A stretch of 64,000 nt of DNA from Methylobacter marinus A45 (GTDB lineage Bacteria > Pseudomonadota > Gammaproteobacteria > Methylococcales > Methylomonadaceae): the NCBI RefSeq assembly GCF_000383855.1, contig NZ_KB912877.1:440465-504464 (forward strand), given 5' to 3'. Below, piece after piece: positions 1 to 64,000 of the stretch. The translations under genes were made by a program, and so were the position numbers. How positions within the stretch are numbered: position 1 is the stretch's first letter; the number at the start of each line of letters is the position of its first letter. Below the pieces are notes generated by a model. It made no database searches. It saw only the letters and a list, made by a program, of their open reading frames with translations, and was not told the origin of the DNA.

Positions 1-447
1 GCCGCCTGAAGTATCGCCGCGCACGCCAGGATCGGTTTCGGTAATGGCCAATTCGACGAAGTTGGGCGGGGCGACGGAAAGCGGCGCGTCATTCCATAAC
101 GTTACGGTACAAAAATCCTGGTCTTTCAGCCAATTTTTAGCTTCGCCTACCGCTTTTCCATCGGCCTGATACTGCTCAAACGTATCCGGCACCATAAAAT
201 GCCAGAATTCGCCGTCGTTATACAGGTATTGCATTTCCACATCGACAACGTCGGCCCCTTCTAAAGACTCGCCTGATTTAAATGTTCTTTCGATCACACG
301 GCCAGTTTTGAGGTTTCTGATTTTTACCCGATTAAAGGCTTGTCCCTTTCCCGGCTTGACAAATTCATTTTCAATAATTGCACAGGGGTCATTATCCAAC
401 ATGACTTTCAACCCGGCTTTAAATTCATTAGTACTATAACTAGCCAT
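1..447 (-). CDS. efp: Elongation factor P, C-terminus cut by window edge
   Basis: This encodes translation elongation factor P, which binds the ribosome between the P and E sites and relieves stalling at polyproline stretches. The first 149 codons are present out of the usual ~188, and the C-terminal OB domain runs off the window. The modification loop reads [17 protein letters not shown], with Lys34 at the position that is beta-lysylated in E. coli. The downstream [19 protein letters not shown] stretch is also typical of the family. The gene is divergent from epmB, which encodes part of the enzyme set that modifies Lys34. That pairing and the conserved PGKG loop make the assignment very secure. 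Confidence 0.97.
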
Positions 448-488
448 TTTATCCTCGAGACTACAAACAATAATTAAAACTTAACCAT

Positions 489-494
489 TATAAT
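489..494 (+). promoter_or_regulatory. Candidate -10 element for epmB
   Basis: A perfect TATAAT lies in the 90-bp gap between the divergent efp and epmB genes. No good -35 hexamer is seen 16-18 bp upstream. If it is used, transcription would start inside or just after the first in-frame ATG at 497, which favours the ATG at 536 as the epmB start. Confidence 0.4.
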
Positions 495-535
495 AGATGG
501 CCACTACCGATAGAAACTTTAAAATAAGCCATTTC

Positions 536-1567
536 ATGTCAGAGCAACAAAGCGAAACAGAACACTTTAATTCAAGCTGGCAACAGCAGCTTGCCGAAGC
601 CTTTAATAATATTGAAGATTTATGTCATTATTTACACTTGCCACAGGATATCCTGCCGGTTTCGGCAGCGGCCGGCAGACGCTTTCCCTTGCGCGTTCCG
701 CTCAGTTTTGCTGCAAGCATGGAAAAAGGCAATCCGCATGACCCCTTGCTCAGACAGGTATTGCCGGTCAACGATGAACTGCTTGCCCACCCGGGTTTCA
801 GCGCCGATCCGGTCGGCGATCTTCAGGCCGCGACCGAATTCGGCGTACTGCACAAATACCAAAGCCGTGTCTTGTTCATCAATACCGGCAGCTGTGCCAT
901 CAATTGCCGGTATTGCTTCCGCAGGAACTTTCCTTATGCCGACCTGCAACTGAGCAAACAAAAGGAAGACGCCGCAATCCGGTATATAGAACAGAACCCC
1001 GGCATTTCGGAAGCGATTTTAAGCGGCGGTGATCCGCTAGTGCTCAACGACGCCCGATTATCCAGACTTATTCAGCAACTGGGCCGTATCAAGCATTTAA
1101 AACGCATCCGGATACATAGCCGGCTGCCCGTCGTGCTACCCGCCCGAGTAACCGAAGCATTAATTGACACTCTGAGACAAAGTCCTGCCCAAATCATCCT
1201 GGTCATACATTGCAATCATGCCAATGAAATCAATGAGCGCGTGATTTCCGCCTGTGCGGCGCTCAAAAATAACGGCATCACACTGTTCAACCAATCGGTA
1301 CTGTTAAGAGGCGTCAATGATACGGCGGAACAGCTATGCGAGCTGAGCGAGCGCTTATTCAGCCATGGCATCATTCCTTATTATCTGCATTTGCTCGACC
1401 AGGCGATCGGAACGGGCCATTTTGAAGTCTGCGAACAGGAAGCGTTAACGCTAATGCGGCAGGTCCAGGCGATCCTGCCCGGCTATCTTGTACCGAAACT
1501 GGTTAAGGAAGTGGCCGGCATGGCCTCCAAACAGTACGTGCTGAATGACGCCAGCGGCTATCGCTGA
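536..1567 (+). CDS. epmB: EF-P (R)-beta-lysylation protein, lysine 2,3-aminomutase family
   Basis: This radical-SAM, PLP-dependent aminomutase converts (S)-alpha-lysine to (R)-beta-lysine, which EpmA then attaches to EF-P Lys34. The radical-SAM cluster motif is CAINCRYCFRR (CxxxCxxC). Glycine-rich SGGDPL and the lysine-aminomutase segment RIRIHSRLPVVLP follow, with a C-terminal PKLVKEVAG stretch. From the ATG at 536 the protein is 343 aa, nearly the same as E. coli EpmB (342 aa). The in-frame ATG at 497 would add 13 residues and overlaps a -10-like TATAAT, so it is less likely. No epmA is visible here. Confidence 0.95.
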   Translation: MSEQQSETEHFNSSWQQQLAEAFNNIEDLCHYLHLPQDILPVSAAAGRRFPLRVPLSFAASMEKGNPHDPLLRQVLPVNDELLAHPGFSADPVGDLQAATEFGVLHKYQSRVLFINTGSCAINCRYCFRRNFPYADLQLSKQKEDAAIRYIEQNPGISEAILSGGDPLVLNDARLSRLIQQLGRIKHLKRIRIHSRLPVVLPARVTEALIDTLRQSPAQIILVIHCNHANEINERVISACAALKNNGITLFNQSVLLRGVNDTAEQLCELSERLFSHGIIPYYLHLLDQAIGTGHFEVCEQEALTLMRQVQAILPGYLVPKLVKEVAGMASKQYVLNDASGYR

Positions 1568-1602
1568 CCATCCGGTTTATATTGCAGTCTCCCAGGCCGG
1601 CA

Positions 1603-2505
1603 CTAATCCGCGATTACTTGATTGGCAATGCCGTGAGGCACATGCGCCGCGGCCACATGCTGGGCCGCGGATTCACAATGTTTTTTCTGATCATCGAAGA
1701 AAATATCGGCGCCAAAAGCTTTCAGGAAAGGTCCTTTGGCCATGCCGCCCAAAAACAGCGCCTCATCGATACGCACGCCCCAAGCCCTTAAGGTTCTGAC
1801 CACGCGTTCATGAGCGGGTGCAGAACGCGCGGTCACCAAAGCCGTCCTGATCGGTGACGACTGCGGATCGAACTGCGTCTGAATATAATGCAGCGCGGCC
1901 AGGAAGTCTTTAAAAGGGCCGCCCGGCAAAGGCGTTTTGGCCTCATTACGCTCATTCTCGGCAAATACTTGCAGCCCCTGCTGTTGATAGATACGCTCCG
2001 ATTCATTCGAAAACAACACGGAATCGCCATCAAACGCGATGCGCAACTGGCTGGACGGGTTAGTCAATGAGGAACCGCAAAGTATAGTCGCGGCGGCAAA
2101 ACCGGCATCCAGCGCCTGGGTGACATCATCGGCATTGGCCGACAAAAATAATTGCGCGCCGAATGCCGAAATATAATTGTAAGGAGACATGCCACTGGTA
2201 AATGCGGCACGGGTAATATCCAAACCGTAATGAATAATTGAATTGAAGACTCTCAGCCCTGTATCGGCGCTATTTTGCGATACCAGGACAATTTCAACGA
2301 GCGGCTCATCCACACAACGCTCGTTGATCGCCAGGAATTTCTGTACCAGGGAAAATCCGTAACCGGGAGCCAGCACTTCATCTTCATGCTCAATTTGATA
2401 ACGGCAGAAAGCTTCTTTGCCCTGGGTTTGGAATATCGCATGGGAATCGTCCAGATTGAACAAGGCTCTGGATGAAACCGCGACAACGAGTTTTTGCCTG
2501 CTCAT
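1603..2505 (-). CDS. 5'-nucleotidase, cytosolic type (PF06189-like)
   Basis: The 300-aa protein resembles the cytosolic 5'-nucleotidase family PF06189, the bacterial relatives of NT5C1, which hydrolyse nucleoside monophosphates. Family features are the N-terminal AVSSRALFNLDDSH segment, the central VLVSQNSADTGLRVFNSI and AFTSGMSPYNYI stretches, and the C-terminal TARSAPAHERVVRTLRAWG plus FFDDQKKH region that would carry HAD-like acidic residues. No signal peptide is seen. It converges with epmB (35 bp apart). The substrate cannot be told from sequence. Confidence 0.85.
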   Translation of the reverse strand: MSRQKLVVAVSSRALFNLDDSHAIFQTQGKEAFCRYQIEHEDEVLAPGYGFSLVQKFLAINERCVDEPLVEIVLVSQNSADTGLRVFNSIIHYGLDITRAAFTSGMSPYNYISAFGAQLFLSANADDVTQALDAGFAAATILCGSSLTNPSSQLRIAFDGDSVLFSNESERIYQQQGLQVFAENERNEAKTPLPGGPFKDFLAALHYIQTQFDPQSSPIRTALVTARSAPAHERVVRTLRAWGVRIDEALFLGGMAKGPFLKAFGADIFFDDQKKHCESAAQHVAAAHVPHGIANQVIAD

Positions 2506-2530
2506 GCCTTATCTGATCAATATCCGGTCC

Positions 2531-4066
2531 TTAACCCTGGGCATTGCCTACCCAGACCGAGCTTAAATTAAGGGTTTTCTTGACTTTCGTTGCATATAAA
2601 GTGGCTTCTTCTCTATTTTTAAACCCGCCTACCCGCAGCCGATACCAGATAGTGTTGTCCACTTTGACATTGACCACCTCAACAGGGATGCCTTTTCGTC
2701 CGAATTCAGCCGCTTTGCTTTTAGCGTACCATTGCTGCCTGTAGGCAACCAGATTGACCGACCAACCGGCTGTTGTGTTGACTTTTCCGGAGGTGCTTTT
2801 AGAACTCTTGGCATTGCTTTCTTTTACGGAGACAGTTATCGGTTTTATAACTTCCGCCTTTGCGTCTCCCGGTTTTATTGCCTGTACCGCCAGCGCTTTT
2901 CTTTCCAATGCATTCAGTCTGGCCTGCAAGTCTCTCAGCATATCTTGTTCCGTTTCTGCTGCCGCCAGTTCCTCTGTCGGTTCGTTTGTCTCTGCTTCCG
3001 TTGATAATGGAACCTTGTTTGATAACTGCTCCATAATGCCATCGACTCTCTGGTTCAACTGCTCTATGGCCGATTTGATATCATCCAGTTCCTGATCTGA
3101 ACCTTGCAGAGCAGCCCGCCCCTCCGCTTTTTCAAGCGTGGCAACCAGTTCGCTCAGCCTTAAAGCTTCCTTTTTCGCACTGTAGGCCATTAAACCGAAT
3201 CCAAGCGCGGAAACCAATGTAACGCAGCTCACCCCCATGGCAACATAAGCGAACAGCCTTATTTTTTTAGTTTTACTTTCAAATTCGGTTCTCAACGCTT
3301 TCTGAAGCCGGTTAATGGATTCCTGATCAGGATTGAATCGCCCCGGTACCGCCGTGTCGGCGCTATCAGACATAAAGGGTATATCCGCACCGCGCCTCGG
3401 CTTTATTCCAGCCATCACGTCTTCCATATTCGGCATGGATATCGGCGGCAGTTCCATGCCCGGCTTTTTTTCAGGCCTTTTTGTCTCCTGGAACGCGGCA
3501 TGAGTGTCTTGATTTTCCGGCTCGTTATTTAGATTCAAAAATGTTCCTTTATCAGACGCCCGCTCCGGTAAAGGAAAGTCATCGTCCTGATAGCCTTCAT
3601 CCAGTACCGCTTCCTGATGCCTAGCTTGAGCTATCGGCTTGTCTGGTTCAACATCAGGCGCCTGCCCATCAAAATCATCGAATTCAAAAAAACCCTCAAT
3701 GCCACTGGGCATTTCATCATCAGTTGAAGCGCTTGCTTCATCGTCAATGACGACATGGGCAAATGGGTCGAATTTTTCTTCTTCCTCGTCCTGAACGAGT
3801 ATTAATTCCGCGAAGTCATCGCTAAAATCGTCAAACTCATCCGACAAATCGTTATCGTTATCGCTGAGATCTTTACTGCTGTCAGCCTGTTGCGCCTCCG
3901 CGGCATCAAGCCCATCAGCCATGAGCAATCCGTCAATAGCATCCTCATCATCTTCCCGGTTATCTGATGAAGCCAGGGATGACTTTGCTTTATCCAGCAT
4001 GGCATCCAAATCCTCATTGAAGCTATGAGGCCTGTTTTTGGGGTTATTATTTGCTGAATCTGTCAT
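2531..4066 (-). CDS. SPOR-domain membrane protein with long acidic N-terminus
   Basis: The 511-aa protein starts with about 200 residues very rich in Asp and Glu, probably disordered. A basic stretch and one membrane helix follow at about residues 270-292, then a short coiled-coil linker and a C-terminal SPOR domain from about residue 435 (WSVNLVAYRQQWYAKSKA to VWVGN). SPOR domains bind denuded peptidoglycan at division sites, so a cell-envelope role at the septum is likely. The large N-terminal part should be cytoplasmic and the SPOR domain periplasmic. It ends 25 bp upstream of the nucleotidase start on the same strand and may be co-transcribed. The acidic N-terminus has no family assignment here. 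Confidence 0.85.
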   Translation of the reverse strand: MTDSANNNPKNRPHSFNEDLDAMLDKAKSSLASSDNREDDEDAIDGLLMADGLDAAEAQQADSSKDLSDNDNDLSDEFDDFSDDFAELILVQDEEEEKFDPFAHVVIDDEASASTDDEMPSGIEGFFEFDDFDGQAPDVEPDKPIAQARHQEAVLDEGYQDDDFPLPERASDKGTFLNLNNEPENQDTHAAFQETKRPEKKPGMELPPISMPNMEDVMAGIKPRRGADIPFMSDSADTAVPGRFNPDQESINRLQKALRTEFESKTKKIRLFAYVAMGVSCVTLVSALGFGLMAYSAKKEALRLSELVATLEKAEGRAALQGSDQELDDIKSAIEQLNQRVDGIMEQLSNKVPLSTEAETNEPTEELAAAETEQDMLRDLQARLNALERKALAVQAIKPGDAKAEVIKPITVSVKESNAKSSKSTSGKVNTTAGWSVNLVAYRQQWYAKSKAAEFGRKGIPVEVVNVKVDNTIWYRLRVGGFKNREEATLYATKVKKTLNLSSVWVGNAQG

Positions 4067-4235
4067 ATTTGAATCCTTATAATGAGGAGTAACATCACCA
4101 TAAAATTGAAATTAATGCCGGTATTTGCCGACTTGAAAAAAATTACTTTATTTTAGGGCCAATAAAACTTAATGTTCGCAAAGTTTCGCTCATTTGATGT
4201 TAAACTTTCAAATAAAAACTTTGATTAAGAATAAT

Positions 4236-4760
4236 ATGCAACTAGCTATCACCGTTTTAGGCGACAACCAGATTAATTTTATTGCAGAAATATTACCCGC
4301 CGTACGCGACTGTAAATGCAACATCCTCGAAATAAGGTCATCCCGCCTGGCTCAGGCTACAGCCGCTTATCTGCTTATTCAAGGAAACTGGAATCATATT
4401 GCCAAACTCGAAAGCACTTTGGATGTCATCCAGAAACGGCTAGAGATTAATATTCATAAACTACGCATCGAACACAAAGACAAGGGCTGTGATTATGTGC
4501 CTTATTCTTTAGAAACGATATCGTTGGATCGCGATAATGTGATGGAATCAATCGCGACTTTCCTGTTTGACCGCGACATCGGCATTGAGGAAATATCCGG
4601 CAGCTGTTATCAGGCGCCCTACATTCAAACCTCCGTCTTCTCAACCAAGTTTGTCATATTAATCCCGCCGCATCTGCACCTGCTGTCACTGCGCGAGGAA
4701 TTCCTGGATTTCTGCGATCAATTGAATATCGATTCAATCCTTGAACCCATAAAACGATAG
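4236..4760 (+). CDS. gcvR: Glycine cleavage system regulator GcvR-like, tandem ACT domains
   Basis: This 174-aa protein has two ACT-type modules: MQLAITVLGDNQ to about residue 85, then a second half from about residue 90. GcvR of E. coli antagonises GcvA to repress the glycine cleavage system when glycine is scarce. The chosen ATG places the first beta-strand near the N-terminus, as in E. coli. An upstream in-frame ATG at 4194 would add 14 residues of low-complexity sequence. The arrangement gcvR-bcp matches that of many gammaproteobacteria. Whether it controls gcv genes here is inferred from the family. Confidence 0.8.
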   Translation: MQLAITVLGDNQINFIAEILPAVRDCKCNILEIRSSRLAQATAAYLLIQGNWNHIAKLESTLDVIQKRLEINIHKLRIEHKDKGCDYVPYSLETISLDRDNVMESIATFLFDRDIGIEEISGSCYQAPYIQTSVFSTKFVILIPPHLHLLSLREEFLDFCDQLNIDSILEPIKR

Positions 4761-4768
4761 GTCTAGTC

Positions 4769-5251
4769 ATGACTCCACCCAGCATAGGCATTCCTGTGCC
4801 TGATTTTGAGGCCCTTTCCACCGGCGACAAGTCCGTCAAATTATCGGATTACCCGGGTAAATACATTGTTCTGTATTTTTACCCCAAAGACAATACCCCC
4901 GGCTGCACACAGGAAGGCTGCGGCTTCCGCGACAATATCGATAAATTTACCCGCTTCAATGCCATTGTATTAGGCGTCTCGCGCGATACGGTCCGCGTTC
5001 ATGAAGGCTTTAAGAGTAAACAGGCGTTTCCTTTCGATCTGCTGTCGGATCAGGATGAAGCACTATGCCGACAATTTGATGTCATAAAAATGAAAAAGAT
5101 GTACGGCAAAGAGGTTCGCGGCATCGAACGCAGCACTTTCCTCATCGACCCACAGGGATTACTTGTCCGCGAATGGCGCAAAGTAAAAGTTAAAACACAT
5201 ATAGAAGAAGTTCTGCAAGCATTGGCGGAACTCACAGGAAACCAGCCATGA
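4769..5251 (+). CDS. bcp: Thioredoxin-dependent peroxiredoxin, Bcp/PrxQ type
   Basis: The 160-aa protein reduces peroxides and organic hydroperoxides using thioredoxin. The active-site loop NTPGCTQEGCGFRD contains the peroxidatic cysteine followed five residues later by the resolving cysteine, the PrxQ/BCP pattern. YPKDNTPG and GVSRDTV are further family signatures. It starts 8 bp after gcvR, and its stop overlaps the start of the next gene by 4 nt, so translational coupling is likely. Cytoplasmic; no signal peptide. Confidence 0.96.
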   Translation: MTPPSIGIPVPDFEALSTGDKSVKLSDYPGKYIVLYFYPKDNTPGCTQEGCGFRDNIDKFTRFNAIVLGVSRDTVRVHEGFKSKQAFPFDLLSDQDEALCRQFDVIKMKKMYGKEVRGIERSTFLIDPQGLLVREWRKVKVKTHIEEVLQALAELTGNQP

Positions 5252-6663
5252 ATATTCAAACTCCACCGGAGAAAAAACTATTTGTTTTAGATACCAATGT
5301 ACTGATGCACGATCCGACCGCCATCTTCCGTTTTCAGGAACATGATATTTTTATCCCGATGATCGTATTGGAAGAACTGGATCACTCTAAAAAAGGTTTA
5401 ACCGAAGTTGCCCGTAATGTCAGACAAGTCAGCCGGTTTCTGGATGAATTGATAAGTGATGCCGATACGCAAACCATTAACGATGGCCTGCCCTTGTCGC
5501 GCATAGAACACGGCTTGGCCGAGGGCGTCGAAAGCCAGGGGCGACTGTATTTTCAAACCAGTGCCATGACGGCACTGTTGCCGGAAAGCATGCCCGGCAA
5601 TATCCCCGACAACTCTATCTTGAGCATTGTCCTGGCCCTTACCAAAGAACTGCCCAACAATAATGTCATTCTGGTGTCCAAGGACATCAACATGCGCATC
5701 AAGGCGGCGACGCTGCAATTGCCCGCCGAGGATTACCATAACGACCAGACGCTGGAAGACATCGATCTGTTATACAGCGGCGCCAAGGCATTAGGCAGCG
5801 ATTTCTGGGAACAGCACGGCAGTAAAATGGAATCGTGGCAGGAAAAAGACCGTACTTTTTACAAACTGGAAGATCCGCTGGTTGCCGAATGGTATCCCAA
5901 CCAGTACTTATATATAGAGGACGAATCCAATTTCGAAGCCATCGTAAGGTCTGTCGAGGGACAGGTGGCCATATTGGAGTTGGCGAGGGATTATCGTTCC
6001 AAACACAATAATGTCTGGGGCATTACGGCCAGAAACCGCGAACAGAACTTCGCCTTTAACGTACTGCTGGATCCGGAAATAGATTTCGTCACCTTGCTGG
6101 GCACGGCAGGCACGGGCAAGACCTTACTGGCCCTGGCCGCTGGCCTTGTCATGACCATAGAAAATAAAACTTATCAGGAAATCGTCATGACGCGCGAAAC
6201 CATTCCGGTTGGCGAAGATATCGGTTTTCTGCCCGGTACTGAAGAAGAAAAAATGGCGCCGTGGATGGGGGCGTTAATCGATAACCTTGAACTGCTCGGC
6301 AGCCGTTCCGGACAAACTGACTGGGAACAAGGCGCATCCACGAACATGATCATGAACCGGGTCAAGATCAGGTCGCTCAACTTTATGCGCGGCCGGACCT
6401 TCCTTAACCGGTTTTTGATTATTGACGAGGCGCAGAACCTGACCTCCAAGCAAATGAAAACCCTGATAACGCGCGCGGGGCCCGGCACAAAAATCATCTG
6501 CATCGGCAACTTGGGACAGATAGACACGCCCTATTTAACCGCGACTACTTCCGGTTTAACTTATGTAGTCGATCGCTTCAAAACCTGGCCGCATGGCGCG
6601 CACATCACCCTGCGTCGGGGCGAGCGCTCGCGCCTGGCCGATTACGCGTCGGATATTCTGTAA
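5248..6663 (+). CDS. PIN domain plus PhoH-like ATPase
   Basis: This 471-aa protein joins an N-terminal PIN nuclease domain (about residues 10-150; LDTNVLMHDPTAIF with acidic metal ligands) to a PhoH-type P-loop ATPase (Walker A GTAGTGKT at about residue 285; Walker B LIIDEAQNL). The architecture is that of YlaK/PhoH2-type proteins, implicated in RNA unwinding and cleavage. It overlaps bcp by ATGA. It ends before a strong hairpin shared with the convergent permease gene. The family is secure; the cellular target is unknown. Confidence 0.93.
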   Translation: MNIQTPPEKKLFVLDTNVLMHDPTAIFRFQEHDIFIPMIVLEELDHSKKGLTEVARNVRQVSRFLDELISDADTQTINDGLPLSRIEHGLAEGVESQGRLYFQTSAMTALLPESMPGNIPDNSILSIVLALTKELPNNNVILVSKDINMRIKAATLQLPAEDYHNDQTLEDIDLLYSGAKALGSDFWEQHGSKMESWQEKDRTFYKLEDPLVAEWYPNQYLYIEDESNFEAIVRSVEGQVAILELARDYRSKHNNVWGITARNREQNFAFNVLLDPEIDFVTLLGTAGTGKTLLALAAGLVMTIENKTYQEIVMTRETIPVGEDIGFLPGTEEEKMAPWMGALIDNLELLGSRSGQTDWEQGASTNMIMNRVKIRSLNFMRGRTFLNRFLIIDEAQNLTSKQMKTLITRAGPGTKIICIGNLGQIDTPYLTATTSGLTYVVDRFKTWPHGAHITLRRGERSRLADYASDIL

Positions 6664-6674
6664 GGAGTCCAAAG

Positions 6675-6707
6675 ACCAGGGCGAAGGTCGACCGCTTTCG
6701 CCCTGGT
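6675..6707. terminator. Hairpin between convergent genes
   Basis: An 11-bp inverted repeat (ACCAGGGCGAA with TTCGCCCTGGT) sits between the phoH-like stop and the stop of the convergent permease gene. No clear T-tract follows on either strand, so it may work as a bidirectional RNA-stabilising hairpin or a weak terminator. Confidence 0.5.
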
Positions 6708-6715
6708 GCTGAAAT

Positions 6716-7816
6716 CTAATAAATCATGTGATCAGGGTTATCCTCGATCCGCGGCCAGGCCGTCAGCACGGCTTTAACCACTGTCGCCAGCGGAATTGCG
6801 AAAAACACGCCCCAAAAACCCCACAGGCCGCCAAATAACAGAATAGCCACAATAATCGCTATCGGATGTAAATTGACCGCTTCGGAAAACAGCACCGGCA
6901 CCAGCACCACGCCGTCCAATGCCTGGATGATCGAATAGGCGATCACGACATACATAAAGTCATCGCCGGCCAGCCCCCATTGAAAATAAGCCACGCCCAG
7001 AACCGGAAAAGTCACTAATGTGGCGCCCACATACGGAATAATAACCGACAAGCCCATCAGGACAGCCAGCAGCATCGCATAATTCAGGCCCATCGTAGAA
7101 AACGTTACATAGCTGGCCGACCATAGAATAAAAACTTCGGCAAATTTTCCCCGTACATAATTGCCTATCTGCACATCGACTTCCTTCCAGACTCGCACGG
7201 TTAAATGCCGATCCCGGGGCATGAACTGCAACAGCCAGTCCACCAGTATTTCTTTATCCTTCAAAAAGAAAAATATCATTAACGGCACCAGAAACAGATA
7301 AACCATGGCACTGACCAGGCTCATCACGGATGCCGCCGAAACCGACAGCATATTCTGGCCATACGTTAATAATTCTCGCTGAACGGCAAACATCATCTCC
7401 CTGATTTTGCTTTCCGAAATAAATTGCGGATACATTTCCGGCAAACGCATGATGCCGTTCTGCACTTGATTGATGATCAGCGGGATGTGTTGGACAAGCT
7501 CTACGGCTTGCTGCGACACAATCGGCATGAGATAAAACAGTAAAAATCCCAGACATGCCATAAAGCCGGAAAACACCAGATAAACCGCCGGCAATCTCGG
7601 CAGACGCATGCTTTCAGCCTTGCCCACCAGTCCTTCCAGTAAATAAGCCAAAACAATGGATGAGAAGACCGGCATCAATAAACCGGACAATGAAAAAATC
7701 AGCACAAAACTGACGATCAAAATAACTGCCAGCGCGACAGCTTGGGAATTGGGCAAAAAACGCTTAAAACAGTCTCTAAAGAAATTTGAACTTATTAATG
7801 AGGATTGGGGTGTCAT
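6716..7816 (-). CDS. AI-2E family transporter / PerM-type permease
   Basis: This 366-aa integral membrane protein has about eight hydrophobic segments, beginning with two close together near residues 25-60. The C-terminal block typical of the AI-2E exporter/PerM family (PF01594) is present: IPYVGATLVTFPV, DGVVLVPVLFSEAVNLHP and LLFGGLWGFWG. Family members export small molecules or ions, and the substrate cannot be inferred here. The gene stands alone. A few basic residues at the C-terminus are expected to be cytoplasmic. Confidence 0.9.
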   Translation of the reverse strand: MTPQSSLISSNFFRDCFKRFLPNSQAVALAVILIVSFVLIFSLSGLLMPVFSSIVLAYLLEGLVGKAESMRLPRLPAVYLVFSGFMACLGFLLFYLMPIVSQQAVELVQHIPLIINQVQNGIMRLPEMYPQFISESKIREMMFAVQRELLTYGQNMLSVSAASVMSLVSAMVYLFLVPLMIFFFLKDKEILVDWLLQFMPRDRHLTVRVWKEVDVQIGNYVRGKFAEVFILWSASYVTFSTMGLNYAMLLAVLMGLSVIIPYVGATLVTFPVLGVAYFQWGLAGDDFMYVVIAYSIIQALDGVVLVPVLFSEAVNLHPIAIIVAILLFGGLWGFWGVFFAIPLATVVKAVLTAWPRIEDNPDHMIY

Positions 7817-8129
7817 GAATAACAGAGCATTTTTATAATAATTATCAAAACCATTTTACATCCAATAAACCAATAGACCTATGATGATTTTAATAATAAG
7901 GCACTGATAAGGAAATCAGACAGGATAATCACTCGATCTGTGGTGCCTTTTGCTGTTATTAGGATCTGGCTAAAAATGACTTCCTGAAACTGGAATCTTG
8001 CATAGGATGCGCTGACCAAAAGCAGGCGCTCCAGGCGGCGCGCAGTGAAATACATCGCTCGCGAACGATGCGCCTCCTGTCGTCGGCGCATCCTATGTCT
8101 AAACAGGGAAATTATTGACGACCAAATCC
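7817..8129. repeat. Gene-free gap with an inverted-repeat element
   Basis: This 313-bp gap holds a structure with 12-bp arms CATAGGATGCGC at 8001-8012 and GCGCATCCTATG at 8086-8097. They enclose about 70 bp with further GC-rich self-complementarity. It resembles a small palindromic intergenic repeat of the REP/BIME kind. A second weaker pair (AAGGCAC with GTGCCTT) lies around 7909-7947. The open frame on the minus strand here is repeat-derived and was not called a gene. Confidence 0.5.
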
Positions 8130-9749
8130 TTAATGCAATAAAAATTTATTTACATCATGGAGCAACTGATCTAGGGTGTTATCGCTCTCGGTATTCACAC
8201 TTATCGTAAAGGCCAGTTCATCCGCGGACAGCGGCTGCGCCGAGGCAAGCTGCTGTTTCAATACCTCTATAGTCGCTTCGGAAGCGTCATTCTTCAATTG
8301 CCGCCGCTGTTCTATGCGCCTGTATAACTCCTGCTCGGATGCCTGAAAATCGATGATCAGAAAGGGCACGCCGCAGTCGTTTGCCAGCGCTCGGAATTGC
8401 TCACGCAGTGCGGCGGCAATGAAGGTCGCGTCGACAACCGCCGTAAAGCCCGCCTCAATCACGGACCTGGCCAGCCCGGCCAGGCGCTGGAAGGTCTGAC
8501 GCCCCGCCTCTTGCGTATAAAGCCCTTGATCAACGCCGCTACGAGTCGCCTCCAGCATCCGGTAGCCGAACAATCTTTTACGTTCGACATCGGAACGAAT
8601 CTGTATCACGCCCAGCCGTTCTGCCAACTGGCTGACCAGCGTGGACTTGCCGGATCCCGAATAACCATGAGTGATGATCAACGCGGGCCAGCCATCCTTA
8701 GTAAAGCGTTCGGCCAGATGCGCATAGACCGCATAGTCGGCGCGTGCGCGGGCACAAACGGCCTCATTATTCTGCTGCTGGGCCATGCGCAGCAGTGTCA
8801 CTTTAGCGCGCACCATGGCACGATAGACCAGGTAATAACGCAGCAAAGCCAAACCGCCGTAATCGCCCGTGTAATGCAGATATTGATTGAGAAAACGATT
8901 GGCCAAACGCTCATAACCCACGTGCAGCAGATCGATAAACAGGAAGGCTATCTCGCTAACGACATCGATCCAGCGCAGCGTCGGATTGAATTCGATACAA
9001 TCGAACAGCGTGACCTTGCCGTTAATCAAGGTAATGTTATTCAGATGCAGATCACCGTGACATTCACGCACATAGCCCTGCCGCTTGCGTTGCTGCATCA
9101 GCGCGATCTTGCTGCGCCATTGCGCATCCCCCCATGCCTGAATGGACTCAAGCTGCCGCAATTGCGAAGCATCGGCCAGCAGCGGCTTGACCGTATCGAT
9201 ATTTTCCATAAACCATTGCTGGATGACATCACTATTACCATAAATGGACTCCTCCCCGGTCCGTTCAATGGTTTCATGAAATGCCGCGATCAGCCGGGTT
9301 ATTTGATCGATCTCTCCCGTCTCCAGCTGGCCGCGTTCGGCACGCTCACTCAGCAATTGCCCGGCGGGGAACTGCACCATCTTGACCGCATATTCGATAG
9401 CCGGCCCCGTACCGGCTATTTGCGGATGCTCAGACGTTCCCGTAATCGGCACGACATCGAGATACAACTCAGGCGCGAGGCGCCGGTTAAGCCTCAACTC
9501 CTCTTCGCAGAAAAACCGCCGCCGCTCCAGCGTTGAGAAATCCAGAAAACCGAAATCAACCGGTTTTTTGATTTTGTATACATATTCTCCTGTCAGCAGC
9601 AGCCAGGAAATATGGGTTTCAACCAGCCGGATCGGTTCGATGGCATGCGGATATGCATTGGCTCTGTGCAATGCCTGAATCAGCGGCGGATAAACGGCAT
9701 CACCTGCGCCGGCCGGCCTATTGCTATTCTTGGTTGATGCATTGTTCAT
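8130..9749 (-). CDS. Fusion of an aminoglycoside-phosphotransferase-like domain and a P-loop kinase
   Basis: The 539-aa protein has two parts. The N-terminal ~330 residues look like the APH/choline kinase fold, with the catalytic loop CHGDLHLNN and the metal-site stretch LFDCIEFN. The C-terminal part is a P-loop kinase of the zeta-toxin/gluconate-kinase type, with Walker A GYSGSGKST at about residue 363. Proteins of this architecture are common in proteobacteria and are annotated as bifunctional APH/ATP-binding proteins. The substrate is unknown and antibiotic resistance should not be assumed. The gene is monocistronic. Confidence 0.88.
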   Translation of the reverse strand: MNNASTKNSNRPAGAGDAVYPPLIQALHRANAYPHAIEPIRLVETHISWLLLTGEYVYKIKKPVDFGFLDFSTLERRRFFCEEELRLNRRLAPELYLDVVPITGTSEHPQIAGTGPAIEYAVKMVQFPAGQLLSERAERGQLETGEIDQITRLIAAFHETIERTGEESIYGNSDVIQQWFMENIDTVKPLLADASQLRQLESIQAWGDAQWRSKIALMQQRKRQGYVRECHGDLHLNNITLINGKVTLFDCIEFNPTLRWIDVVSEIAFLFIDLLHVGYERLANRFLNQYLHYTGDYGGLALLRYYLVYRAMVRAKVTLLRMAQQQNNEAVCARARADYAVYAHLAERFTKDGWPALIITHGYSGSGKSTLVSQLAERLGVIQIRSDVERKRLFGYRMLEATRSGVDQGLYTQEAGRQTFQRLAGLARSVIEAGFTAVVDATFIAAALREQFRALANDCGVPFLIIDFQASEQELYRRIEQRRQLKNDASEATIEVLKQQLASAQPLSADELAFTISVNTESDNTLDQLLHDVNKFLLH

Positions 9750-9921
9750 GCGATACCTCGGCTGTTTTATCAGTGCAATAAAAAATGTCGAATAACGTTA
9801 AGAGTATCGTATCTTCCCAAGAGTTGCGGCGTATTGAAATGGCGGCATTATTGATTCGCCTCATTGCGGCATTTAAACAGCCACGCCGATACTATGCCAT
9901 TGACAGAAAACGAGGTGACCC

Positions 9922-10485
9922 ATGAAGGCAATCAATAGAGCCGTCTATTCGATTTGTTTAATTTTCTGCTTTTATACCATCCCGGCTTTCCCGGTTGAAG
10001 GAGAAAAATCCATGACCATGACCTTGAAGTCTCCCGACTTTGCCCACCAGGGCGAAATTCCCAAGCAGTATACGTGCGACGGCGAGGATGTTTCGCCGGC
10101 GTTGACCTGGTCGGATATTCCACAAGACGCCAAATCGCTGGTATTGATCGTCGATGACCCGGATGCGCCCGATCCGGCCGCGCCCAAAATGACTTGGGTG
10201 CACTGGGTGCTTTACAACATCCCGCCGGCGGCGGCCGGCTTGCCGCAAGGCATAACGCCGAGTGATTTGCCGCCGGATACGCTGCAAGGCAAGAACGACT
10301 GGAAACGCACCGGTTACGGCGGCCCCTGTCCGCCCAAAGGCCGGCACCGTTATTTTCACAAGCTCTACGCCCTGGACATAGAACTGCCGGATTTGCATTG
10401 GCCTGATAAAGCCCAGCTCGAGAAGGCGATGGAAGGCCACATAATCGATCAGACCGAATTGATCGGCACTTATCAGCGCCAGTAA
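9922..10485 (+). CDS. YbhB/YbcL family Raf-kinase-inhibitor-like protein, exported
   Basis: This 187-aa protein is of the phosphatidylethanolamine-binding (PEBP) superfamily. A hydrophobic N-terminal segment (about residues 8-24) looks like a signal peptide and precedes the typical bacterial PEBP beginning (MTLKSPDF...GEIPKQYTCDGEDVSP). Ligand-pocket motifs are DDPDAPDP, HWVLYNIP and GPCPPKGRHRYFHKLYALD. The bacterial function is poorly known; a periplasmic small-ligand-binding role is the family-level guess. A Shine-Dalgarno-like GAGGTG lies 6-8 bp upstream. Confidence 0.9.
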   Translation: MKAINRAVYSICLIFCFYTIPAFPVEGEKSMTMTLKSPDFAHQGEIPKQYTCDGEDVSPALTWSDIPQDAKSLVLIVDDPDAPDPAAPKMTWVHWVLYNIPPAAAGLPQGITPSDLPPDTLQGKNDWKRTGYGGPCPPKGRHRYFHKLYALDIELPDLHWPDKAQLEKAMEGHIIDQTELIGTYQRQ

Positions 10486-10593
10486 GCCCCATGTACAGAC
10501 CTATTCTCAGACTGATTAAAACTGCAGGCAGGATTGGTAAACCCGGCATTCGAGGCTCCCTGTGCCGGCTTTATCAATCCTCGCTGCCCGTTC

Positions 10594-11922
10594 ATGACTA
10601 AGCCGGCCGCCGTCTGTTTCACCGCATGTCTGCTGTTTTGCAGCGCCTGCTCGCGCCAGCAAACGGTGACGGCGCCCTATCCTTTATGGGGCGAACCGAC
10701 CTATCTAAAGACAGCGGAAAATGACGCCCGGCGAAGCATGCAGCTCCTGAGGCCGGCGTCGCCGGACGCGATTCAAGGCTGCCTGTTGATTGTGCACGGC
10801 ATGAACGAATATGTCGGCCGCTATGGTCATGTGGCCGAATACTTCGCCGACCGCTTCATCGTTCTGGGCATGGACCTGACGGCGCACGGCCTGAGCAACC
10901 CGGTATTGTCGAAAGCCCATGAAAGCATCGCCGCCGGCGCGGCGGCCTATGATGCCAGTCATGCTTATCTTGAACAAGCTCAATTCCGGGACCTGCAGTC
11001 GATGCGCGACGATCTCGCTTCGGCCCTGCATTACCTGTCCGATCATTGCCATCTCCGCGCCAGTTCCCCACAGACTGAAGGCACACACACCATCCCTGGC
11101 GATCGCCGCGCCAGCTCCCGGCTGGCTAGCGGCATACACACCATCCCTGGCGATCGCCGCGCCAGCTCCCGGCTGGCTAGCGGCATACACACCATCCCTG
11201 GCGATAAACCGCTGCCCATATTCATCCTGTCCCACAGTTTGGGCTCGCTGATTACCGCCTCTTATCTGCTGCAGGCTGAAAATAAGGCCATCACCACCCG
11301 AATAAAAGGCATCGTGTTCAGCGCCCCGGCCTTTTCAGTCACGGAAGTGCCGGGCTGGCGAGGCTGGTTTCAAAATCCGCTAGTCCGTTTCAGTTTTCAT
11401 ACCCATGAACATTTTCTCAATCCGCAGGACGAACCCTTCCCGGTCATGCTCTTCAATCAACTGCTGGCCCTGATCAGCGTGCCGCTGCAAGACGCCATGA
11501 TTGAATTGCTGTCGCTGCCTGGCATGCGCAATTTGTTTTCGCCGACTGCACCGGATTGGGTGAGTGAATACCTGACCGACTCCGAGGAAGAAAAACGCCG
11601 GCTGAGCGAGGATAAGTACATGATAAGACAGACTGTCCTACGCTATGTGCTGGCGGTTGAAAAGGAAATCATCCGGTTCCGTCGCCAAATGAATCATTTC
11701 GACAGTCCTTATCTACTCATTTATTCCGAAAACGACCCCATTACCCCGGCCTGGGGCAGCATTGATTTTGCCACCGCAACCCGTCAACATCACCCGCATA
11801 ACCGGCTCGTTTTACTCGCCGGCATCAGCCATCATGAACAGCTTTTTTCAGCCTCTCCGTTACGCGAGCAGATCCTTGGCCTTATTGATGACTGGCTGCG
11901 AAAACGCCTGAAACAGGAATAA
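10594..11922 (+). CDS. Alpha/beta hydrolase lipoprotein (S33/monoacylglycerol-lipase-like) with internal tandem duplication
   Basis: From the ATG at 10594 the product is 442 aa, with a hydrophobic signal ending in FCSAC-S, a plausible but imperfect lipobox. The catalytic triad is visible: nucleophile Ser in LSHSLGSL, Asp in YSENDPITP and His in ISHHEQLF. HGMNEYVGRYGHV is the oxyanion-side motif of the monoacylglycerol lipase/S33 group. Between strand and nucleophile, a 17-residue unit (HTIPGDRRASSRLASGI) is repeated just upstream of the nucleophile elbow. The longer frame from 10534 begins inside a dispersed AAACCCGGCAT repeat and was not used. Substrate unknown; lipid or ester hydrolysis is inferred. 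Confidence 0.85.
   Translation: MTKPAAVCFTACLLFCSACSRQQTVTAPYPLWGEPTYLKTAENDARRSMQLLRPASPDAIQGCLLIVHGMNEYVGRYGHVAEYFADRFIVLGMDLTAHGLSNPVLSKAHESIAAGAAAYDASHAYLEQAQFRDLQSMRDDLASALHYLSDHCHLRASSPQTEGTHTIPGDRRASSRLASGIHTIPGDRRASSRLASGIHTIPGDKPLPIFILSHSLGSLITASYLLQAENKAITTRIKGIVFSAPAFSVTEVPGWRGWFQNPLVRFSFHTHEHFLNPQDEPFPVMLFNQLLALISVPLQDAMIELLSLPGMRNLFSPTAPDWVSEYLTDSEEEKRRLSEDKYMIRQTVLRYVLAVEKEIIRFRRQMNHFDSPYLLIYSENDPITPAWGSIDFATATRQHHPHNRLVLLAGISHHEQLFSASPLREQILGLIDDWLRKRLKQE
11080..11205 (+). repeat. 51-bp tandem repeat, 2.5 copies, inside a coding sequence
   Basis: Two full 51-bp units (11080-11130 and 11131-11181) differ at a single base near the start (GGCACAC versus GGCATAC). A 24-bp partial third copy runs to 11205. 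Each unit contains GGCGATCGCC, which includes the octamer GCGATCGC, and the palindromic arm pair GCCAGC/GCTGGC. The unit length is a multiple of three, so the hydrolase frame is kept. Confidence 0.97.
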
Positions 11923-11925
11923 CAA

Positions 11926-12375
11926 TCATGGCCTGAGATTTTTTTCGTAGAGCAGTTCTTTTCTGATCAAGCCGGCCAGATCCCTTAATTGCTCTGCAAA
12001 CAGATCTACCAGATCGTCCATCGCCAGAATGCCGATTAACGCGCCGGACGCATCGATGACCGGCAAGCGCCGAACGCCCTTGCCGCACATTTTCTTGACA
12101 GTATCGATCAGATCATCGTCTTCCCTTGCCACGACCAGATCCTCGGCCATGATAATGCCGACGTTAACGGCATCGATGTCGATATCCTTGGCGATCAGTT
12201 TAATCACGATATCCCTGTCGGTTACCATACCTACCGGATAATTCAAGCCATTACGATTTTCAGTCACGATCACATTACCGACATGATACTCGCGCATAAG
12301 CTTTGCGGCTTCTGAGACAGAGGATTCTTTTTCGGCAATGACCACTTCACGATTACAAATTGTTCCTACTGACAT
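11926..12375 (-). CDS. Tandem CBS-domain protein
   Basis: This 149-aa protein consists of two CBS motifs (about residues 8-65 and 75-130) forming one Bateman module, with no catalytic domain. Typical turns are YPVGMVTDRDIV and GALIGILAMDDLV. Such stand-alone modules usually bind adenine nucleotides and regulate partners. It is convergent with the hydrolase, only 3 bp apart. No partner is apparent in the neighbourhood. Confidence 0.93.
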   Translation of the reverse strand: MSVGTICNREVVIAEKESSVSEAAKLMREYHVGNVIVTENRNGLNYPVGMVTDRDIVIKLIAKDIDIDAVNVGIIMAEDLVVAREDDDLIDTVKKMCGKGVRRLPVIDASGALIGILAMDDLVDLFAEQLRDLAGLIRKELLYEKNLRP

Positions 12376-12523
12376 GGCGCCTCCTGAACCTGAAAGATAA
12401 GAAGCCCGAGCGACAAGGCATGAACAATAATAATGACTGATTGGATAAAATTTATAATGATTGTGATCAATTCATTAAAAATCACGCCACCAGTCCGCTA
12501 ATGCATATAAAAGTGCATTATTT

Positions 12524-12555
12524 AAAAATAAAAAAGCCCCTTTAATCAGGGGCTT
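12524..12555 (-). terminator. Rho-independent terminator of ssb
   Basis: A stem of AAGCCCC with GGGGCTT lies 37 bp beyond the ssb stop and is followed, on the minus strand, by a run of T residues. Stem, short loop and T-tract fit an intrinsic terminator. Confidence 0.9.
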
Positions 12556-12591
12556 AAGTGTATTCTTTACAGACTCTATCTCAAGTATCCA

Positions 12592-13068
12592 TCAGAACGG
12601 GATATCGTCATCGAAATCATCATACTCGGGCGGCGACGGCATGGACGGCGCATTGCCTTGCGGCGGCTGAGGCTTCGATGACGGAGCGGAATAACCCGCC
12701 TGCGGCTGATCCGTGCCAAAACTGGAAGTACCGCCGCTACGGCTGCCCAGCATATGCATTTCTTCCGCTATGATTTCAGTCGTATAGCGATCTTGTCCGT
12801 CCTGCCCCTGCCACTTTCTGGTTTGCAAACGGCCTTCAACATAAACCTGACTGCCTTTCTTGAGATATTCGCCGGCTATTTCCGCTAAACGGTTAAAAAA
12901 TACAATCCGATGCCATTCAGTGGCATCGCGCCTTTCGCCGGTTTGCTTATCCTTCCATCGTCTTGTGGTCGCCAGACTGATATTAGTGACAGCGCCACCT
13001 GCCGGCATATATCGCACTTCAGGGTCAGCCCCTAAATTCCCTATCAATATCACTTTATTAAGCATCAA
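12592..13068 (-). CDS. ssb: Single-stranded DNA-binding protein
   Basis: This 158-aa protein has an N-terminal OB fold (about residues 1-108; [51 protein letters not shown]). A Gly/Pro/Ser/Gln-rich linker follows, ending in the acidic tip DDDIPF that recruits replication and repair proteins. Length and tip are standard for a proteobacterial SSB. It is followed by its own terminator and appears to be transcribed alone. Confidence 0.98.
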
Positions 13069-13364
13069 TTTCTCCGCAATTTCTCTGTTTGGCCAATGAT
13101 TATACTGTTTCTCATTGAACTATAAGATTTAAAAAATTCTCTACCTTTAGTTATGAAAAAATAGCAGCCCTAAAAGTTACTCTGGCTATCATCGCATCTT
13201 TCCAGGTAAGGAAAAAGATGATGGTGCAACTGGACGATTAACCCATTGCTGTTTTCCGGACTGTGACAGGTTAATAAGGACAACCTTATCCATTTTGATT
13301 TCAGGCCCCCTCTTACGATTTGGATTAAACTCACGAATGTCAATATAGATCGCTACAGATAAAA

Positions 13365-16019
13365 ATGATTCATCTTAAATATTTTTTCCGCAATGTCTAT
13401 ATCGCTTCAATACTGGGGGTTGCGGTGATCTTGTATATTTTGAAAGACCTTCAGCTTATATTCGGATATACGCCGCAACTGCTGCTTTTTTTGGTCGTAA
13501 TTGCATTCGCCGCCTGGTGCGGAGGATTGCTGGCGGGACTTTTCACCACGTTAGTGAGTGCGGTGGCAAGCATTTATTTTTTATTCGAGCCCTACAAGCT
13601 CATCGCTGTCGCCAGCCCCGGCGAAATGCTGCACGTCGTGCTTCTGGCTAGTGTAGGCGCAATATGCAGCCTGATAATTTCGCTCTTATACAAGCAACAA
13701 CAACGGGCACTGCATACGGTCATGGAACGGGAAGAGCAGCTTAAGCAAGAAATCGCCGAGCGCAACAAAACGAGAGCAGAGCGGGATTTATATGTGTTTC
13801 TGGCTAAAAGCAGCACTGAATTTATCGGCATGTGCGATACGGAAGGCGCGCCTTTTTTTATCAACGATGCCGGCCTGCGTCTCGTAGGCCTGGATAGCCT
13901 CGAACAGGGTCTTGACATACCGATCAGGGAATTCTTTTTTCCGGAAGACCAGGCATTCATGATGGATGAGTTCTTTCCCGCCGTAATTCAGAACGGCCGC
14001 GGCGAGATTGAAATCCGCTTCCGGCACTTCAAAACCGGCGAAGCTTTCTGGATGATCTGCAACGTCTTTGTCCTGAAGGATCCAAACGAAAATCTTGCCG
14101 GCTTGGCCACGGTGAGTACGAACATCACTGAACGCAAGAAAACCGAAGAGGCATTGCGCCAGAGCCAGATCAATCTGAATCGCGCCCAGGCCGTCGCTCA
14201 TATCGGCAGTTGGCGCATGGACATCGGGAACAATATTCTGGACTGGTCCGATGAAAATTACCGCATTTTTGGCATCTCCAAGGGCACGTCCCTAACCTAT
14301 CAATTATTTCTTGAGATTATTCATCCGGACGATCGGGCGTTAGTCGATAAGGCATGGAAAGCCGCGCTTACCGGCAAGCCCTACGATATAGAACACCGGC
14401 TTATAGTCGGCCAGGAGATAAAATGGGTGCGCGAACAGGCCGAGCTTGAATTTGACGAGCATGGTTCGCTGACCGGAGGTTTCGGAACAACCAAGGACAT
14501 CACCGACATCAAACGCAGCCAGGAAGCATTGCAACATGAGCGCATGTTCCTCAGACAGGTCATCGATGCCGCTCCTAGCATGATTTTCGTCAAGGACCGG
14601 AAGAGCCGGTTCATTTTAGGAAATGAGGCATTGGCCCGCTGCTACGGCACCAATCCTGAAGATTTGATCGGTCAATCCGATCAAATTTTCAATACCAATG
14701 CTGATGAAGTGGCTCGCTTCCTGCAGGATGACCTCGAGGTAATAAGCAGCCGCACTCCAAAGCGCATCCCGGAGGAAAAGGTCACCTGCTGCGACGGCAT
14801 CGTGCATTGGTACAGCACCGTCAAAATCCCACTGCTCGATGACGACAATAGTTGTAACAAACTGCTGGGAGTGGCATCCGACATTACCGAGCGCAAGCGT
14901 GCCGAGGAAGCATTGCGCCTCGCGGATCGCCGTAAGGACGAATTCCTGGCCATGCTGGCCCACGAGTTGCGCAATCCGCTGGCGCCCATCCGCAATGCCG
15001 TGCAGTTGCTGAAAATGCGGGAGGATGAGGATCCCAAGCTGGTGTGGAGCCGTAATGTCATCGACCGTCAGGTGACCCATATGGCGCGGCTGCTCGATGA
15101 CCTGCTGGATGTGGCCCGCATCATGCAAGGCAAAATCACCCTGAAGTCCGAGCGTTTCGAGCTTACCGATATTGTCAATAATGCCATAGAAACCAGCCGC
15201 CCCCTGATCGAATCGCGTGGTCAGGAGTTGATCGTCTCCCAGACCACAACTCCCCAGTGGATCGAGGGCGATCGGGTTCGACTGGAGCAGGTTTTGTCCA
15301 ACTTGCTGAACAATGCCGCCAAATACACCAGCGAAGGCGGCACAATCACGCTGAGCGTGATGCGGGACAATTCCGACGCCGTCATCAAGATCCAGGACAC
15401 CGGCATCGGCATCGCTCCGGACATTCTGCCACAGATTTTCGATCTTTTTACCCAGGCCGACCATTCCCTAGCCCATTCCCAGGGCGGATTGGGCATTGGA
15501 CTGACGCTGGTGCGCCAGTTGGTCGAGATCCATGGCGGCACGGTCACGGCGGCGAGCGCCGGCGTCGGCCAGGGCAGTTCATTCACGGTACGGCTGCCGG
15601 CCTTGACAATGAAATCCACCGATACCGAATCCACACAGACCCAATCCATGTTACCGATACCCAAATTTCGCATCCTGGTCGTGGATGACTATCTTGACGC
15701 GGCCGAAAGCCTGACCATGCTGCTGCAAGCGGAAGGCCATGAAGTCGAAACCGCCGACTGCGGCCTGAAAGCGATCGAACAGGCGCAGCGTTTCCGGCCG
15801 CAGGTCGTGCTGCTCGACATCGGCCTGCCCGATCTGGACGGCTACGAGGTCGCCAAGCGGCTGCGGGCCTTGCCGGAAACCCGCGACACGACCCTGATCG
15901 CCTTGACCGGTTACGGACAAACCGAAGATCGCGAACGTTCGGAATTGGCCGGATTCAATCACCATTTACTCAAGCCGGTTAACTTCGAGAAGTTATCAGC
16001 CTTGCTGACGGCATCATAA
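13365..16019 (+). CDS. Hybrid sensor histidine kinase: DUF4118 membrane region, PAS repeats, HisKA, HATPase, receiver
   Basis: This 884-aa kinase begins with three or four membrane helices of the KdpD-like DUF4118 type (about residues 10-110). A short coiled coil and three PAS/PAC modules (about 130-255, 265-385, 395-520) follow, then the HisKA domain with the phospho-acceptor His in LAMLAHELRNPLAP (about residue 533). The HATPase has the G-boxes DTGIGI and GGLGIGL. A C-terminal receiver has phospho-acceptor Asp in VLLDIGLPD (about residue 818). It has no DNA-binding output, so phosphate must pass to another protein. The receiver is almost the same as that of the convergent kinase downstream. 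The signal is unknown. Confidence 0.93.
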   Translation: MIHLKYFFRNVYIASILGVAVILYILKDLQLIFGYTPQLLLFLVVIAFAAWCGGLLAGLFTTLVSAVASIYFLFEPYKLIAVASPGEMLHVVLLASVGAICSLIISLLYKQQQRALHTVMEREEQLKQEIAERNKTRAERDLYVFLAKSSTEFIGMCDTEGAPFFINDAGLRLVGLDSLEQGLDIPIREFFFPEDQAFMMDEFFPAVIQNGRGEIEIRFRHFKTGEAFWMICNVFVLKDPNENLAGLATVSTNITERKKTEEALRQSQINLNRAQAVAHIGSWRMDIGNNILDWSDENYRIFGISKGTSLTYQLFLEIIHPDDRALVDKAWKAALTGKPYDIEHRLIVGQEIKWVREQAELEFDEHGSLTGGFGTTKDITDIKRSQEALQHERMFLRQVIDAAPSMIFVKDRKSRFILGNEALARCYGTNPEDLIGQSDQIFNTNADEVARFLQDDLEVISSRTPKRIPEEKVTCCDGIVHWYSTVKIPLLDDDNSCNKLLGVASDITERKRAEEALRLADRRKDEFLAMLAHELRNPLAPIRNAVQLLKMREDEDPKLVWSRNVIDRQVTHMARLLDDLLDVARIMQGKITLKSERFELTDIVNNAIETSRPLIESRGQELIVSQTTTPQWIEGDRVRLEQVLSNLLNNAAKYTSEGGTITLSVMRDNSDAVIKIQDTGIGIAPDILPQIFDLFTQADHSLAHSQGGLGIGLTLVRQLVEIHGGTVTAASAGVGQGSSFTVRLPALTMKSTDTESTQTQSMLPIPKFRILVVDDYLDAAESLTMLLQAEGHEVETADCGLKAIEQAQRFRPQVVLLDIGLPDLDGYEVAKRLRALPETRDTTLIALTGYGQTEDRERSELAGFNHHLLKPVNFEKLSALLTAS

Positions 16020-16670
16020 CGCCGCCTTGTCTTGACTAAAAAATTCAGTATGGGAACCCACTGAGCCATCAATAACCTGAATTCAGAATAAGACCGACAT
16101 TCCGCAGCCAAATCAGCCATTACCGGAATAATAGGTAACATGGAAATCAAAGAGGGAGCCTGTATCGTGCGGACGCATTGTAGGGGCGGACCTACGTGTC
16201 CGCCCTGTTTCGGGTGCACAACAGGTTATCGGGGGAACCGCTGGCCAAAGGCGAACCGTTGGGCAAGGGCGAACACACAGGTTCGCCCCTGCGTATTACG
16301 GTATCAGGGATCAATCCGTAGGAATTGCCAGATTAAAACCCTGGGAATCAAGGAAAATGGACAGGCCGATTAACAATCGATACTGAAATAATGCTGATTG
16401 GGTCAAATTTTGCCGCGGAATGTAGGATAAGAGGAAGAGAGCCGCCTTTTGTTACCACTGATTTTGACGCCGGCCACTGTAGGGTCGAATTCGCTTGTGC
16501 TCCATGGGTACGACCCGGGGGCATAAATGAATTCGCCTCTAAGCGCGTATTTGTCCGAAGCGACTCAAAAAATGATACTTGCAGTAAATCGAACTAACTG
16601 CCCCAATGTGTGGCCGCATGAAAAATATTGGCTAGTCTTCGGCCGCCCAAGCTGGTCATTATGCCGGCAG
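16020..16670. repeat. Gene-free gap between convergent kinases, with a dispersed repeat
   Basis: No gene is seen in this 650-bp gap. From about 16168 to 16296 it contains a ~125-bp repeat, also present in inverted orientation at 54763-54887. The repeat is built from two hairpins, AGGGGCGGACC...GTCCGCCCT and GGGCGAACAC...GTTCGCCCC, either side of a GCTGGCCAAAGG core. Short frames in the gap are repeat-derived. Confidence 0.8.
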
Positions 16671-18866
16671 TCATGCGGAAGCCAGCAGATCCGAGAGCTT
16701 TTCAAAGTTAACCGGCTTGAGCAGGTGATGGTCGAACCCCGCGTTCTGTGACCGGTTACGGTCTTCAGCCTGTCCGTAACCGGTCAAGGCGATCAGGATC
16801 GTATCGCGGGTTTCCGGCAAGGCCCGCAGCCGCTTGGCGACCTCGTAGCCGTCCAGATCGGGCAGGCCGATATCGAGCAGCACGACCTGCGGCCGGAAAC
16901 GCTGCGCCTGTTCGATCGCTTTCAGGCCGTAGTGGACCGTTTCGACTTCATGGCCTTCCGCTTGCAGCAGCATCGCCAGGCTTTCAGCCGCATCGACATA
17001 GTCATCCACGACCAGAATGCGTAGATCGGATAATAAAGAAATAGATGTATTAGGCATAGATTCGTTCGTTGATTCGATAACAGGTTGAATGGTCGGCAGA
17101 AGTGGCAGCCGTACCGTGAATGAACTGCCCTGACCGACGCCGGCGCTCGCCGCCGTGACCGAGCCGCCATGCTTCTCGACCAACTGGCGCACCAGTGTCA
17201 GTCCTAGTCCGAGTCCGCCCTGAGAATGGGCCAGGGAACGATCGGCCTGGGTAAAAAGATCAAAAACATGCGCCAGAAGTTCCGGGGCGATGCCGACACC
17301 GGTGTCTTCCACGCGTATCAGTGCATAAACGCCCGTTTGCATGGCGCTGAGGGTTATTTTACCGCCTTCCTCCGTATACTTGGCGGCATTGTTCAATAAA
17401 TTAGTAATAACCTGCTCCAGCCGTGTCGCATCGCCTTCCACCCACTGAGGCTCTTCCGGCAGGGAAAGCACGAGATGATGCTTCCGCTCTTCAATCAAGG
17501 GCAGGCAATCCTCCACGGCATGGGTAATGATATCGTTTAAATCGCAACGTTCCATTTTCAACCGGATTTTGTTCTGAATGATGCGGGCCACATCCAGCAG
17601 GTCATCAAGCAGCCGCGCCATATGGGTGACTTGCCGGTCAACCAGCGCATGCCCCCATTCCAGCGTGGGATCCGTGTGACCCTGCTTCTTTAATACATGC
17701 AGCGCGTGGCGGATCGGCGCCAGCGGATTGCGCAGCTCGTGGGCCAGCATGGCCAGGAATTCGTCCTTATGGCGGTCAGTTTCGCGCAGCGCCTGTTCCA
17801 TGCGTTTTCTTTCGGCAATCTCATTACTCAGGATTTCATTAGTATGCGCCAGTTCCGCGGTTCTTTCCTGCACTCGGATTTCCAGTTCCTCATGAGATTT
17901 CTGCAGCGCGGCTTCCACCAGCTTCTGCTCGGTAATATCCGTGCAGGTTCCTATCCATTCCCGAATGCTTCCGTCCCCTTCCAATATAGGCACCCCGCGA
18001 ACGGAAACATAACGATATTCGCCGTCATGTCGATAAAGGCGATACTCCGTGTTATAGATAGAAGCGGTCTTCACCGACTGCAGCCAGCCCATCATGGCCT
18101 GCTGACGATCTTCCGGATGCACGGCATTGATCCAGCCATGCCCTTTAACCTCCTCCTCATTCTGGCCCGTAAATAGCCGCCAACTGGGGATATCCTCGAT
18201 GACTTCCCCCAAAGGGCTGGCTGTCCAGGTGACCTGTGTCGTGGCGATCGTCAGGGACCGGTAGCGTTCCTCGCTGAGCCGCAACGCTTTTTCCAGGCTG
18301 TTTCGGGACTGTATCTCCTTCTCAAGCTCGGCATTGCGTTGCGCTAACTCCGTCGTACGGTCGACAACCTCGGACTCCAGTTCCTGTAGCACTTGATGAA
18401 GCTGTTCCTGGACCGTCCGCCTCGTCAATTCCAACGAGCGCCTTTCCAGTTCCGTGGTAACGATATTGGCAAGATTCGCGACATAGGGCTCATAAGGTAA
18501 AAACTCCTCAAGATTATCAATCGAATAGATCAAGAACCCGTATAGCCTCGACGCGGTACGCAGCGGCAGACGGCGCGTGCCTGCCCGATCCAGTGCACAG
18601 GGTTCGGCAGAGGCAAAGGCCCTGTCCCAGTTAGTGGCGCAGCCTGTACAGTTAATAACGGGATCCGATGTTGTTACGCTTATAGAACCTTCCATGCAGA
18701 AATATACCGAGGCAAGGCCGGGCACGATCTGATTTAGCGCTTTATTGACAAAATCAACAATAGTTTGCTGGTCCGGAAGAATGCACAGGGTTCCGGGAAT
18801 AACGAACAGTTTGCCAAGAACCTCGGCTCTACATTGAGTGGTCATCATGGATGAAGCTTGCTGCAA
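16671..18866 (-). CDS. Soluble hybrid sensor histidine kinase with N-terminal GAF-like region, PAS, HisKA, HATPase, receiver
   Basis: The 731-aa product has no membrane segments. An N-terminal ~140-residue region resembles a GAF-type sensor, containing a short CTGC motif near residue 73. A coiled coil (about 140-195), one PAS/PAC (about 195-320) and a second coiled coil follow. The HisKA His lies in LAMLAHELRNPLAP (about residue 375), then the HATPase (DTGVGI, GGLGLGL) and a receiver with Asp in VLLDIGLPD (about residue 662). The receiver matches that of the convergent kinase at most positions, including a long identical centre. It lies 57 bp downstream of the MEDS gene on the same strand, so the pair probably forms a sensory operon. 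Confidence 0.92.
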   Translation of the reverse strand: MQQASSMMTTQCRAEVLGKLFVIPGTLCILPDQQTIVDFVNKALNQIVPGLASVYFCMEGSISVTTSDPVINCTGCATNWDRAFASAEPCALDRAGTRRLPLRTASRLYGFLIYSIDNLEEFLPYEPYVANLANIVTTELERRSLELTRRTVQEQLHQVLQELESEVVDRTTELAQRNAELEKEIQSRNSLEKALRLSEERYRSLTIATTQVTWTASPLGEVIEDIPSWRLFTGQNEEEVKGHGWINAVHPEDRQQAMMGWLQSVKTASIYNTEYRLYRHDGEYRYVSVRGVPILEGDGSIREWIGTCTDITEQKLVEAALQKSHEELEIRVQERTAELAHTNEILSNEIAERKRMEQALRETDRHKDEFLAMLAHELRNPLAPIRHALHVLKKQGHTDPTLEWGHALVDRQVTHMARLLDDLLDVARIIQNKIRLKMERCDLNDIITHAVEDCLPLIEERKHHLVLSLPEEPQWVEGDATRLEQVITNLLNNAAKYTEEGGKITLSAMQTGVYALIRVEDTGVGIAPELLAHVFDLFTQADRSLAHSQGGLGLGLTLVRQLVEKHGGSVTAASAGVGQGSSFTVRLPLLPTIQPVIESTNESMPNTSISLLSDLRILVVDDYVDAAESLAMLLQAEGHEVETVHYGLKAIEQAQRFRPQVVLLDIGLPDLDGYEVAKRLRALPETRDTILIALTGYGQAEDRNRSQNAGFDHHLLKPVNFEKLSDLLASA

Positions 18867-18923
18867 AACAATTATGTGCCATAGGGAAATACCATCAGCT
18901 AACGGGGGAATAACCGATAAAAT

Positions 18924-19559
18924 CTATGCTTGTATCGCGGGGGTCAGCTCATGATGGTTTTGAGGTTGCTGGAAATAAGGATTATGCACAATCTGACCGG
19001 CCACGATCATCATCGGGTGCACATTCAGCACGTCAAAAAGCGTAGCGCCGTCTATTTTATTGACGTCATACTGACAAATAATGCCATGGATAGGCAACTC
19101 TTCCAGCAGGTTGTTAAGCATCGCTTCATATTCGATCCAGCGTTCAATGCCGGGCAGGCCCTTGTTTATCCAATTTGTTACCCCGGTCAGGCGCATGCCT
19201 GAAAAGCTTTCATGCTGGGTCTGGGCATAAAGGGAACGCCAATAATCAATCATGCGCTCCGGCCTGAAAGTCCCATCGGGACAATAAGTTGCCTCTGCCG
19301 GCTTCAGAAGCAGTTGCTCCGGCTTAATATCACATGGAGGCGCTATGCCTAGTTGAGAGAGCTGCCTATCGATTTCATCCGTGGAAGAAATATTCGCAAG
19401 ATAACCTACTTTTTCGCCGGCACGCAGTCCGCTTTGGATAAACCGGCCAATAATATGACGCCGCTCGTTCTCATTATTGTACAAGTAGCAGATGTGCATC
19501 CCTACCGGAAACGTCTGCTCGGTAAATCCAAATGAAACCCGTTGACTGGTTTGACACAT
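18924..19559 (-). CDS. MEDS-domain sensor protein (DcmR-like sensory domain)
   Basis: This 211-aa protein matches the MEDS domain (methanogen/methylotroph DcmR sensory domain, PF14417): GMHICYLYNNENERRHIIGRFIQSGL near the start and MLNNLLEELPIHGIICQYD, then DVLNVHPMMIVAGQIVHNPY towards the end. MEDS proteins are soluble and RecA-like and often work with histidine kinases. The ATG at 19559 has an AGAGG Shine-Dalgarno 8 nt upstream; the GTG three codons earlier is too close to it. The hybrid kinase gene follows directly. Ligand unknown. Confidence 0.85.
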   Translation of the reverse strand: MCQTSQRVSFGFTEQTFPVGMHICYLYNNENERRHIIGRFIQSGLRAGEKVGYLANISSTDEIDRQLSQLGIAPPCDIKPEQLLLKPAEATYCPDGTFRPERMIDYWRSLYAQTQHESFSGMRLTGVTNWINKGLPGIERWIEYEAMLNNLLEELPIHGIICQYDVNKIDGATLFDVLNVHPMMIVAGQIVHNPYFQQPQNHHELTPAIQA

Positions 19560-20076
19560 ATAAAACACCTCTACAAGACCGTAAAATCCGAAGTCTGTTT
19601 GTTATTAAGAAATACAGCGCTTAGATAATGGAAAAGGATAATTACAAAAATTACACGATATCAGTCAGGCTCCATCGCTAGTGTTTTTTATTATTAACAA
19701 CTCTGAATTACTGAATCTCAGCTTTATAATCAAAACCTTAAATATTTGATTGTATCAACTCTCAATTTTTTGTATATCGCTATTTTTACAAATCGGGAAC
19801 AGAGTAATTTATCTAAGGCTTTTCTGATCAGCATCAGGTAAGCCTTGCCAGATATAAGACTTGCCCATCAATTGATACAAAGATTTTATCCAAAACCCGA
19901 AAGTTCCCGAATAATTTTCAAAGTCTCGACGAAGCACTTAACAATAACACCGGCAATCAGCCGACCCGGCGGTATTTGGCAACGCTATCCATAGGTAGTT
20001 CTACTGATTTATCGCGCTCGTCCATTAAGAAATAATACCAGTGCCAGTCTTGCATCCATCCAGCACTTATCACTCA
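19560..20076. other. Leader region between the MEDS gene and nqrA
   Basis: This AT-rich ~500-bp gap separates the divergent MEDS and nqrA genes and must hold both promoters. No convincing -35/-10 pair, riboswitch fold or repeat could be identified by eye. Confidence 0.4.
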
Positions 20077-21441
20077 ATGATTAAAATAAGAAAAGGCCTG
20101 GACCTGCCCATCAAAGGCGGCCCCGAACAGATTATCAAAACCACGCCCCCCCCTAAAACCGTTGCGATACTCGGTTTTGACAGTATCGGTTTAAAGCCGC
20201 AAATGGCGGTCAAGGAGTCCGATACGGTCATTAAAGGCCAACTATTGTTCACCGATAAAAGAATGCCGGCGGTACGCTTTACCTCGCCCGGGACAGGTTA
20301 TGTAAAAGCCATTAATCGCGGCGAAAAACGCGCTTTGCTGTCGGTCGTGATCGAACTGACTGACAGTGAGGAGGAAGTTCGCTTCCAGTCCTATGCCGAA
20401 GACCGTCTGTCCTCGCTAAACCGCCAACAGATCATCGAGCAACTGCTGGAGTCCGGTTTGTGGACGGCACTGCGCGCACGGCCGTTCAATAGAACGGCAG
20501 ATCCTGAAACAGTGCCTCACTCCCTCTTTATCACGGCCATGGATACCAATCCGCTGGCACCGGCCATCGAACCGCTGCTGGCCGGCCACGAACAGGACTT
20601 CGCCAACGGCGCGCGCATCCTGGCCCGCTTGCCCGAGGGCAAGATCTTTCTGTGCAAACATCCGAAAACCCGGCTGCCGGACATGGACATCGAGAACCTG
20701 ACTGTCGCCGAATTCTCAGGCCCCCATCCGGCCGGCAACGTCGGCACGCATATCCATTTTCTCGACCCCGTCCATCTCGGCAAAACCGTCTGGCACCTCG
20801 GTCTTCAAGATGTGATCGCGGTGGGTAAACTGTTCACCACCGGCCGGCTGTATGTCGACCGCATCGTGTCCCTGGCCGGCCCGTCCGTCAAAAATCCCTG
20901 CCTGATCAGAACCCGAATCGGCGCCTGCCTTGATGAACACTGCCAGGGCGAACTGAGCAGAAACGGTAACCGCATCATTTCCGGCTCGGTACTGTCCGGC
21001 CATAAAGCCGAAGGCGCCACGGCGTTTTTGGGCCGCTACCATCAGCAGATTTCCGTGTTGCCGGAACATCGGCGGCGCGAATTCCTGGGCTGGCTGAATC
21101 CCGGCCTTCATCTCTATTCCATTAAAAATGTCGTGCTATCCAAATTTATCCCCGGCAGCACCTACGATTTCACCACCTCGACGCACGGCGATATCAGGGC
21201 CATTATCCCTAACGGCAATTACGAACGCGTCATGCCGCTCGATATCATGCCGCTTTTTTTACTGCGCGCGCTGGCCGTCCAGGATATCGAAGAAGCCGAA
21301 AACCTCGGCTGCCTGGAACTGGCCGAGGAAGATCTGGCCTTATGTTCCTTTGTCTGCCCGTCTAAACTGGAATTCGCGCCGCTGCTGCGCCGAAACCTGG
21401 AAATGATCGAGGAAGAGATTTCAGGGAGCGTCGGCGCATGA
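20077..21441 (+). CDS. nqrA: Na+-translocating NADH:quinone oxidoreductase subunit A
   Basis: This is the peripheral cytoplasmic subunit of Na+-NQR, associated with quinone binding. The protein is 454 aa from the ATG giving MIKIRKGLDLPIKG, the usual NqrA beginning; a GTG 12 codons upstream is not needed. The barrel-sandwich-like N-terminal part (KPQMAVKESDTVIKGQLLF, SPGTGYVKAINRGEKRA) and the later FTTGRLYVDRIVSLAGP segment are typical. Its stop overlaps the nqrB start by 4 nt. First gene of the nqr operon, which pumps Na+ while passing electrons from NADH to ubiquinone. Confidence 0.97.
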   Translation: MIKIRKGLDLPIKGGPEQIIKTTPPPKTVAILGFDSIGLKPQMAVKESDTVIKGQLLFTDKRMPAVRFTSPGTGYVKAINRGEKRALLSVVIELTDSEEEVRFQSYAEDRLSSLNRQQIIEQLLESGLWTALRARPFNRTADPETVPHSLFITAMDTNPLAPAIEPLLAGHEQDFANGARILARLPEGKIFLCKHPKTRLPDMDIENLTVAEFSGPHPAGNVGTHIHFLDPVHLGKTVWHLGLQDVIAVGKLFTTGRLYVDRIVSLAGPSVKNPCLIRTRIGACLDEHCQGELSRNGNRIISGSVLSGHKAEGATAFLGRYHQQISVLPEHRRREFLGWLNPGLHLYSIKNVVLSKFIPGSTYDFTTSTHGDIRAIIPNGNYERVMPLDIMPLFLLRALAVQDIEEAENLGCLELAEEDLALCSFVCPSKLEFAPLLRRNLEMIEEEISGSVGA

Positions 21442-22637
21442 GCGAGAAACCCGGCAAACTCGGCGCGCTTTTCGGCAAGGGTGGAAAATGGCAGAAGCTG
21501 GGCCCGCTGTACGAGGCCGTGGACACTTTTCTGTATACGCCCGGGACCGTTACCGCGGACGCCCCGCACGTGCGCGACGCCATGGACATGAAACGCATGA
21601 TGGTCACGGTCATCGTCGCGCTGATACCGACCGTCGTCATGGCTTTCTATAATACCGGCCTGCAAGTCAACCTGGCGCTGCAACAGCAAAGCGCCGAATA
21701 TGCCCCGGGCTGGCGCGGCGCCCTGCTGACTTTCATGGGCGCCGGCAGCGATCCGGCCAGCATGCTCGACAACATGCTGCTGGGCGCGCTGTATTTTTTG
21801 CCGGTCTATATCGTCACCGTGCTCGCGGGCGGCTTCTGGGAAGTGCTGTTCGCCTGCGTCAGGCAACAAACCATCAGCGAGGGGTTTCTGGTCACCAGCC
21901 TGCTGTTCGCGCTGATCCTGCCGCCATCCATACCCTGGTGGCAGGTCATGATCGGCATCTCGTTCGGCGTGGTGATCGGCAAGGAAATTTTCGGCGGCGT
22001 CGGCATGAACATACTGAACCCGGCCCTGGTCGGGCGCTGCTTCCTGTTTTTCTCCTATCCCCGGGAAATGACCGGCAATACCGTCTGGGTGCCGGTCGAC
22101 GGCTACAGCCGGGCCACGCCCCTGGCGGAACTGCCCGATCCGGCGCTGGAGCTGTCGGTTTCCTGGCAGGACGCCTTCTATGGCTTAATGCCCGGCTCCA
22201 TGGGCGAAACCTCGACATTGGCCTGCCTGATCGGCGCGCTCATTCTGATCGTCAGCCGCGTCGGCTCGTGGCGCATCATGGCCGGCGTCGTGCTGGGCAT
22301 GGCCGGCCTGTCGCTGCTGTTCAATTACGTCGGCAGCGCGTCGAACCCGATGTTTCAGCTCACGCCGCAATGGCACCTGGTGCTGGGCGGATTCGCCTTC
22401 GGCACGGTTTACATGGCCACCGATCCGGTATCGGCCGCGCATTCCCTGCCCGGCCAGTATGTTTACGGAATGCTGATCGGCGCCTTGACGGTATTGGTCA
22501 GAGTCATCAACCCCGGCTTCCCGGAGGGCATCATGCTGGCTATTTTATTCGGCAACGTGTTCGCGCCGACCATAGACAAGCTATTCGTCAGCCGGCATAT
22601 CCGCAGACGGCAGCGGAGGCTCGATGCAAAAGGATAG
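21438..22637 (+). CDS. nqrB: Na+-NQR subunit B
   Basis: This 399-aa integral membrane subunit has about ten helices and carries covalent FMN and riboflavin in characterised enzymes. The family stretches MDMKRMMVTVIVALIPTVV and GKEIFGGVGMNILNPALVGR are present, and FGTVYMATDPVSAAHS lies near the C-terminus. The FMN-acceptor Thr is normally in an SGAT motif; here the equivalent stretch reads DGYSRATPLAEL, with Arg in place of Gly. It overlaps nqrA by 4 nt and nqrC by 14 nt. Confidence 0.96.
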   Translation: MSEKPGKLGALFGKGGKWQKLGPLYEAVDTFLYTPGTVTADAPHVRDAMDMKRMMVTVIVALIPTVVMAFYNTGLQVNLALQQQSAEYAPGWRGALLTFMGAGSDPASMLDNMLLGALYFLPVYIVTVLAGGFWEVLFACVRQQTISEGFLVTSLLFALILPPSIPWWQVMIGISFGVVIGKEIFGGVGMNILNPALVGRCFLFFSYPREMTGNTVWVPVDGYSRATPLAELPDPALELSVSWQDAFYGLMPGSMGETSTLACLIGALILIVSRVGSWRIMAGVVLGMAGLSLLFNYVGSASNPMFQLTPQWHLVLGGFAFGTVYMATDPVSAAHSLPGQYVYGMLIGALTVLVRVINPGFPEGIMLAILFGNVFAPTIDKLFVSRHIRRRQRRLDAKG

Positions 22638-23448
22638 CGTCCGGCATGCGTTGCAGATTGTATTGGGCGTTAGCCTGGTCTGCTCCCTGTTCGTGTCCGC
22701 CGCCGCGATATTGCTGCATGCCACGCAAAAGCATAACCAGCGCCTGGACAGGATCAGAAATATCCTGATCGTTGCCGATCTGTATGAGGAAGGCGCCGAT
22801 CTTGATGCGATCTATGAACAAAAAATCGAGCCCTTGATGATAAACCTGCAGTCCGGAGAGATCGTCGACGAGGAAAAATTCGATGAAAGACTCAACCTCG
22901 AGACCTTCGATATTCAAGCGCTGGCTTTCGATCCCGATTACGGCGAAGCCATTCCGCCGGAACACGATCAGGCCCGGATAAAACAGCGACCCAAGTACAT
23001 GGTGGTCTATCAGGTCAAGGACGGCCAGCAACTGCAAAAGCTGGTCCTGCCTGTCTACGGCAAGGGACTGTGGTCCACCCTTTACGGCTTTATCGCATTG
23101 GACAAGGATCTGCGCACGATCACCGGCATCACGTTTTACGATCACAAGGAAACGCCGGGGCTGGGAGGAGAAGTCGATAATCCGCAATGGAAAAACAGCT
23201 GGGAGGGCAAACAGGCATACGATGAGCAGGGTCGGGTGATTATCGAAGTCACGCGCGGCGAGATCGATCCGGCTTCAGACCAGGCCGACCATCAAGTCGC
23301 CAGCCTTTCCGGCGCGACCATAACCAGTCGCGGCGTCAATAATCTGGTCAGATACTGGCTGGGCGAACACGGATATAGCCCGTTTCTGGACAATCTCGAA
23401 CAAGGGCAAATACCGGAAGATGTTGCCCGTAACAGCGGGCTGGAGTAA
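22624..23448 (+). CDS. nqrC: Na+-NQR subunit C
   Basis: This 274-aa subunit has one N-terminal membrane helix (about residues 10-30) and a periplasmic FMN domain. The ApbE flavinylation motif is intact (LSGATITSRGV), with the acceptor Thr near residue 239. FYDHKETPGLGGEVDNPQWKNSW is a family signature. It starts inside the last codons of nqrB. Only 3 bp separate its stop from the next start, and the next gene is nqrE rather than nqrD. Confidence 0.96.
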   Translation: MQKDSVRHALQIVLGVSLVCSLFVSAAAILLHATQKHNQRLDRIRNILIVADLYEEGADLDAIYEQKIEPLMINLQSGEIVDEEKFDERLNLETFDIQALAFDPDYGEAIPPEHDQARIKQRPKYMVVYQVKDGQQLQKLVLPVYGKGLWSTLYGFIALDKDLRTITGITFYDHKETPGLGGEVDNPQWKNSWEGKQAYDEQGRVIIEVTRGEIDPASDQADHQVASLSGATITSRGVNNLVRYWLGEHGYSPFLDNLEQGQIPEDVARNSGLE

Positions 23449-23451
23449 GCA

Positions 23452-24063
23452 ATGCTGGAACATTACCTGAGCCTGTTTCTCACCGCCATTTTCATTGAAA
23501 ATCTGGCCCTGGCTTTTTTTCTGGGCATGTGCACGTTTCTAGCCGTCTCCAAACGCATGGCGACCGCCATTGGACTAGGTATTGCCGTCATTGTCGTGCA
23601 ATCGATCACCGTGCCGATCAATAATCTCATTTACCAGCATGTGCTCAAGGAAAACGCCCTGTCCTGGCTGGGACTGCACGGCGTCGACCTGACTTTTCTC
23701 GGGCTGTTGAGCTATATCGGCGTCATTGCCGCCATCGTGCAGATCCTGGAAATGTTTCTGGACAAATATATCCCCAGGCTCTACATCGCGCTCGGCATCT
23801 TCCTGCCCCTGATTACGGTCAATTGCGCCATTCTCGGCGGCAGCCTGTTCATGGTTGAGCGCAATTACAATTTTATGGAGAGCGCCGTGTTCGGCCTGGG
23901 CACCGGCACGGGCTGGGCGCTGGCTATCATTGGGCTGGCCGGCATCCGCGAAAGAATGAAGTACAGCAATGTACCCGAAGGCCTCAGAGGACTCGGCATA
24001 ACCTTCATCACGGCCGGCTTGATGGCCATGGCCTTCATGCTGTTTTCCGGCATCGAGCTGTAG
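23452..24063 (+). CDS. nqrE: Na+-NQR subunit E
   Basis: This 203-aa protein with six membrane helices matches NqrE: the start [21 protein letters not shown], the internal [20 protein letters not shown] and the end [19 protein letters not shown]. NqrE and NqrD are homologous, inverted-topology partners that hold an intramembrane [2Fe-2S] cluster between them. Identification as E rather than D rests on the [16 protein letters not shown] start; NqrD normally begins with a hydrophilic segment and a PLFDNNPIGLQVLG-like stretch, absent here. Confidence 0.95.
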
Positions 24064-24124
24064 CCATGAAGACGAACCGTTCAGTCAATATGGGAGCGGC
24101 TTCAGCCGTCCAGTGTGAACCGGC

Positions 24125-25353
<1,229 letters not shown>

Positions 25354-25354
<1 letters not shown>

Positions 25355-25876
25355 ACTGATGTTACGCACGGGCGGTTTCATCCCGTTTGCCGCGCCGAGC
25401 ACCGCAGCTTTCGCCGAGACAAATCGGCAGGATAGCCGATTTGCATGCATCGCACCCAAAGGGCGAGGCACAGGGATGTGCCGAGTGAGCAGCCCGAAGG
25501 GGCGCTTCATGGAGGAAGCGCGTTGCCAAAGGGACAGGAGTCCCTTTTGGCAACCCTCGGCGAATACCCGCAAGGGGCACAAGAGCGAGGAGCACAGGAA
25601 GCAAGCGGCAACCGGGCGGCCTGCTGACTCGTGCCATCCAGGCACTCGCGCTGCGCGTGCTTCGCATCCAAATCTGTTCCAGACAGATTTGTCTTTGGTT
25701 ACTTTCTTTTCGACTGCATGGATGCAGGAGGTAGAGCAATGCAGGAGCAATTGCCGAGGCCGCGCAAAAGAAAGTAACTCGCCTTCGGGTGCGATAAACC
25801 CGATTAAATAAAACCGTCGCGCTAGCGACACCTTAATTAAATCGATCTAACTTCAACTGGCCGCGTAACATCAGTT
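25354..25876 (+). mobile_element. Non-coding element with 14-bp terminal inverted repeats, copy A
   Basis: The termini are AACTGATGTTACGC and GCGTAACATCAGTT, a perfect 14-bp inverted repeat. The body contains the stem GTTACTTTCTTTT...AAAAGAAAGTAAC, CTTCGGGTGCGATAAACCCG and a TCGCGCTAGCGA palindrome near the right end. A second full but shorter copy (320 bp) lies at 58275-58594, and fragments lie at 41205-41362 and about 42330-42395. No transposase gene is inside, so this looks like a MITE or similar non-autonomous element. Short frames inside it are not genes. Confidence 0.85.
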
Positions 25877-25939
25877 TTGAAGTTTGGATACAAAAGCATA
25901 GCGCTCCCTGGCGCCATAAATCACAAAGAGACTTTAGTC

Positions 25940-26032
25940 TGAATATTTCACAATGAGTTCATGAAGTTATCGGTGAGAATTGATAATGCCATGATTTTCT
26001 TCGTGTCCTTCGTGGTTTCATGAAAAATCCGG
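25940..26032. repeat. Dispersed repeat, copy 1 (GAATATTTCAC/CTTCGTGTCCTTCG type)
   Basis: About 93 bp here recur with few changes at 63618-63718 (TATTTCA-ATGAG-TCATGAAGTTAT...TGATAATGCCATGATTTTC...GTGGTTTCATGAAA-ATCCGG). It lies between element A and the 3' end of the Kai-operon kinase gene. The ends of the repeat are partly complementary. Confidence 0.8.
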
Positions 26033-26084
26033 ACTATGAGCACAAGTAATTCAACTTTACAGCCATTCGTTCGAAAGATTCATA

Positions 26085-27830
26085 CTACAACCTCAACAGC
26101 GTCTTCAGGACCTCGATATCCACCGGCTTGATCAGATGGTGATCGAATCCCTCCATGCGGGTACGCTCGCGGTCCTTCTTCTGTCCCCAACCGGTCAGCG
26201 CAATCAGTACCACATCCCGCAAGCAGGGTTGCTTCCGGATCCGCCGGGCTACCTCGTAGCCGTCCATCTCCGGCATGCCCAGATCCAACAGTATCATGGA
26301 CGGCGTGAAGACCTTGAGAGTCTCCAGCGCCGTCCTCCCGTCGTAAACGACCTGCACTTCGGCGCCCAGGGATTCCAGCAGCATGCCAAGGCTGTCGGCG
26401 GCGTCGCGGTTATCGTCCACCACCAGGATACGCTGAGGGGAGTGGTGCCCGGCAGACGAGTCTTGCGATGCCTTGGCATCGTCATGGTATTCAGCCACTA
26501 GCGGCAGATAAACGACAAAATCGCTGCCCTGGCCGGGACCTGCGCTATAAACCTCGATGCTGCCGCCGTGCATCTGTACCAGGCTGCGCGCCAGGGCCAG
26601 CCCTATACCCAGGCCGCCCTGAGCATGGCTGGCGCCAATGTCGACCTGGGTAAACAGGTCGAATATCGAAAGCAGCGCCTCGGCAGGGATGCCGATACCT
26701 GTGTCCCGCACGCTCACCCTGGCGGTAGTGTCTTGTCTTCGTACCGAAAGATAAATGTCTCCGCCCGCCTTCATGTATTTCGCCGCATTGTTAAGCAGAT
26801 TGGCGAATACTTGAGTGAGCCGCACCGGATCGGCGTTGAGAACCAATGGTTCATCGGGCAGGGAAACCGTCAACTGGTGGCCGGTGGCTTCAATGAAGGG
26901 CAAGGTGCTTTCGACGGCACTGTCGATGATAGCGGACAATTCGAGGTATTCCCTCTTGAGTTCGATCTTGCCGCGACTGATGCGGGAAACATCCAGCAGG
27001 TCGTCCACCAGGCGCACCATGTGTTCGATCTGGCGGTCTATGACATCATGGCACCAGGCGAGCCGCTTTTCGTCCAGATCGGGCCGTTTCATAATCTGCA
27101 CGGCATTGCTGAGCGGCGCTAAAGGATTGCGCAGTTCATGGGCCAGGATGGCCAGAAACTCGTCCTTTTGCCTATCCTTGTTTTGCAGGGCCTCTTGCGC
27201 CCGCATACGCTCGGCGATCTCGATTTCCAGCGCCATGTTGGCGCATTGAAGATCCGCTGTCCGCGCCCTGATCCGCGTCTCCAGTTCCTCATTGGCCTTG
27301 CGCAGGGATTCCTGTGCCTGCCGCAGTTCCGTCAGGTCCGTGACTACGATCGCGCAGCCAGCCTCGGGGGCTTCCAGCGGGGCCGGATTGATCGAAACCA
27401 TCACGGGCACCCGGCTGCCGTCGGCACGGATCAGCGACAGATTGTCGCGGTGCGGCCTTTCCTCCGCTCTTGCCAGGAGCGAGGCAAAATCCGCCGCCTG
27501 ATCCAGGGGCCAAAAGCGTTCGAGGCCGGCACCGGTGATTCTACTCAGCGCCATGCCTGTCAGGTCCGCGAATCGCCGGTTGGCATAAAGAACCGTCCGG
27601 TCGGCGGCGACGATGAGGATCCCCTCGTTCAGCGTTTCGAACAAATGTCTGTAGATGGTATCGACCCCTTCCAGGGTATAAACCCGGTATTTGCCGTCGT
27701 GATTCACCACCACCGCGTCCACTGTGGCGGTATGGATGGCGTCCAGGGTTTCCTGCGCTTCCTCCAGGCGCAGCGTCAGGTCCTGGATTTTAAGTAGCAG
27801 CTCCTGCTGTGCCTCATTGCCGGATTTCAC
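26085..27830 (-). CDS. Hybrid histidine kinase of the Kai-type operon: PAS, HisKA, HATPase, receiver
   Basis: The start is a GTG overlapping the end of the second kaiB, giving 581 aa; a longer frame from 27911 would overlap kaiB by about 98 bp. An N-terminal coiled coil is followed by a PAS domain (about 55-165) and a second coiled coil. HisKA has its His in LAILAHELRNPLAP (about residue 230). The HATPase (DTGIGI, GGLGIGL) and a receiver with Asp in ILLDLGMPEMDG (about residue 515) follow. No membrane segment or DNA-binding output. Its place at the end of kaiC-kaiB-kaiB suggests it reads the KaiC/KaiB state, like SasA or CikA in cyanobacteria; this is inference. Confidence 0.9.
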   Translation of the reverse strand: MKSGNEAQQELLLKIQDLTLRLEEAQETLDAIHTATVDAVVVNHDGKYRVYTLEGVDTIYRHLFETLNEGILIVAADRTVLYANRRFADLTGMALSRITGAGLERFWPLDQAADFASLLARAEERPHRDNLSLIRADGSRVPVMVSINPAPLEAPEAGCAIVVTDLTELRQAQESLRKANEELETRIRARTADLQCANMALEIEIAERMRAQEALQNKDRQKDEFLAILAHELRNPLAPLSNAVQIMKRPDLDEKRLAWCHDVIDRQIEHMVRLVDDLLDVSRISRGKIELKREYLELSAIIDSAVESTLPFIEATGHQLTVSLPDEPLVLNADPVRLTQVFANLLNNAAKYMKAGGDIYLSVRRQDTTARVSVRDTGIGIPAEALLSIFDLFTQVDIGASHAQGGLGIGLALARSLVQMHGGSIEVYSAGPGQGSDFVVYLPLVAEYHDDAKASQDSSAGHHSPQRILVVDDNRDAADSLGMLLESLGAEVQVVYDGRTALETLKVFTPSMILLDLGMPEMDGYEVARRIRKQPCLRDVVLIALTGWGQKKDRERTRMEGFDHHLIKPVDIEVLKTLLRL

Positions 27831-28221
27831 CGTTCTGCTCCGCTCTGGTGGAAGGTTTCGGACGCAGGTCCAGGCCCACGAGAATGCGCTCGCAATTAGA
27901 GAGATCGCCAATCAACTTGCGCAACGGGCGGGGAAGTTGCTTGACCAGGGTGGGAACGGCGACGATATTGTCGTCTTTCGCTCGCTCCGGTGACTGGTAG
28001 ATGTCGACCACCTCCAGATCATAGCGCCCGACCAGCTCCTGCTCACATACCTGTCGGATATTGGCGATGGCCTGCACCGAGAGCGCCGTGGTACCGGCTA
28101 CGTAAAGGCGTAGCAGATACTGTTGCTCTTTATTCAGGAGCGCGTCCTGAAATGCTTCGGTAGCGCTTTTGGCTTGCTCAGGGTGTTCGCTGACCTGCCC
28201 TGTCTTATCGCGCGGACTCAT
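27814..28221 (-). CDS. kaiB: KaiB-domain protein, second copy
   Basis: This 135-aa protein has a thioredoxin-like KaiB domain from about residue 35 ([16 protein letters not shown]) to residue 125 ([13 protein letters not shown]), preceded by ~30 polar residues. [20 protein letters not shown] is a family signature. It overlaps the first kaiB by ATGA and the kinase gene by a few bases, so the three are translationally coupled. It differs clearly from the first copy and is not a recent duplicate. Confidence 0.93.
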
Positions 28222-28553
28222 ATTGTCCCCTTCCGTTGACGCAGATCCAGGCCTACCAATACTCGTTCGGTGTTCGATAGATCTCCGATGATCTTGCGCA
28301 TCGGCTCAGGCAGATTGCGCACCAGCGTAGGGATAGCCAGGATCTGGTCGCCGGCGGCCAACTGCGGGTTTTCCAGCAAGTCGATCACCTCGACGCTATA
28401 ACGGCCTTTCAGATACTCTTCGCAGATCCGTTTCAGGTTGGCGAACGCAGTCAGCGACTTGGGTGTCTGCCCGGCCACGTAGAGACGCAGCTTCCACATC
28501 TCTTCGCTATCTTCGGATTTATCTTCTGCTGTATGCTCGTGGTTGTCTGACAT
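28218..28553 (-). CDS. kaiB: KaiB-domain protein, first copy
   Basis: From the ATG giving [11 protein letters not shown] the protein is 111 aa. An acidic leader of about 20 residues is followed by the KaiB fold ([51 protein letters not shown]). The start lies 13 bp after the kaiC stop; upstream in-frame starts would run into kaiC. KaiB binds KaiC in cyanobacterial clocks; in non-cyanobacterial homologues the role is less defined. Confidence 0.93.
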
Positions 28554-28566
28554 GGTTCGCTCTCCT

Positions 28567-30297
28567 CTACTTGTTGCCCGAAACGTCATCGCCATGGCGT
28601 ATCCGGGCCATTTCTTCACGTTCGCTTGCCGCCCGGGTCTTCAGCTGTTGTGCCTGCACGATCGCCAGATTGATCTCCGACTCCTCCGTCTCGAATTGCG
28701 CGCGCAGAGCATCAATCCGCGCTTCCAGGGCGGCACGCTTATGCGCCAGTTGACTGTGATGGTGCTTGATCTCCTGATCGCGCAGGATACGCTCCGCCTC
28801 TTCCCGCGCCTCCTGGGCGAAGCGGGCGGCGCCGGTCAATACTCCCGACGGACCGATGTAGACGTCGCGCAGGCGGATGCCCTGATCATTGATAAGGAAC
28901 TCGCGTATCTGGTTGGAATGCGCCATGCCTCGCGACTTCACGACTTGAATGCCCCGATTGCGCTCTCCGCGGCTTTCGATGGTGCTGAGCATCAACCAGG
29001 TATCCATCACCGAGGAAATACCCACCTGGGTCTGTTCCAGCGCCCCCCCGCCGGAGGTCAGGCTGGTGAACACGGCACTGATCCGCCGGCTTTTCAACCA
29101 GTCGATCAGGCGGGCGAGCATCGCCTCGGACTCGGAGAGGGTACCCACGGATATCAGGTTGGTGACCGGATCGACCACCACCAGGCTGGGCTGGAATTCC
29201 TCCACCAGCTTGTGGATGCTGGCCAGGTGCATCTCCAGACCATAAATTGTCGGCCGCACCGCATGGTAGCGCAGCAGCCCCTGCGCTACCCATGGCGCCA
29301 GATCGAGACTTACCGACTGCATGTTGCGGATGATCTGGTGAGGCGCCTCCTCGAACGGCAAATAGAGAACACGCTCGCCCCGGCGGCAGGCCCCGTCCGC
29401 GAAAAATGCCGCGAAAGTGGTTTTGCCCGTGCCCGCCGTGCCGCTGAGCAGCACACTGCTGCCCCGGTATATGCCCATGCCGCCGAGCATGTTGTCGAGA
29501 CGCTCGATGCCGGTGGAAATGCGGTCGTTGCAGACGGTATGCTCAAGGCTCATGGAGGTAATCGGCAGAATGGAGATCCCATCCTCGTCAATGAGGAACG
29601 GATATTCGTTAGTGCCATGGAGGGAACCTCGATACTTCAGCACGCGCAGGCGACGCGTGGAGATCTGGTTATAAATGCGATGGTCGAGCGTGATGACACA
29701 GTCGGAGACATACTCCTCCATGCCATAGCGGGTCAGCGTCTCATTACCGCGCTCGGCGGTCATGATGGCGGTAACGCCGCGGGCCTTCAGCCAACGGAAC
29801 AGACGGCGTAATTCCGCGCGCAGAATCCCCTCGTCAGGCAGGCCGGCGAACAGCATTTCGATCGTATCGAGCACGACGCGTTTGGCGCCGATCGAGTCGA
29901 TGGCGTAACCCAGCCGGACGAACAACCCCTCCAGGTCATATTCGCCCGTTTCCTCGATCTCGCTGCGCTCCAGGTGTATGTAATCGATGAGCATTTTCCC
30001 TTTGCCAACCAGTTCGTCCACGCGGAACCCGAGCGAAGCCATGTTGCTGCTCAGCTCCTGGGCGGTTTCCTCGAAGGCCATAAAAACGCCCGGCTCATCG
30101 TAATCGATGATGCCGCGCACCAGGAATTCCATGGCCAGCAGCGTTTTGCCCGAACCCGGACCGCCCGCCACCAGCACGGTGCGTCCCTTGGGAAGGCCGC
30201 CATGGGTAATCTCATCCAGGCCGCGAATGCCCGAGGGAATCTTGGCGAGAGGTTGCTCCTGGAGATCGTCGGTTGTTTTTTCCGTCGTTAGGCTCAT
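28567..30297 (-). CDS. kaiC: KaiC-like double-domain ATPase/autokinase
   Basis: This 576-aa protein has two RecA-like KaiC domains. CI has Walker A GGPGSGKT (residues 45-52) and paired Glu76-Glu77. CII has Walker A GTAGTGKT (286-293) and Glu316-Glu317. The CII phosphorylation site in cyanobacterial KaiC is Ser431-Thr432; the aligned stretch here is GISSVMD, giving Ser428-Ser429. The ending [25 protein letters not shown] is typical of KaiC and is followed by a ~80-residue coiled-coil tail (about 495-570) that cyanobacterial KaiC lacks. First gene of an operon with two kaiB genes and a kinase. No kaiA is seen. Confidence 0.93.
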
Positions 30298-30647
30298 GTC
30301 TATTCATCTCTAACCTATCAAACTCATAAAATACGATCCTTTACGGATCCCGTCAGTTCCAAGAGAAACAGCTGATCGCCAAAGGCGACAATTGCTTGCG
30401 GTTCGATGATGCTATTGATGCGGCCCGGCAGGCTCAAGATTGTGGGCGACAACTGGAATATTGCGTTGCGCCCGAATCTTTGCAACCGGACGGGACATGT
30501 TGCCTGCCGCGTCCGAAATGTTTTGCATGAATTAGATGTTCAGCCATCCCTGAACCGTTAGGGACGGGTTCGCAAATTCCGTCCTGCCCGAGATATCCCC
30601 ATAGCGCTTGCCATACCCGTGGGGGGCGACTTCAGTCGCCGGAGGCA
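30298..30647. other. Gap between kaiC and the ABC transporter genes
   Basis: About 350 bp lie upstream of kaiC and must hold its promoter; no clear promoter was found. A ~50-codon open frame ending at 30324 on the minus strand is coding-like in places but has no recognised family and was not called. Near 30624 a GGCGACTTCAGTCGCC palindrome could form a short hairpin after the ABC operon. Confidence 0.4.
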
Positions 30648-31793
30648 TCATGCCATCATGGCCAGATTACGCCCGGTCCGGCCATCAAAAAGATGGATGT
30701 CCTGACGCTTCAACTGCAACCTGAGCGTCTGGCCTTTGCTTACCTTGAGCGACGGATCAAGGCGGCCTACGAACATCGTTGTGCCTTTTTCCGGCATGGC
30801 GCTCAGATGCGGCAGAATCAAATCCCATTTTTCCGACCAGGCGATATCGAAATAAACGAACAGCTCGGCGCCCAGCCATTCGACCACATCGATACGCGCC
30901 TCAAAGGCCAGATCATGCGAGTGTCCCTGTCCGGCCGAACTGACCGCTTCGGGACGGAAACCGGCGATGACCAGCCCGTCTCCAGGCCGGCTTTTTTCCA
31001 ACCGGTCAGGCAGTACGGCTTCACCGAACGGCAGCGCCAGCCTCTTTCCTTCCAGTCGGGCCGGCACAAAGTTCATGCCCGGCGATCCGATAAAGCCGGC
31101 GACGAACAGATTGGCCGGCCTTTGATACAGCTCCCGGGGTGTGCCGACCTGCTGCACGACACCCTGGTTTAACACCGCCACGCGGTCGCCCAGCGTCATC
31201 GCCTCGGTCTGGTCATGAGTCACGTAAATCATCGTGGTGCCGAGCCGCTTCTGCAGGCGGCCGATTTCGGCGCGCATCTGCACGCGCAATCGCGCGTCGA
31301 GGTTGGAAAGCGGCTCGTCCAGCAAAAACGCCACGGGGTTGCGCACCAGGGCGCGCCCCATGGCCACGCGCTGGCGCTGGCCGCCGGACAAGCTGGCCGG
31401 CTTGCGCTCCAGCAAGGTGGTCAGTTCCAGAAGTGCCGCGGCATCCCAGACTTTTCGGGTGATTTCCGCCTTGGAGAGACCCGCCAGCCGCAGCGGGAAA
31501 CCGATATTCTCGCCCACCGTCATATGCGGATAAATCGCATAGCTCTGGAATACCATCGCCATATTGCGATTCTTGGGGTCCAGGTCATTGATGACCCGGC
31601 CGTCGACACGGATTTCCCCGGCACTGACCGAGTCCAGGCCGACGATCATGTTCAGCAGCGTCGATTTGCCGCAGCCGGACGGGCCGACCAGGATAAAGAA
31701 TTCGCCGTCGTGGATCGTGAAACTGGTGTTCCTTAACACCCGCGTGCCGTCGGCAAACTGCTTGCTGACATTGTCGAGAACGATTTCGGCCAT
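30648..31793 (-). CDS. ABC transporter ATPase, MalK/UgpC (CUT1) type
   Basis: This 381-aa ATPase has Walker A GPSGCGKST, signature LSGGQRQRVAMGRALVRNP, Walker B VAFLLDEPLSNLDARL and H-loop THDQTEAMTLGDR. A C-terminal ~130-residue TOBE/MOP regulatory domain follows (FRPEAVSS to IHLFDGRTGRNL), as in MalK, UgpC and SugC. It lies 8 bp after the permease gene and is the last gene of a four-gene sugar-type importer operon. Substrate unknown; di- or oligosaccharides or sugar alcohols are the usual cargo. Confidence 0.93.
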   Translation of the reverse strand: MAEIVLDNVSKQFADGTRVLRNTSFTIHDGEFFILVGPSGCGKSTLLNMIVGLDSVSAGEIRVDGRVINDLDPKNRNMAMVFQSYAIYPHMTVGENIGFPLRLAGLSKAEITRKVWDAAALLELTTLLERKPASLSGGQRQRVAMGRALVRNPVAFLLDEPLSNLDARLRVQMRAEIGRLQKRLGTTMIYVTHDQTEAMTLGDRVAVLNQGVVQQVGTPRELYQRPANLFVAGFIGSPGMNFVPARLEGKRLALPFGEAVLPDRLEKSRPGDGLVIAGFRPEAVSSAGQGHSHDLAFEARIDVVEWLGAELFVYFDIAWSEKWDLILPHLSAMPEKGTTMFVGRLDPSLKVSKGQTLRLQLKRQDIHLFDGRTGRNLAMMA

Positions 31794-31801
31794 TGCTCCT
31801 C

Positions 31802-32644
31802 CTAGCCTTTGACCGCGCCGGCGGTGAGTCCGGCAACGATACGCCGTTGAAATAACAGCACGATGACGATGATCGGCACGGTCACGACCACCGAGGCCGC
31901 GGCGATCGATCCGGTCGGCTGCTCGAACTGCGAACTGCCCGTGAAGAAGGCGATGGCCGCCGGCACCGTGCGCGCGTCATTCGTGGACGTCAGCGAGGTC
32001 GCGAACAGAAAGTCGTTCCAGGCGAAGATAAAAACCAGAATCGCGGCCGTAAACACGCCCGGCGCCGCCAACGGGGCAATGACATGGAAAAAGGCCTGAA
32101 ACGGTGTCGCGCCGTCGACGCGCGCGGCCTTGTCCAGATCCCAGGGAATCTCGCGGAAGAACGCCGACAAGGTCCAGATGGCTAGCGGCAGGGTGAAGGT
32201 CATGTAAGGAATAATCAACCCGGCCCAGGTATCGTAAAGCCCTATGCCGCGCCAGAGATTGAACAAGGGACCGATGATCGAAACGGGCGGAAACATCGAG
32301 ATGGCCAGCACGCCCGCCAGCACCAGCTTTTTGCCGGCAAACCGCAGGCGCACGATGGCATAGGCGGCAAACATCGCCAGCAAGATCGACAGCCCGGTCG
32401 CCAGCAGCGCGATGCCGAAGGAGTTCCACAAGGCCGCCGGAAACTGGGCATCCTCGAACACGGCCCGGTAATTATCGAAACTGATGCGGGCCGGGATCAG
32501 GCGCCGGTCGTTCAGATCGGCGGGCCATTTCAGCGACAGCGACAGAATCCACAGCACCGGAATCAGGGCGTATCCCAGGACCAGCAGGCCAAAACCGCTC
32601 CAAAGCAGCGCCTCCAGCCGGTTTTGTCTGTTATCCATCGTCAT
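31802..32644 (-). CDS. Sugar ABC transporter permease, MalG type
   Basis: This 280-aa inner-membrane permease has six helices. The EAA loop that docks on the ATPase reads [21 protein letters not shown]. The start [20 protein letters not shown] and the end [18 protein letters not shown] are typical of CUT1 MalG-type permeases. The start overlaps the previous permease by 4 nt. Confidence 0.93.
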
Positions 32645-33516
32645 TCTCCTTGCTGTCGCGTCAATGGCGTGCCGAAACCTTTAAGGAACAGCAAGGCGAT
32701 AATCAGCACGCCGATAAAGATCAGCACCGACACGGCCGATCCCAGCCCCAGGTTGAGCCTCGCTATCAGCACGTTATAGCCGACCAGGGACACGGTTTCG
32801 GTATTCCCGGCGCCGCGCGTCTGCACGTACACGGTATCGAAAATGCGGAAGGCATCCAGGGTCCGGAACAGCAGCGCGACCATGATCGTCGGTTTCATCA
32901 GCGGCAGCGTAACGTGCACGAACCGCTGCCAGGCCGAGGCGCCGTCGACGCGGGCGGCGCTGATCAGATCCCGCGGAATCAGCGTCAGCCCGGCCAGCAG
33001 CAGCAACGCCATGAACGGCGTCGTTTTCCAGATTTCGGTAAAAATGATCACGAAGAAGGCCGACCAGCGTTCGGTCAGCCAGGCGTTGTCGAGATTCAGC
33101 AGCGCGTTGACGAAGCCCGTGGTCGGATCGAAGGCGAATTTCCAGGCCAGCGCCGACACGACCGTGATCATGCCGTAGGGAATCAGGATCACGGTCCGGA
33201 TCGTGCGGCGGCCGAGCGTGGCCCTGAACATCAACAGCGCCAGCAGCATGCCCAGCACCAGTTCCACGGCCACCGAGCCGGCCGTGATGATCAACGTGTT
33301 CACCACTGATTTCCACCAGATTTCGGAGCTCAGCACGCTGACATAATTGTCCAGTCCGACGAATTGCCGGTGCTGCGGAAAGCGCAGGTCGTAGCGGAAC
33401 AATGACAGCCAGAACGCATACAGAATCGGGTAGGCCGTGACCAGCAGCATCGCCGTCACGGCCGGCGCGCACAACAGCCAGGCCAGACGCCGTTCGGCAT
33501 TGCCGCGCGCCTTCAA
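32641..33516 (-). CDS. Sugar ABC transporter permease, MalF type
   Basis: This 291-aa permease with six helices has the EAA loop [46 protein letters not shown] is the usual first helix. It partners with the MalG-type permease. Four-nt overlaps on both sides indicate one transcript. The periplasmic loop is short, unlike E. coli MalF, so the relatives are SugA/ThuF-type. Confidence 0.93.
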
Positions 33517-34775
33517 AACAAGCCCTCCGATTTCAGCGCCCGGCCGACCGCCTCGCGCAACCGGACCGCATCGGCGTCGGGATCGATGTCCTTGAGCGGG
33601 TGCAGCGTGTGGCTGATGGCCAGGGAAAGATCATAATAAAACGGCGTTCGGGGCCGCTGCATGGCATCTTGCAGCGTCGCCAGCAAGGTATCGGCCATGG
33701 GAAACCGCGCCCTGACTTCTGGCGTCCGGTACAGCGCTTCGATGGTCGGTGGCAGACCGCCTTTTTGGGCGGCATTGATCTGATTGGGTTCCGAAGCCAG
33801 GCACCGGGCGGCCTCGAATGCCATGCCGGCATGCCGCGTATAGGCGCCGATGCCGAGGTTGATGCCGCCGATCGTTACCCGGCCCGGCAAGCCTTCCACA
33901 ACCGCCGGCCAGCGCATCCATCCCATCTGCCCGGCGACGGCCGGCGCATTCTGGCGGGCGCTGGGCCAGACATAGGAATAGTTCACCATGAACACAGGCT
34001 TGCCGGTTTCGAAGGCCAGTCGGCTTTGGTCTTCCCGCGCCGTGGACAGCGCCGGATCGGCCGCGGGCGAATTGCCGATTCGTTTCAGCAGTTCAAGCGC
34101 CCGCCGGGTCGGCACCGGTTCCAGGGAGACTTCGGTATCGTCATGATCCAGCACGGCGCCGCCCGCCGAAGCCAGCAGCGAGATAAAGAACACCGTCAGG
34201 CCCTCGTAGCGCTGCCCCTGCACCTGTAGCGCGCCGGGCACGTCGAAGGCCTCGGCGGCATCGATCAGCTCGTCCCAGGTAGCCGGCCTGTCCACCTTGT
34301 CCTTGCGGTACCAGAGCAGCTGGGCATTGGTCGTGAAAGGCACGGCCCAGAGCCGGCCCTGATAAACGGCGCTTTTAACGGCGGCCGGCAGCATGCCCAT
34401 TATGGCCTCGGCCGCTTGTGCCTCACGCCAGGGCAGAATCCAGCCGGCCTGGGCGAATTCGGCTGTCCAGATGACGTCCATGCCGACGATATCGATATCC
34501 CGGTCCCGGACCGCCAGGCGCCGGACCAGCTGCTCGCGCTGCTGATCGGCATCGGCCGGCAGCGGCGTGATCCTGATCCGGTAACGGCCATCGGCCCGTG
34601 CCGTGCACTGGCGAACGGCATCCCGGAAGGCACCGGATTTTTCGTCGAACACATACCAGTTCAAAACCGGCGGCCCCGTTTCCTCACGGCCGGAGCAGGC
34701 GCTTAACAGCAATGACAGCGCGATTGCTTGAAGCCATCTTGGATCAGCACAGATCATCAGCCTACGGTGTCGCAT
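33513..34775 (-). CDS. Extracellular solute-binding lipoprotein of a sugar ABC importer
   Basis: The 420-aa protein has a short signal peptide ending in the lipobox LLSAC (Cys at about residue 28), so it should be tethered to a membrane. The body is an SBP_bac_1/8-type solute-binding protein (VPFTTNAQLLWYRKDKVDRPATWDELI; GGLPPTIEALYRTPEVR). It is the first gene of the importer operon and overlaps the MalF-type gene by 4 nt. The ligand cannot be told; trehalose- or maltose-type binders are the nearest look-alikes. Confidence 0.9.
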   Translation of the reverse strand: MRHRRLMICADPRWLQAIALSLLLSACSGREETGPPVLNWYVFDEKSGAFRDAVRQCTARADGRYRIRITPLPADADQQREQLVRRLAVRDRDIDIVGMDVIWTAEFAQAGWILPWREAQAAEAIMGMLPAAVKSAVYQGRLWAVPFTTNAQLLWYRKDKVDRPATWDELIDAAEAFDVPGALQVQGQRYEGLTVFFISLLASAGGAVLDHDDTEVSLEPVPTRRALELLKRIGNSPAADPALSTAREDQSRLAFETGKPVFMVNYSYVWPSARQNAPAVAGQMGWMRWPAVVEGLPGRVTIGGINLGIGAYTRHAGMAFEAARCLASEPNQINAAQKGGLPPTIEALYRTPEVRARFPMADTLLATLQDAMQRPRTPFYYDLSLAISHTLHPLKDIDPDADAVRLREAVGRALKSEGLF

Positions 34776-35330
34776 CCTCTCTCTCCATTCGGCAATGGCG
34801 ACTGCAACCCATGAAATCAGCAGGCTAGAGCGGCAGCCGGATATTTGGATTCTTGTGTGTGAACTCTATCACATTTTCATAGGTTCAAATTGACGCAAAG
34901 CTCAACCCTTTATAGTTTTCAGCTAAAATTTCCCTTAAATTCAACTTAAATAAACAGGCCTACCGAAATACGGCGATCTCAATCGGCCGATCAAAAGGTA
35001 AGGAATTTTACGAAAGCGGTCGTTGCACTGCGGACATAAGGAATTGAAAAGGCACAGTTTTAATTATCAGTGCAAACCGGCATAAGTTGGATTATGCAGC
35101 GTATTCGATGCTTTGTTCATTGTTTTCTTTCCGGTTTTACCCTGTCAGCCAATACATTTCCAATGACTCTCGCCAAACCAGGCCCTTCCGTTTCAGGACC
35201 AGCGCAGCGGTAGAGATAGCGGACGCCGCTGGTCAATCATATCGCTACCTGGCCATGCCGATGTGACTGAGGATACAGGTTTTCAATCTATTTTTTTTAA
35301 TTAAAACAAAAAAGCAAAAAGGAGTTGTAT
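34776..35330. other. Gene-free gap upstream of a secreted protein
   Basis: No gene is seen in 555 bp. It separates the ABC operon (leftward) from the secreted-protein gene (rightward) and must contain both promoters. One imperfect hairpin, CCAGCG(C)...(C)GCTGG, lies near 35200-35235. No known regulatory motif was recognised. Confidence 0.35.
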
Positions 35331-36236
35331 ATGTTTAAAAATTTCATTATTTCACTCATTATTTTTATTACATCACTTTCGGCCTGGGCTGCTCCGCAGA
35401 CCTATAAAGTCACAGCAAGGGTTTCATCCGTATCTGAATATCTATCTGATGGCTTGCCGGCGCCACTGCAGATCGGTGATGAGATCAACATGACTTATGT
35501 GCTGGATGATGCAAAATCTCCCGACTATCAGGACGATTGGTATATCGCGTACAGCTTCAATGAAAACGAAGGTAGTGTGCAGATCAGTTGGTCAAACGTA
35601 ACGCTAAAAACCTCACTGTCTCAGTCGATGATTCATCATTTTGTCGGCTTTGACCCCAATAATGGCAACGGCGTCCAAACCTACCATGTGGGCGGCCTCG
35701 GTCCTTTTGAAAACAACGGTAATCCTGCTCCAGATGTTCGATTTATTGGACTCGACCTTCAACATCATAACGACGGCTCTCCATATCAAACTTATACGCC
35801 TTGGCTAACGCCTGATTTAAGCAAATTTGCCATGAGACGATTGTTTATCGACGCGAATGGATATTGGATTGATGCGGATGTGACCTCTATTGTGAATATA
35901 CAAGAACTAAACGGACCATTTGCGGTTTGGCCGGGACACGGCAATCTGCATATAAACCAGAGATTTGATGTGTTTGTTTCAGCACCGGAAGGTTACGATT
36001 TCATCGAATTCCTGACTGATTCAATGCCAATGTCGGAGCCGGAGTTTTTGCCAATCTTTTGTGAAATCCAGCCCAATTACTCGGGCATGACTGAAATCGA
36101 ATTTCTTTGCCGAGACCTGGACGCTGGCCGATTACATTTATTTCATGAAAATCATAGTGGCGTAACCATTCGTCTAAAAAACCTGTCAACCGGCCAATCG
36201 CTAGAGCGCGTAATGTACTGGCGGGTCTATCAGTGA
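35331..36236 (+). CDS. Secreted protein of unknown function
   Basis: From the ATG at 35331 (AGGAG Shine-Dalgarno 6 nt upstream; a TTG six bases earlier is too close) the product is 301 aa. A signal peptide runs MFKNFIISLIIFITSLSAWA, with likely cleavage at AWA-AP. The mature part is rich in Asn, Asp, Tyr and Thr and looks like beta-strand secreted protein. The N-terminal TYKVTARVSSVSEYL...IGDEINMTYVLDD stretch recalls the N-terminal domain of some PEP-CTERM proteins. No C-terminal PEP-CTERM or LPXTG tail is present. AT content is higher than in neighbouring genes. Function unrecognised. Confidence 0.75.
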   Translation: MFKNFIISLIIFITSLSAWAAPQTYKVTARVSSVSEYLSDGLPAPLQIGDEINMTYVLDDAKSPDYQDDWYIAYSFNENEGSVQISWSNVTLKTSLSQSMIHHFVGFDPNNGNGVQTYHVGGLGPFENNGNPAPDVRFIGLDLQHHNDGSPYQTYTPWLTPDLSKFAMRRLFIDANGYWIDADVTSIVNIQELNGPFAVWPGHGNLHINQRFDVFVSAPEGYDFIEFLTDSMPMSEPEFLPIFCEIQPNYSGMTEIEFLCRDLDAGRLHLFHENHSGVTIRLKNLSTGQSLERVMYWRVYQ

Positions 36237-36440
36237 CGCTACGGATAGCAATCCAGCCCAGAAAATGAATAATGGCCGCTATAACGGCGAAAATTCAACC
36301 CCAATAACTATCGCATCCAGTCGGGGTGCGCATCATTCGGCGCCCCGCGTGTATCCGGCCATGCGGTACGTTAGACCATGGGCCAACGATTTTCTAACTC
36401 AAATAATCGCGCAACCATACAGTCTAAAGAGGCAATCAAG

Positions 36441-36998
36441 ATGGCACAGGAACAGATAATCAATGGCGTAAACGTAGACCAGTTATTCAACACCATAGAA
36501 CAGATTAAGGAGAACCCCGAAATTGCCCAGTTCAAATTTCGTGCCGCCAACACCTGGGTCGACGGCACCCACAATCGTGCGACCGTCAAGGACTTCTATG
36601 GTGCTCTAAAGGAAGATGACTCGCGGGAACCATTGACTTTTGAGATAGACGAGCCCCCCGTTCTTTGCGGCCGGAACCTGGGCGCGAATCCCGTGGAATA
36701 TCTGCTCGTGGCCCTGTCCGGGTGTCTGACGACCAGCCTTGTCGCACATGCGGCGGCTCGGGGCATCGAAATCAAAAAAGTGGCCTCCCGATACGAGGGC
36801 GACCTGGACCTTAGCGGCTTTCTGGGCATATCGGAAGAGGTTCCCGTCGGTTATAAGAATATCCGGGTGTACTTCAAAATCGAGGCGGATATTACCGAGG
36901 ACCAGAAGGCGGAGCTCGTCAAGATGGCGCAAAAATATTCCCCGGTTTTCAACAGCATTGCCAAGCCGATACCGGTCTCCGTTCAGCTCGAAAAGTAA
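36441..36998 (+). CDS. OsmC family protein
   Basis: The 185-aa product matches the OsmC/Ohr superfamily, whose best-known members are thiol-dependent hydroperoxide reductases. The first cysteine lies in EPPVLCGRNLGANPVEYLLVALSGC, and the second in that same ALSGCLTTS helix start, the classical two-Cys arrangement. The ATG at 36441 has GAGG about 10 nt upstream; the upstream in-frame ATG at 36378 has none. Stand-alone gene. The N-terminal ~50 residues (VDQLFNTIEQIKENPE) are an extra helical segment seen in a subset of OsmC proteins. Confidence 0.88.
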   Translation: MAQEQIINGVNVDQLFNTIEQIKENPEIAQFKFRAANTWVDGTHNRATVKDFYGALKEDDSREPLTFEIDEPPVLCGRNLGANPVEYLLVALSGCLTTSLVAHAAARGIEIKKVASRYEGDLDLSGFLGISEEVPVGYKNIRVYFKIEADITEDQKAELVKMAQKYSPVFNSIAKPIPVSVQLEK

Positions 36999-37131
36999 TG
37001 AACATCCTGACCGGCATCGAGCGAAAAAATCCAGACCATCGTAGTGGCATAAATACGGAGGTTCCCATCTACCTCCAGCCCCGCCCGCCTCGTAATCTGT
37101 AAGCCCCGTTCAGTCGAAAAGAGCGCTCTTC

Positions 37132-38478
37132 ATGAAACTGCAACTGATCAAGATCCGCGACACTCTGAGCGACTCGTTCTGGTTTCTGCCGGCGCTGATG
37201 GCGCTGCTCGCGACCGGCGCGGCGCTCGGCAGCGTCGCCATCGATCATGCCCTCGGCAGCGATTGGGTGCAGGACATGGGCTGGGTATGGTCAGGCGGAG
37301 CCGATGGCGCGCGCAGCGTTTTGTCGGTCGTCGCCGGCTCCATCATGACTGTGGTTTCCATTGTGTTTTCGCTGACCGTGACGACGCTGGCGCAGACGTC
37401 ATCGCATTTCGGGCCGCGCGTGCTGCGCAATTTCACTTCCGACCGCGGCGTGCAATTCACGCTCGGCACGTATATCGCCACCTTTGTCTACTCCCTGCTG
37501 GTGCTGCGAACCGTGCGCACGGAGCACTCGGTCGAGGAATCGGCCTTCGTGCCATATCTCTCGGTGAATATCGGCATGCTGCTGGCGCTGACGTCTCTGG
37601 CGGTACTGATCTATTTCATTCACCATGTCTCGCAGAGCATTCAGGCCGAAAAGCTGATCGCCGATGTCGGCAGGGAGTTTCAAAAATTGCTGCCGGTCCT
37701 GTTTCCCGAAGAAATCGGGCAGCCGCAAAGCGAGGATGCGAATCCGCTTCAATTGCCTGACGAAAGCCAATGGCAAACCGCGCATATTGTGGCAGCATCC
37801 GAGAACGGCTATTTACAGGGCGTGGATGACGATCAGCTGATGAGTCTGGCGACCAGACACGACCTGATACTGAAACTGGTCAAGCGCCCCGGCGCTTTTA
37901 TAACCGGCGATGAACCGTTGTTGCGCGTGTTGCCGTCCTCGCACATGACCGATGACATCGAGGCCGATTTGCGTGCCTGCTTTAGCCTGGGCTCGCACCG
38001 CACACCGTATCAGGACGCGCTGTATGTGGTGCAGCAGTTGGTTGAAATCGCGGCCCACGCCCTTTCGCCGGGCATTAACGAACCCTTTACCGCCCTGACC
38101 TGCATCGACTGGCTGGGCGCGTCGTTGCGCGGCGTGGCAAAACGCGAACTACCAGTTCCCTTGCGCCAGGATGAAGACGGCCGGTTGCGCGTGATTGCCA
38201 GCGCGCTTGATTTCGAGGAATTGGTACACGCCGCTTTCGATCCGATTCGCCTTTACGGCGCCAGCAATCCCGATGTGATGCAGCGCCTGCTCGGAATCAT
38301 GATCGAAATAGCGCCTGATCTGCACCGTGACCTGGACCGCATCGCGTTAATGCAGCACGCCCGGCTCATCGGCGAGGATGCCGCGCAAATCATCAACGAA
38401 ACCGATCGGCGGCGCGTGGCCGATTGCCTGCAGAAGACCCTGCGCGCCCTGACAAAAAATCCTGCCAAGGAGGAATAA
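37132..38478 (+). CDS. DUF2254 membrane protein
   Basis: This 448-aa protein has four predicted helices in the first ~175 residues (WFLPALMALLATGAALGSVA; VVAGSIMTVVSIVFSLTVTTLAQTSSHFGPRVLRNF; YIATFVYSLLVLRTV; YLSVNIGMLLALTSLAVLIYFIHHVS). A large soluble C-terminal domain follows, with SPGINEPFTALTCIDWLG, a DUF2254 signature. The function of the family is unknown. The next gene starts 3 bp after the stop, so the two are co-transcribed. Confidence 0.9.
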   Translation: MKLQLIKIRDTLSDSFWFLPALMALLATGAALGSVAIDHALGSDWVQDMGWVWSGGADGARSVLSVVAGSIMTVVSIVFSLTVTTLAQTSSHFGPRVLRNFTSDRGVQFTLGTYIATFVYSLLVLRTVRTEHSVEESAFVPYLSVNIGMLLALTSLAVLIYFIHHVSQSIQAEKLIADVGREFQKLLPVLFPEEIGQPQSEDANPLQLPDESQWQTAHIVAASENGYLQGVDDDQLMSLATRHDLILKLVKRPGAFITGDEPLLRVLPSSHMTDDIEADLRACFSLGSHRTPYQDALYVVQQLVEIAAHALSPGINEPFTALTCIDWLGASLRGVAKRELPVPLRQDEDGRLRVIASALDFEELVHAAFDPIRLYGASNPDVMQRLLGIMIEIAPDLHRDLDRIALMQHARLIGEDAAQIINETDRRRVADCLQKTLRALTKNPAKEE

Positions 38479-38481
38479 ACC

Positions 38482-38997
38482 ATGTTTTTCAATGATTGGA
38501 CCGGCTTGCTGCGCGTCGTTATCGTCGGTATTCTGGCGTATCTGGCCCTGGTGTTTTTATTACGCATTTCAGGCAAGCGCACGCTGTCGAAGATGAACGC
38601 TTTCGACCTAATCGTGACGGTGGCGCTCGGCTCCACGCTGGCGACGGTGCTGTTGTCCAGAAACACCGCCCTCGCCGAGGGCATTGCCGCCTTCGCGCTA
38701 TTGATCGGCCTGCAATACATCATCACGTGGCTGTCGGTACGCTCGCAGCGCGTGGCGAAGCTGGTCAAAGCCGAGCCGTCGCTGCTGTTTTCCGGCGGAC
38801 ACTTTCTTCATGGGGCGCTGCGACGCGAGCGCGTCACTGAAGACGAAGTCCGCGCCGCCGTGCGCTCGCAGGGCATGCCGAGCATGGAATCCGTCGCCGC
38901 CGTTATACTGGAAACCGACGGCAGCCTGACCGTCCTGCAAAGTCAGGAAGGTCAGGCGCTTACATCACTAAAAGGTGTCTCGCAGCGCGGCGAGTGA
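38482..38997 (+). CDS. DUF421/YetF-like membrane protein
   Basis: This 171-aa protein has three N-terminal helices, then a cytoplasmic DUF421 domain (LLRISGKRTLSKMNAFDLIVTVALGSTLATVLL; VKAEPSLLFSGGHFLHGALRRERVTEDEVRAAVRSQG). This is the YetF/YcaP family, which is shorter in gammaproteobacteria than YetF of Bacillus. Function unknown; an envelope or membrane role is inferred. Coupled to the DUF2254 gene. Confidence 0.9.
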   Translation: MFFNDWTGLLRVVIVGILAYLALVFLLRISGKRTLSKMNAFDLIVTVALGSTLATVLLSRNTALAEGIAAFALLIGLQYIITWLSVRSQRVAKLVKAEPSLLFSGGHFLHGALRRERVTEDEVRAAVRSQGMPSMESVAAVILETDGSLTVLQSQEGQALTSLKGVSQRGE

Positions 38998-39026
38998 GCG
39001 GCCCGGCCTTTCGACACGGCAGACTT

Positions 39027-39860
39027 TCACGGTTTTCTGCCCTTTGGAATCCAGCCTAATAATTGCCGGATTTTGCGTTCGGTAATAAACGCCAGCGAAA
39101 ACAGTTGGATAAAATTTTCAGCTTCAATCAGATCCAGACCGATATGTTCAGGCACCAGCTCTTTTCGCGTGCCGAACATGCGGTCCCAGATCGATAGAAC
39201 AATGCCATAGTTACTGTCATGCTCCTTACGCAAGGTCGAATGATGCGCCCGATGAAGTGATGACGTAATAATGAATTTCGAAATCAGATCTTCCTTGGGC
39301 ACCCGGATATTGGCATGATGGAAGAATATGAACAATAGCTCGATAATCTCGATGGACAACACTAAATAGGCATTGACGCCAATGACGACAACAAATATCG
39401 ATTTATAGACGATTTCCAGCAATAAATCGATCACATGAAAGCGGAAGCCGGTGGACACATTAAAGCTCTTATCGCTGTGATGCACTTTATGAAACCGCCA
39501 CAGCCACTCATATTTATGGCTCGCCACGTGCCAAAGGTAAATGGCCAGATCAAAAAAAGCGAAAGCCAATAACCATTTCAGCGGACCATTTTCCATGCCG
39601 CTCAATAGTCCGTAAGACGCAAACTGTTGCGCGACAAGAAACAGTGATGAGGCCCTTAATACCGTCAAAACCAGATTGTTAAACAGAAACGCCTTGGTAT
39701 TGGTCACTATCGATTCTTTATAAGCCTTGGCGGAAAAGTGCCGGTAAGGTTTAATCTTCTCAACGACTAGCAACAAAACAAAAGCGAGGATAGCAAGACC
39801 AAACAAGGCTTCATTAAAAAGCAGGCCGCCGTCACCCTTGATATTTACCGCTGAATTCAT
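39027..39860 (-). CDS. Sterol desaturase / fatty acid hydroxylase family protein
   Basis: This 277-aa membrane-bound di-iron oxygenase has the histidine clusters HVASH, HKVHH and HRAHH in the order expected for the superfamily (PF04116), spread over four or five helices. Members hydroxylate or desaturate sterols, carotenoids or alkyl lipids. Some methanotrophs make sterols or hopanoids, but the substrate is not evident here. It is the last gene of a three-gene operon after LOV and SRPBCC genes, 21 bp from the LOV stop. Confidence 0.9.
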   Translation of the reverse strand: MNSAVNIKGDGGLLFNEALFGLAILAFVLLLVVEKIKPYRHFSAKAYKESIVTNTKAFLFNNLVLTVLRASSLFLVAQQFASYGLLSGMENGPLKWLLAFAFFDLAIYLWHVASHKYEWLWRFHKVHHSDKSFNVSTGFRFHVIDLLLEIVYKSIFVVVIGVNAYLVLSIEIIELLFIFFHHANIRVPKEDLISKFIITSSLHRAHHSTLRKEHDSNYGIVLSIWDRMFGTRKELVPEHIGLDLIEAENFIQLFSLAFITERKIRQLLGWIPKGRKP

Positions 39861-39881
39861 AAATTCACCTTCATAAAAACG

Positions 39882-40340
39882 TCATGATTTGTTAGGCGTG
39901 GCGTTTAATAAACCGGTCAAGGCTTTGATTTCATTGTCTGCGTCAACCTGACTGGTTATATCGTACTGGACACCCAGATAGTATATAACCCGCTGTTTTT
40001 TATCGAATAGCGGAATGATTTTTAAACGATTATGAAACAATGTGCCGTCTTTTTTATAGTTTCGTATGGTCACTTCAACAGCTTGATGATTTTTGATCGC
40101 TTCGGCAATTTGATAGCGCGCATCCTGATCTCTATCATCGCCTTGCAGAAATCGGCAATTATGGCCGATGATCTCCGCCTGGCTATAACCGGTTAAGCGT
40201 TCAAACGCCTTATTCGCATAAACGATCGGCATGTCATCCAGATCCGGATCGGCCAACGTTATGCCGTTAACACATTCATCCAAAATAGCGGACAGCACTT
40301 GCGGAATAAGCCCGCTGTCTTTTTCAACGATAAAAACCAT
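39882..40340 (-). CDS. Short LOV-domain photoreceptor
   Basis: The start with a GGAG Shine-Dalgarno 8 nt upstream gives 152 aa. Almost the whole protein is one PAS/LOV domain. The flavin-binding motif GHNCRFLQ contains the Cys that forms the blue-light adduct, followed by conserved Asn and Gln positions (FHNRLKIIPL; YYLGVQYDIT). A short C-terminal helix follows and there is no output domain, so it is a short LOV protein that may act by dimer rearrangement. It sits between a START-like lipid-binding gene and a di-iron lipid oxygenase gene on one transcript. Confidence 0.92.
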   Translation of the reverse strand: MVFIVEKDSGLIPQVLSAILDECVNGITLADPDLDDMPIVYANKAFERLTGYSQAEIIGHNCRFLQGDDRDQDARYQIAEAIKNHQAVEVTIRNYKKDGTLFHNRLKIIPLFDKKQRVIYYLGVQYDITSQVDADNEIKALTGLLNATPNKS

Positions 40341-40377
40341 GATTAAACTCCAGTATTTCTGATAACAGCCAGTCAAG

Positions 40378-40860
40378 TTAGTTGCATTCGGCGGCGATTA
40401 AATTTTTAATATTCTCAACTGTGTTTTCCGCCCCATCTTCAATGGCGACCCGTATCAGTTTTTCAAACGGACGCATAAAAACTTCAAGTTCCAGTAATTC
40501 AAAGCGAAAGGTCAGGTGCGTAGGTTGTGCTTGTTCACCACTAGCCAGTAAATAGCTGTGCTTGTAGGGCGCGGTCAAGCCTTGAAAAATCAGTTTGATA
40601 AACGGTTGATAATCGGTAATTTCAAAAACCGACTCGACCTCCGCGCCGCTGTCCTTGCGTACTTGTTTGGCTTTGGCGCCGACAAAAACCTGTTTGCCGT
40701 CCAGGGGCTCAAATTCAACAACTTCTTGCGCCCATTTGGGATAGTTGTCGAAAAAATGCTCCCCGATGAACGAAAAAACATCGTGAATTGACTTGTCGAT
40801 TTCAATGCTGGCTTCGCCGGCGACCGGCCTGGATGAATCAAATGGAAACTTGATTCTCAT
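40378..40860 (-). CDS. SRPBCC/START-like ligand-binding protein
   Basis: From the ATG preceded by GAGGGGG (about 6 nt) the product is 160 aa. It has the helix-grip pattern of the SRPBCC superfamily: EIDKSIHDVFSFIGEHFFDNYPKWA, a beta-rich middle (VFEITDYQPFIKLIFQGL; THLTFRFELLELEV) and a long C-terminal helix. Family members bind lipids, polyketides or other hydrophobic ligands. First gene of the operon with LOV and sterol-desaturase-like genes, suggesting lipid-like chemistry under light control (inference). Confidence 0.8.
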   Translation of the reverse strand: MRIKFPFDSSRPVAGEASIEIDKSIHDVFSFIGEHFFDNYPKWAQEVVEFEPLDGKQVFVGAKAKQVRKDSGAEVESVFEITDYQPFIKLIFQGLTAPYKHSYLLASGEQAQPTHLTFRFELLELEVFMRPFEKLIRVAIEDGAENTVENIKNLIAAECN

Positions 40861-41496
40861 GGAATTCCCCCTCACAACTGAGCGAATCGCTCAACTTAAA
40901 TAATATTTTTACCTGAAAGCACCAATAACAACCTTATTAGACCGACTATGAGCATTGCTATTCATTACCAGTAACGAGTGCTACGGCGCATAATCAGTTC
41001 CGGGAATTCAGCATAAACAATCGCTGTTCTGATTATTACCTGATGTTATGCAGTAGGTTGAATTCAGATCGGTTTAGGAACGCGCATAAAATAACTTCCT
41101 CAAGTGCGCGGATGAATTTCCGGTGTAGGTGCGAAGTTATTCGCACAGTGCGAATAACTTCGCACCTACAATTCCCTGAATTATTCCATGCCCATTACTT
41201 AGCTAAGCGTCGCTAGCGCGACGGTTTGGTTTAATCGGGTTTCACGAAAAACATCCCTGTTTTTCGCCTTAACAGGCGACTATGTCGTGCTGCAAATCGG
41301 CAGTCCTGCCGATTTGTCCTGTACTCCTCGCTCTTGTGCCCCTTGCGGATATTCGACGAGAGTTATGCTGCCATCGATGTATGGATAAAGGCTGATGGGA
41401 TAAAAAGCTGGCTCAGGAATGATAAACATTGAAAACAAAAAAAGGTGAAGCACTCGCCTTGTACTTCACCTTTTCTCTTAACGAATGGATAAAACT
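40861..41496. repeat. Repeat-rich gap with a 47-bp palindrome and a degenerate mobile element
   Basis: No gene is seen. At 41124-41170 there is a nearly perfect palindrome with 23-bp arms around one central base, GTAGGTGCGAAG...CTTCGCACCTAC. At about 41205-41362 lies a rearranged, reverse-oriented relic of the element described at 25354-25876: GTCGCTAGCGCGACGGTTT, paired CAAATCGGCA/TGCCGATTTG, and CTCGCTCTTGTGCCCCTTGC. The terminator of the next leftward gene lies at the end. Confidence 0.8.
41436..41474 (-). terminator. Rho-independent terminator of the Gln/Arg-rich protein gene
   Basis: A stem of AAAGGTGAAG with CTTCACCTTT and, on the minus strand, a T-run (TTTTTTTG) lies about 25 bp after the stop of the minus-strand gene. 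Confidence 0.85.
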
Positions 41497-41973
41497 TTAT
41501 TCTCCAAATGGCCACCACCAGCGTTTTTGAGCGCCGGGCGCGTCGCCATTGGCTTTACCCTCGGTGCGCTGGCGGATGTTTTCCATTTGCCGCTGTCTTT
41601 GCTCCATGCCAGACGCATCAGTTCTTTCCCTGATTTGTTGTTCGCTGCGCTCGCGGATTTGCTGCCCGCTACCCTGATCCTGATGAATTCTTTCCCGAAT
41701 TTGTTGCTCCTGCCTTTCCTGGAATTTGTCAGTATCCTGCCGCAGATTGCCGCGCTGTTCTTCAAATCGCTTCTGCTGATCTTGCCCTCGTTCGCGCATT
41801 TGATTTTCCTGACGCTGGCGCAGTTGGTCAAAGCGTCCCTGCTGGGGGCCGCCACCCGCGCCCGCGCCTTGCCCGCCGCCCCTGCCGCCGCCACCGGCTC
41901 CGGCATGGCCAGGCACCGTCAACACTAAAGCCGAAACGATCAGTAATCCTTGAAGTATTTGTTTGTTGTGCAT
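41497..41973 (-). CDS. Secreted Gly- and Gln/Arg/Glu-rich protein of unknown function
   Basis: The ATG has AAGGGGG 7 nt upstream and gives 158 aa; an in-frame start at 42024 lies in a dispersed repeat. A signal peptide (about residues 1-24, ending VPGHAGA) is followed by a Gly-rich stretch of ~20 residues. Then ~90 residues rich in Gln, Arg and Glu form heptad-like QxxxRxR repeats (QQIRER occurs repeatedly), and the end is aromatic, KRWWWPFGE. The charged middle probably forms a long helix or stays disordered. It has its own terminator. No family was recognised. Confidence 0.75.
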   Translation of the reverse strand: MHNKQILQGLLIVSALVLTVPGHAGAGGGGRGGGQGAGAGGGPQQGRFDQLRQRQENQMRERGQDQQKRFEEQRGNLRQDTDKFQERQEQQIRERIHQDQGSGQQIRERSEQQIRERTDASGMEQRQRQMENIRQRTEGKANGDAPGAQKRWWWPFGE

Positions 41974-42081
41974 GGTTTTACCCCCTTGGTAAGCCAGGTT
42001 GATAAACCCGGCATTCAGAAACACCTTAGCCGGACTTCAGCAAAGAGCCGGCCCGACCAAGGGCTGTAAAAGTTGGTTAAA

Positions 42082-42221
42082 CTAGTACTCAGTCAGTCTT
42101 GTTCTGGCGAGTAAAAAGTTGCAGAGCATTCATGGCATGCGAATAGTGCGAATACCCTAAAGGGCACAAGTGAATTCGCACCTACAGCTTATCCGCCATA
42201 ATTAAATTGACTGAGTACTAG
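42082..42221. mobile_element. IS630-type MITE, copy 1 (140 bp)
   Basis: Bounded by a perfect 14-bp inverted repeat, CTAGTACTCAGTCA and TGACTGAGTACTAG. A second copy lies at 63720-63875 with the same ends and body. CTAG at both ends fits the TA-in-CTAG target preference known for some IS630 elements. The body contains GTGCGAAT/ATTCGCAC sequence seen elsewhere in the window. No coding capacity. Confidence 0.9.
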
Positions 42222-43318
42222 TGCTCAAATGGAACTGAATATATTCATTTATTACATGCCGGCTTCGTATTATTTGTTGATTAGGAACGGGAATGAAATA
42301 AGACCCGCAAATGAGGCAGGATTTCTGTTCCTGTTCAACGACTGCATGGATGCAGGAGGTAGAGCAACGCATGGAGCAGTTGCCGAGGCGCGCAAACAGG
42401 CGCATAGCCAGCTATGTAACTGTTTGCGCAAAGCTTCCGCTCCTGCTCACGCCCCTTACCTACATCCCTGTAGGCAACGCCGAAGAGGGACGGAAAGACA
42501 AGTCAGTTGCGGGAATTATAAAATTCACGTTCCTTAGTTAATGATCAATAACGCCGCTAAAGGCCCGCGGCACAATTTAATAGCCGTTAATTCTCAGTCA
42601 ACGGTTCTTAACTGGTGCTGAGCATCAGTATAAGCTAATTTACTATTGTAAGTTGTTACTGACTTGTTATTTTTTTGTTAGGGCTCCGGCATATCGCTTT
42701 GAACCCAATCAACAACCAGCCCATCGAACAGATCCGGACAACGGCTGAAACCGGCTGGCACAAGCGATGCCAAACCAGTGGAATTTGCGCGTTACCGCCT
42801 TGTCCAAGGAAGTAACTGATGTTACGCAGACAATTGACTCAGGCGCCGGCAGGGGCGGATTCGGTCAAAAAACTTCCTCCGCCATTCCTTCAGGCCTAAG
42901 GCCGTCCCTGTGGGAGCGATGCCTACATCGCGACTTGCCGGGTGGTATTGAATCGCGATGTAGGCATCGCTCCCACTACTGCGGTTGCCCCCATTTATAA
43001 ACCCGGCCGGTCAGGGAAACAATGTCCATGTTCGACGCTGCGGACGGCATGAGCCTCTGTCTGTGCGTAACGTCAGGAAGTAGTTTTCCAGGGCCGGCTT
43101 GAGCGCTTGCGCGACAGCGCCAGCAACATGATTAAAACTCGAAAAGAGTGAACCCGACCGAACGGTCATGAAGAAAGGCTGGCAAACATGCGCCCGGCCG
43201 TGAAGGAAACCGATGGGACGTCGCCGTTCCGCGCGCCTGGGCCTGACAATCCGGGCACCGGTAGCCGCCCTTTCACGCCAAACGGTCTTTTGCCGCGAAA
43301 CAGCGATGGAGGCAGGCT
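42222..43318. repeat. Gene-poor stretch with repeat fragments
   Basis: No credible gene is seen. About 42330-42395 matches an internal part of the element at 25354-25876 (GACTGCATGGATGCAGGAGG). At 42910-42976 there is a perfect 24-bp inverted repeat (GTGGGAGCGATGCCTACATC...) with a 19-bp spacer, a REP-like hairpin. ACTGATGTTACGCAG near 42819 resembles one terminus of the AACTGATGTTACGC element, as an isolated end. Open frames here cross these repeats and were not called. Confidence 0.75.
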
Positions 43319-44323
43319 ATGAAATTCAACCTTAGCGAAGCGACCGGCTCCGTGCAGGCGATGGTCAACGGCTTTATTGAAAGGCTGCCCTATTTCGCTA
43401 TCGCTGTCGTTGTCTTTGTTATTTTTCTGTTCATCGGCAAGGGCATACGCGCGGCCGTGCGCGCCGTCACGCAGCGCAACCGCCGCCACTACAATCTGGG
43501 CCTGGTCATGGGCCGGCTCAGTTATGGCCTGATTATCTTCTTCGGCCTGCTCATTGCCCTGGTCATCGCCATTCCCGGCTTTACACCCGGCGAGCTCGTC
43601 AACATTCTGGGGCTGTCCAGCGTCGCCATCGGCTTTGCCTTTCGCGACATCCTGCAAAATTTTCTGGCCGGGATTCTGCTGCTGTTGGCCGAGCCCTTCC
43701 GCATCGGCGACCAGATCATCCTCAACGATTTCGAGGGCACGGTCGAGGACATCCAGACCCGCGCCACCTTCATCAAAACCTACGACGGGCGGCGTGTCGT
43801 GATTCCCAATTCCAATCTTTTCACCAACTCGGTCACGGTGAATACCGCCTACAAGAAGCGGCGCCTCCAGTATGACATCAACATCGGCTACGGCGACGAC
43901 ATCGCCCATGCCAAGCGTATCCTGCTCGACACCGTGCGCGAGATTCCCGAAGCGCTCGATTACCCGGAACCCGATGCGCTGGTCGTTAACCTGGCAGACA
44001 GCAGCGTCACTATCCGCTTACGCTGGTGGGTACAGCCGCCGCGCCGGTTCGAAAGCCTCAACGCCCTGGATGTTGTTCTGGAAAAGGTTGCCAACGCGCT
44101 GATATCCGAAGGCTTCGATCTGCCGTTCCCGACTCAGCAGATTCTTTTCCATGACCAGACCGAGGAATCCGACGGCGACCGTTCCCGCCAGCGCGAGGGC
44201 TGGCCGCCAGGCAAAGGCGAAATCCCGCGTCCGGCGCGCATCGTCGATGCCCTGCGTGATTTGAAAAAGGCCCGTTCAGCCGGACGGAACGGCAAGCCTC
44301 ATGAAACGGATCAAAATCCGTGA
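43319..44323 (+). CDS. Small-conductance mechanosensitive channel, MscS family
   Basis: This 334-aa protein has three N-terminal helices. The pore helix TM3 and beta domain are recognisable: GLSSVAIGFAFRDILQNFLAGILLLLAEPFRIGDQI, then FEGTVEDIQTRATFIKTYDGRRVVIPNSNLF, all MscS signatures. A long charged C-terminal tail (about 285-334) extends past the usual MscS end. It releases osmolytes on hypo-osmotic shock. A good GGAGG Shine-Dalgarno precedes the ATG. Monocistronic. Confidence 0.95.
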   Translation: MKFNLSEATGSVQAMVNGFIERLPYFAIAVVVFVIFLFIGKGIRAAVRAVTQRNRRHYNLGLVMGRLSYGLIIFFGLLIALVIAIPGFTPGELVNILGLSSVAIGFAFRDILQNFLAGILLLLAEPFRIGDQIILNDFEGTVEDIQTRATFIKTYDGRRVVIPNSNLFTNSVTVNTAYKKRRLQYDINIGYGDDIAHAKRILLDTVREIPEALDYPEPDALVVNLADSSVTIRLRWWVQPPRRFESLNALDVVLEKVANALISEGFDLPFPTQQILFHDQTEESDGDRSRQREGWPPGKGEIPRPARIVDALRDLKKARSAGRNGKPHETDQNP

Positions 44324-44847
44324 AGCCCTGGCCGGTGCCTTGCCAGCACAGGATCAATCCGAACGGCGACTCCATGCGCAAAAATTGAATGGCTTGACCC
44401 CGGCTGAATACTTGGGGTAAAAATTCACGGATCTGGAGGCATCAGGTTGCGGGTGGCTCGAATTCACCAAACGCCTGCTATTACACAGTTTAGTGCGAAT
44501 AAATTCGCACCTACGCGCGCACTGCCACTCAAGCGATGTGGTCAGTGTAAATTGAATAAAGATCGCTCTAACAATCTGTCGCCAGCGCGGCAAGCAGGAT
44601 ATAAGCGATCCCTGCGGAACATCAGGCAGAATAGGCGGCAAGATCCAGAGCATCAAGAGACACTCCTATCAGCGCTGTGTCTCATGTGCCATGAACTGAG
44701 CTTCATTAAGCCCGTTTGTCGGGCAAGGTTTCAAGGCAACACTTGAATAATTGGCAGGCGACTGCCGAAGACGCATCCCTGGCCGCTTAGTTTAATGGTT
44801 AGCGGACAGCCGAATTACATTACGCTGAAATATATCGGAGAAAACAA
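44324..44847. other. Gene-free gap with a short palindromic repeat
   Basis: About 520 bp hold no recognised gene. Around 44490-44513 is a copy of the AGTGCGAATAAATTCGCACC repeat that also occurs near 41124, in both MITEs and near 58124. The rest looks like degraded sequence. Confidence 0.5.
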
Positions 44848-45141
44848 ATGATTACGGTTATCTGGGATACCTGGTTAAAGCCGGGTACGGAAGAACAAGG
44901 CCTCCGCCTCACGCGTCAGGTATGGTCGGACATGCGCCGCTTTGACGGTTATGTTTCGCACCGGCTTTTCATCGATCAGGACGAGCCGGGGCACATCATC
45001 GCCATCGCCGACTGGCGAAGCCGCGCGGACGCGGATGCCGTCCGGGAAAAATACCAGAATTCCGAAACCATCCGCCAGCTCATCGCGCTTCTCGCCCGCC
45101 CCCGGGAGCGCTGGATAACATGCGAGGACCAGGCATCATAA
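44848..45141 (+). CDS. ABM-domain (antibiotic biosynthesis monooxygenase-like) protein
   Basis: This 97-aa dimeric alpha-beta barrel type protein begins ITVIWDTWLKPGTEEQGLRLTRQVWSDM and has the central WRSRADADAVREKYQ helix. ABM proteins include quinone-forming monooxygenases and haem-degrading enzymes; many have no known role. It is followed by two genes, one of which is also of a monooxygenase-related family, suggesting a small oxidative module. Confidence 0.7.
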   Translation: MITVIWDTWLKPGTEEQGLRLTRQVWSDMRRFDGYVSHRLFIDQDEPGHIIAIADWRSRADADAVREKYQNSETIRQLIALLARPRERWITCEDQAS

Positions 45142-45196
45142 AACAAATCCGACATCTCAAGCCGCGGTACGCGCTTATGCAAAAAGGTGAACGACG

Positions 45197-45643
45197 ATGT
45201 TGAAGACCCTGCGTTTTGTCAGTTTCCTGTTCACGGCGCTGGCGCTGGCTGTCGCGCTGGCTCACGCGCTGGAATTGCCGAACAAAATCACTCTGTCCCG
45301 CGAGGATTACCTGACCGTCCAGCAAATCTACCGGGGCTGGGCCCTGCTAGGCATTATTGAAATTGCCGCCCTGCTCTCTACCCTGGCTTTAGCGTTTAAG
45401 GTCTCGCGTGATCCGAAAGTATTCGGTTTAACGCTGTCGGCCTTGCTTTGTATCGCGGCCGCCCTGGCCGTGTTCTTCCTGTTCACCTATCCGGCCAATC
45501 AGCAGACGGCCAACTGGACGCGCTTGCCCGGCAACTGGGCGGATCTCCGAAAACAGTGGGAATACTCCCATGCCACGCGCGCGGGCCTGTTTCTGATTGC
45601 CTTGAATTTACAAATTCTAACGGTTCTGCGGAGAAACGAATGA
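45197..45643 (+). CDS. Four-helix membrane protein, DUF1772-like
   Basis: This 148-aa protein has four hydrophobic helices (about 5-25, 52-72, 83-103, 125-143). The pattern [20 protein letters not shown] near the start and the [21 protein letters not shown] loop resemble the DUF1772 (anthrone-oxygenase-like) family. It overlaps the next gene by ATGA, so the two are coupled. Function unknown. Confidence 0.7.
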
Positions 45644-46134
45644 GCGATGCCATAGACAATTTATTCACCGACCGCATGAGCGCCGAAATCGAAGGCGATT
45701 TCGTCGTCTTCCTCATCGGCATGCGGATTAACAAGCCCTGGAAAGTGCGTAGCTGGTGGCCCGTGTTTTCCGCCATGCCGAAAATGATCAGGGAGCTTGA
45801 GGCCCACCCGGAACTCGGAATGCTGAACCACATCAGCGGCCTCCGCTTGAGCGTTCAGTACTGGCGCTCGTTCGACCAGCTGGAAGCCTATGCCCGAAGT
45901 AAAGACAACGCCCATCTTCCCGCCTGGAAAGCCTTTAATGATTCGGTGAGCAAGAGTCGCGGCGACGTTGGCATATGGCATGAGACCTACCAGATAAGAG
46001 CCGGCGAATACGAGACCGCGTACAGCGGCATGCCACGATTCGGCCTGGGCGCCGCCGGGACGCTCGTGCCGGCCACGGGATATAGAGAGACTGCGCGTGG
46101 AAGACTGACGCTCAAGCAAAATACTGATACCTGA
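45640..46134 (+). CDS. Monooxy_af470-like (DUF4188) protein
   Basis: The ATG overlapping the previous stop gives 164 aa, starting [31 protein letters not shown]. The stretch [27 protein letters not shown] and the later [14 protein letters not shown]...HLPAWKAFN are characteristic of PF13826. Its fold is related to ABM-type barrels. The three genes from 44848 could form one oxidative operon, but no substrate is suggested by sequence. Confidence 0.8.
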
Positions 46135-46335
46135 CAAACCGTTGGCGGCTTCAGGCCGGCTTGCCCTCCGGCATTTCGGCGCCGCCGATAGTGTTTTTCG
46201 CAATACGCCACCGACGACTCAGCCAGATCACCCTCCCCTTCTCCGGCATGTAAGCATCGTGCGCCGGGTTGACAAAACCGGCACTTGGAAGCCACTCTAG
46301 AAAGTTGTTCCAAGTAAATAAAAAACAAAAAAATT

Positions 46336-46740
46336 ATGAAAGCAAAAAAGCATCCGAAAAACCGGCCATGGCATGCCCTGCCTGTCGAAGACGTTTATGA
46401 AGCTCTTTCCAGTTCCGAGCGGGGGTTAAGCGAGCAGGAAGCTGAACAACGCCTTAGCCGCCACGGCGCGAACAAGCTGACGGCAGCAAGAGGCCGCAGC
46501 CCGATCAGGCGCTTCCTCAGCCAGTTCCATAATGTACTGATTTATGTATTGCTGATTGCCGGCGCCATCACGGCGGCGATCGGGCACTGGATAGACAGCG
46601 GCGTGATTGTGGGCATGGTCCTGATTAATGCGTTCATCGACTACCAGAAAAATCCTTTCCGCCGCATCACATATCTATGGCTGCTTACCCAGTGGGCTGC
46701 CTGTGATTTTAGTTTTATGGAATGCAAGGGTCGAGGTTAG
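46336..46740 (+). pseudogene. Truncated cation-transporting P-type ATPase, N-terminal fragment
   Basis: The first ~100 residues match the N-terminus of Ca2+/Mg2+-type P-type ATPases (WHALPVEDVYEALSSSERGLSEQEAEQRLSRHGANKL; LSQFHNVLIYVLLIAGAITAAIGHWID). The match ends at VLINAFID, where the next helix should continue. After that the frame is unrelated and stops at 134 aa. Actuator, phosphorylation (DKTGT) and nucleotide domains are missing, and none is seen in the next 400 bp. A remnant of a ~900-aa pump. Confidence 0.88.
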
Positions 46741-47136
46741 GTTCCCAAACCCTGCATTTCGAATGCGTTTCAGGCTGCATCAGGCTTTGGCACTGCTATG
46801 TTGACTGAACTCGCCGCTGAATCGAAACTCAAAATTTTATTTTTCAAGAATGCCTGTCTTGAACGAGAGCGCTATGAAACTCGCATCCGTCCATTATTAG
46901 CCGGAATTTGGCGAACATAGGCAATTCCCCAGGACACTGACCCGGCTGAAAAACATTAATCATGATAATCGAACAAATTTTATTTCATATTACGTCGATT
47001 AATCCGATGAAAAGCGAGGCTGGTGCCGTTAAATGCCATCCGTTTCTTGATCATGCCTGTCGCCCTGTTTCCGGCCCGACTCCTTATCGCTTCGTGAACG
47101 ATTCATATAAAGTAATCCAACTCAAGGAGAACTGAC
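46741..47136. other. Gap after the ATPase fragment
   Basis: About 400 bp without a supported gene. A 40-codon frame at 46798-46920 (MLTELAAESKLKILFFKNACLE...) is open but unrecognised. A Shine-Dalgarno AAGGAG lies just before the next gene. The junction left by loss of the ATPase should lie near 46640. Confidence 0.35.
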
Positions 47137-47640
47137 ATGAGTACAAAAACCGATTTTTCTTCTGTTGAATGGGAAGTTCTGCGGGATGCTCCTCATCTTG
47201 TCGTTCTTGCGGTCGCCGCTGCCGGTAGCAGCGGGATTTTCGGAAGCATCGCCGAGGCAATAGCACCGTCCGGGACTATTGTTGACGCCTTGAAAGGCAG
47301 CAACCAGCTATTACGTGAGGTTTGCGGAAAGGAGGAGGTGAAGGCATCGATCGAGTCAATCAAAGGCCTGGCAAAAACCGGAGACAGTTTTGCCGACATC
47401 CAGGCCGCCTTTCGCAAGGAAGCAATTGCCAAATCACGAACCGCCCTCGATATTTTGCGGCAAAAAGGATCGCCTGAAGATATAGCCGCGTACAGAAATT
47501 TCCTCGTCACGCTCGGCGACAAGGTCGCCAGTGCCGCGAAAGAAGGCGACTTCCTGGGCTTCGGCGGCGAGCGGGTCAGCGAGCACGAGCGAAGCTTGCT
47601 GGCCGAATTGGCCAAAGCGGTAGGCGCAGCACAGGCTTGA
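47137..47640 (+). CDS. Conserved-looking protein of unknown function
   Basis: This 167-aa soluble, mostly helical protein is preceded by AAGGAG at 9 nt spacing. It contains an Ala/Gly-rich stretch near residues 22-45 (VVLAVAAAGSSGIFGSIAEAIAP) and helix-forming charged segments after it. The ending EGDFLGFGGERVSEHERSLLAELAKAVG is regular. No catalytic motif is seen and no family name could be assigned. It is convergent with nasA. Confidence 0.7.
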   Translation: MSTKTDFSSVEWEVLRDAPHLVVLAVAAAGSSGIFGSIAEAIAPSGTIVDALKGSNQLLREVCGKEEVKASIESIKGLAKTGDSFADIQAAFRKEAIAKSRTALDILRQKGSPEDIAAYRNFLVTLGDKVASAAKEGDFLGFGGERVSEHERSLLAELAKAVGAAQA

Positions 47641-47655
47641 CACGCATTCGACAGA

Positions 47656-47689
47656 AACCCGGCATTTCTACGGCACCAAATGCCGGGTT
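47656..47689. terminator. Hairpin between convergent genes, AACCCGGCAT type
   Basis: A perfect 12-bp inverted repeat, AACCCGGCATTT with AAATGCCGGGTT, with a 10-bp loop, sits between the 47137 gene and nasA. The same AAACCCGGCAT arm occurs near 10537, 42004 and 58225, so this hairpin is part of a dispersed repeat that may double as a terminator. Confidence 0.55.
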
Positions 47690-47715
47690 GTTCGCAAAGC
47701 GCCAACCCGGCTAAC

Positions 47716-50382
47716 CTACAACAACAACGCCTTGATCTCCGGTATGCACGAGCCGCAATTGGTGCCGGCTTTCAGGCAGCGGCCGACTTCCTGGTGGGTT
47801 TTCAGGCCTTTTTCGCGGATGGCCGAGCGCAGGGTTTTCTCGCCGACGTTGAAACAGGAGCAGACCACGGCGCCGGTATCGGGCGTGCCCAAGGGCGGCA
47901 TGCCGGTCAGCAGCGCGGTTATTTCCTCCGGCGCCAGCTGCGGCTTGTTGAACAGGCCGGTCAGCCAGCTGCGCTCGGGCAGGCCGTTATCGGTCGAGAC
48001 GAAAAACACGGTTTCCAGCCGGTTATCGACCGCCTGCGCCATTCGGTAACTGCCGGCGCCGGTATCCTGGAATTCCTGCCATTTTGCCGCCGTTCCGGCA
48101 TCCCCCAGATGCTGGCGCAACCAGGCTGGCCAATCCTCCCCGGGAGTGGTATCGCCGGCCAGTTCGTAACGATAAAACTGCTTGCCCTTGATCTTGACCC
48201 AGTATTCCGGCCCGTCGATGGCCTGCTCAGCGCGGGACAGCATAAAGCCCTGCCAGCGCGGCTGCCAGGCCCGGATGCGGACCGGCGTATGCTTGCTTTC
48301 CGGCTGTTTGGAGACGGGATCGAGCGCCGGATTGATCAGCACGCCCATGCGCCCCTGGCTGGCGTATTGCCCGGTCCAGTGCATGGGCACAAAAACACTG
48401 CCCGACTGCTGGCCGTCGCTGACCTGCACGCGCGCGATCATGGCGCCCCAGCGACTTTCCAGGCGCGCCAGGGATTTGTTCTCCAGGCCGTAGCGTCGCG
48501 CGTCGTCGGGATGCACCTCGACAAAAGGCTCGGGCCTGTGCTGATTTAACCGGGCGGCGATGGCGGTACGGGTCATGGTGTGCCATTGGTCGCGCAGGCG
48601 GCCGGTATTCAGGATCAGCGGGTAGTCCTGATCGGGCGGATTAACGGGCGCCCGGGGTGTAACGGCTATGAACCGGGCTTTGCCGGAATCGGTAAAAAAC
48701 CGCCCATCCCCGAAAAGGCGCGCCCTGCCCTGCGCATGCGCCTGATTGACCGGCCATTGTATCGGCTGCAATTGTTCGTAGGCCGCGGGCTGTAGATCGG
48801 CCAGCGCGGAAATATCGAAATCGCGGCGCCCATGCTCGCAATCGTTTTCATAGCCGGACAAGGCCGCATGTTCACGGAAAATCTCGACCGCGCTCTGATA
48901 GGGAAACGCCTGCCCGAAGCCCATGCGCCGGGCAACCTGCGTGATAATCCACCAGTCCGGCCTGGCCTCGCCGGCGGGGTCCAGCAAGGCCCGCTGCCGC
49001 GAGATGCGGCGCTCGGAATTGGTCACGGTGCCGTCTTTCTCGCTCCAGCCCTGCGCGGGCAGCAGCACATGGGCGAAAGCGGCCGTGTCGGTCCGGGCCA
49101 TGCAATCGGAGACCACGACCAGCGGGCAGCGCTGCAGCGCCCGCTTGACTTTGTCGGCATCGGGCAGGCTGACGACCGGATTGGTCGCCATGATCCATAC
49201 CGCCTTGACCTTGCCTTCGTCGATGGCATCGAACAGTTCGACGGCCGAATAGCCGGGCTTGCGCGCGATATTCGGACTGCCCCAGAAGCGCGCGACGCGT
49301 TCGATGTCCGCCGCGCTGGAAAAATCCATATGCGCGGCCAGCTGATGCGACAGGCCGCCCACTTCGCGCCCGCCCATCGCGTTCGGCTGGCCGGTCAGCG
49401 AAAAAGGCCCCATGCCGGGCCGGCCGATTCGGCCAGTGGCCAGATGGCAGTTGATGATCGCGTTGACTTTGTCGGTGCCGGACGAGGACTGGTTGACGCC
49501 CTGGCTGTACAGGCTCATGACTTTTTCATGGCCGGCAAACCAGCTGTAGAAGCGCCGTACATCGTCCGGATCGAGCCTGCAGCCGGCGGCCACCTGGTCG
49601 ATGCCGGCCGCGGCAGCCCGCAGGGCGGCGGCGAAACCTTCGGTGTGCGCGTCGATATAGCGGTGGCTGATCGCATCCTGCTCATGCAGATAATGCAGCA
49701 GGCCGTTGAACAGCAAGGCGTCCGAGCCGCTGGCCAGCGGCAAATGCAGATCGGCGATATCGCAGGTGGCGGTGCGGCGCGGATCGATGACCACGACTTT
49801 TACCGCCGGGTTGGCTTCCCTGGCGGCGCGGATGCGCTGGAAACTGACCGGATGACACCAGGCCGCATTGGAGCCGACCAGTACGAACAGTTCGGCCTGT
49901 TCGTAATCGTCATAGCAGCCGGGCACGGTATCGGCGCCGAACGCGCGCTTATGACCCGCGACCGAGGACGACATGCACAACCGGCTGTTGGTGTCGATGT
50001 TGGCACTGCCGATAAAGCCTTTCATGAGCTTGTTGGCGACGTAGTAATCCTCGGTCAGCAGCTGGCCGGAGCCGTAGATGGCCACCGATTCCGGTCCGTA
50101 TTTGGCTATCATGCCCAGAAACCCGCCGGCCACAAAGCCCAGCGCCTCGTCCCAACTGCTGTCGCGGCCCTGAATCCTGGGCTGCAGCAGCCTGTCCTTC
50201 AGTTCCAGCGTGTCGGCCAGAGCCGAGCCCTTGGAACAGAGCCGGCCGAAATTGGCCGGATGCTCCGGATCGCCTTGAATCCGCACCTGCCGGGTCTGCG
50301 CGTTGACCTGCGCTTCAATGCCGCAACCGACGCCGCAATAAGGGCACGTGGTTTTTATCGTTTCCGTCGCCAGGGCATCCAT
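47716..50382 (-). CDS. nasA: Assimilatory nitrate reductase, catalytic subunit
   Basis: This enzyme reduces nitrate to nitrite in the cytoplasm with bis-MGD molybdenum. From the ATG giving MDALATETIK the protein is 888 aa. The N-terminal [4Fe-4S] motif CPYCGVGC and a fourth Cys in RLCSKGSA are present. Molybdopterin-binding stretches include NTGRLRDQWHTMTRT. A C-terminal BFD-like [2Fe-2S] domain (CSCFNVGEKTL...CGSCIPEI) receives electrons. The start overlaps the stop of the FAD reductase by one base. An upstream extension would run into that gene. No Tat signal, as expected for the assimilatory type. Confidence 0.96.
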   Translation of the reverse strand: MDALATETIKTTCPYCGVGCGIEAQVNAQTRQVRIQGDPEHPANFGRLCSKGSALADTLELKDRLLQPRIQGRDSSWDEALGFVAGGFLGMIAKYGPESVAIYGSGQLLTEDYYVANKLMKGFIGSANIDTNSRLCMSSSVAGHKRAFGADTVPGCYDDYEQAELFVLVGSNAAWCHPVSFQRIRAAREANPAVKVVVIDPRRTATCDIADLHLPLASGSDALLFNGLLHYLHEQDAISHRYIDAHTEGFAAALRAAAAGIDQVAAGCRLDPDDVRRFYSWFAGHEKVMSLYSQGVNQSSSGTDKVNAIINCHLATGRIGRPGMGPFSLTGQPNAMGGREVGGLSHQLAAHMDFSSAADIERVARFWGSPNIARKPGYSAVELFDAIDEGKVKAVWIMATNPVVSLPDADKVKRALQRCPLVVVSDCMARTDTAAFAHVLLPAQGWSEKDGTVTNSERRISRQRALLDPAGEARPDWWIITQVARRMGFGQAFPYQSAVEIFREHAALSGYENDCEHGRRDFDISALADLQPAAYEQLQPIQWPVNQAHAQGRARLFGDGRFFTDSGKARFIAVTPRAPVNPPDQDYPLILNTGRLRDQWHTMTRTAIAARLNQHRPEPFVEVHPDDARRYGLENKSLARLESRWGAMIARVQVSDGQQSGSVFVPMHWTGQYASQGRMGVLINPALDPVSKQPESKHTPVRIRAWQPRWQGFMLSRAEQAIDGPEYWVKIKGKQFYRYELAGDTTPGEDWPAWLRQHLGDAGTAAKWQEFQDTGAGSYRMAQAVDNRLETVFFVSTDNGLPERSWLTGLFNKPQLAPEEITALLTGMPPLGTPDTGAVVCSCFNVGEKTLRSAIREKGLKTHQEVGRCLKAGTNCGSCIPEIKALLL

Positions 50383-51641
50383 CAACAGGCCTCCTTCAGG
50401 ATTGGACGGTTGCCGTCGAGATAAGCCTTGCCGAAAATCAGTCCATCCCGGATGCCGGCGATATTTTCCTGCTGCTCCAGCAGTTCCTGATACCACAGCG
50501 CATCCACCGTGTCGCCGTAGAGCACGGCCCCGATGATGCGGTTGTCATCGATCACCAGCTTTTTATAGATGCCCAGTTCCGGGTTGGTAAACCGGATGCT
50601 GTCGCAACTGTCGTCGTCGCCGGTAAAATCGCCGACCGAGAACAGGTTGATGCCGGTCACCTTGAGCTTGGTCGACGTCGGCAGCGTGACATAGCCGGCC
50701 ATGCCGTGGGCGCTCAGATGATTGGCGCAGACTTTGGCCTGCTCGAACAGCGGCGCGACCAGGCCAAACGTGGCGCCGCGATGCTGAATGCATTCCCCGA
50801 CCGCGTAAACGCTGGGATCGTAGGTTTGCAGCGTGTCGTTGACGACGATGCCGCGTTCGCAATAAAGGCCCGCCTCGCGCGCCAGCGTCATGTTCGGTTT
50901 CACGCCGATGGCCATGACGAACAGATCGCAGGGCAGTTCGCCGCCGTCCGCGAACAGCACGGCCCGGACATGCCCGTTGTCGTCGCCCAGCAAGCACTCG
51001 GTTTTCGCCGCCATCCTGAACCCGATGCCGCGCCGTTCCAGCTCCATTCGCAGCATCTCTCCCGCTTGACGATCCATCTGCCGGTTCAGCAATACGTCGC
51101 AGTTGTGAATGACAGTTACGTCCATGCCGCGCCGCGCCAAGCCGCTCGCCGCTTCCAGCCCCAACAGTCCGCCCCCCAGCACGACCGCTCTTTGCCGGCT
51201 GCGGCTGTAGTCCAGCATGGTGTTGACGTCGACAATATCGCGAAAGCTGATCACGCCTTCCAGGTCGTTGCCGGGTATATCGGCAATGATGGGCCTGGAG
51301 CCGGTGGCGATCAGCAGTCGGTCATATTCGGCGCAGGTGCCGTCCTTGGCGTAGACCCTGTTCAGGCCGCGCTCGATGCGCACCACGGCCTTATCCGGTC
51401 CGGCGTGCAGGCGGATGCCGTTGTCGGCGTACCACTGGCGGTCGTTGATGACGATCTCCTCGATGGTCTTTTCGCCGCACAGCACCGAGGACAGCAGGAT
51501 GCGGTTGTAATTGCCGTATGGCTCGGCCCCGAACACGGTAATTTCATACTGGTCGGGCGCGGCGGACAGAAGTTCCTCCACGGTTTTCATGCCCGCCATG
51601 CCATTACCGATAACGACCAGTCGCTGTTTCTTGCTGTTCAT
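50382..51641 (-). CDS. FAD/NAD(P)H reductase of the assimilatory nitrate/nitrite system
   Basis: This 419-aa flavoprotein is homologous to the N-terminal half of NirB: FAD motif VVIGNGMAGMK, NAD motif VVLGGGLLGLEAASGLARRG, and GDD near the FAD ribityl site. It stops before the BFD and sulphite-reductase domains. It probably passes electrons from NAD(P)H to NasA, the role of NasB/NasC in other bacteria. It lies 32 bp after nirD and overlaps nasA by one base. Confidence 0.88.
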   Translation of the reverse strand: MNSKKQRLVVIGNGMAGMKTVEELLSAAPDQYEITVFGAEPYGNYNRILLSSVLCGEKTIEEIVINDRQWYADNGIRLHAGPDKAVVRIERGLNRVYAKDGTCAEYDRLLIATGSRPIIADIPGNDLEGVISFRDIVDVNTMLDYSRSRQRAVVLGGGLLGLEAASGLARRGMDVTVIHNCDVLLNRQMDRQAGEMLRMELERRGIGFRMAAKTECLLGDDNGHVRAVLFADGGELPCDLFVMAIGVKPNMTLAREAGLYCERGIVVNDTLQTYDPSVYAVGECIQHRGATFGLVAPLFEQAKVCANHLSAHGMAGYVTLPTSTKLKVTGINLFSVGDFTGDDDSCDSIRFTNPELGIYKKLVIDDNRIIGAVLYGDTVDALWYQELLEQQENIAGIRDGLIFGKAYLDGNRPILKEAC

Positions 51642-51673
51642 AAGTGCTCCTGCTCCGGTCTCATCGATACGCG

Positions 51674-52030
51674 TTATAGTTCATTGTCCGATTCCGCCGG
51701 CAAACCGATACGGACCCTGCCGTCCTCGATGCGCACACCATAAACGGTTATGCCGACTTTTTCATCTTCCAGGCACACGCCGGTTTCCAGATTGAAATGC
51801 TGTTTGTACAGCGGCGAGGCAACCATCGGCTGGCCCTTGATGTCGCCGATCAGGCCGCGCGACAGCACGTTGGCGCGCCCGATCGGATCGTAGTTGCTGA
51901 CCGCGTAAACGGCCGCCTTGTTTGGCTGATAAAAAACCGCCACCTGCCGCTGATCGGCAACCAGGGCGCAAACACCGGCATGCGGCTGCAAATCGTCAAC
52001 ACTGCAAATATCTACCCATTGAGTCATCAT
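51674..52030 (-). CDS. nirD: Nitrite reductase (NAD(P)H) small subunit
   Basis: This 118-aa Rieske-like fold protein starts WVDICSVDDLQPHAGVCALV and has SNYDPIGRANVLSRGLIGD and SPLYKQHFNLETGVCLED. As usual for NirD, the paired Cys-His ligands of a true Rieske cluster are absent. It pairs with NirB in assimilatory nitrite reduction. The start overlaps the nirB stop by ATGA. Confidence 0.95.
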   Translation of the reverse strand: MMTQWVDICSVDDLQPHAGVCALVADQRQVAVFYQPNKAAVYAVSNYDPIGRANVLSRGLIGDIKGQPMVASPLYKQHFNLETGVCLEDEKVGITVYGVRIEDGRVRIGLPAESDNEL

Positions 52031-54564
52031 GCTATCTCCAGTAACTTAAAGTGTTTGCGTTCCTGTTCGTCGGCCGGCCGGATCTGGCCGCGCTCCTCGA
52101 CGAACACGATGTTATCGTCTGCCTGATCGCTGTTGACGAAGTGGCGGAACCGTTTCAGCCGTTCCTCATCGGCCAGCGTGGCTTTCCATTCGCATTGATA
52201 AGTCTCCCTCACTCGACGCATTTGCTGCTCGAGATCCTCGCCCAAGCCCAGCCGGTCATCGATGATGACCGAGCGCAGATAGTCCAGGCCGCCTTCCATG
52301 TTTTCCAGCCACACCGATGTCCGTTGCAGACGGTCGGCGGTGCGTACATAAAAGATCAGGAAACGGTCGATGTATTTGATCAGCGTTTCCTTGTCGAGAT
52401 TGGTCGCGAACAGATCGGCATGACGGGGCTTCATGCCGCCGTTGCCGCAGACATAGAGGTTCCAGCCGTTCTCGGTGGCGATGACGCCGACATCCTTGCC
52501 TTGCGCTTCGGCGCATTCGCGCGTGCAGCCCGAGACGGCGAATTTGATCTTGTGCGGCGAGCGCAAGCCCTTGTAGCGGTTTTCCAGCTCGATCGCCAGA
52601 CCGACGCTGTCGCCGACGCCGTAACGGCACCAGGTGCTGCCGACGCAGGATTTGACCGTGCGCAGGGCTTTGCCGTAGGCATGGCCGGATTCGAAGCCGG
52701 CGGCGATCAGTTCGCTCCATATCGCCGGCAATTGGTCGACCCGTGCGCCTAGCAGGTCGACGCGCTGGCCGCCGGTGATTTTGGTATAGAGTTTGTACTT
52801 CTTGCCGACCTGTCCCAGCGCGATCAGCATGTCGGGGCTGATTTCCCCGCCGCTGATGCGTGGGACCACGGAATAAGTGCCGTCCTTTTGCATGTTGGCC
52901 AGGAAAATGTCGTTGGTATCCTGCAATCCCAGATGCTCCTGCTTCAAAACGTACTCATTCCAGTACGAAGCAAGAATATTGCCGACGGCCGGCTTACAGA
53001 TATCGCAGCCGTCGCCTTGGCCGAATTGTTCCAGCAACTCGGCAAAAGTCCTGATCTGCTTGACCATTATCTGGTTGTACAGATCCTGTCGTGTATAGGG
53101 GAAATGCTCGCACAGGTGGTTGTTGACCTCGAAGCCCAGCTTGGTCAGCTCGCTGTCCACCACCGATTTCAGCAGAGCGCCGCAGCCGCCGCAGCCGGTT
53201 CCGGCCTTGGTTTCCGCTTTCAGCTGGTTGACGGTGGTGCATCCGGCCTGCACGGCCCCGCAGATTTGTTCCTTGGACACATTGTAGCAGGAGCAGATCT
53301 GGGCCGAAGCCGGCAGGAGATCGGGACCGAGCGCGGCAGGCGCCGCGGCGTCATGCGACAGGATCAGGGAATCGGGATTTTCCGGCAGGGTAATGCCGTT
53401 CAGGCAATATTGCAGCAAGGTATCGTAATCCGACGTGTCGCCGACCAGCACGGCGCCCAGCAGCTGCTTTCTGTCCTCGCTGACCACCAGACGCTTGTAG
53501 ATTTCCCGGGCGCCGTCCTGATAGCTGTAAACCAGCGCACCCGGCGTATTGGCATGCGCGTCGCCGATGCTGCCCACATCCACGCCCATCAGCTTCAGTT
53601 TGGTGCTCATGTCGGCGCCGGTGAAGGCGGCGGCCTCGCCGGCCAGGTCGTCGATGACCGTGCGCGCCATCGCGTAACCGGGCGCGACCAAGCCGAAAAT
53701 CGTGTCGTTCCAGAGCGCGCACTCGCCGATCGCATAAATGGATTCATCGGACGTGCGGCACTGGTCGTTTATCACGATGCCGCCCTTGACGCCCACGTCC
53801 AGGCCACAATCTCGGGCGATTTCGTCGCGCGGCCGGATGCCGGCTGAGAACAGCACGATATCGGTTTCGAGTTCGCCGCCGTCGGCGAAGGACATCTTGT
53901 TCACGCAGCGCTCGCCTTCCGTAATCATGCGGGTGTTGGTAGCGGTGTGGACAATCACGCCCAGCTCCTCGATTTTGCGCTTCAACAGCGCGCCGCCGGT
54001 TTCATCGAGCTGAACCGCCATCAGGCGCGGCGCGAACTCGATCACATGCGTCTCCAGCCCCAGATCCTTCAGCGCCTTGGCCGCTTCCAGCCCCAGCAGG
54101 CCTCCGCCGACCACGGTCCCGACTTTGGCGTTCTCGGCCGCGGCGGCAATGGCCTCGAGGTCATCAATGGTGCGGTAAACCAGGCACTGCGGCCGGCCGT
54201 TTCCCAGTATCGGCGGCACAAAGCAGTAGGAACCCGTCGCCAGCACCAGTTTGTCATAAGAAACAATTTCGCCTTTCGCCGAGGTGACGGTTTGATTGAC
54301 TCTGTCGATTTTTACCGCTTTCTCGTTCAGATGCAGGCTGATGCCGTTCCGGTCAAAAAAGTCCCGATCCGCCAGAGCCAGATCTTCAGCTGATTTGCCC
54401 GAGAAAAAAGATGACAAATGAACACGGTCATAAGCCGGTCTCGGCTCCTCGCAAAAAGTAACGATGTCGTAAAGTTCCCTGGCCGGACTGTTCATCAGAC
54501 CACTCAGAAAATACTGCCCAACCATACCGTTACCGATGACAACCAGTGTTTGTTTCATGCTCAT
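52027..54564 (-). CDS. nirB: Nitrite reductase (NAD(P)H) large subunit
   Basis: This cytoplasmic sirohaem enzyme reduces nitrite to ammonium. From the ATG at 54564 (GAGG Shine-Dalgarno 5 nt upstream) the protein is 845 aa. It comprises FAD/NAD domains (VVIGNGMVGQYF; VVGGGLLGLEAAKAL), a BFD-like [2Fe-2S] segment (CSCYNVSKEQICGAV...CGGCGALL), a ferredoxin-like half domain, and a sirohaem/[4Fe-4S] site (CVGSTWC and SGCTRECAEAQGKD). It is the first gene of nirB-nirD-FAD reductase-nasA. A sigma-54 promoter and an NtrC-type site lie upstream. Confidence 0.97.
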   Translation of the reverse strand: MSMKQTLVVIGNGMVGQYFLSGLMNSPARELYDIVTFCEEPRPAYDRVHLSSFFSGKSAEDLALADRDFFDRNGISLHLNEKAVKIDRVNQTVTSAKGEIVSYDKLVLATGSYCFVPPILGNGRPQCLVYRTIDDLEAIAAAAENAKVGTVVGGGLLGLEAAKALKDLGLETHVIEFAPRLMAVQLDETGGALLKRKIEELGVIVHTATNTRMITEGERCVNKMSFADGGELETDIVLFSAGIRPRDEIARDCGLDVGVKGGIVINDQCRTSDESIYAIGECALWNDTIFGLVAPGYAMARTVIDDLAGEAAAFTGADMSTKLKLMGVDVGSIGDAHANTPGALVYSYQDGAREIYKRLVVSEDRKQLLGAVLVGDTSDYDTLLQYCLNGITLPENPDSLILSHDAAAPAALGPDLLPASAQICSCYNVSKEQICGAVQAGCTTVNQLKAETKAGTGCGGCGALLKSVVDSELTKLGFEVNNHLCEHFPYTRQDLYNQIMVKQIRTFAELLEQFGQGDGCDICKPAVGNILASYWNEYVLKQEHLGLQDTNDIFLANMQKDGTYSVVPRISGGEISPDMLIALGQVGKKYKLYTKITGGQRVDLLGARVDQLPAIWSELIAAGFESGHAYGKALRTVKSCVGSTWCRYGVGDSVGLAIELENRYKGLRSPHKIKFAVSGCTRECAEAQGKDVGVIATENGWNLYVCGNGGMKPRHADLFATNLDKETLIKYIDRFLIFYVRTADRLQRTSVWLENMEGGLDYLRSVIIDDRLGLGEDLEQQMRRVRETYQCEWKATLADEERLKRFRHFVNSDQADDNIVFVEERGQIRPADEQERKHFKLLEIA

Positions 54565-54607
54565 GACCACCTCAATATCTCATGTGAATACGTGTATGCA
54601 TGCAATC

Positions 54608-54623
54608 TGCAAGGGCTATGCCA
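54608..54623 (-). promoter_or_regulatory. Sigma-54 promoter of the nirB operon
   Basis: Read on the minus strand the site is TGGCATAGCCCTTGCA. It matches the RpoN consensus TGGCAYRNNNNTTGCW at every fixed position, with GG and GC correctly spaced for -24/-12. Transcription would start near 54597, about 33 nt before the nirB ATG. Confidence 0.88.
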
Positions 54624-54700
54624 TGATATATAACACATTGATTCAACAGTGAATTACTGATTGTCTGGTTGCTAACGGCATGCGCAGGATACGCATAGCG

Positions 54701-54717
54701 TGCGCTACGCTGGTGCA
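54701..54717. promoter_or_regulatory. NtrC-type enhancer site
   Basis: TGCGCTACGCTGGTGCA has one mismatch to the NtrC site TGCACYANNNTGGTGCA. It lies about 105-120 bp upstream of the predicted nirB transcription start, the usual distance for NtrC enhancers. It also lies upstream of the rightward sigma-54-like site at 54913, so one enhancer could serve both directions. Confidence 0.75.
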
Positions 54718-54762
54718 TGCCACGCCAATTAGGTGCGATTGCTCGTAAAATGAACAGGCAGG

Positions 54763-54887
54763 CAAGGGCAAACCCGTGTGTTCGCCCTTGCCCAACGGTT
54801 CACCTTTGGCCAGCGGTTCTCCGATAATTTATTGTGCACCCGAAACAGGGCGGACACGCAGGTCCGCCCCTACAATGCATCCGCCGA
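54763..54887. repeat. Dispersed repeat, inverted copy of 16168-16296
   Basis: About 120 bp match the repeat in the gap between the two kinases, in reverse orientation: GGGCAAACCC...GTTCGCCC, then CCTTTGGCCAGCGG, then GGGCGGAC...GTCCGCCCC. Each half is a hairpin. It separates the NtrC site from the hemerythrin gene. Confidence 0.85.
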
Positions 54888-54912
54888 CAACCGGCCGCCA
54901 CAATCCTAAGGC

Positions 54913-54928
54913 TGGCATAAAATCTGCT
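54913..54928 (+). promoter_or_regulatory. Possible sigma-54 promoter of the hemerythrin gene
   Basis: TGGCATAAAATCTGCT matches the RpoN consensus except for C in place of the first T of the -12 TTGC. Transcription would start near 54939, about 41 nt before the hemerythrin ATG. Confidence 0.5.
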
Positions 54929-54979
54929 TATCATTGAATCGCCCCCCCTTGAATTTTGGAACGCGAAGGTATCTATTAG

Positions 54980-55378
54980 ATGACACCATTAATCGAAAAA
55001 AACGGCTTTATTCTGGTCGGCCATGATCCGATCGATTACGATCATGATGAATTCGTCATGCTGCTGAGCCGGCTGAATACAGCCGATAACAATGATTTCC
55101 CGGCCTTGTTTCAGGAATTGTTTGAACATACCGAGCAGCATTTTGAGCGAGAGAACCGGCTCATGGAACAATCGGCTTTTCCGGCGCAAACCGAACATAA
55201 AGGGGAACACCTGCGGGTTCTGGGCGAATTCAAGCAATTCAAGAAGCGGGTCGATAAGGGCATGATCGCCTTCGGACGCTCGTTTGCCAGGGAGCGCCTG
55301 CCGCAATGGTTCGAACTGCATGTCACGACCATGGACAGCGTGCTGGCCGCGCACCTGAATACGCGGTCTCAAGGGTAA
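54980..55378 (+). CDS. Bacteriohemerythrin-like protein
   Basis: This 132-aa single-domain protein has the His/Asp/Glu ligand series of a di-iron hemerythrin. His and Asp lie in GHDPIDYDHDEF, His and Glu in HTEQHFERENRLME, His in EHKGEH, and His and Asp in HVTTMDSVLAAHL. Bacteriohemerythrins bind O2 and supply or buffer it in methanotrophs, where one is known to deliver O2 to particulate methane monooxygenase; that role here is inferred. It lies next to the nitrate operon and may share its nitrogen control. Confidence 0.85.
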   Translation: MTPLIEKNGFILVGHDPIDYDHDEFVMLLSRLNTADNNDFPALFQELFEHTEQHFERENRLMEQSAFPAQTEHKGEHLRVLGEFKQFKKRVDKGMIAFGRSFARERLPQWFELHVTTMDSVLAAHLNTRSQG

Positions 55379-55393
55379 ATCAAGGGTGGGGGC

Positions 55394-55978
55394 ATGAACC
55401 AGTTTTTCTGCGCCGAGCTTGAGCTTATTGAAGCCTTTTACAGTGCTTCCGAAAGCGAACGACTTTATCAACGTCTGCTGCGGGAACAAAATTGGCCCGA
55501 TAACCGATACACCGTCGCCGGACGGCAATTTACCCTGCCCCGTTTGCAGACCTGGCATGCCGACCCGGGCATTGTCTACAGCTACAGTAACAACCTGCTG
55601 CAAACCCGGCCATGGACGCCGTTGTTATACGCTATCCGGGCAAAAATCGAGGACCGGCTGAATTACCGTTTCAATTCGGTTCTGGTTAATCTGTACCGGA
55701 ACGGTGAGGATTATGTCGGCTGGCATGCGGATAATGAACCGGAACTGGGCGACCGCCCCTTTATCGCCTCATTGACTTTCGGCGCCGAGCGGCAGTTTGC
55801 CTTCCGTCATAAACAATCATTCGAACAGGGTCAGGTGTTATTGCGCAGCGGTTCATTATTAGTCATGCAGCCTGATTTCCAGCACCATTGGCTGCACAGC
55901 ATTCCAATGCAGAAAAATGTCAGTCGGGAACGGATAAACCTGACCTTCCGTAAGGTGCTGGCGCCTTCCGGCCAGTGA
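55394..55978 (+). CDS. alkB: Alpha-ketoglutarate-dependent DNA/RNA dealkylase, AlkB family
   Basis: This 194-aa Fe(II)/2-oxoglutarate dioxygenase resembles the ALKBH2/3 group. The HxD iron motif is WHADNEPELG, the distal His lies in FQHHWLHSIP, and the 2-oxoglutarate-binding arginines are in RINLTFR. NLYRNGEDYVGWHADNE and ASLTFGAERQFAFRHK are family signatures. It repairs methylated bases by oxidative demethylation. It starts 15 bp after the hemerythrin gene, probably on the same transcript. Confidence 0.93.
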   Translation: MNQFFCAELELIEAFYSASESERLYQRLLREQNWPDNRYTVAGRQFTLPRLQTWHADPGIVYSYSNNLLQTRPWTPLLYAIRAKIEDRLNYRFNSVLVNLYRNGEDYVGWHADNEPELGDRPFIASLTFGAERQFAFRHKQSFEQGQVLLRSGSLLVMQPDFQHHWLHSIPMQKNVSRERINLTFRKVLAPSGQ

Positions 55979-56189
55979 CAGGTTTACCGTGCTGCCGTTC
56001 GCGCGCCTGGTCGCATTTACGACAATATAAAGCCCTGTGTCGCCCGTGGAATGCAAGAAATACAACAAAGTGCCCGGCCTCCCGCCTGCCTGATGGGGGG
56101 TTTCCAGGCAAGGTTCCCTGCCGGGACGCAGGCTTTAACCGGTTTCCGACTCATTTCCTCCCTAATAAACTTAGGTTCCGCTCAACAGC

Positions 56190-56205
56190 TGGCATCCTGT
56201 TTGCT
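56190..56205 (+). promoter_or_regulatory. Sigma-54 promoter of the PCP_red/GST cluster
   Basis: TGGCATCCTGTTTGCT matches the RpoN consensus TGGCAYRNNNNTTGCW except for C at the R position. The predicted start near 56216 lies 2 nt before the ATG at 56218, so the ATG at 56278 is preferred for the first gene. No TGT-N10-ACA NifA-type site was found in the 200 bp upstream. Confidence 0.7.
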
Positions 56206-56277
56206 AGGCACTTCAGCATGAATGAAACCATTATCATAACCACCGGACCGGACAACCTATCCCGCCAGGATGCGGGC

Positions 56278-56664
56278 ATGGACGCCGGCCCTGCCAGTAC
56301 CGGCGAAGCGGCGTTAGCGGATTATGTCGCCCGCTGGGCGACGGCCAATCCCCTGTCCCCCGAGCATGTGGATTGCGCCACGACGGTAATGCTCAAAATC
56401 CTCGACGGCAAATGCAAGATGAAGACGGAGGAAAAGATCATCATGACACTGCTTTATGATCAGGTGAAAACCCATCGCGGCGAACGGCTGGGCGATGATC
56501 TGCATGAGCTGATCGCCCGCGCCCGCGACCAACTCACCGATGAGATGAAAAACTTTATTTATGAACAACGCGTTCTGGCGGAGACCATGATTTCCCGTCC
56601 CGTCATGAAAGGCTTCAAAACAATGATCCGGCAACGGGGGCTGTTCGAGGATGGAAAAATATAG
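56278..56664 (+). CDS. Unknown protein, first gene of a probable sigma-54 cluster
   Basis: The ATG giving MDAGPASTGEAALADYVARW has AGGA about 7 nt upstream, so the protein is 128 aa; the ATG at 56218 would add 20 residues but nearly coincides with the predicted transcription start. The protein is soluble and helical, with charged segments such as DGKCKMKTEEKIIMTLLYDQ and ARARDQLTDEMKNFIYEQR. No family was recognised. It is followed 90 bp later by the PCP_red gene. Confidence 0.7.
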   Translation: MDAGPASTGEAALADYVARWATANPLSPEHVDCATTVMLKILDGKCKMKTEEKIIMTLLYDQVKTHRGERLGDDLHELIARARDQLTDEMKNFIYEQRVLAETMISRPVMKGFKTMIRQRGLFEDGKI

Positions 56665-56754
56665 AAAGGATCACCCTAAAAAATTCAAGCGCGTTTTTTA
56701 CCTGACCACCCGGCGGCGCACGACCATCGTCACCAATCCGCCAAGGAGAATCAC

Positions 56755-56928
56755 ATGAACAACGAGTTACTGCCCTGGGATGAAGAGGCGCTCAAGCGCC
56801 TGGAAAAAATTCCCGTGTTCGTCCGCCACATGGCCAAGAGTAAAATCGAACAAGCCGCCAAGGCCGCCGGCGAAAGCACGGTCACCGTCGCATTCATGGA
56901 TGCCAATAAAGCAAAACTGATGGGCTAG
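56755..56928 (+). CDS. 57-aa PCP_red-domain protein
   Basis: This small gene (AAGGAG 7 nt upstream) encodes MNNELLPWDEEALKRLEKIP..., with PVFVRHMAKSKIEQAAKAAG and TVTVAFMDANKAKLMG. It matches the PCP_red domain (PF08369), otherwise found at the C-terminus of ChlB/BchB of dark-operative protochlorophyllide reductase, a nitrogenase-like enzyme. It consists of that domain only. It sits 5 bp before a GST gene in a cluster with a sigma-54 promoter. A nitrogenase-related or redox accessory role is inference. No bch genes are seen. Confidence 0.85.
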   Translation: MNNELLPWDEEALKRLEKIPVFVRHMAKSKIEQAAKAAGESTVTVAFMDANKAKLMG

Positions 56929-56933
56929 GCGCG

Positions 56934-57569
56934 ATGGCGAACCTGAAACTCTATATGACCCCCGGTTCCTGCTCGACGGGCATCCATATCCTGATGGAAG
57001 AACTGGAGCTCATCTTCGAGGCTTATATCGTCAACCTGCCGGCCGGCGATCAATTCAAACCGGCCTACACGGCCATCAATCCCAAGTCCACGATCCCGAC
57101 CCTGGTCAAACCCGACGGCACGGCCATCACCGAATTCTGTGCCATCGCCTACTGGCTGGCGCGCACCCATCCCAAGGCCAGGCTCATGCCGGGCGATGCG
57201 GACGGCGATACATTCGTGCTCGAAACCATGAACTACGTTGTCAGCGCCATTCACATGCAGGGCTTTACCCGTATTTTCACTACCGACCATTACGCCTTTA
57301 ACGAAGCCGATATGGAACGCACCAAGGCCCAGGGCGAAACCATTGTCAAAAAAGGCTTTGCCATCATCGACAAGCAACTGGCGGGCAAAGCCTACGTAGC
57401 TGGCGAATTCTCCATCGCCGACGCCGCGCTCTTTTATTGCGAATTCTGGGCGGTACGCATCGGCATCAACCTGCCGGAACACTGCCTGGCCCATTACCAG
57501 CGCATGCTCAAGCGACGGGCGGTCAGACAGGTATTGATGGAGGAAGGCTATTCATCCTTGTTTCAATAG
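56934..57569 (+). CDS. Glutathione S-transferase, bacterial beta-class-like
   Basis: This 211-aa protein has an N-terminal thioredoxin fold (LKLYMTPGSCSTGIHILMEEL). The Cys in PGSCSTGIHI corresponds to the Cys10 region of beta-class GSTs, and STIPTLVKPDGTAITEF is the glutathione-binding cis-Pro/ES-type segment. The helical C-terminal domain contains GEFSIADAALFY. It starts 5 bp after the PCP_red gene. GST genes also occur in some nif gene regions of other gammaproteobacteria, so a nitrogen-linked role is possible but unproven. Confidence 0.93.
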   Translation: MANLKLYMTPGSCSTGIHILMEELELIFEAYIVNLPAGDQFKPAYTAINPKSTIPTLVKPDGTAITEFCAIAYWLARTHPKARLMPGDADGDTFVLETMNYVVSAIHMQGFTRIFTTDHYAFNEADMERTKAQGETIVKKGFAIIDKQLAGKAYVAGEFSIADAALFYCEFWAVRIGINLPEHCLAHYQRMLKRRAVRQVLMEEGYSSLFQ

Positions 57570-57668
57570 CGCCCCTGGCTTGCCTGCTTCACCCCTTACC
57601 CGTAACGGGTCCCGGCCGGCCATCGTAAAAAACGCCTGACATGCCCTGCCCGTGTACTGGAATGAATT

Positions 57669-58025
57669 ATGAAAGAAACGGTAAAAAATATCTGGAGCCT
57701 GAATAAGGACCCCGCCATCAAGGCCATTCTCATCATGCTGCAGCATGAAGTCGGTCCGAACGGATTCATGCTGCTGGACGAAAGCCTCCTGAACGAAAAG
57801 GCGGTGCGTATCATATACCCGCCCACGCGCCGGGAGTTGTCCGCCTATGTTTACAGTTATGCCCAGCGCGAGAACCATTATGGCCTCGACCTGGAATTCC
57901 CCTACCTGATCGAAACCCGGGCTGACGACCAAAGCATCCGCCTCAACGACCTGACCGCTGAAGAAGTCTTGAAAAAAATGATCGACCATCTGGGAATCAG
58001 GCCGGTCAAAGCCAACCCGTCATGA
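57669..58025 (+). CDS. Unknown protein, last gene of the PCP_red/GST cluster
   Basis: This 118-aa soluble protein begins MKETVKNIWSLNKDPAIKAI and has AVRIIYPPTRRELSAYVYSYAQ in the middle. No catalytic motif or family was recognised. It is 99 bp after the GST stop on the same strand and may belong to the sigma-54 transcript. Confidence 0.7.
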   Translation: MKETVKNIWSLNKDPAIKAILIMLQHEVGPNGFMLLDESLLNEKAVRIIYPPTRRELSAYVYSYAQRENHYGLDLEFPYLIETRADDQSIRLNDLTAEEVLKKMIDHLGIRPVKANPS

Positions 58026-58189
58026 ACCGGTGCGCTGCATTCTGGCGACCGAGCCATTCAGCCCGCGCCGTTTTACGCCAACGCTCCAGGAGGATAGCTT
58101 TCCGGTGCACGGAGATTTTCCAACGTAGATGCGAATTCATTCGCACTATGAGCATAACCTCAGAGGCAAAAGCATTTAGACCGGGTTGA

Positions 58190-58243
58190 AGCTTTAGCGG
58201 AAGCCCGGCCTGGACGGGCCGAAATGCCGGGTTTACCAATCAG
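58190..58243. repeat. AAACCCGGCAT-type dispersed hairpin
   Basis: ATGCCGGGTTTACCAAT pairs loosely with CCGGGTTGAAGC upstream. The same arm occurs near 10531-10590, 42000-42040 and 47656-47689. It lies just left of element copy B. Confidence 0.6.
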
Positions 58244-58274
58244 GACCAGCGCGGCTGATGATAAACGTTACCAT

Positions 58275-58594
58275 AACTGATGTTACGCACGGGTGATTTC
58301 ATCCCGTTTGCCGCGCCGAGCACCGCAGCTTTCGTCGAGAATAGCCCGAAGGGGCGCTTCATGGATGAAGCGCGTTGCCAAAGGGACAGGAGTCCCTTTT
58401 GGCAACCCTTGGCGAAAGCGAGGAGCACAGGATGCAAGCGGCAACCGGGCGGCCTTTTCTTTGGTTACTTTCTTTTGGCCGCGCAAAAGAAAGTAACTCG
58501 CCTTCGGGTGCGATAAACCCGATTAAATAAAACCGTCGCGCTAGCGACACTTTATTAAATCGATCTAACTTCTACTGGCCGCGTAACATCAGTT
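58275..58594 (+). mobile_element. Non-coding element with 14-bp terminal inverted repeats, copy B
   Basis: It has the same AACTGATGTTACGC/GCGTAACATCAGTT termini as the copy at 25354-25876, and the same left and right ~130 bp, but lacks about 200 bp of the interior. The TTACTTTCTTTT...AAAAGAAAGTAA stem and the TCGCGCTAGCGA palindrome are intact. No coding capacity. Confidence 0.88.
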
Positions 58595-58649
58595 AAATAA
58601 GTATTCGTACGAATAAACTCCTCAGTGGCCTTTTGCTAGTATAACCACC

Positions 58650-58748
58650 GTCGAAGAGCAATAGCTCCCATGCTCTTCGACAATTTTGTCTCTACTTTAT
58701 AAAGACCACCTCCCACCACCCCCCCACAATTTCTGGTGGTCTTTTTTT
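58650..58748 (+). ncRNA. Candidate C-rich small RNA with intrinsic terminator
   Basis: A ~100-nt unit has an 11-bp perfect stem (GTCGAAGAGCA with TGCTCTTCGAC) around loop ATAGCTCCCA, then ~20 nt of single strand, then a 9-bp stem (AAGACCACC with GGTGGTCTT) around a C-rich 24-nt loop, then a run of T. TATAAC at 58640-58645 is correctly placed as a -10 for a start near 58650; the -35 is poor. Both loops carry CTCCC or CCTCCC-like sequence that could pair with Shine-Dalgarno regions. It could also be only the terminator of a lost gene. Confidence 0.6.
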
Positions 58749-58750
58749 TT
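58703..58750 (+). terminator. Intrinsic terminator of the candidate small RNA
   Basis: The stem AAGACCACC/GGTGGTCTT is followed by TTTTTTTT, a strong rightward terminator by eye. No protein gene ends close upstream on this strand (the last ended at 58025). Confidence 0.88.
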
Positions 58751-58892
58751 CTTTTTCTTCCCTATCCCGAAACCTTCCGCTCCAGGCTAGTGCATTTATT
58801 CATTAGTCGAAAACATTACCTTCAGGCATTCGCCGCCTTGAAAGACAAGCCATTCACTGACCGGCAGGACGCCAGCGGTATTCATAATTCCG

Positions 58893-58968
58893 GTAGGGTA
58901 CGCATCGCGTACCTTTTGGGATGGTTTACACCGGAACCGCTGGAAAAGGTACGCACTGCGTACCCTAC
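58893..58968. repeat. 25-bp inverted repeat, REP-like
   Basis: GTAGGGTACGCA..GCGTACCTTTT and AAAAGGTACGCA..GCGTACCCTAC form a 25-bp near-perfect stem with ~26 bp between the arms. Each arm is itself partly palindromic (TACGCATCGCGTA). It lies in the gap between the small RNA and the cupredoxin gene. The open frames across it were not called. Confidence 0.85.
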
Positions 58969-59047
58969 TATATTTTTCAGGCAGGCCTGTCAATAACAAA
59001 ACTCAATTTTCACAACAATCGTTGCTTTCAAGTAAGGGTTGATTGCT

Positions 59048-59692
59048 CTAGCGCTTGATCCTGTTCAGCAATAAAAGCACCGCAGCCCCGGCAAAAAACG
59101 AAACCAGCAAGGCGCCCCAGGCGCTTTTATCCCAGTCCACCTCATAGGAATCCGGTATCACGGCCGCCGACAGGCCCGGAATGCTCGGCAAATCGCCATC
59201 GCCGCCGTCCACTTTCAACTGCGCCTTCATGCCTTTTTCCATGTGCTGGGGCACTTCGCAATGGACCAGATAGGTCTTGCGCTGACTGGGCACGATAAAT
59301 GACGCCGTCTTCTGGCCCGGCCCGTAGATTTCCATCGTGAACATGCCTTGCGGGTAGATATAGCCCGGCAGATCGTGAATCATGAACTGGTGCCGGATCT
59401 TGTCCTCGTTGATGAACGTGACGTTGATGCGCGAACAGGGCGGCGCTTCCCACTGCTGCTGGTCGAACGCGTACATGATGCCGTTGAATTTCCTGGCGTA
59501 TTTATGGCCGGCGCGGACCGTAATATTGACGTCGCCGGCGATTTTCTGGCAGTCGCGCGGCAACTTGTCGGTATTGCTGTTCATGATCATGCCGGTTTCG
59601 TCCATGATCATGCCGTTATGGTTCATGGCGGCCAGAGCCGGTTGAGCGCCGGCCAGCGCCATCAATAAAATCAAATGCTTGGTAAAACTCAT
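59048..59692 (-). CDS. Membrane-anchored cupredoxin
   Basis: The 214-aa product has a signal peptide (about 1-21, ALA-AM), then a Met- and Asn-rich short stretch (MNHNGMIMDETGMIMN). A cupredoxin domain follows with type-1 copper ligands visible as His in HQFMIHD and Cys-His-Met in VHCEVPQHMEKGM. A C-terminal membrane helix (about 191-209) ends in RIKR. The domain should face the periplasm. It overlaps the multicopper oxidase gene by ATGA. It probably passes electrons to or from that oxidase, which is inference. Confidence 0.88.
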   Translation of the reverse strand: MSFTKHLILLMALAGAQPALAAMNHNGMIMDETGMIMNSNTDKLPRDCQKIAGDVNITVRAGHKYARKFNGIMYAFDQQQWEAPPCSRINVTFINEDKIRHQFMIHDLPGYIYPQGMFTMEIYGPGQKTASFIVPSQRKTYLVHCEVPQHMEKGMKAQLKVDGGDGDLPSIPGLSAAVIPDSYEVDWDKSAWGALLVSFFAGAAVLLLLNRIKR

Positions 59693-61359
59693 TCCGCTGC
59701 TCCTTTCTTAAAGCCGCGCACGAGGTAGAACACCAGCGCGAACAGCAACCCGACCGTCAGGCCGAAGGCGGTGATTTTCAGATAATTCGGTGCCAGAAGG
59801 CCGGCTTCGCCCAGCAGCTGCGCAAATTCGCCCGTCGCCCACATCGGGGTCTGGCGCGCGTAGTAAGCACTGGTGAAGAACCGATCGAAGGCGCCGTCAT
59901 GCAATTTCGGCATGCCCTGCCCGTCGATGTAATCGCGGTATACGACCAGAGAGATATTCCCGCCCGGCTCCACGCCGTCATTGGTCGTGCCGATTTCGAC
60001 ATGATCGTGGAACATCCAGACGCCTTCGCCATCGTTATGAAGACCGTCATTGGTCGTGTCCAGCTTGATATCGACGCGCTGCGCCGATGAAATATCGACC
60101 ACGTCGCGTATGATCTGCATGGCCTCGGGCTGTTCGATGCCGTCGTAATGCGTGACCGTGGCCTTATGGCCGTGGAAATGCAGCGCCACGGCCGAGTTCT
60201 GGGTATTGGCGACGCGCAATTTGATCTTTTCATTGGGTCCGGTAACGATCAGGTCGTCGCGCAGCGTGTACGGGAAGGCATGGCCGTTCAGCAGGAAATA
60301 GTTTTCCCGCGATTCGGTCATGTTGAATTCGCGGTTCATTTTTTTCTCGATCAGACGCGGATCGTTGGCTTCCTGGATGATTTTCGCCAGGCGCTTGTCG
60401 ACGGACTGATAATGCAAGTCATATTCCTGATTATATTCCGCCCTGACGCCGACCGACGGATGCCGCACGTGCCCCCCGCCGATATTGAAGGTCTGCAGCC
60501 AGTTGTTCGGGCGATTCTCTTCCACGATGAACATGCCCGCCATGCCCATCATGACGTGCTTGTCGGTCTGTACATGGCAGTGATAAAGCATGGTGCCGGC
60601 CGTCCGGGGCTTCAGTTCATACGTGTGGCTGTCGCCCGGAAAAACGGCCATGTCGCCGCCGTGCGCGTCGCCGTCGTTTTCGCCGCCGTCCGCTGTTCTC
60701 CAGGGGTGATCGACGCCGTGCAAATGAATCGTGTGCGGGAAGTAATGCGTGTTTTCCAGGGTGATATAGACCTGATCGCCCTGCTCGACGCGAATCACCG
60801 GCGACGGCGCGCGCAGGAAATAATTGGCCTGGTTGGAGCCGTAATGCTTCACCGCCATGTCGCTGGTCTTGGGCGCGAATACCCACAGCCCCGGCTGCAC
60901 GCCCGGCAACACATCATAACTGGGGATCAGGAAATCGCCGTCGGGCGATTTGCCGTTAAGCTCGATGACCTCCAGCTTGATGCGGATGATATCGGGGTCG
61001 CCGTCGCCGTCCAGGTCGTCGGTTTTGGTCAGCGCGTCTTCGGACAGATGCGTGCTCATCTGGGTAGGCATGGAAACGTTATTGACGCCCTTGACGAAGG
61101 CGGCGATGTCGTACGGATTGTCGGGACTGCACGCCAGCGATTCGGCGATCTCGACGCCGTCGATAGTCTGGGCTTGGCGCCATTCGGGATGCTCGTCCTT
61201 GCAGGGCTTTTCAAAGCCGGCCGGTCTGGCCAGCCTGGACTGCGTGGAAGGGGAATTGAGATCGGCTTCTTCGAATTTGCCGGGTCGCAACCAAACTGCC
61301 AGGGGAATTAATAGAACAATCAGGAGAAGACTTAATAAACGTATGTATTTATTCTGCAT
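59689..61359 (-). CDS. Membrane-anchored multicopper oxidase, T1 site in the first domain
   Basis: From the ATG giving MQNKYIRLLSL the protein is 556 aa, with an N-terminal helix (about 5-23) and a C-terminal helix (about 533-552). Copper motifs: PHTIHLHG and YHCHVQTDKHVMMGM (with a T1-type Cys) in the first half; ALHFHGHK and MFHDHVE in the second, where the Cys is missing. A T1 set only in domain 1 is the arrangement called type C two-domain multicopper oxidase. The Met/His-rich first domain fits a copper or nitrite-type substrate, but this is not determined. Coupled to the cupredoxin gene. Confidence 0.9.
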   Translation of the reverse strand: MQNKYIRLLSLLLIVLLIPLAVWLRPGKFEEADLNSPSTQSRLARPAGFEKPCKDEHPEWRQAQTIDGVEIAESLACSPDNPYDIAAFVKGVNNVSMPTQMSTHLSEDALTKTDDLDGDGDPDIIRIKLEVIELNGKSPDGDFLIPSYDVLPGVQPGLWVFAPKTSDMAVKHYGSNQANYFLRAPSPVIRVEQGDQVYITLENTHYFPHTIHLHGVDHPWRTADGGENDGDAHGGDMAVFPGDSHTYELKPRTAGTMLYHCHVQTDKHVMMGMAGMFIVEENRPNNWLQTFNIGGGHVRHPSVGVRAEYNQEYDLHYQSVDKRLAKIIQEANDPRLIEKKMNREFNMTESRENYFLLNGHAFPYTLRDDLIVTGPNEKIKLRVANTQNSAVALHFHGHKATVTHYDGIEQPEAMQIIRDVVDISSAQRVDIKLDTTNDGLHNDGEGVWMFHDHVEIGTTNDGVEPGGNISLVVYRDYIDGQGMPKLHDGAFDRFFTSAYYARQTPMWATGEFAQLLGEAGLLAPNYLKITAFGLTVGLLFALVFYLVRGFKKGAAE

Positions 61360-61499
61360 TTTTAGACAACTGTACAGCAAGATTCAACTAAACGCGCCAC
61401 TATACCGAAAATTTTCCGGCTGGGAAGCATTAGCCTGAATATTTCACCACTATCCGCCCCCGGATTCGCCTGAACTCCCTGTGGTTCATGAGGTGGGAT

Positions 61500-62669
61500 T
61501 TACTTAAAATCGAACGGCATCATGCCCTCGAAAAAGAAATCATCAAAATCATCCGGCACTGAGTTTTTTGGCATTTTATAGCTTTTCAGCCATGCTTTAA
61601 GCGCTGCAGGATCCTGAAAGGTTTCAATCTCTTTTCGAATGACCGTTATATCCGCCTGTAGCTTTTTAATATCCTGCACCAGCATTGCCATCAGTTGCCT
61701 GGGCGATAGAAGCGCATAGAAAGGCAGATCCATTTGCAATTTAAACGCCCCTTCAATTTGATCGATTTCCTGATCCAGCTCTGATAATTGTTCTTTCAGT
61801 ATTTTGTTGAAATGCTTTAAACGGCTGTCGGCCATCCGGCTTAAGTGGGCCGGATCGATTTGCTCGATTTCCAGCTGCAATTCCAATAACTGCAATAAGT
61901 CTTTTTTGCCGTAAGCGGTATTGACGCGCTGCATCAACTCCGTTTTGCGGGCGCGTTCCTGTGCATCCGGCTCGCGGTCGGGATGCAGTGTGGCGACCAA
62001 TTTCCGATAAACCTCCTGAACCGACTTGCTCGCCAATGCCTCTTCCTCTTTTTGGCGCGCTTCTTTTTCCAATTGCCTTTTGGTTTTTTTACGCTGTTTA
62101 ACCGGCTCCGCCGGTTGCTCTTTTGATTGGACTTCCGCCTGCTCTTGCAGCTTTTCCTGCAAGTGGGCGTGGAATTTTTCCGGCGAACTGATATCGACGT
62201 CATCCCCCAAGTCCACATTGAACATACCTTCCGCCAGGCTTTTCATCAGCTCGCCAACCGCGGCTTCCGTCTCTTGATGAATGGTATCGTAATCATCGTC
62301 ACTGTATTTATTGAACAAGGACTTCGGTTCATCGTTATTCAACTCGGGAATCAACTGCTCGCATACCTCGCAAATAAGCTGCTTCATTTTCAATTTGTAG
62401 GATTTTTTAAACAGTGACTTACCGTAAAACTGATCCAATAACCGCACCCATTCCAGTTTCTGGTTATATAAGATCTCTACGGCAGGCTCGTATTCCCGCT
62501 CAACCTTTTGGTAATACAAGGGAATGGTTTCTTTCCACTCGATCAGGCGCTTTTTCTGGCGATCAATCTTTTTGGTCAGGCTATTGAATTGTTTTTGGGC
62601 GGCGGATAAGGTGGTTTTCCCATCGGATTTTGTAGCAATGCGAACGATTTTGCTTTTAGGTTGAGTCAT
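61500..62669 (-). CDS. J-domain protein with long coiled coils
   Basis: The ATG giving MTQPKSKIVRIATKSDG leads to 389 aa; upstream in-frame codons look non-coding. A helical N-terminal half is rich in Lys, Glu and Gln. A J domain starts near residue 217 (KSVQEVYRKLVATLHPDREPDAQERARKTELMQRVNTAYGKKDLLQLLELQLE), with an intact HPD motif needed to stimulate Hsp70. A coiled-coil C-terminal part ends in an acidic aromatic stretch (DDFDDFFFEGMM). It has no Gly/Phe or zinc-finger region, so it is a class C-like J protein. Client unknown. Confidence 0.85.
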   Translation of the reverse strand: MTQPKSKIVRIATKSDGKTTLSAAQKQFNSLTKKIDRQKKRLIEWKETIPLYYQKVEREYEPAVEILYNQKLEWVRLLDQFYGKSLFKKSYKLKMKQLICEVCEQLIPELNNDEPKSLFNKYSDDDYDTIHQETEAAVGELMKSLAEGMFNVDLGDDVDISSPEKFHAHLQEKLQEQAEVQSKEQPAEPVKQRKKTKRQLEKEARQKEEEALASKSVQEVYRKLVATLHPDREPDAQERARKTELMQRVNTAYGKKDLLQLLELQLEIEQIDPAHLSRMADSRLKHFNKILKEQLSELDQEIDQIEGAFKLQMDLPFYALLSPRQLMAMLVQDIKKLQADITVIRKEIETFQDPAALKAWLKSYKMPKNSVPDDFDDFFFEGMMPFDFK

Positions 62670-63149
62670 GGCGCAAATCTCATGATTGAGCGGATAGAAA
62701 ATTGTAGAAAAAAAATGAAGGTTGTACTGGAATAGCCAAATTCCGACTCCAGAAAACGCACTGCAATGATGCATGGGGCGCTGCCCTCACACGGCAGCCG
62801 TTCGAACGTGAAAAACCAGGAATTTTACTACGCATCAACGAATTGATCCAAGTCAGCGGATTTAAGGCCATGAATTAAGAATCAGACGCGCTAATCACTA
62901 TAACTCCCGCTTGAACCGGCTTCTGCGCGCATCGCCACCCGCTCCCTGGAGCGGTTGAGGGATTACCGACAAATTGTTTCGAAAGCCACCACGCACGACC
63001 TCCAAAAATCCTCAAATCCATAATAAAATCAATGTATTATAAATAACAATCAGCATGGCATTTTACTTGCTTCCTAGGGAATTGCCGGATTGCCAGCCTC
63101 CTAATGGTGTATATCCGGGCGTTTTTTTCCTGGTTAACGAGGTGTTGAT
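62670..63149. other. Gene-free gap
   Basis: About 480 bp hold the upstream region of the leftward J-domain gene and the rightward small membrane protein gene. No repeat, RNA or clear promoter was recognised. Confidence 0.35.
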
Positions 63150-63449
63150 ATGTTCGAAGTCATACTATTATTTCTCGTCATGTTTTTAATTGCGGCATGC
63201 GCTTTTCTGCCTTTAGGTTACAGCATGCTGCATTTTTCCAAATCCGCCGCCGGCAAATCCGGATCGGCGTCCGTTTCAAAGCCGAAAATCCCTGAGGACT
63301 CAATGCTCAGACGGCATTTTCTGACTCATCTGCAAAGTGAAATCGAAGCCGCTTTGTTTCCGCGTCCTAGCGACTCCACTTTGCAGCGCCATTACGATGC
63401 CCTGGTCGCCGCCGAACTGGAGAATCGTCTGGCCGCTTTAGCCGATTGA
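63150..63449 (+). CDS. Small membrane protein of unknown function
   Basis: This 99-aa protein has one N-terminal membrane helix (about 3-25; EVILLFLVMFLIAACAFLPLG), a Lys/Ser-rich linker and a helical C-terminal part with the repeated-looking LRRHFLTHLQSEIEAALFPRPSDS and LQRHYDALVAAELENRLAAL. A GAGG Shine-Dalgarno precedes the ATG. No family was recognised. Confidence 0.7.
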   Translation: MFEVILLFLVMFLIAACAFLPLGYSMLHFSKSAAGKSGSASVSKPKIPEDSMLRRHFLTHLQSEIEAALFPRPSDSTLQRHYDALVAAELENRLAALAD

Positions 63450-63554
63450 AATACAAACAGCCATGTCGGGTTGCACGGCATGCTTGCGGCTTTGGGCCGA
63501 TTTCCGGCTCACGGCCGCGGCCTTTGCATCATTCCACCCTGCTACAACCAACCT

Positions 63555-63718
63555 AGCCTGAATATTTCACCACGAAGGACACGAAGTACACGAAGGCTTT
63601 TCAATTCAATTAATTGCAAATATTTCATAATGAGCTCATGAAGTTATCTGTGAGAAATGATAATGCCATGATTTTCTTCGTGTTCTTCGTGTTCTCTGTG
63701 GTTTCATGAAATATCCGG
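63555..63718. repeat. Dispersed repeat, copy 2 (TATTTCA/CTTCGTG type)
   Basis: Positions 63618-63718 match 25940-26032. The flank from 63555 (TGAATATTTCACCACGAAGGACACG) is complementary to the CTTCGTG...GTGGTTTCATGAAA end, so the whole can form a long hairpin. It abuts the second MITE. Confidence 0.8.
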
Positions 63719-63719
63719 G

Positions 63720-63875
63720 CTAGTACTCAGTCAGCCTTGTTCTGACGAGTAAAATTTGCAGAGCATTCATAGCGTGCGAATAGTGCGAATACCCTGAAGG
63801 GCACAAGTACCCATAGGGCATAAATGAATTCGCACCTACAATTTACCCGCCATAATTAAATTGACTGAGTACTAG
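63720..63875. mobile_element. IS630-type MITE, copy 2 (156 bp)
   Basis: It has the same CTAGTACTCAGTCA/TGACTGAGTACTAG ends as copy 1 and the same GCAGAGCATTCAT.GC.TGCGAATAGTGCGAATACCCT body, with a ~16-bp extra stretch (ACCCATAGGGCATAA). It lies 30 bp from the stop codon of the IS630-type transposase fragment. Confidence 0.9.
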
Positions 63876-63904
63876 CACCCAGCTTCCGAAATATATCCGA
63901 TAAC

Positions 63905-64000
63905 CTATACGAGCAAAGGCTTGCCAATGTAAGTCCAGAGAAACGGCTTTGCCAAGGTCTCGTTGAAGAATTCAATAAAAGCCAGGATACGCTGATTCAA
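63905..64000 (-). CDS. IS630-type transposase, C-terminal end cut by window edge
   Basis: The last 31 codons read LNQRILAFIEFFNETLAKPF then WTYIGKPLLV, the conserved end of IS630/Tc1-mariner-type transposases (FNETLAKPF-W-T--GKPL). The rest lies to the right of the window. Whether the gene is intact cannot be judged here. Its closeness to a CTAG-bounded MITE suggests a possible source of the MITE-mobilising activity. Confidence 0.85.
   Translation of the reverse strand: MNQRILAFIEFFNETLAKPFLWTYIGKPLLV

Follow-up and report, generated by a model that had tools for sequence, protein, structure and literature searches.

An nqr operon without nqrD, conserved in Methylococcales, may draw its NqrD from a second, complete operon

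According to the accessible text of a 2025 review, the membrane 2Fe-2S cluster of Na+-NQR is held by two cysteines from NqrD and two from NqrE, subunits of opposite topology (PMC12174285). The two are treated as an obligate pair. In a 64,000-nucleotide stretch of the genome of Methylobacter marinus A45 (contig NZ_KB912877.1, positions 440,465 to 504,464; hereafter the window), nqrA, nqrB, nqrC, nqrE and nqrF are present on the forward strand and nqrD is absent. Is this absence real, and if it is, what completes the pair? A lineage that has lost one half and kept the other nearly unchanged would be a natural test on two counts, whether two complexes can share the pair and whether NqrE is able to function in the absence of NqrD.

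Curated NCBIfam models placed NqrA, NqrB, NqrC, NqrE and NqrF each above its cut-off (Table 1), in agreement with an earlier note on this DNA, which had described an A-B-C-E-F operon with the nqrC stop and the nqrE start 3 bp apart and all other subunits intact. The possibility that the 203-aa protein was a mislabelled NqrD was rejected, as it reached 45 bits on the nqrD model against a cut-off of 244.85, and matched the solved NqrE chain with 286 bits and the solved NqrD chain with 28.5; realigned in this way it remains NqrE. We regard the D-less gene content as close to certain.

Table 1. The nqr2 operon and flanking genes, in positions of the window.
Feature	Position	Strand	Size	Model scores	Remarks
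nqrA2	20041..21441	+	466 aa from GTG as listed	NF003759 639 bits, TIGR01936 554 bits, both above cut-off	homology from about residue 13
nqrB2	21438..22637	+	399 aa	TIGR01937 496 bits, above cut-off	threonine of DGYSRAT motif kept; aligned to solved NqrB
nqrC2	22624..23448	+	274 aa	NF003749 318 bits, TIGR01938 243 bits, both above cut-off	threonine of SGAT motif kept
C-E junction	23449..23451		3 bp		site of nqrD in the six-gene operon
nqrE2	23452..24063	+	203 aa	TIGR01940 330 bits, cut-off 247.55	both cluster cysteines kept (27 and 125, alignment numbering)
nqrF2	24125..25354	+	409 aa	TIGR01941 638 bits, above cut-off	ferredoxin-domain cysteines kept, by eye in translation; same residues in 10 related copies
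MEDS sensory-domain protein	18924..19568	-			divergent from nqrA2
hybrid histidine kinase	16671..18866	-			flanks nqr2
hybrid histidine kinase	26085..27911	-			flanks nqr2

The operon, here nqr2, resembles the nqrABCDEF of Na+-NQR (the Vibrio enzyme, and nqr1 below) in five of the six subunits, in gene order and in cofactor residues, but it lacks nqrD, belongs to a separate lineage, and has no apbE after nqrF in the window; the six subunits encoded together that characterize Na+-NQR are thus not all there. Nor is it an RNF, where NqrF and NqrA have RnfB and RnfC as their counterparts, since the NqrA and NqrF models win by far. The reduced Nqr/Rnf-like relatives with two subunits include one of the NqrC/RnfG type and, in the accessible descriptions, join an NqrB/RnfD membrane domain to an NAD-binding domain (PMC8238504, PMC11334425), whereas the window carries five separate canonical genes. 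By eye, no MEDS protein or histidine kinase was seen beside the operon in two congeners (L018, L020).

The source genome (4.99 Mb in 2 contigs, 96.67% complete) holds seven members of the Rnf-Nqr family PF02508: NqrE2, the NqrD and NqrE of a second nqr operon, and those of two rnf clusters. A complete nqrABCDEF-apbE operon (nqr1) lies at C1:132-139 kb, so nqr2 is not the sole nqr operon, and the single NqrD above the nqrD cut-off genome-wide (NqrD1, 328 bits) is encoded there, about 328 kb from the window operon. The two RnfE proteins scored 156 and 144 bits on the nqrD model, below the cut-off. By eye, one rnf cluster adjoins a long ORF resembling pyruvate:ferredoxin oxidoreductase and the other adjoins ORFs resembling nifL and nifA. 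The earlier note had offered three explanations, namely that nqrD lies elsewhere, that a paralogue such as RnfE replaces it, or that a five-subunit variant exists, and these are borne out in part: an nqrD does lie elsewhere and RnfE-like paralogues are present, and by sequence the nqr2 products may use NqrD1, RnfE or no D.

Identities between the nqr2 and nqr1 products of this genome are 53% for A, 56% for B, 39% for C, 71% for E and 59% for F, by which the two operons read as old paralogues. Several clade I Methylobacter genomes encode two NQRs, as stated in the accessible part of a comparison of 2025 (PMC12810054), and nqr2 is probably one of these two.

An assembly or sequencing error could also have deleted nqrD at the junction, a possibility that the earlier note had listed for checking. 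The earlier note had proposed comparing the junction in related Methylococcales, and a profile of NqrC2, run against 311 genomes of the order (E<=1e-80), matched in 57 genomes at 59 places. Loci from 30 of these places comprised 12 without nqrD, 7 ordinary operons with it, and 11 with nqrC but without nqrB, nqrD and nqrE. The other 29 places scored 271-282 bits, which is where ordinary operons and the weakest nqrC-nqrF loci also score, some 100 bits short of the weakest D-less locus (381 bits); as they are unclassified, twelve is a minimum, and the same C-E junction is found in at least 12 of the 311 genomes. Across the 12 D-less operons the C-E gap ranges from -8 to +4 bp, and no D-like ORF was found on any of these loci (3.8-16 kb each). 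Within the window's genus the carriers are the window's genome, G002 and G003 (Methylobacter luteus IMV-B-3098), in the same family G241-G244 (genus group g11), G128 (g16), G181 (g17) and G113 and G114 (g24), and in another family G040 (Methylococcaceae UBA2778); the draft genome of a further congener, G001, has a complete operon only. Given a junction common to 12 genomes, M. luteus among them, a deletion by assembly or sequencing error was rejected and can be considered ruled out for practical purposes. The D-less nqr2 is a real, conserved second NQR operon.

Outside the order such operons were not encountered. In a phylum sample of 396 genomes, each at least 95% complete, there were 108 nqrE matches in 103 genomes and 108 nqrD matches in 104, and by coordinates an nqrD match ended 11-81 bp upstream of 107 of the 108 nqrE, the sole exception being the window nqrE; four other genomes of the sample have two nqrE each, with nqrD beside both. 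The absence of nqrD beside the window nqrE is therefore more than chance. No D-less operon from beyond the order appeared in this survey, nor among 22 further NqrC matches from 369 genomes of the class (one of the 22 from Methylococcales itself), all of which had nqrD next to nqrC, including two in which nqrE fell off the short locus. A scan of 84,980 species with two short peptide patterns, which can miss relatives, returned four loci, two of them D-less operons of Methylococcales and two of them Calditrichota operons with nqrD.

These two Calditrichota operons (L032 and L033) are the nearest six-gene relatives found, and their NqrC and NqrE are the closest to NqrC2 and NqrE2 outside the D-less group. 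They differ from nqr2 in having kept nqrD, and in having apbE after nqrF; L033 begins inside nqrA at a contig end. In quick maximum-likelihood trees of NqrE (49 rows) and NqrC (62 rows) the 12 D-less rows fell on one side of a branch, with moderate support (SH-aLRT 94 and 88), and the group adjoined the Calditrichota operons in both. We have moderate confidence that the D-less group had one origin, and the simplest reading of the trees would be a transfer between phyla, in either direction, together with one loss of nqrD.

The cofactor residues of nqr2 were compared across the D-less operons. We take the covalent-FMN sites to be the threonines of DGYSRAT in NqrB and SGAT in NqrC; the NqrC threonine is kept in all 12 rows and the NqrB threonine in the 10 intact copies, nqrB being broken in the other two (G040 and G114). 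A loss of the NqrB site, considered because the motif reads SRAT rather than SGAT, was rejected, as the Calditrichota copies also have SRAT and the threonine stays. The ferredoxin-type cysteines of NqrF are kept in 10 aligned copies and, by eye, in the window NqrF2. Both NqrB and NqrC carry covalent-FMN threonines in the enzyme as described in the accessible text of PMC4348036, and with the residues present in NqrB2 and NqrC2 attachment is predicted there as well. Of the four cysteines of the membrane 2Fe-2S cluster, the NqrE2 pair is kept in 12 of 12 rows, and a gene outside nqr2 would have to supply the NqrD pair. With the cluster split between NqrD and NqrE, the retention of these cysteines implies a partner.

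We also asked how far the D-less rows depart from positions invariant in D-containing rows (identical in at least 97% of nqr1, class and Calditrichota rows, and counted as kept when the same residue occurs in at least 90% of D-less rows). They keep 94 of 99 such positions in NqrE, 111 of 131 in NqrB and 44 of 48 in NqrC. When only nqr1 and class rows set the reference, 95 of 103 positions are kept in NqrE2 and 96 of 103 in the NqrE of the two Calditrichota operons, where an NqrD is present. Across four pairs the dN/dS of nqr2 was 0.099-0.139 for A, 0.086-0.138 for B, 0.135-0.198 for C, 0.027-0.047 for E and 0.057-0.119 for F, making NqrE2 the most constrained subunit, and that of the six nqr1 genes across two pairs was 0.012-0.064. 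The nqr2 values indicate purifying selection, but, lying roughly two- to four-fold above those of nqr1, a weaker one than on nqr1.

On this material we lean, at slightly better than even confidence, towards a complex completed in trans by NqrD1. On this view nqr2 would descend from an operon with all six genes, of the lineage found today in Calditrichota; a single loss of nqrD, before the D-less operons of Methylococcales diverged from one another, would have left a second operon of Na+-NQR type. An NQR-type complex would still form from its five products, with NqrD supplied in trans by the single nqrD of nqrABCDEF-apbE, so that two complexes would share one NqrD. Electrons would pass from NADH to NqrF2 (FAD, 2Fe-2S), to the 2Fe-2S cluster common to NqrE2 and NqrD1, to the FMN of NqrC2, to the FMN and riboflavin of NqrB2, and on to quinone. 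We infer the assembly of the complex, the sharing of NqrD1 and ion pumping, all three, from sequence.

A partner of the NqrD type is favoured because NqrE2 is little changed (94 of 99) and because of the published structure as given in the accessible text of PMC12174285, and NqrD1 is the nearest available partner of NqrE2. NqrD1 shares 64 and 68% identity with the two Calditrichota NqrD, which we count in favour of sharing, together with the position of the sole nqrD above cut-off in a complete operon, the nearly canonical placement of K/R in NqrE2, and its having the lowest dN/dS of nqr2. Counted on the same side is an nqrD above cut-off in 10 of the 12 D-less genomes, although this co-occurrence is weak evidence, because nqrE occurs in 58 of 61 close relatives and almost all genomes of the order carry a complete operon. 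Counted against sharing are the higher dN/dS of nqr2, the broken nqrB in two of 12 operons, one of which also lacks a full nqrF, the two genomes in which no nqrD was found, and the absence of any lean of NqrE2 towards NqrE1. At 11 sites where nqr1 and Calditrichota differ, NqrE2 is nqr1-like at 1, Calditrichota-like at 9 and otherwise at 1; an adaptation of NqrE2 to NqrD1 thus left no signal, and the lack of convergence on NqrE1 counts against tuned adaptation.

The two genomes without an nqrD above cut-off are the drafts G242 and G243, and they bear on whether a D-less nqr could be the only NQR of a genome. G243 is rated 100% complete in 170 contigs; a DNA search with the nqr1 neighbourhood of G241, which scored 40 of 354 candidates in G243 and 40 of 144 in G242, found in G243 only repeats and its own nqr2 genes. 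Given that aspS, the gene flanking nqr1 in G241, is also missing from G243, a stretch missing from the assembly is likely, and we read G243 as an assembly gap. In G242 (79% complete) aspS and nadA lie on one contig, which past nadA holds 1.37 kb of repeats and an unrelated ORF without nqrA (L153:1-1371, by eye repeats and a RadC-like ORF where G241 has nqrA), and a second contig starts inside apbE. A simple contig break was dropped as an explanation, as the contig continues past nadA and the other cuts apbE; the nqr1 locus of G242 may be rearranged, lost or unassembled.

These drafts would suit a true five-subunit enzyme, in which NqrE2 works without NqrD, for example as an antiparallel homodimer that contributes the full set of four cysteines and so reverts to the one-gene state supposed to be ancestral. 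The absence of a D-like ORF from all 12 loci, the retention of both NqrE2 cysteines, and the two drafts, with nqr1 not beside nadA in G242, are consistent with this proposal. Yet a new partner would be expected to change NqrE2, and little such change is seen: 94 of 99 invariant positions are kept, and the placement of K/R in six D-less NqrE is nearly canonical. One of the drafts, G243, is incomplete at aspS as well. NqrE and NqrD have opposite topologies in the structure as excerpted from PMC12174285, and nothing in the six rows, judged by K/R position only, suggests that NqrE2 has turned to dual topology. We consider a five-subunit enzyme improbable, and a functional NQR whose membrane 2Fe-2S site is built by an antiparallel homodimer of NqrE2 alone a shade more improbable still.

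In place of NqrD1, RnfE from an rnf cluster might replace NqrD in the nqr2 complex. The window's genome has two RnfE genes, and 10 of the 12 carriers of D-less operons, including G242 and G243, have RnfE-type matches. However, NqrD1 is only 33-37% identical to the two RnfE, and two D-less genomes, G113 and G040 (drafts, 77% and 94% complete), have NqrD and no RnfE-type match at E<=1e-20, each having three Rnf-Nqr members, namely the D and E of nqr1 and NqrE2. Because these two drafts show no such match, RnfE is the less likely donor, and we give its use little credence.

A further rival reading is that nqr2 no longer pumps and is a partly dismantled NQR, which either conducts electrons to the periplasm or is on its way to loss. 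Ten loci in the order keep nqrC followed by nqrF without B, D and E (L046-L051, L053, L054, L059 and L060, with nqrF whole, partial or split; in the eleventh, L052, the contig ends after nqrC). One D-less operon, in G128, adjoins an MtrB/PioB porin (PF11854) and a ten-haem protein with 10 CxxCH motifs (L152:2197-6808), and the two broken nqrB and the dN/dS above that of nqr1 point the same way. On the other hand, the window and most other D-less operons retain A and B, which are under purifying selection, the NqrB threonine persists in all 10 intact copies, and in the NqrC tree the nqrC-nqrF loci, which fall on the side of nqr2 and Calditrichota, branch outside the D-less group. We think this outcome unlikely, and still prefer a complex completed by NqrD1.

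Three further proteins (L147:2814-4361(-), L148:6348-7910(-), L149:8766-10322(+)) are fusions of NqrC with an N-terminal domain of about 258 aa; the domain has one CxxCH and no Pfam match in the two of three scanned. The fusion loci adjoin nqrF, small CxxCH proteins and, in two of three, a 427-447 aa protein, and are perhaps a conduit for electrons from NADH to the periplasm. L152 of G128 also encodes a 241-aa protein with one CxxCH that by eye resembles the NqrC-fused domain.

No D-less operon is described in the accessible text of the 2014 paper on NQR evolution (PMC4014512) or of the 2025 review (PMC12174285), and a missing nqrD is not mentioned in that of the 2025 Methylobacter comparison (PMC12810054). 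In the open-licence literature we found no report of an NQR lacking nqrD, of nqrD in Methylococcales or of a second such operon, and 'nqrABCEF' occurs there only as a name for differentially expressed genes. In the annotation of methanotroph respiratory chains, two full NQRs may be credited to genomes of this kind.

Some D-less operons show local changes of their own. That of G114 (L119) is decaying, its nqrB fragmented and its nqrF reduced to a short piece. In G243 a gap of about 200 bp separates nqrE from nqrF (L113:9632-9833), the same gap occurs in G244 (L120), and part of it matches sequence dispersed in those genomes. The sequence between nqrE and nqrF in the window has one other near copy in its genome.
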